11,975 nucleotides of DNA, taken from Desulfarculus sp. Lineage in GTDB: Bacteria; Desulfobacterota; Desulfarculia; Desulfarculales; Desulfarculaceae. The notes under the pieces were generated by a model. That model did no database searches. It had not been told where the DNA came from and was given only the letters and a program-made list of their open reading frames with translations. The translations under genes were made by a program, and so were the position numbers. The stretch lies in contig JAIUYB010000027.1 in NCBI GenBank assembly GCA_020216625.1, positions 1 to 11,975 of the forward strand, written 5' to 3'. Below, in pieces: positions 1 to 11,975 of this stretch (the stretch's first letter is position 1; each line of letters starts with the position of its first letter).

Positions 1-1447
1 CCTCGGCCACCACCGCGAAGCCGGCTCCGGCCGACCCGGCCCGGGCCGCCTCCACCGCGGCGTTCAGGGCCAGCAGGTTGGTCTGGAAGGCGATCTCGTC
101 AATGGTCTTGACGATCTTGGCGCTCTGGGCGCTGGCCCGCTGGATCTGGGCCATGGCCTGACCCAGGCGTTCGGCCACCTGGCGGGCGCGCTCCATCTCC
201 GTCCCGGCCTGGCGGGATATTTCCTCGGCCAGGCCGGCGTGTTCGGCGCTGGCGCGGGTCATGGCCGCCATCTGCTCCAAGGTGGCGGCGGTCTGCTCCA
301 GGCTGGCGGCCTGTTCGCCGGCGCCCTCGGCCAAAGCCTGGCTGGCGTCGGCCATCATCGCGGCCGCGCCGCCCACCTCCCGGGCCCCTTGATCCAGACC
401 GTCCATCACCCGGCGCAGGGGCCGGGTAAGGCCGCGGCTGAGCAACAGGCTCAAAACCAGGCCCAGGGCCATGGCCACCGCCAACCCCGTCAGCACCAGG
501 CGCGTGGCGTTGGCCAAGCGCCCGCTGGTCTCTCTGGTCAGCCGGCCGATGCCCGCCAGGCCGGCGTCGGCGGTGCGGGTGGTCAGGGCGATCATGCCCT
601 GGGACAGGATCTCGCGCTTTTGGCGCAAATCCTCCAGGGCCAGCCAATTCTCCACCCAGGCCGCCAGGAGAGACTGGTATTGCTCGGCCGCCGAGCGACT
701 GCCGGCCACCTGGGCCATCAAGGCCGGCTCGGTGCGGCAGAGGCTGACCAGCTCGTCGAACAGCTCGCGCATGGCGGTCAGGTCCGCGTCCACCTTGGCC
801 ATCAGGTCCTGGTCATGGCTGGTCTGGGCCTGCCGGCTTTTGAGCAGGGCCGCGTTGCCGGAGTGGATCACCTGGTTCATGGCCTGGATGCGCTTCTGCC
901 GCCACATCAGCTTGTCGGCCGCCTGGCCCTCGGCGATGTCCCGGGCCAGGGCCTGGGCCTGGGCGGCCAGGAAGGCGTGGGCGTTATCGGTGAACCGGGC
1001 CTGGGCCGCGCCCATCATGGCCAGGTAGTTGGCGTTCTCCTCGGACTTGTCTTTGGTCTGGTCGATGAGCTGGCGATACTCGCCGGCCTGGTCCCTGGCC
1101 GCTTGGGCGGCCACGCCCAGCTCGCCCAGCTCCGGGAAGCGCTCCGCCAGTTGGGCGGCCTCGTCCGCGTGCTCCTCCAGGCCCCGAAGATTCTCCAGGC
1201 CCTTTTCCAGCAGGGCGGCGTCACCGGTCATGGCGTAACCGCGCACCTCGAAGATGGTCCGGGACCAATTGCGCTCCAGATGACTGGCCACCTCCACCTG
1301 GGGGGTGTAGGCCCGCTCCAGGGTTTCCTGCAGACCGCGCACCGCGTTCATTCGCCAGACCGCCAGCCCGCCCAGGGCCAGAGTCAGAAGGGTCAGCAGC
1401 CCGAAGGCGAGCCGCATCTTGCTGGAGAGCTTCAGGGTCAAAGGCAT
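1..1447 (-). CDS. Methyl-accepting chemotaxis protein (3' end outside window)
   Basis: Transmembrane chemoreceptor that senses a periplasmic signal and controls a CheA/CheW array. The minus-strand frame is open from the ATG at 1447 to the window edge (482 codons), with no stop. An AGGAGG ribosome site lies 7 nt upstream of that ATG. TM1 is at about residues 10-31 and TM2 at about 313-338. The periplasmic part between them is about 280 residues, longer than a simple four-helix bundle; its [11 protein letters not shown] stretch resembles helical bimodular (HBM) sensors, which is an inference. A short HAMP-like segment and a long coiled coil follow, then the conserved hairpin tip ([20 protein letters not shown], about residues 447-466). 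The trimer-contact and CheA/CheW-contact residues there look intact. The adaptation-helix C-terminus and any CheR/CheB tether pentapeptide are beyond the edge. The gene starts 61 nt after the c-di-GMP gene on the same strand with no clear terminator between, so co-transcription is possible. The ligand cannot be told. Confidence 0.95.
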
Positions 1448-1508
1448 GGGGCATCCTCCTGGTCGCGGGCGGGCGGGGCGGACCGCGCCGAACGCCTGGG
1501 GGGGTTGG

Positions 1509-3878
1509 TCAGCGTGGGTTGTGGTCCCGGGGCGGGGCCGGACAGGCGGCCGGGGCCTGATCGCCCAGGGGCAGTCTTCGGTCGCGCACGTAGACATTGC
1601 CGGGCAGGGACTTGGCGTAGCGCTTGACCTCGGCCGCGCGCTGGCTGATCTGGCCCAGGTCGCAGCGACCCAGGCAGTCGACGATGGCCATGGAGACCGA
1701 GATGAGGGGGAACTGGCCGGGGTTGCCGTTGCGGTCCTTGCCCTGGACATAACCGCGTTGACGATCCTCCAGGGAGTAGCAGTGGGGCACCAGCCGGGCG
1801 AAGCAGCGCGTCACCGCCCGGCAGACCCGCTCGGCCCGCTCCGGGGTGGTGATGACCACGAAGTCGTCGCCGCCCACGTGGCCCACGAAGGCGTCGGGCC
1901 CGCCGTGGCGGCGCAGGGCCCAGACCAGGATCCGGCCCATCAAGAGGATCACCTTGTCGCCGGCCTCGAAGCCGTAGGTGTCGTTGTAGACCTTGAAGTG
2001 ATCGAGGTCCACGTAGACGAAGGCCGTGGCGGAAGCACCGGAGCAACGCGATTCGATCTCCTGCTCCAGGGCCACGTTGCCCGGCAGGCCGGTCAGGGGG
2101 CTCATGCCCCGGGCCATCTCCACCTGGACCCGGGCCAGGGCGTCCAGCATCTTCTGCACGCTGACGATGCCGGTCAGATAGCCGTCCTCGGTGACGATGA
2201 TGTGGTCGTAGAGCTTGAAGCGGTCGCGGTTCATGGCCGTCTTGGCCACCTGCTCCACCGGCGAGGAGCCCTCCACGATCAAAGGCGTCGCGTCCATCAC
2301 CCGGCTGACCGAGCGCTCCCAATACAGCGCGGTGCCGTAGTAGGTGCCCAACTGGCGGTCCAGGGCGTGGCTCATCACCAGACCCACCGGCTTGCCCCGG
2401 TCCACCACCACCAGCCCGGAGATGGGCTGATTGTCCAGCATCCGCTTGACCTCGCGGGTGCGGGCTTCGGTGGAGACCTGATGGGCCGGCTCCACCAGCT
2501 CGCGCACCGGGATCGAGCAGGCCCACTCCTTCTTGGCCCCGCCCCGGATGCTGCGCTTCAAGGGCAGGTTGGCGCGCGGCTGGGGTTTGGGCGCGGCCGG
2601 CCGGGCCAGGAAATAGCCCTGGCCATAGTGCACCCCCATGGCCACCAGGCTGGTCAGCTCGGTCTCGGTCTCGATGCCCTCGGCCACGATGGCGCAGCCG
2701 ATCTTGTCGGCGAAGGTCACCAGGGTCTCCACCAGGGCGCGTTGCACCGGATTGGCGTCGATGCCGTGGATCAGGCCCATGTCCACCTTGATGTAGTCCG
2801 GTCGGACCTTGGCGATGGAGCTCAGGCCGGAGTAGCCGGTGCCCACGTCGTCGATGGCCACCAGGTAACCCTGGGAGCGGTAGTGCTCCAGGGTGCGGTG
2901 AAACAGAGTGAAGTCCTTGATGGAGTGGCGTTCGGTGATCTCGAAGACCACGTTGTGGGGCCTGAGCCCGCAGCCGTCCAGCAGCCGCCGGGTCTCGCCG
3001 GAGCGGAAGTCCGGCGCGCCCATGGTCTGGGGGTGGATGTTCAAGAAGATCTTCTGCCCCGGCAAGAGCCCGCCCAGGCCGGCCAAGGCCTGTTCGCGGC
3101 AGGCCCGCTCCAGGCCGAACAAGGCCCCCACCTCCTCGGCGAAGTCAAAAAGCAGGCCCGGCGAGTGGAAATGGTCTCCCACCGGTCCGCGGGCCAAGGC
3201 CTCCCAGCCCAGGGTGTCGCCGGTGCGCAGATCCACGATGGGCTGGTAGACCGCCGACAACAGCGGCGTCTCCACCACCCGGCGGAAAGCCTGCATCAGG
3301 CCAAGTTTGTTGTAGTCCAGCTCCCCGGCCGCCACCTGGCGGGCGTCGCACAGGGCGTTGTAGAGCAGAGTCTCCAGCCCTCGGCCGGGCTCGGCCGGCA
3401 ACCAGGCGCAGCCCACGTCCACCATCAGATCCTGGCCGGTGAGCTGCACCGCGGTGGTGCCCAACTGGGTGCGCAGGGCCAGGCGCAGGCGCAGGCCCAG
3501 GTCCAGCAGGTGCTCCTGGTCTTGGTTGCCATTGGCGAACAGGATCATGAAGCTGGAGGGGTCCACCCGCTCGATGATCTGCAACCGCTGGGGATGGAGC
3601 AGCTGGGGGGTGATCCGGCGCAGGAGGTTCTCCACCGCCTCGGCCACCTCCCCGGCCAGTTGCTGGCCATACAGGCGCACGAACAAAGGAAAGGCCGCCA
3701 GGTTTACCCACAACAGGCCCACGCCCGCCCCCTGGGCCAAGCGGGCTTCCAGTTGGCCGCGCAAGGGGGCGCGCAGGCAGGCGAAGGCGGGCAGTTCCTC
3801 GGCCCGCGGGCGCAGGATGGGGTTGGTGATCATCGATCGCGGATGGGCCAGGGGGGCCTGGCTGAGTGCTTCGGGCAT
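1509..3878 (-). CDS. c-di-GMP turnover protein: degenerate GGDEF, EAL, CBS pair, GGDDF
   Basis: Large cytoplasmic second-messenger protein of about 789 residues; no membrane segment or signal peptide is seen. Order of parts: residues about 50-185, a GGDEF-fold-like region whose signature is lost ([11 protein letters not shown] stands where RxGGDEF would be). Residues about 205-430, an EAL phosphodiesterase domain with EAL (226-228), N280, E313, D343/D344, K364, E400 and Q420 all present, so hydrolysis of c-di-GMP is likely. Residues about 455-585, a pair of CBS modules, which in other proteins bind adenine nucleotides. Residues about 590-770, a GGDEF domain with [10 protein letters not shown] and a GGDDF signature (669-673); no RxxD inhibitory site is visible. 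The Asp-for-Glu signature leaves cyclase activity open. Start: the frame stays open to a GTG at 3971, but the extra residues look non-coding. ATG 3878 has a weak GGTGG site; ATG 3833 has none but lies closest to the conserved part. Neighbours: downstream of phoU, upstream of the chemoreceptor. Confidence 0.92.
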
Positions 3879-3944
3879 CAAGCACCACCAAGAACAAGCC
3901 CGCGCGGGGTGGGCCGCGAAGCGGGGGATTGACCAAGAAGGGTT

Positions 3945-3960
3945 CGACCCGCAGGGGTCG
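3945..3960 (-). other. Small hairpin in the leader of the c-di-GMP gene
   Basis: A perfect 6-bp inverted repeat, CGACCC and GGGTCG, with a 4-nt loop. It lies 67 nt upstream of the favoured ATG at 3878, between that ATG and the larger foldable element at 3999-4075. No T-run follows it on the minus strand, so it is not a classic terminator. It could be part of an RNA leader or chance in GC-rich DNA. Confidence 0.25.
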
Positions 3961-3998
3961 TCATTCGCCACGAGGCAATAGATATCAGCCCTCGGTGA

Positions 3999-4075
3999 CG
4001 ATCGGATGGCGAGGCCATGAAGCTTGGGTTAAGCGGTGTGGGCTAACTCGCCGTGGGTTGGCGATCACCCGATCG
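3999..4075 (-). ncRNA. Candidate cloverleaf-like structured RNA leader
   Basis: Seventy-seven non-coding bases that can form a closed multibranch fold. A 7-bp stem, CGATCGG (3999-4005) with CCGATCG (4069-4075), encloses three hairpins: ATGGC/GCCAT (4006-4018, 3-nt loop); GTTA-GC/GCTAAC (4028-4047, one bulged A, 7-nt loop); and TCGCC/GGCGA (4048-4064, 7-nt loop). The first hairpin abuts the closing stem and the last two abut each other, which would allow stacking. The strand is assigned minus because the c-di-GMP gene lies about 120 nt downstream in that direction; the inverted repeats alone do not fix the strand. No known riboswitch consensus was recognised and tRNA landmarks are missing. Chance pairing remains possible, hence low confidence. 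Confidence 0.3.
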
Positions 4076-4094
4076 GCGATGGGACGCACAGGCG

Positions 4095-4124
4095 GCCTTG
4101 GGGCCGCGCGGCAGGTTCCAAGGC
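4095..4124 (-). terminator. Possible terminator or 3' hairpin after phoU
   Basis: Inverted repeat GCCTTGG/CCAAGGC, 7 bp extendable by two G-U pairs, with a GC-rich loop, about 26-55 nt past the phoU stop. There is no T-tract, so it may stabilise the 3' end or cause only partial termination. A second hairpin closer to the gene, GGCCGG/CCGGCC (4134-4150, 5-nt loop), touches the phoU stop codon and also lacks a T-tract. Confidence 0.3.
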
Positions 4125-4149
4125 GGGGCCCAGGGCCGGTCCAGCCGGC

Positions 4150-4836
4150 CTAGCGCGGGCCCGCCCCGGCCTCGGCGGGGTTCTGGTGGCGGATGATGCG
4201 CCCCTCCACCAGGTAGACCACCTCCTCGGCGATGTTGGTGGCCTCGTCGCCCAGGCGCTCCAGGTGGCGGCTGGCCAGGATGAACTCCACCCCGCGCCGG
4301 ATCAGGCGGCGCTCGGCCGTCATCCAGCCGATCATCTCCTCCAGGAAGGAGCGGTTGAGGCTGTCCAGGTCGTCGTCGCGACGCAGGACGTGGGTGGCCA
4401 GGCGCACCGACTCCTGCACGAAGGCGTCCAGGCAATCGCGGGTCATCTCGCGGGCGATGTCGGCCATGTGCAGCAGGGTGCCCGGCACCTCGGTGGGCGA
4501 GAGCTCCTCGATGGCCATGGCCCGCTGGGCCAGGTTCACCGCCTGGTCGCCCATGCGCTCCAGGTAGGCGCAGATCTTGATCACCGCCGCCAAAAAGCGC
4601 AGGTCCACCGCCACCGGCTGCTGGGTGGCCAGCAGGGTGATGCAACGCTCCTCGATGTTGTTCTGCATCAAGTCGATGCGCCGGTCGCCACGCACCACCG
4701 CCCGCGCCAACTCCAGGTCGCGGCGGGCCAGGGCGGTGGTGGCGTCGTGGATGGCCTCCTCCACCAGACCGGCCATCTTGAGGAGCTCCTCCTTGACCTG
4801 CTGCATCTGGCGGTGAAAGTAGGAAACCGTGTTCAT
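4150..4836 (-). CDS. phoU: Phosphate transport system regulator PhoU
   Basis: Cytoplasmic all-helical regulator of 228 residues, the usual family length. It couples the Pst transporter to the PhoR sensor kinase and keeps the Pho regulon off when phosphate is plentiful. Two repeated three-helix bundles are visible, each with the family metal-binding signature: ERMGD at 93-97 and ERLGDEATNIAE at 193-204. The start at ATG 4836 follows the pstB stop by 31 nt, with GAGGA 10 nt upstream of the start. It is the last gene of the pstCAB-phoU unit, the common arrangement. The C-terminal tail (QNPAEAGAGPR) is poorly conserved. Identification is secure from the motifs and the operon context. Confidence 0.97.
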   Translation of the reverse strand: MNTVSYFHRQMQQVKEELLKMAGLVEEAIHDATTALARRDLELARAVVRGDRRIDLMQNNIEERCITLLATQQPVAVDLRFLAAVIKICAYLERMGDQAVNLAQRAMAIEELSPTEVPGTLLHMADIAREMTRDCLDAFVQESVRLATHVLRRDDDLDSLNRSFLEEMIGWMTAERRLIRRGVEFILASRHLERLGDEATNIAEEVVYLVEGRIIRHQNPAEAGAGPR

Positions 4837-4867
4837 GTGATCGTCAGTCCTCGGGGGTGGTGGCGGC

Positions 4868-5635
4868 CTAGCCGAAGCGGCCGGTGATGTAGTGCTCGGT
4901 TTGTTCCTTGCGCGGCCGGGTGAAGATCTCCTCGGTGGGGCCCATCTCCACCAGCCGGCCCATGTAGAAGAAGGCGGTCTCGTCGGAGACGCGGGCCGCC
5001 TGCTGCATGTTGTGGGTGACGATGATGACAGTGTAGTTGCGCTTGAGCTCCTTGACCAGCTCTTCGATGCGGGCGGTGGCGATGGGGTCCAGGGCGCTGG
5101 TGGGCTCGTCCATCAAAAGCACCTCCGGCTCCATGGCCACCGCGCGGGCGATGCACAGGCGTTGCTGCTGCCCGCCAGAGAGCCCCAAGGCCGATTGGTG
5201 CAGGATGTCCTTGACCTCGTCCCAGATGGCCGCCGCCTTCAGGCTGCGCTCCACCAGCTCGTCCAGCTTGGCGCGGTCGCGCAGGCCGTGCAGGCGCGGA
5301 CCGTAGGCCACGTTGTTGTAGATGGACTTGGGGAAGGGGTTTGGCTTCTGGAAGACCATGCCGATGCGCCGGCGCACGTGCACCGGGTCCACTTCGGGTC
5401 CGTAGAGGTTCACCCCCTCGAAGATCACCTTGCCCTCCACCCGGGTGCCGGCGATCAGGTCGTTCATGCGGTTCAAGAGCCGCAGAAAGGTGGACTTGCC
5501 GCAGCCGGAGGGACCGATCAGGGCGGTCACCTGGCTGCGCACCACTTTCAGGTTGATGTTGGTCAGGGCCTGGGACTCGCCGTAATAGAAGTTCAGGTCC
5601 TCTACCGAGATGATGGGCTCGGGGGCGTCTACCAT
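4868..5635 (-). CDS. pstB: Phosphate ABC transporter ATP-binding protein PstB
   Basis: ATPase subunit (255 residues, normal length) that powers PstCA-mediated phosphate import at the inner membrane. All ABC motifs are intact: Walker [10 protein letters not shown] (41-49), Q-loop Q96 in the PstB-typical [14 protein letters not shown], signature LSGGQ (152-156), Walker B LLMDE (173-177) and H-loop H208. The FQKPNPFP stretch and the Asn-rich loop after Walker A (LLNRMNDL) separate PstB from other ABC importer ATPases. Its ATG lies inside the end of pstA (7-nt overlap), with AGGA about 7 nt upstream, so translation is probably coupled. Confidence 0.98.
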
Positions 5636-6498
5636 TTCTTGGTCCTGCGCATCCGGGTGCGGGTGATGATGGCCACCAGGCTCAATCCCAGCACCAGGCT
5701 GATGAGCACCAGCACCGTGCCGTACTGCAACGGCCGGGTCTGGGCGATGTGGGTGCCGGCGGTGGCCAGAACGTAGATGTGGTAGGGCAGGGCCATCACC
5801 TGGCTAAAGACGCTGTCGGGCAGATAGAGGGTGTAGAAGGTGGCGGCGGTGAACATGATGGGCGCGGTCTCGCCGGCGGCGCGGCCGATGCCCAGGATGC
5901 TGCCGGTAAGGATGCCGGGCAGGGCGGCCGGCAGGACCACCTTGCGGATGGTCTGCCAGCGGGTGGCTCCCAGGGCCAGGGACGCCTCGCGGAAGGTGCT
6001 AGGCACCTGCCGGAGAGCCTCCTCGCTGGCCCCGATGACCGTGGGCAGGATCAACAAGCCCAGGGTCAGCGAGCCGGCCATGATGCTCACCCCCATGCCG
6101 AAGAAAACCACGAAGAGACCCAGGCCAAACAGACCGAAGACCACCGAGGGCACCCCGGCCAGGTTCTGGATGCCCAGGCGCACGATCCTGAGCACCCGGC
6201 CCTCGCTGGCGTATTCGCTCAGGTAGATGCTGGCCGCCACCCCCAGGGGCAGGGCCACCAGGATCGCGCCCAAGGTCAGATAGATGGTGCCCATGATGGC
6301 CGGGAAGATGCCGCCCTCGGTCATGGAGTTCCGGGGCGGCTGGCTGATGAACTCCCAGCTCAGGGCCCCGAGGCCATGGATCAGCACGAAGAGCAGGATG
6401 CCCCCCAGGGACAACAGCACCAGAAGCATGGCCAGGCGAAAGACCATGAAGGCCAGGGCCTCGCGCATCTTGCGGGCGGACAGGGAATGCCAGCTCAT
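5629..6498 (-). CDS. pstA: Phosphate ABC transporter permease PstA
   Basis: Inner-membrane permease of 289 residues forming the phosphate channel with PstC. About six hydrophobic segments are visible, the first at about residues 20-42. The cytoplasmic EAA loop that docks on PstB is at about 171-190 ([20 protein letters not shown]), followed by the PstA-typical [16 protein letters not shown]. The frame stays open upstream to 7071, but those residues are pstC read in the wrong frame. The start at ATG 6498 forms an ATGA overlap with the pstC stop and begins [10 protein letters not shown] before TM1. AAGGGAG lies about 10 nt upstream. The stop overlaps the pstB start by 7 nt. Confidence 0.97.
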
Positions 6499-7496
6499 AG
6501 GGTGGCGGCTCCCTTCTGCTGGAACCGGCTGCTGATCCAGGCCGCCACCAGGTTGAAGCCCAGGGTCAGGAGGAACAGCACGATGCCGATGGCGAACAGG
6601 GCATAGTAGTGCTCGGAGCCAAAAGGGGTCTCGCCCATCTCCGCGGCGATGGTGGCGGGCATGGGGCGCACCGAGTCGAAGATGCTGGTGGGTATCTGGG
6701 CCGCGCCGCCGGCCACCATCAGCACCACCATGGTCTCGCCCATGGCCCGGCTCATGCCCAGGATCACCGCGGTGCCCACCCCGGAGAGCGCCCCAGGCAG
6801 CAGCACCCGGGTCAGCGTCTCCCAGCGGGTGGCCCCCAGGGCCAGGGAGGCCTCCATCAGATCCCGCGGCACGGCGTAGAGCGCGTCCTCGCTGATGCTG
6901 GTGATGGTGGGGATGGCCATCAGGGCCAGCATGAGTGAGGCGTTGAGGATGTTGAGCCCGGTGGGTATGTCCCACAGTTCCTGCATCAGGGGGGCGATGA
7001 CCACCATGCCCACGAAGCCCAGCACCACCGAGGGCAGGCTGGCCAACAGCTCCACCCCGGGCTTGACCCACTCGCGCACCCGGGGGTTGGCCACCTCGGC
7101 CAGGTACAAGGCCGCGCCCACCCCCAGGGGCACCGCGATCAGGCTGCTGACCAGGGTCACGCTCATGGAGCCCAAGATCAGGGGGCCGATGCCGAAGTCG
7201 GGCGGGTCATAGGTGGGATACCAGGCGGTGCCGAGGATGAAATCCGACAACGAGACCGTCTTGAACAGGTACGCGCCCTCGCGGAACAGAAACATGATGA
7301 TCAGGGCCATCACCACCACCGAGAACAGGCCAGCGGCGGTGAAGACGATCCGGATCCAGGTCTCGCGGTCGCGGGAGCGGGCGCGGATGGGTTTGCGCGC
7401 CGGAGGGCTGGTCGTGGCCATCCCCTTGGCCGCCCCGGCAGCCGGGGTGGACAGCGGCTGGGCCGCGACGCTTTGGACTTGATTGATGGTGCTCAT
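6495..7496 (-). CDS. pstC: Phosphate ABC transporter permease PstC
   Basis: Inner-membrane permease partner of PstA, 333 residues. A roughly 48-residue Pro/Ala/Arg-rich cytoplasmic N-terminus precedes TM1 (about 49-71). Then come the conserved WYPTYDPPDFGIGPLILGS loop, the LPSVVLGFVG segment, and the EAA loop at about 215-234 ([20 protein letters not shown]), followed by GMSRAMGETM. These features separate PstC from PstA. The frame extends to 7571, but ATG 7496 has GGGAGAG just upstream while the upstream ATG has no convincing site, so 7496 is preferred; the N-terminus is the only uncertain part. It is the first gene of the pstCAB-phoU unit, with about 200 nt of leader and a Pho-box-like repeat upstream. 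Confidence 0.96.
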   Translation of the reverse strand: MSTINQVQSVAAQPLSTPAAGAAKGMATTSPPARKPIRARSRDRETWIRIVFTAAGLFSVVVMALIIMFLFREGAYLFKTVSLSDFILGTAWYPTYDPPDFGIGPLILGSMSVTLVSSLIAVPLGVGAALYLAEVANPRVREWVKPGVELLASLPSVVLGFVGMVVIAPLMQELWDIPTGLNILNASLMLALMAIPTITSISEDALYAVPRDLMEASLALGATRWETLTRVLLPGALSGVGTAVILGMSRAMGETMVVLMVAGGAAQIPTSIFDSVRPMPATIAAEMGETPFGSEHYYALFAIGIVLFLLTLGFNLVAAWISSRFQQKGAATL

Positions 7497-7695
7497 CTCT
7501 CTCCCGATGGCTGTGACGCCAACCTCGTCGTCTTTCCGCGCCGCCGCGGATGGCCGGGACTGGGTCGTCATCGGCTTCGGGCCGGGGAGGGGCTGGGCAT
7601 CGCCGTTTCCCGTGAATCGCTCGGGTTCATTTTCATTGCAGCACGAAGCCTGGCCAAATTCTAGGGGTCAATTGCGTACCTGGAGCGGCGGCCTT

Positions 7696-7713
7696 GTTAC
7701 AAGTATGTGACAA
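7696..7713 (-). promoter_or_regulatory. Pho-box-like direct repeat upstream of pstC
   Basis: On the minus strand TTGTCAC, four bases ATAC, then TTGTAAC: two seven-base half-sites starting exactly 11 bp apart, the spacing used by PhoB-type activators. It is about 200 nt upstream of the pstC ATG. The first half-site overlaps the T-run of the porin terminator. No good -10 is seen at the usual distance after it. A TAGAAT further downstream (about 7660) is a possible -10, but the geometry is not standard. Confidence 0.45.
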
Positions 7714-7745
7714 AACCGCCGCCCCGGAGTTTCCCGGGACGGCGG
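7712..7745 (-). terminator. Intrinsic terminator of the porin gene
   Basis: A 12-bp stem with one T-G pair (7716-7727 with 7734-7745), a 6-nt loop, and TTTT directly after it on the minus strand. It begins about 20 nt past the porin stop codon. This closes the pstS-porin transcription unit before pstC and implies that pstC has its own promoter or depends on readthrough. Confidence 0.85.
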
Positions 7746-7765
7746 CTGGAAGGCGGAGGACGAAA

Positions 7766-9040
7766 CTAGAACTTGAAGACCAAATCCGCGTGGATCATGT
7801 CGAACTCGGCGCTGGCGCCGGTGAGCTTCTCGTCCTCGGGCTGGCTGTGGTACCAGGTGAGCTGCGCGTCGGTGTACTCGAAGATCTTGTACTTGGCGCT
7901 GATCACATAGCCCTTGCGGTTGTTGAAGTTGAAGTCGGAGTCGCTGAACCAGCCGGGGGTGGAGTTGGCCTGGATGACCTTGTAGTCGGCGGTGATGCCG
8001 AAGGGGCCGTAGTCCAGGCCCAGGCCGACGTCGTAGCCGGAGTCCTTGCCGGCCGCCGCGCCGGTCAGATCCTCCTCGGAGTTCTTCATGTAGTGGCCCC
8101 AGACGCTGGCCTTGAGATTCTCGCCCAGCTTATGGGTGTACTTGCCGTAGACGTCCCAGACCTTGAACTTGGGCAGGGTGCCGTCGGCCTTGAGCACGTT
8201 GCCGTTGAGGGTGGTGGGGAAGTTGCCCACCTTCTCGTACTTGCTCCAGTCATAGTAGCTGGCGGCCACGGTCAGGTCGCAGGCGCCCTGCTTCCAGTTG
8301 ACGCCGGCCTGGGGGGCGTAGAGCACCGCGTCGCCTGGATCGTCGTTCTTCTGCTCCTTGAGGACGAAGGCGCCCAAGGTGACGAAGGGCTTGATGGCGC
8401 CCTTCTTGTTGAACATGAACTGCAACGCCGCGCCCTCGGGCACCACGTCGGAGTCCCACATGATGTTGGTGGTCACGTAGGGGTTGGTGAACTTGCCGCC
8501 GGTGGCGGTCACGATCTTGTCCAGGAAGGAGGGGGTCCACTTGGCGTAGGCGTGGTCGATGCCCCAGCTCTTCTCGCTGAACCAGTTGTCCAGGGTCTGG
8601 TTGGTGCTGGTGGGATCGTCGTCGGCGCCGGAAACCATGCGCAGGCCCACCTGCAGGTCCTCGTGGATCTGGCTGCGGGCGCCGAAGCGCAGGCGGTAGC
8701 GCCAGCGGGTGCGGTCGTCGGTGGACTTGCCCTTGAAGTCATCGGTCATCTTGGTTTCCATGCGCAGGCGCAGGTCGCCGTAGAGGCTGATGCGCTCCAG
8801 CCACTTGGGCAGGGAGTCCTTGGCGGCCTTGGAAGCCACCACCGCCACCTGCTCGCCCTGCTGGGCCTGGGTCTGCTGCACCTGGCCCAGCTGACCCTTC
8901 AGCTCGTCCAGGCTCTGCTCCAGCATTTTGATCTTCTGCTCCAACTCGACCTGGGTGGCGGCGGACGCCGGCAGACCCAGGCCCACGGCCAGCGCCGCGC
9001 CCACCAGACACGCGGCCAGGCCCTTGCCAAATCTTCTCAT
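7766..9040 (-). CDS. Putative outer-membrane porin (Porin_5-like), probably phosphate-related
   Basis: Outer-membrane beta-barrel of 424 residues. A Sec signal peptide covers residues 1-27 (MRRFGKGL, a hydrophobic core, then ASA before the cut). A heptad-patterned coiled coil follows at about 29-70 (VELEQKIKMLEQSLDELKGQ), then alternating aromatic beta-strands. The stretch RLRFGARSQIHEDLQVGLRM with DPTSTNQTLDNWFS resembles the putative-porin family Porin_5. The last residue is Phe, the usual barrel-assembly signal. Start: ATG 9040 has AAGGAG 7 nt upstream and begins the signal peptide; the frame extends to 9067 without better support. It lies between pstS and pstC, downstream of a strong hairpin, and ends at an intrinsic terminator. 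A role in phosphate passage is inferred from context only; the sequence does not show the selectivity of OprP-type channels. Confidence 0.9.
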   Translation of the reverse strand: MRRFGKGLAACLVGAALAVGLGLPASAATQVELEQKIKMLEQSLDELKGQLGQVQQTQAQQGEQVAVVASKAAKDSLPKWLERISLYGDLRLRMETKMTDDFKGKSTDDRTRWRYRLRFGARSQIHEDLQVGLRMVSGADDDPTSTNQTLDNWFSEKSWGIDHAYAKWTPSFLDKIVTATGGKFTNPYVTTNIMWDSDVVPEGAALQFMFNKKGAIKPFVTLGAFVLKEQKNDDPGDAVLYAPQAGVNWKQGACDLTVAASYYDWSKYEKVGNFPTTLNGNVLKADGTLPKFKVWDVYGKYTHKLGENLKASVWGHYMKNSEEDLTGAAAGKDSGYDVGLGLDYGPFGITADYKVIQANSTPGWFSDSDFNFNNRKGYVISAKYKIFEYTDAQLTWYHSQPEDEKLTGASAEFDMIHADLVFKF

Positions 9041-9072
9041 TTCGTTCTCCTTTTCACGTTGTCTCAAACGCC

Positions 9073-9103
9073 GGACCGCAACGCCCCTAGGGTGTTGCGG
9101 TCC
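9073..9103 (-). other. Strong intercistronic hairpin between pstS and porin
   Basis: GGACCGCAAC pairs perfectly with GTTGCGGTCC. The stem continues inward by one G-T and three G-C pairs to a 3-nt loop, giving a 14-bp stem. It fills most of the gap between the pstS stop and the porin ribosome site. No T-run follows on the minus strand, so a full terminator is unlikely. Partial attenuation, RNA processing or 3' protection of the pstS message would each suit a gene pair needing more binding protein than porin; this role is an inference. Confidence 0.6.
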
Positions 9104-9118
9104 AGCCGCCAGCCGGGT

Positions 9119-9943
9119 TTAGTTCATCGGGACGAAGCCCTCTTCCTTGACGATCTTCTGACCCTCGGGGCCCAGCACGAACTCGATGAAGTCCTTCACC
9201 GCGCCCTTGGGCTCGCCGTTGGTGTACATGTTCAGGCCGCGGGCGATGGCGTAGCTCTTGTCCTTGGCGGTCTGGGGGGTGGCCTCGACGCCGCCCACGC
9301 TCAGGGCCTTGACCTGGGGGTTGAGATAACCGATACCCACGTAGCCGATGGCGTACTTGTTGCCGGCCACGGCCTGGGCCACCGCGCCGTTGCTGGCCTG
9401 GAGCTGGGCGTCGGGACGAACCCGGTCCTTGCCCAGAACGTGCTCGTTCCAAACCTCGAAGGTGCCGGAGCTGGAATCACGGCTGACCACCACCACGGGC
9501 TTGTCCTCGCCGCCGACCTCCTTCCAGTTCTTGATCTTGCCGTTGTAGATGTCCTTCAGCTGCATCAGGCTCAGGTCCTTGACCGGGTTGGCCGGGTTGA
9601 CCACCGGCACGATGCAGTCCAGGGCCACCACGAACTGCTTGGGCTTGACGCCCTTGGACTGGGCCAGTTCCTCCTCCTTGGCCTTCATCTCGCGCGAGGA
9701 GTTGCCGATGTCGGCGGTGCCGTCGATGATGGCCTTGATGCCGTCGCCACTGCCGGTGCCGGCCACCGAGATCTTGGCCGCGGTGTTCTTTTTCATGAAG
9801 ACCTCGGCCGCCTTCTGGGCGATGGGCAGCACGGTGGTGGAGCCGGTGATGGCGATGTCCTCGGCGGCGGCGGGGGCCGCCAAGCCGGCGATCGCCAGGC
9901 CCAGGACGGCCATGGCGCTGGTGATCTTGGCGAAGCGTTTCAT
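9119..9943 (-). CDS. pstS: Periplasmic phosphate-binding protein PstS
   Basis: Soluble periplasmic receptor (274 residues) that delivers phosphate to PstCAB. A signal peptide covers residues 1-27, ending APAAA before EDIAITGS; there is no lipobox Cys at the cut, so it is probably free rather than a lipoprotein. Ligand-loop motifs typical of PstS are GSTT (34-37), GTGSGDG (62-68), the NSSREM segment (81-86) and SRDSSSGT (154-161). It belongs to the shorter PstS class common outside enterobacteria. Start: ATG 9943 has GGAGGG 6 nt upstream and starts the signal peptide exactly; the frame runs up to 9997, but those residues precede a normal signal peptide. It is the first gene of the unit, with the porin 78 nt downstream and a Pho-box-like repeat about 95 nt upstream. 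Confidence 0.97.
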   Translation of the reverse strand: MKRFAKITSAMAVLGLAIAGLAAPAAAEDIAITGSTTVLPIAQKAAEVFMKKNTAAKISVAGTGSGDGIKAIIDGTADIGNSSREMKAKEEELAQSKGVKPKQFVVALDCIVPVVNPANPVKDLSLMQLKDIYNGKIKNWKEVGGEDKPVVVVSRDSSSGTFEVWNEHVLGKDRVRPDAQLQASNGAVAQAVAGNKYAIGYVGIGYLNPQVKALSVGGVEATPQTAKDKSYAIARGLNMYTNGEPKGAVKDFIEFVLGPEGQKIVKEEGFVPMN

Positions 9944-9976
9944 CAATTCCCTCCATTGGTTGCAATGCGTGAAAAC

Positions 9977-9991
9977 TCGCGTGCGACGCGA
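9977..9991 (-). other. Short hairpin in the pstS 5' leader
   Basis: Inverted repeat TCGCGT/ACGCGA with a 3-nt loop, between the predicted pstS promoter and its ribosome site. It may shape or stabilise the leader. It is small enough to be chance. Confidence 0.2.
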
Positions 9992-10021
9992 AATCATGCT
10001 CCTCGAAGCTTTCTGGGCCCA

Positions 10022-10054
10022 AGACTAGGGGCGGCCTGTGACGTCCAGGTTACG
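10022..10054 (-). promoter_or_regulatory. Pho-box-like promoter of pstS
   Basis: On the minus strand CGTAACC, four bases TGGA, then CGTCACA: two half-sites starting 11 bp apart, with GTAAC and GTCAC cores like those upstream of pstC. A -10-like TAGTCT (10027-10022) begins 9 nt after the second half-site. This is the geometry of PhoB-activated promoters, where the Pho box replaces the -35. It would give a leader of roughly 70 nt ahead of pstS. Confidence 0.55.
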
Positions 10055-10101
10055 GGGGCTAGACGATTGGACGACATCCTCCCCGTCCCAAGGCTGGACA
10101 T

Positions 10102-10158
10102 TGGCGGAGCTTCCGGGCATGATTGCGATTCATGGCGTGTTCACGCAGCGCTCCGCCA
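10102..10158 (+). repeat. Separated 9-bp inverted repeat upstream of the cyclase-DHp gene
   Basis: TGGCGGAGC (10102-10110) and GCTCCGCCA (10150-10158) are perfect inverted copies about 39 nt apart, ending 30 nt before the favoured GTG start. It could be an operator pair or a leader stem. No clear -35/-10 pair for the plus-strand genes was recognised in 10055-10188. Confidence 0.3.
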
Positions 10159-10188
10159 TTGGGCGGCGCGATGGGGAGGACGGGGATC

Positions 10189-11160
10189 GTGCCGGGGCCG
10201 CTGTGGGATGTCAGCCTGCGCCTGGGCCGGGAGGGGGCCGCCTATCCTGGCGATCCGCCCTATTGGCGTCACGAGCAGCAATCTTTGGAGCGGGGCGACC
10301 CCTTCACCCTGTCCAGCCTCTGCCTCTGCGCCCACTCCGGCACCCACCTGGACGCCCCGGCCCATTTCCTGCCCCACGGACGCACCCTGGACGCCTACCC
10401 GCCCCAGCGCTTCGTCCTGCCGGCCTGGCTGGTGGAGGCCCCGGGCGGCCCCACCCTGGGTCCGGAGGTCCTGGACGGGCTGCCCCCCCAGGCCCAGGGC
10501 CGGGCGCTGTTGTTCAAGACCGCCAACTCCACCCGCGGCCTGGCCACCGCCACCACCTGGTCGCCGGATTACGTCCACCTGGGGCCGGAGCTGGCCCGGC
10601 GCTGCCTGGACTTGGGAGCGGAGCTGGTGGGCCTGGACGCGCCCAGCCTGGACAACCCCGCCTCAAGCGATTATCCCGTGCACCGATTGCTCCTGGAGGC
10701 CGACGCCCTGATCCTGGAGGGGCTCAATCTGGCCGCGCCCGCGCCCGGCCCCTATCTGCTGATCTGCGCGCCTCTAAAACTGGACGCGGCCGAGGCCGCC
10801 CCGGCCCGGGCCCTGCTCTGGAGCGAGGATGACTGGTCCCCGCCCGGCCTGGACCTGGGCCAGACCCGGCTCCAGGCCGCCCGGGCCATGGCCGGGGCCG
10901 CTTGCCACGAGATGAACCAGCCCCTGCAGGCGCTCCTTAGCCAATGCGAATTGCTGGCCGACGAACTGGAAGGACTGGCTGGCCTGGAGGCGCCCCGCCG
11001 TCGGCTCCAGGCCATGCTCGACCAGGTGCGCCGCCTGGCGGTCATCACCGGCCGCCTCCACCGCCTGGTTCGTTACAAGACCATCGAATACCCCGGACGC
11101 CAGCGCATCGTGGACCTGGAGCGGGCCACCCGGCCCCCCGAGGACGAGGAGCCGGCCTAG
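10189..11160 (+). CDS. Cyclase/formamidase-family enzyme fused to a histidine-kinase DHp domain
   Basis: A 323-residue protein of two unlike parts in one uninterrupted frame. Residues 1 to about 205 are a cyclase family (kynurenine formamidase-like, PF04199 type) hydrolase with the metal motif H49-S-G-T-H53-L-D55-A-P-A-H59. The distal H165 and E177 match the positions of the remaining metal ligands in bacterial KynB, so an active metallohydrolase is likely; the substrate is unknown. Residues about 225-310 are a DHp/HisKA-like helical hairpin with H-box H240-E-M-N-Q-P-L, ending RLVRYKTIEYPG and RIVDLERA. No N, G1 or G2 ATPase boxes follow, so it cannot be a complete kinase. Start: GTG 10189 has GGGGAGG about 9 nt upstream and opens directly into the enzyme fold; in-frame ATGs at 10171 and 10123 are less likely. 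It is divergent from pstS and followed 2 nt later by a glycosyltransferase. Confidence 0.85.
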   Translation: MPGPLWDVSLRLGREGAAYPGDPPYWRHEQQSLERGDPFTLSSLCLCAHSGTHLDAPAHFLPHGRTLDAYPPQRFVLPAWLVEAPGGPTLGPEVLDGLPPQAQGRALLFKTANSTRGLATATTWSPDYVHLGPELARRCLDLGAELVGLDAPSLDNPASSDYPVHRLLLEADALILEGLNLAAPAPGPYLLICAPLKLDAAEAAPARALLWSEDDWSPPGLDLGQTRLQAARAMAGAACHEMNQPLQALLSQCELLADELEGLAGLEAPRRRLQAMLDQVRRLAVITGRLHRLVRYKTIEYPGRQRIVDLERATRPPEDEEPA

Positions 11161-11162
11161 GC

Positions 11163-11975
11163 ATGGCCGCCACCCCGCCGCCGCTGTTCACGGTCTTCAC
11201 CCCGACCTACAACCGCGCCCACACCCTGGACCGGGTGCGCGCCAGCCTGGCCGCCCAGACCTTCACCGATTTCGAGTGGCTGATCGTGGACGATGGCTCC
11301 AGCGACGGCACCGCCGAGCTGGTGGAAGGCTGGCGAAGGGACGCGGCCTTCCCCATCCGCTACCAATATCAAAAGAACCAGGGCAAGCACGCGGCCCTGA
11401 ACCGGGGCGCGGCCCTGGCCCGGGGGGAGTTGTTCCTGACCCTGGATTCCGACGACGCCTGTCTGCCCCAGGCCCTGGAGCGCCTGGCCTGGCACTGGCG
11501 ACAAATACCCGAAGCCGTCCGCCCGCGTTTCGCCGGGGTGGCCGGCCGCTGCCAGGACCAGAACGGACGCCTGGTGGGATCGCCCCTGCCCCGGCCGGTG
11601 ATGGAGGTCAGCGCCCTGGAGCTGCGCCATCGCTGGCGGGTGAAGGGCGAGCTGTGGGGCTTCACCCGCAGCGACCTGGTGCGGGCCCATCCCGCGCCCG
11701 AACCGCCCGGGGCCCGTTTCGTGCCCGAGGACCTGATCTGGACCCCCATCGCCCGCGCCCACCTGACCCGGTTCGTGGACGAGCCCCTGCGGGTCTACCA
11801 CCAGGGCCAGTCCGACAGCCTCACCGCCTCCGGCGCGCCGGCCGGCCACCGTCTGGGGCTGATGCTCTGGCACCGCCAGACCCTGAATCTGGAGATGGAC
11901 TGGTTCTGGCGCGACCCGCTGCCTTTGCTGCGGGCCGGGGTAAACTACGCCCGCTTCGCCGCCGGCGCGGGCCTG
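11163..11975 (+). CDS. Family 2 glycosyltransferase (3' end outside window)
   Basis: The frame is open from ATG 11163 to the window edge (271 codons). It encodes an inverting GT-A glycosyltransferase that moves a sugar from a nucleotide-sugar donor, usually for surface polysaccharide or lipid glycans. Visible motifs are FTPTYNRAHTLDRV (12-25), the donor-binding VDDGSSDGT (42-50), GKHAALNRG (74-82), the metal-binding LDSDD (94-98), and PEDLIW (188-193), whose acidic pair is probably catalytic. The cytosolic domain has no membrane segment in the part seen. The ATG is 2 nt after the stop of the cyclase-DHp gene and the likely ribosome site (GAGGAG) lies inside that gene, so translation is probably coupled. 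Acceptor and donor sugars cannot be told. Confidence 0.93.
   Translation, partial: MAATPPPLFTVFTPTYNRAHTLDRVRASLAAQTFTDFEWLIVDDGSSDGTAELVEGWRRDAAFPIRYQYQKNQGKHAALNRGAALARGELFLTLDSDDACLPQALERLAWHWRQIPEAVRPRFAGVAGRCQDQNGRLVGSPLPRPVMEVSALELRHRWRVKGELWGFTRSDLVRAHPAPEPPGARFVPEDLIWTPIARAHLTRFVDEPLRVYHQGQSDSLTASGAPAGHRLGLMLWHRQTLNLEMDWFWRDPLPLLRAGVNYARFAAGAGL

Follow-up and report, generated by a model that had tools for sequence, protein, structure and literature searches.

The window, that is, the whole stretch of 11,975 nucleotides analysed here, carries on its forward strand a gene in which a PF04199 metallohydrolase is followed by a histidine-kinase DHp domain that lacks an ATPase domain, next to a phosphate-uptake operon on the opposite strand. 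The frame is unbroken from the GTG at 10189 to the stop at 11160 and encodes 323 aa; the longest open reading frame (ORF), 10123-11160, begins at a TTG; alternative starts upstream of the GTG are the ATG at 10171 (329 aa) and the TTG at 10123. A Shine-Dalgarno-like sequence lies 8 nt upstream of the GTG, and the start codon of the deposited ortholog P0003 (323 aa) corresponds to 10189. Residues are numbered throughout according to the 329-aa form starting at ATG 10171, which places them six positions higher than in the original prediction. The features of the gene, all on the plus strand, are the following:

10173-10180 (+): Shine-Dalgarno-like sequence, GGGGAGGA
10189..11160 (+): fusion gene, PF04199 metallohydrolase plus ATPase-less DHp, 323 aa from GTG
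10192..10821 (+): metallohydrolase (cyclase/KynB-like) domain, residues 8-217
10333..10365 (+): H55-x3-H59-x-D61-x3-H65 metal/active-site motif, spaced like the KynB ligands
10681..10719 (+): H171 and E183, the rest of the metal ligands, spaced like those of KynB
10822..10854 (+): linker with prolines, residues 218-228, from alignment and model
10855..10968 (+): DHp helix 1 with the H-box, residues 229-266, from the structure model
10906..10908 (+): codon of the predicted phospho-acceptor His246 (originally numbered H240), from sequence and module alignment
10987..11067 (+): DHp helix 2, residues 273-299, from the structure model
11068..11127 (+): conserved C-terminal tail Y-x-T ... Y ... I-V-D-L, predicted to fold as a beta hairpin and standing in for the ATPase domain

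The hydrolase and the DHp domain

In the Pfam scan, PF04199 is matched at residues 30-161 (E 4.5e-16, 59.8 bits, gathering cut-off 23.1) and PF00512 HisKA at residues 238-301 (E 2.7e-6, 27.8 bits, barely above the cut-off of 26.9), with no third family, HATPase_c included, at E<=1. Since the frame stops at 11160 and the next ORF, a glycosyltransferase, starts with the ATG at 11163, no ATPase domain lies downstream. The original prediction of a hydrolase-DHp fusion in one continuous frame, ending without an ATPase domain, is thus borne out, and the same joint order recurs in five other protein clusters.

The catalytic residues H55, H59, D61, H65, H171 and E183 do not vary among 37 aligned relatives, which confirms the complete active site first read as H49, H53, D55, H59, H165 and E177. 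According to the accessible part of the KynB structure report (PMC4243253), the dinuclear zinc site of that enzyme is formed by His50, His54, Asp56, His60, His161 and Glu173; the metal-ligand set of the window enzyme is complete and its spacing is identical to that of KynB. Both sequence and fold searches return KynB and other metal-dependent hydrolases as the closest solved chains. Entries of like fold comprise KynB and PF04199 "cyclase" hydrolases (PDB 4cog, 4cob, 4co9, 8hmo and 1r61) and isatin hydrolase (4j0n), with 4cog matched at E 9.5e-20 and a TM score of 0.88 by target length. The PF04199-type fold is also shared by 8f9x, a cyclase-phosphotriesterase of Ruegeria pomeroyi as far as its entry title tells (sequence E 4.4e-8, fold search rank 13, 22-23% identity). 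KynB and the PF04199 hydrolases have no DHp tail, which is the extra element of the window protein.

The N-terminal part is thus a cyclase/KynB-type hydrolase by its fold; its dinuclear-metal site is intact and presumably catalytic. Its substrate probably differs from that of kynurenine formamidase, because the score against the arylformamidase equivalog TIGR03035 (NCBIfam) is 102 bits, below the cut-off of 223.05, and because the pocket residue Trp20 of BaKynB, named in the accessible text of PMC4243253, is replaced in the alignment by Tyr25.

The H-box of the DHp domain reads HEMNQPL at residues 246-252, intact as predicted and within a HisKA match above the Pfam cut-off; we take it to be NtrB/DctB-like. 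Ordinary kinases use the acidic residue after the His in autophosphorylation. In the nearest ortholog (L004/P0003, 92% identical) the motif is HAMNQPL, so that the His is kept and the acidic Glu following it is gone. The full-length model has a mean pLDDT of 86 (37 alignment rows, six of them with the DHp), with values above 90 for the hydrolase, helices at 229-266 and 273-299, and low confidence (45-57) for the tail; 30 residues in all follow DHp helix 2. The model of the module alone (63 rows) reaches a mean pLDDT of 89 and a pTM of 0.68, and consists of two helices, a beta hairpin and a short helix. The helical hairpin expected around the predicted phospho-His is therefore present in both models, and in this DHp family the position at which an ATPase domain would start appears to be taken by a small conserved hairpin. 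Solved DHp hairpins are recovered by the fold search as expected, these matches being not discriminating; the nearest solved class I histidine kinases include FixL, LvrB and ZraS. The HisKA domain and the hairpin are common to class I kinases and the window protein, which differs from them in having no ATPase domain. The linker contains prolines and is not one continuous helix in the model, which argues against tight mechanical coupling between the two domains.

Distribution and origin of the fusion

The DHp part, searched against 5.8 billion proteins, yielded 1217 candidates, of which 9 passed at E<=0.001. Five of the 9 (P0002-P0006) are fused in the same way, making the window protein the sixth fused sequence; the five clusters are 69-92% identical to it, and all six sequences align end to end with a common end point. 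The whole-protein search returned 427 matches, and among the best 120 of them, classed by their Pfam strings, 5 are fused and 115 consist of PF04199 alone. The genome collection contains 148 stretches that code for a relative; among the 80 kept, the whole query is matched in one, L004 (Desulfarculus sp. M71, the record underlying P0003). Ten further stretches were read and end without the DHp, both those whose match extends past residue 240 (L014, L043 and L068) and L005, L006, L007, L008, L010, L034 and L081; the other 69 of the 80 were classed from match ends alone. Of 40 genomes, 39 relatives plus the one that contains the window, two carry the fusion, G000 and G005, the latter of which appears to be the assembly of L004. 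As other relatives, some of the same genus (L005 and L006, named Desulfarculus sp. too), are without the tail, the fusion seems to be restricted to one Desulfarculales clade.

The original prediction had also named an alternative, that related genomes would carry two separate genes with a stop at about codon 210. Orthologs stopping at about codon 210-235 do exist; this alternative nevertheless fails in its other half, since no adjoining DHp gene was seen beside the orthologs ending without the tail where their flanks were read, and the fusion occurs in six sequences. Identity to the window protein is similar for the hydrolase and DHp parts (71% vs 75% for P0005, 70% vs 70% for P0006), and dN/dS between the window and L004 is 0.118 for the hydrolase part and 0.158 for the DHp plus tail, so that both domains are under purifying selection. 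An assembly joint is ruled out by the five further fused clusters, their same domain order and the purifying selection on both domains.

In the tree, the DHp domains of the six fusion proteins group together as a single clade (support 100/99), and a long PAS protein, P0007, is their nearest relative (88/82, from few columns and a rough bootstrap). Most simply, one event in the ancestor of the clade would have attached the DHp end of a sensor-type gene to the hydrolase.

A family of DHp modules ending without an ATPase domain

The tail belongs to a little-studied family that is spread across otherwise different proteins. It was followed with a profile, A2, built from seven tails with the window sequence among them, so that the window's own A2 score is given by construction; phmmer matches between the window tail and P0007-P0010 (E 1.2e-13 to 1.3e-8) provide support independent of the profile. 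The genome of the window holds two more module proteins, one with a receiver (L002) and one with DUF484 and a sub-threshold GAF_2 match (L003). In 20 genomes of the window's family, A2 gives 54 matches of at least 58 bits, distributed over 19 of the 20 genomes; nearly all of them cover the full length of the profile, C-terminal part included. The score then drops to 44.5 bits, and most of the lower matches listed stop at about position 75 of 94. Across the phylum, matches at E<=1e-8, many of them low-scoring and kinase-like, occur in 99 of 148 genomes, and matches of at least 55 bits in 47.

A set of 83 proteins was assembled from all 54 family matches and 30 fetched outside the family, with a module of at least 45 bits required; L232, which has no module, was dropped. 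In 82 of the 83 the protein ends within 21 residues of the module. The exception, L234, continues with a second H-box and HATPase_c, and is the one protein of the set with a HATPase_c domain. The occurrence of ATPase-less DHp tails in Desulfobacterota signalling proteins, mentioned in the original prediction, thus holds for 54 of 54 module matches in the window's family and for 28 of the 29 readable proteins among the 30 fetched elsewhere in the phylum. Within the modules the His is conserved in 83, Pro(+5) in 83, Gln(+4) in 80 and Glu(+1) in 74, and in the tail Tyr is kept in 79, Ile in 80 and Asp in 81, counts that are not independent because the 83 rows were picked by the profile and many are mutual orthologs. 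The resulting family signature, AGAxxHExxQP plus a Y..T..Y....I.D tail no more than about 20 residues from the C-terminus, is present in the fusion protein.

PAS (38), receiver (18), GAF_2 (15) and HDOD (5) domains are found among the 83 proteins, and PF04199 in two, the window protein and L004; the enzyme occupies the slot held elsewhere by a PAS, GAF, receiver or HDOD domain. A search with the tail of L002 returned 29 proteins, 26 with a receiver plus HisKA and 3 with HisKA alone. The literature searched describes neither a Desulfobacterota DHp family with a tail of its own nor an enzyme fused to one. Two architectures may be recorded in passing: the gene for L234 (1633-3090, plus strand) may link the module to full kinases, and P0008 combines Hpt and HisKA, by its Pfam string, with the same C-terminal tail.

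Gene neighbourhood and possible function

The neighbourhood of the hydrolase gene, in the window and in orthologous loci, contains the following features:

9119..9997 (-): pstS, phosphate-binding protein (TIGR02136, 284 bits, cut-off 206.6), divergent from the fusion gene
4150..9067 (-): other genes of the phosphate-uptake operon, with a Porin_5 gene, pstC, pstA, pstB and phoU
7766-9067 (-): the Porin_5 gene, between pstS and the pst permease genes
L249 6646-7029 and L254 244-639 (+): stand-alone receivers after unfused hydrolase orthologs, in two genera

The pstS, pstC, pstA, pstB and phoU genes of the window each score above the respective NCBIfam cut-off, and the same holds for the pstS genes of G005 and G009 and for pstB of G009. 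The window, G005 and G009 share one arrangement, with the hydrolase gene divergent from pstS at a pst operon; in G001, G002 and G004 it lies downstream of, and co-oriented with, a DUF47-PHO4 (phosphate permease) pair. In these two arrangements, phosphate-uptake genes adjoin all six orthologs that are at least 49% identical and have both flanks readable, the 49% cut having been set after the contexts were seen. No recognisable phosphate gene adjoins L007 (48%), and none adjoins L008, G007, G008 and G016 (37-41%), which were read without a family scan. The hydrolase of G003 is truncated by the contig end, and the pst locus of that genome has no adjoining hydrolase, which counts against a strict phosphate link. 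A Pho-box-like signal was looked for and none was found. The neighbouring genes suggest a role near phosphate uptake. In G009 a Porin_5 gene likewise lies between pstS and the pst permease genes (L249 3422-4690), and a ZnuA gene is found slightly beyond the hydrolase/phosphate locus in L246 and L248. Beyond the pst operon, the window encodes an EAL-CBS-GGDEF protein of 820 aa (1509-3971, minus strand), adjoined by an ORF at 2-1750 that reads as chemoreceptor-like.

Stand-alone receivers follow the unfused hydrolase on the same strand in G009 and G003, 86 and about 150 bases downstream, and are 50% identical to each other. Related receivers in G007 (55%) and G010 (48%) adjoin zinc-type ABC genes instead. 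In G000 and G005 (70% and 54% complete) no close relative of these receivers was found, the best matches scoring 74 and 68 bits and both lying in longer ORFs, and the genes flanking the fusion gene in the window include no recognised kinase or receiver. Among 150 ORFs neighbouring module genes (150 of 160, by a rough ORF-calling rule), receivers are encoded by 5 and Hpt domains by 3, and the 25 commonest families do not include HATPase_c. The commonest neighbour there is a HIT-domain gene (15 of 150), which looks like one conserved L003-like neighbourhood.

Histidine-kinase parts normally report to gene regulators, and in Spo0B, which like ChpT is a dimeric DHp phosphotransferase, an ATPase-like domain is kept. 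The same is described for ChpT, in which, as far as the available account goes, the DHp His relays phosphate without autophosphorylation and the ATPase-like domain is atypical. The phospho-acceptor His on a DHp hairpin of Spo0B/ChpT has its counterpart in the fusion protein, in sequence and in the model; their degenerate C-terminal ATPase-like domain, by contrast, is missing and a short predicted beta hairpin stands instead, and an enzyme domain, which Spo0B and ChpT are not known to have, is present. By analogy it is quite possible, though we would put it at slightly less than an even chance, that the DHp acts as a dimerising phosphotransfer module exchanging phosphate with a separate receiver and coupled to the hydrolase. 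The observations from which this reading starts are the fusion itself, the intact catalytic set, the missing ATPase domain, the invariance of the His and the conservation of both domains. Two subunits would pair through a DHp four-helix bundle, a dimer being expected from the DHp architecture and KynB dimerising too. Phosphate would pass between the DHp His and the Asp of a receiver in the manner of Spo0B/ChpT, because the His, Gln(+4) and Pro(+5) are kept in a module that, as in ChpT, stands without an ATPase domain, and the hydrolase and the two-component circuit may inform each other. The receivers encoded behind the unfused hydrolases of G009 and G003 speak for this reading; the lack of a recognised kinase or receiver gene beside the fusion gene, the few receivers and Hpt domains near module genes, the Glu(+1) lost in L004 and the ATPase-like domain retained by ChpT and Spo0B speak against it. 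Of the two directions, signalling from the hydrolase, which would report on its ligand, to the DHp is slightly favoured over gating of the hydrolase by the DHp, since most related proteins have a sensory N-terminal domain with the DHp as the C-terminal unit. The fuller version, in which receiver-driven phosphorylation of the DHp His switches, or is switched by, the metal site, the circuit is tied to phosphate uptake and the module is a general plug, is unlikely as a whole.

The main rival is a purely structural role, in which the DHp is a mere dimerisation or docking piece that joins hydrolase subunits or tethers them to a kinase, its His staying unphosphorylated. This is somewhat unlikely, and it would suit the KynB dimer, whose active site receives residues from both subunits according to the accessible part of PMC4243253, and the loss in the L004 ortholog of the acidic residue used in autophosphorylation; dimers and protein contacts have also been proposed for archaeal receiver-HisKA proteins (PMC5847659, in the part available). 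A pure dimeriser, however, needs no His, and the retention of His and Pro(+5) in all 83 modules and of Gln(+4) in 80 speaks for more than dimerisation, while KynB dimerises without a tail (PMC4243253, same part) and the 115 PF04199-only proteins among the best 120 of 427 relatives do without one as well.

It is distinctly less probable that a full kinase, its ATPase domain acting in trans within a mixed dimer, phosphorylates the module, so that the partner of the hydrolase would be a kinase and not a receiver. Glu(+1) is kept in 74 of the 83 modules, the fold matches include a RetS-GacS DHp co-complex, and with 60 HisKA matches in G007 alone candidate partners are plentiful; against this, no recognised kinase gene adjoins the fusion gene, Glu(+1) is lost in L004 and there is no sign of kinase specificity. 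That the tail is a decaying kinase stump or a functionless assembly joint is very improbable, because, even if one deletion would account for the missing ATPase domain, the HisKA score barely passes its cut-off and one H-box residue is lost in L004, the end point is identical in six fused sequences, one of them on a contig of 159,704 bases, dN/dS is low in the DHp plus tail and the same kind of ending is found in 82 of 83 module proteins.

HisKA without HATPase is already known in archaea, as kinase-like or receiver-HisKA architectures (PMC1183210, 2005; PMC5847659, 2018, both in their accessible parts). The Archaeoglobus AF_1472 type shares with the window protein a HisKA without an ATPase domain; the archaeal HisKA-only proteins described there have a receiver, PAS or GAF input, whereas the window protein has an enzyme. 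These look-alikes of the signature-bearing proteins were described in 2018 as a class of which none had been studied experimentally (PMC5847659, in the part available). The new part is the Desulfobacterota family with its own tail and the enzyme fusion. If the phosphotransfer reading is true, a metabolic enzyme would be wired straight into a phosphate-signalling circuit; on the fuller version, the DHp and its beta-hairpin tail would serve Desulfobacterota as a plug that connects many inputs, in this case an enzyme, to a common pool of receivers. This module, with its invariant His and no ATPase domain, would be a test case for whether phospho-His modules can link enzymes directly to two-component circuits, with no transcription step between them, and it gives a sequence signature for proteins whose records carry names such as "response regulator" or "cyclase family protein". 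As a separate observation, in the receiver-DHp relatives P0127-P0152 the Lys-Pro motif of the receiver is Arg-Pro in 25 of 26 and a simple acceptor-Asp pattern is matched in 24 of 26, and the phosphate chemistry of these receivers is possibly altered.
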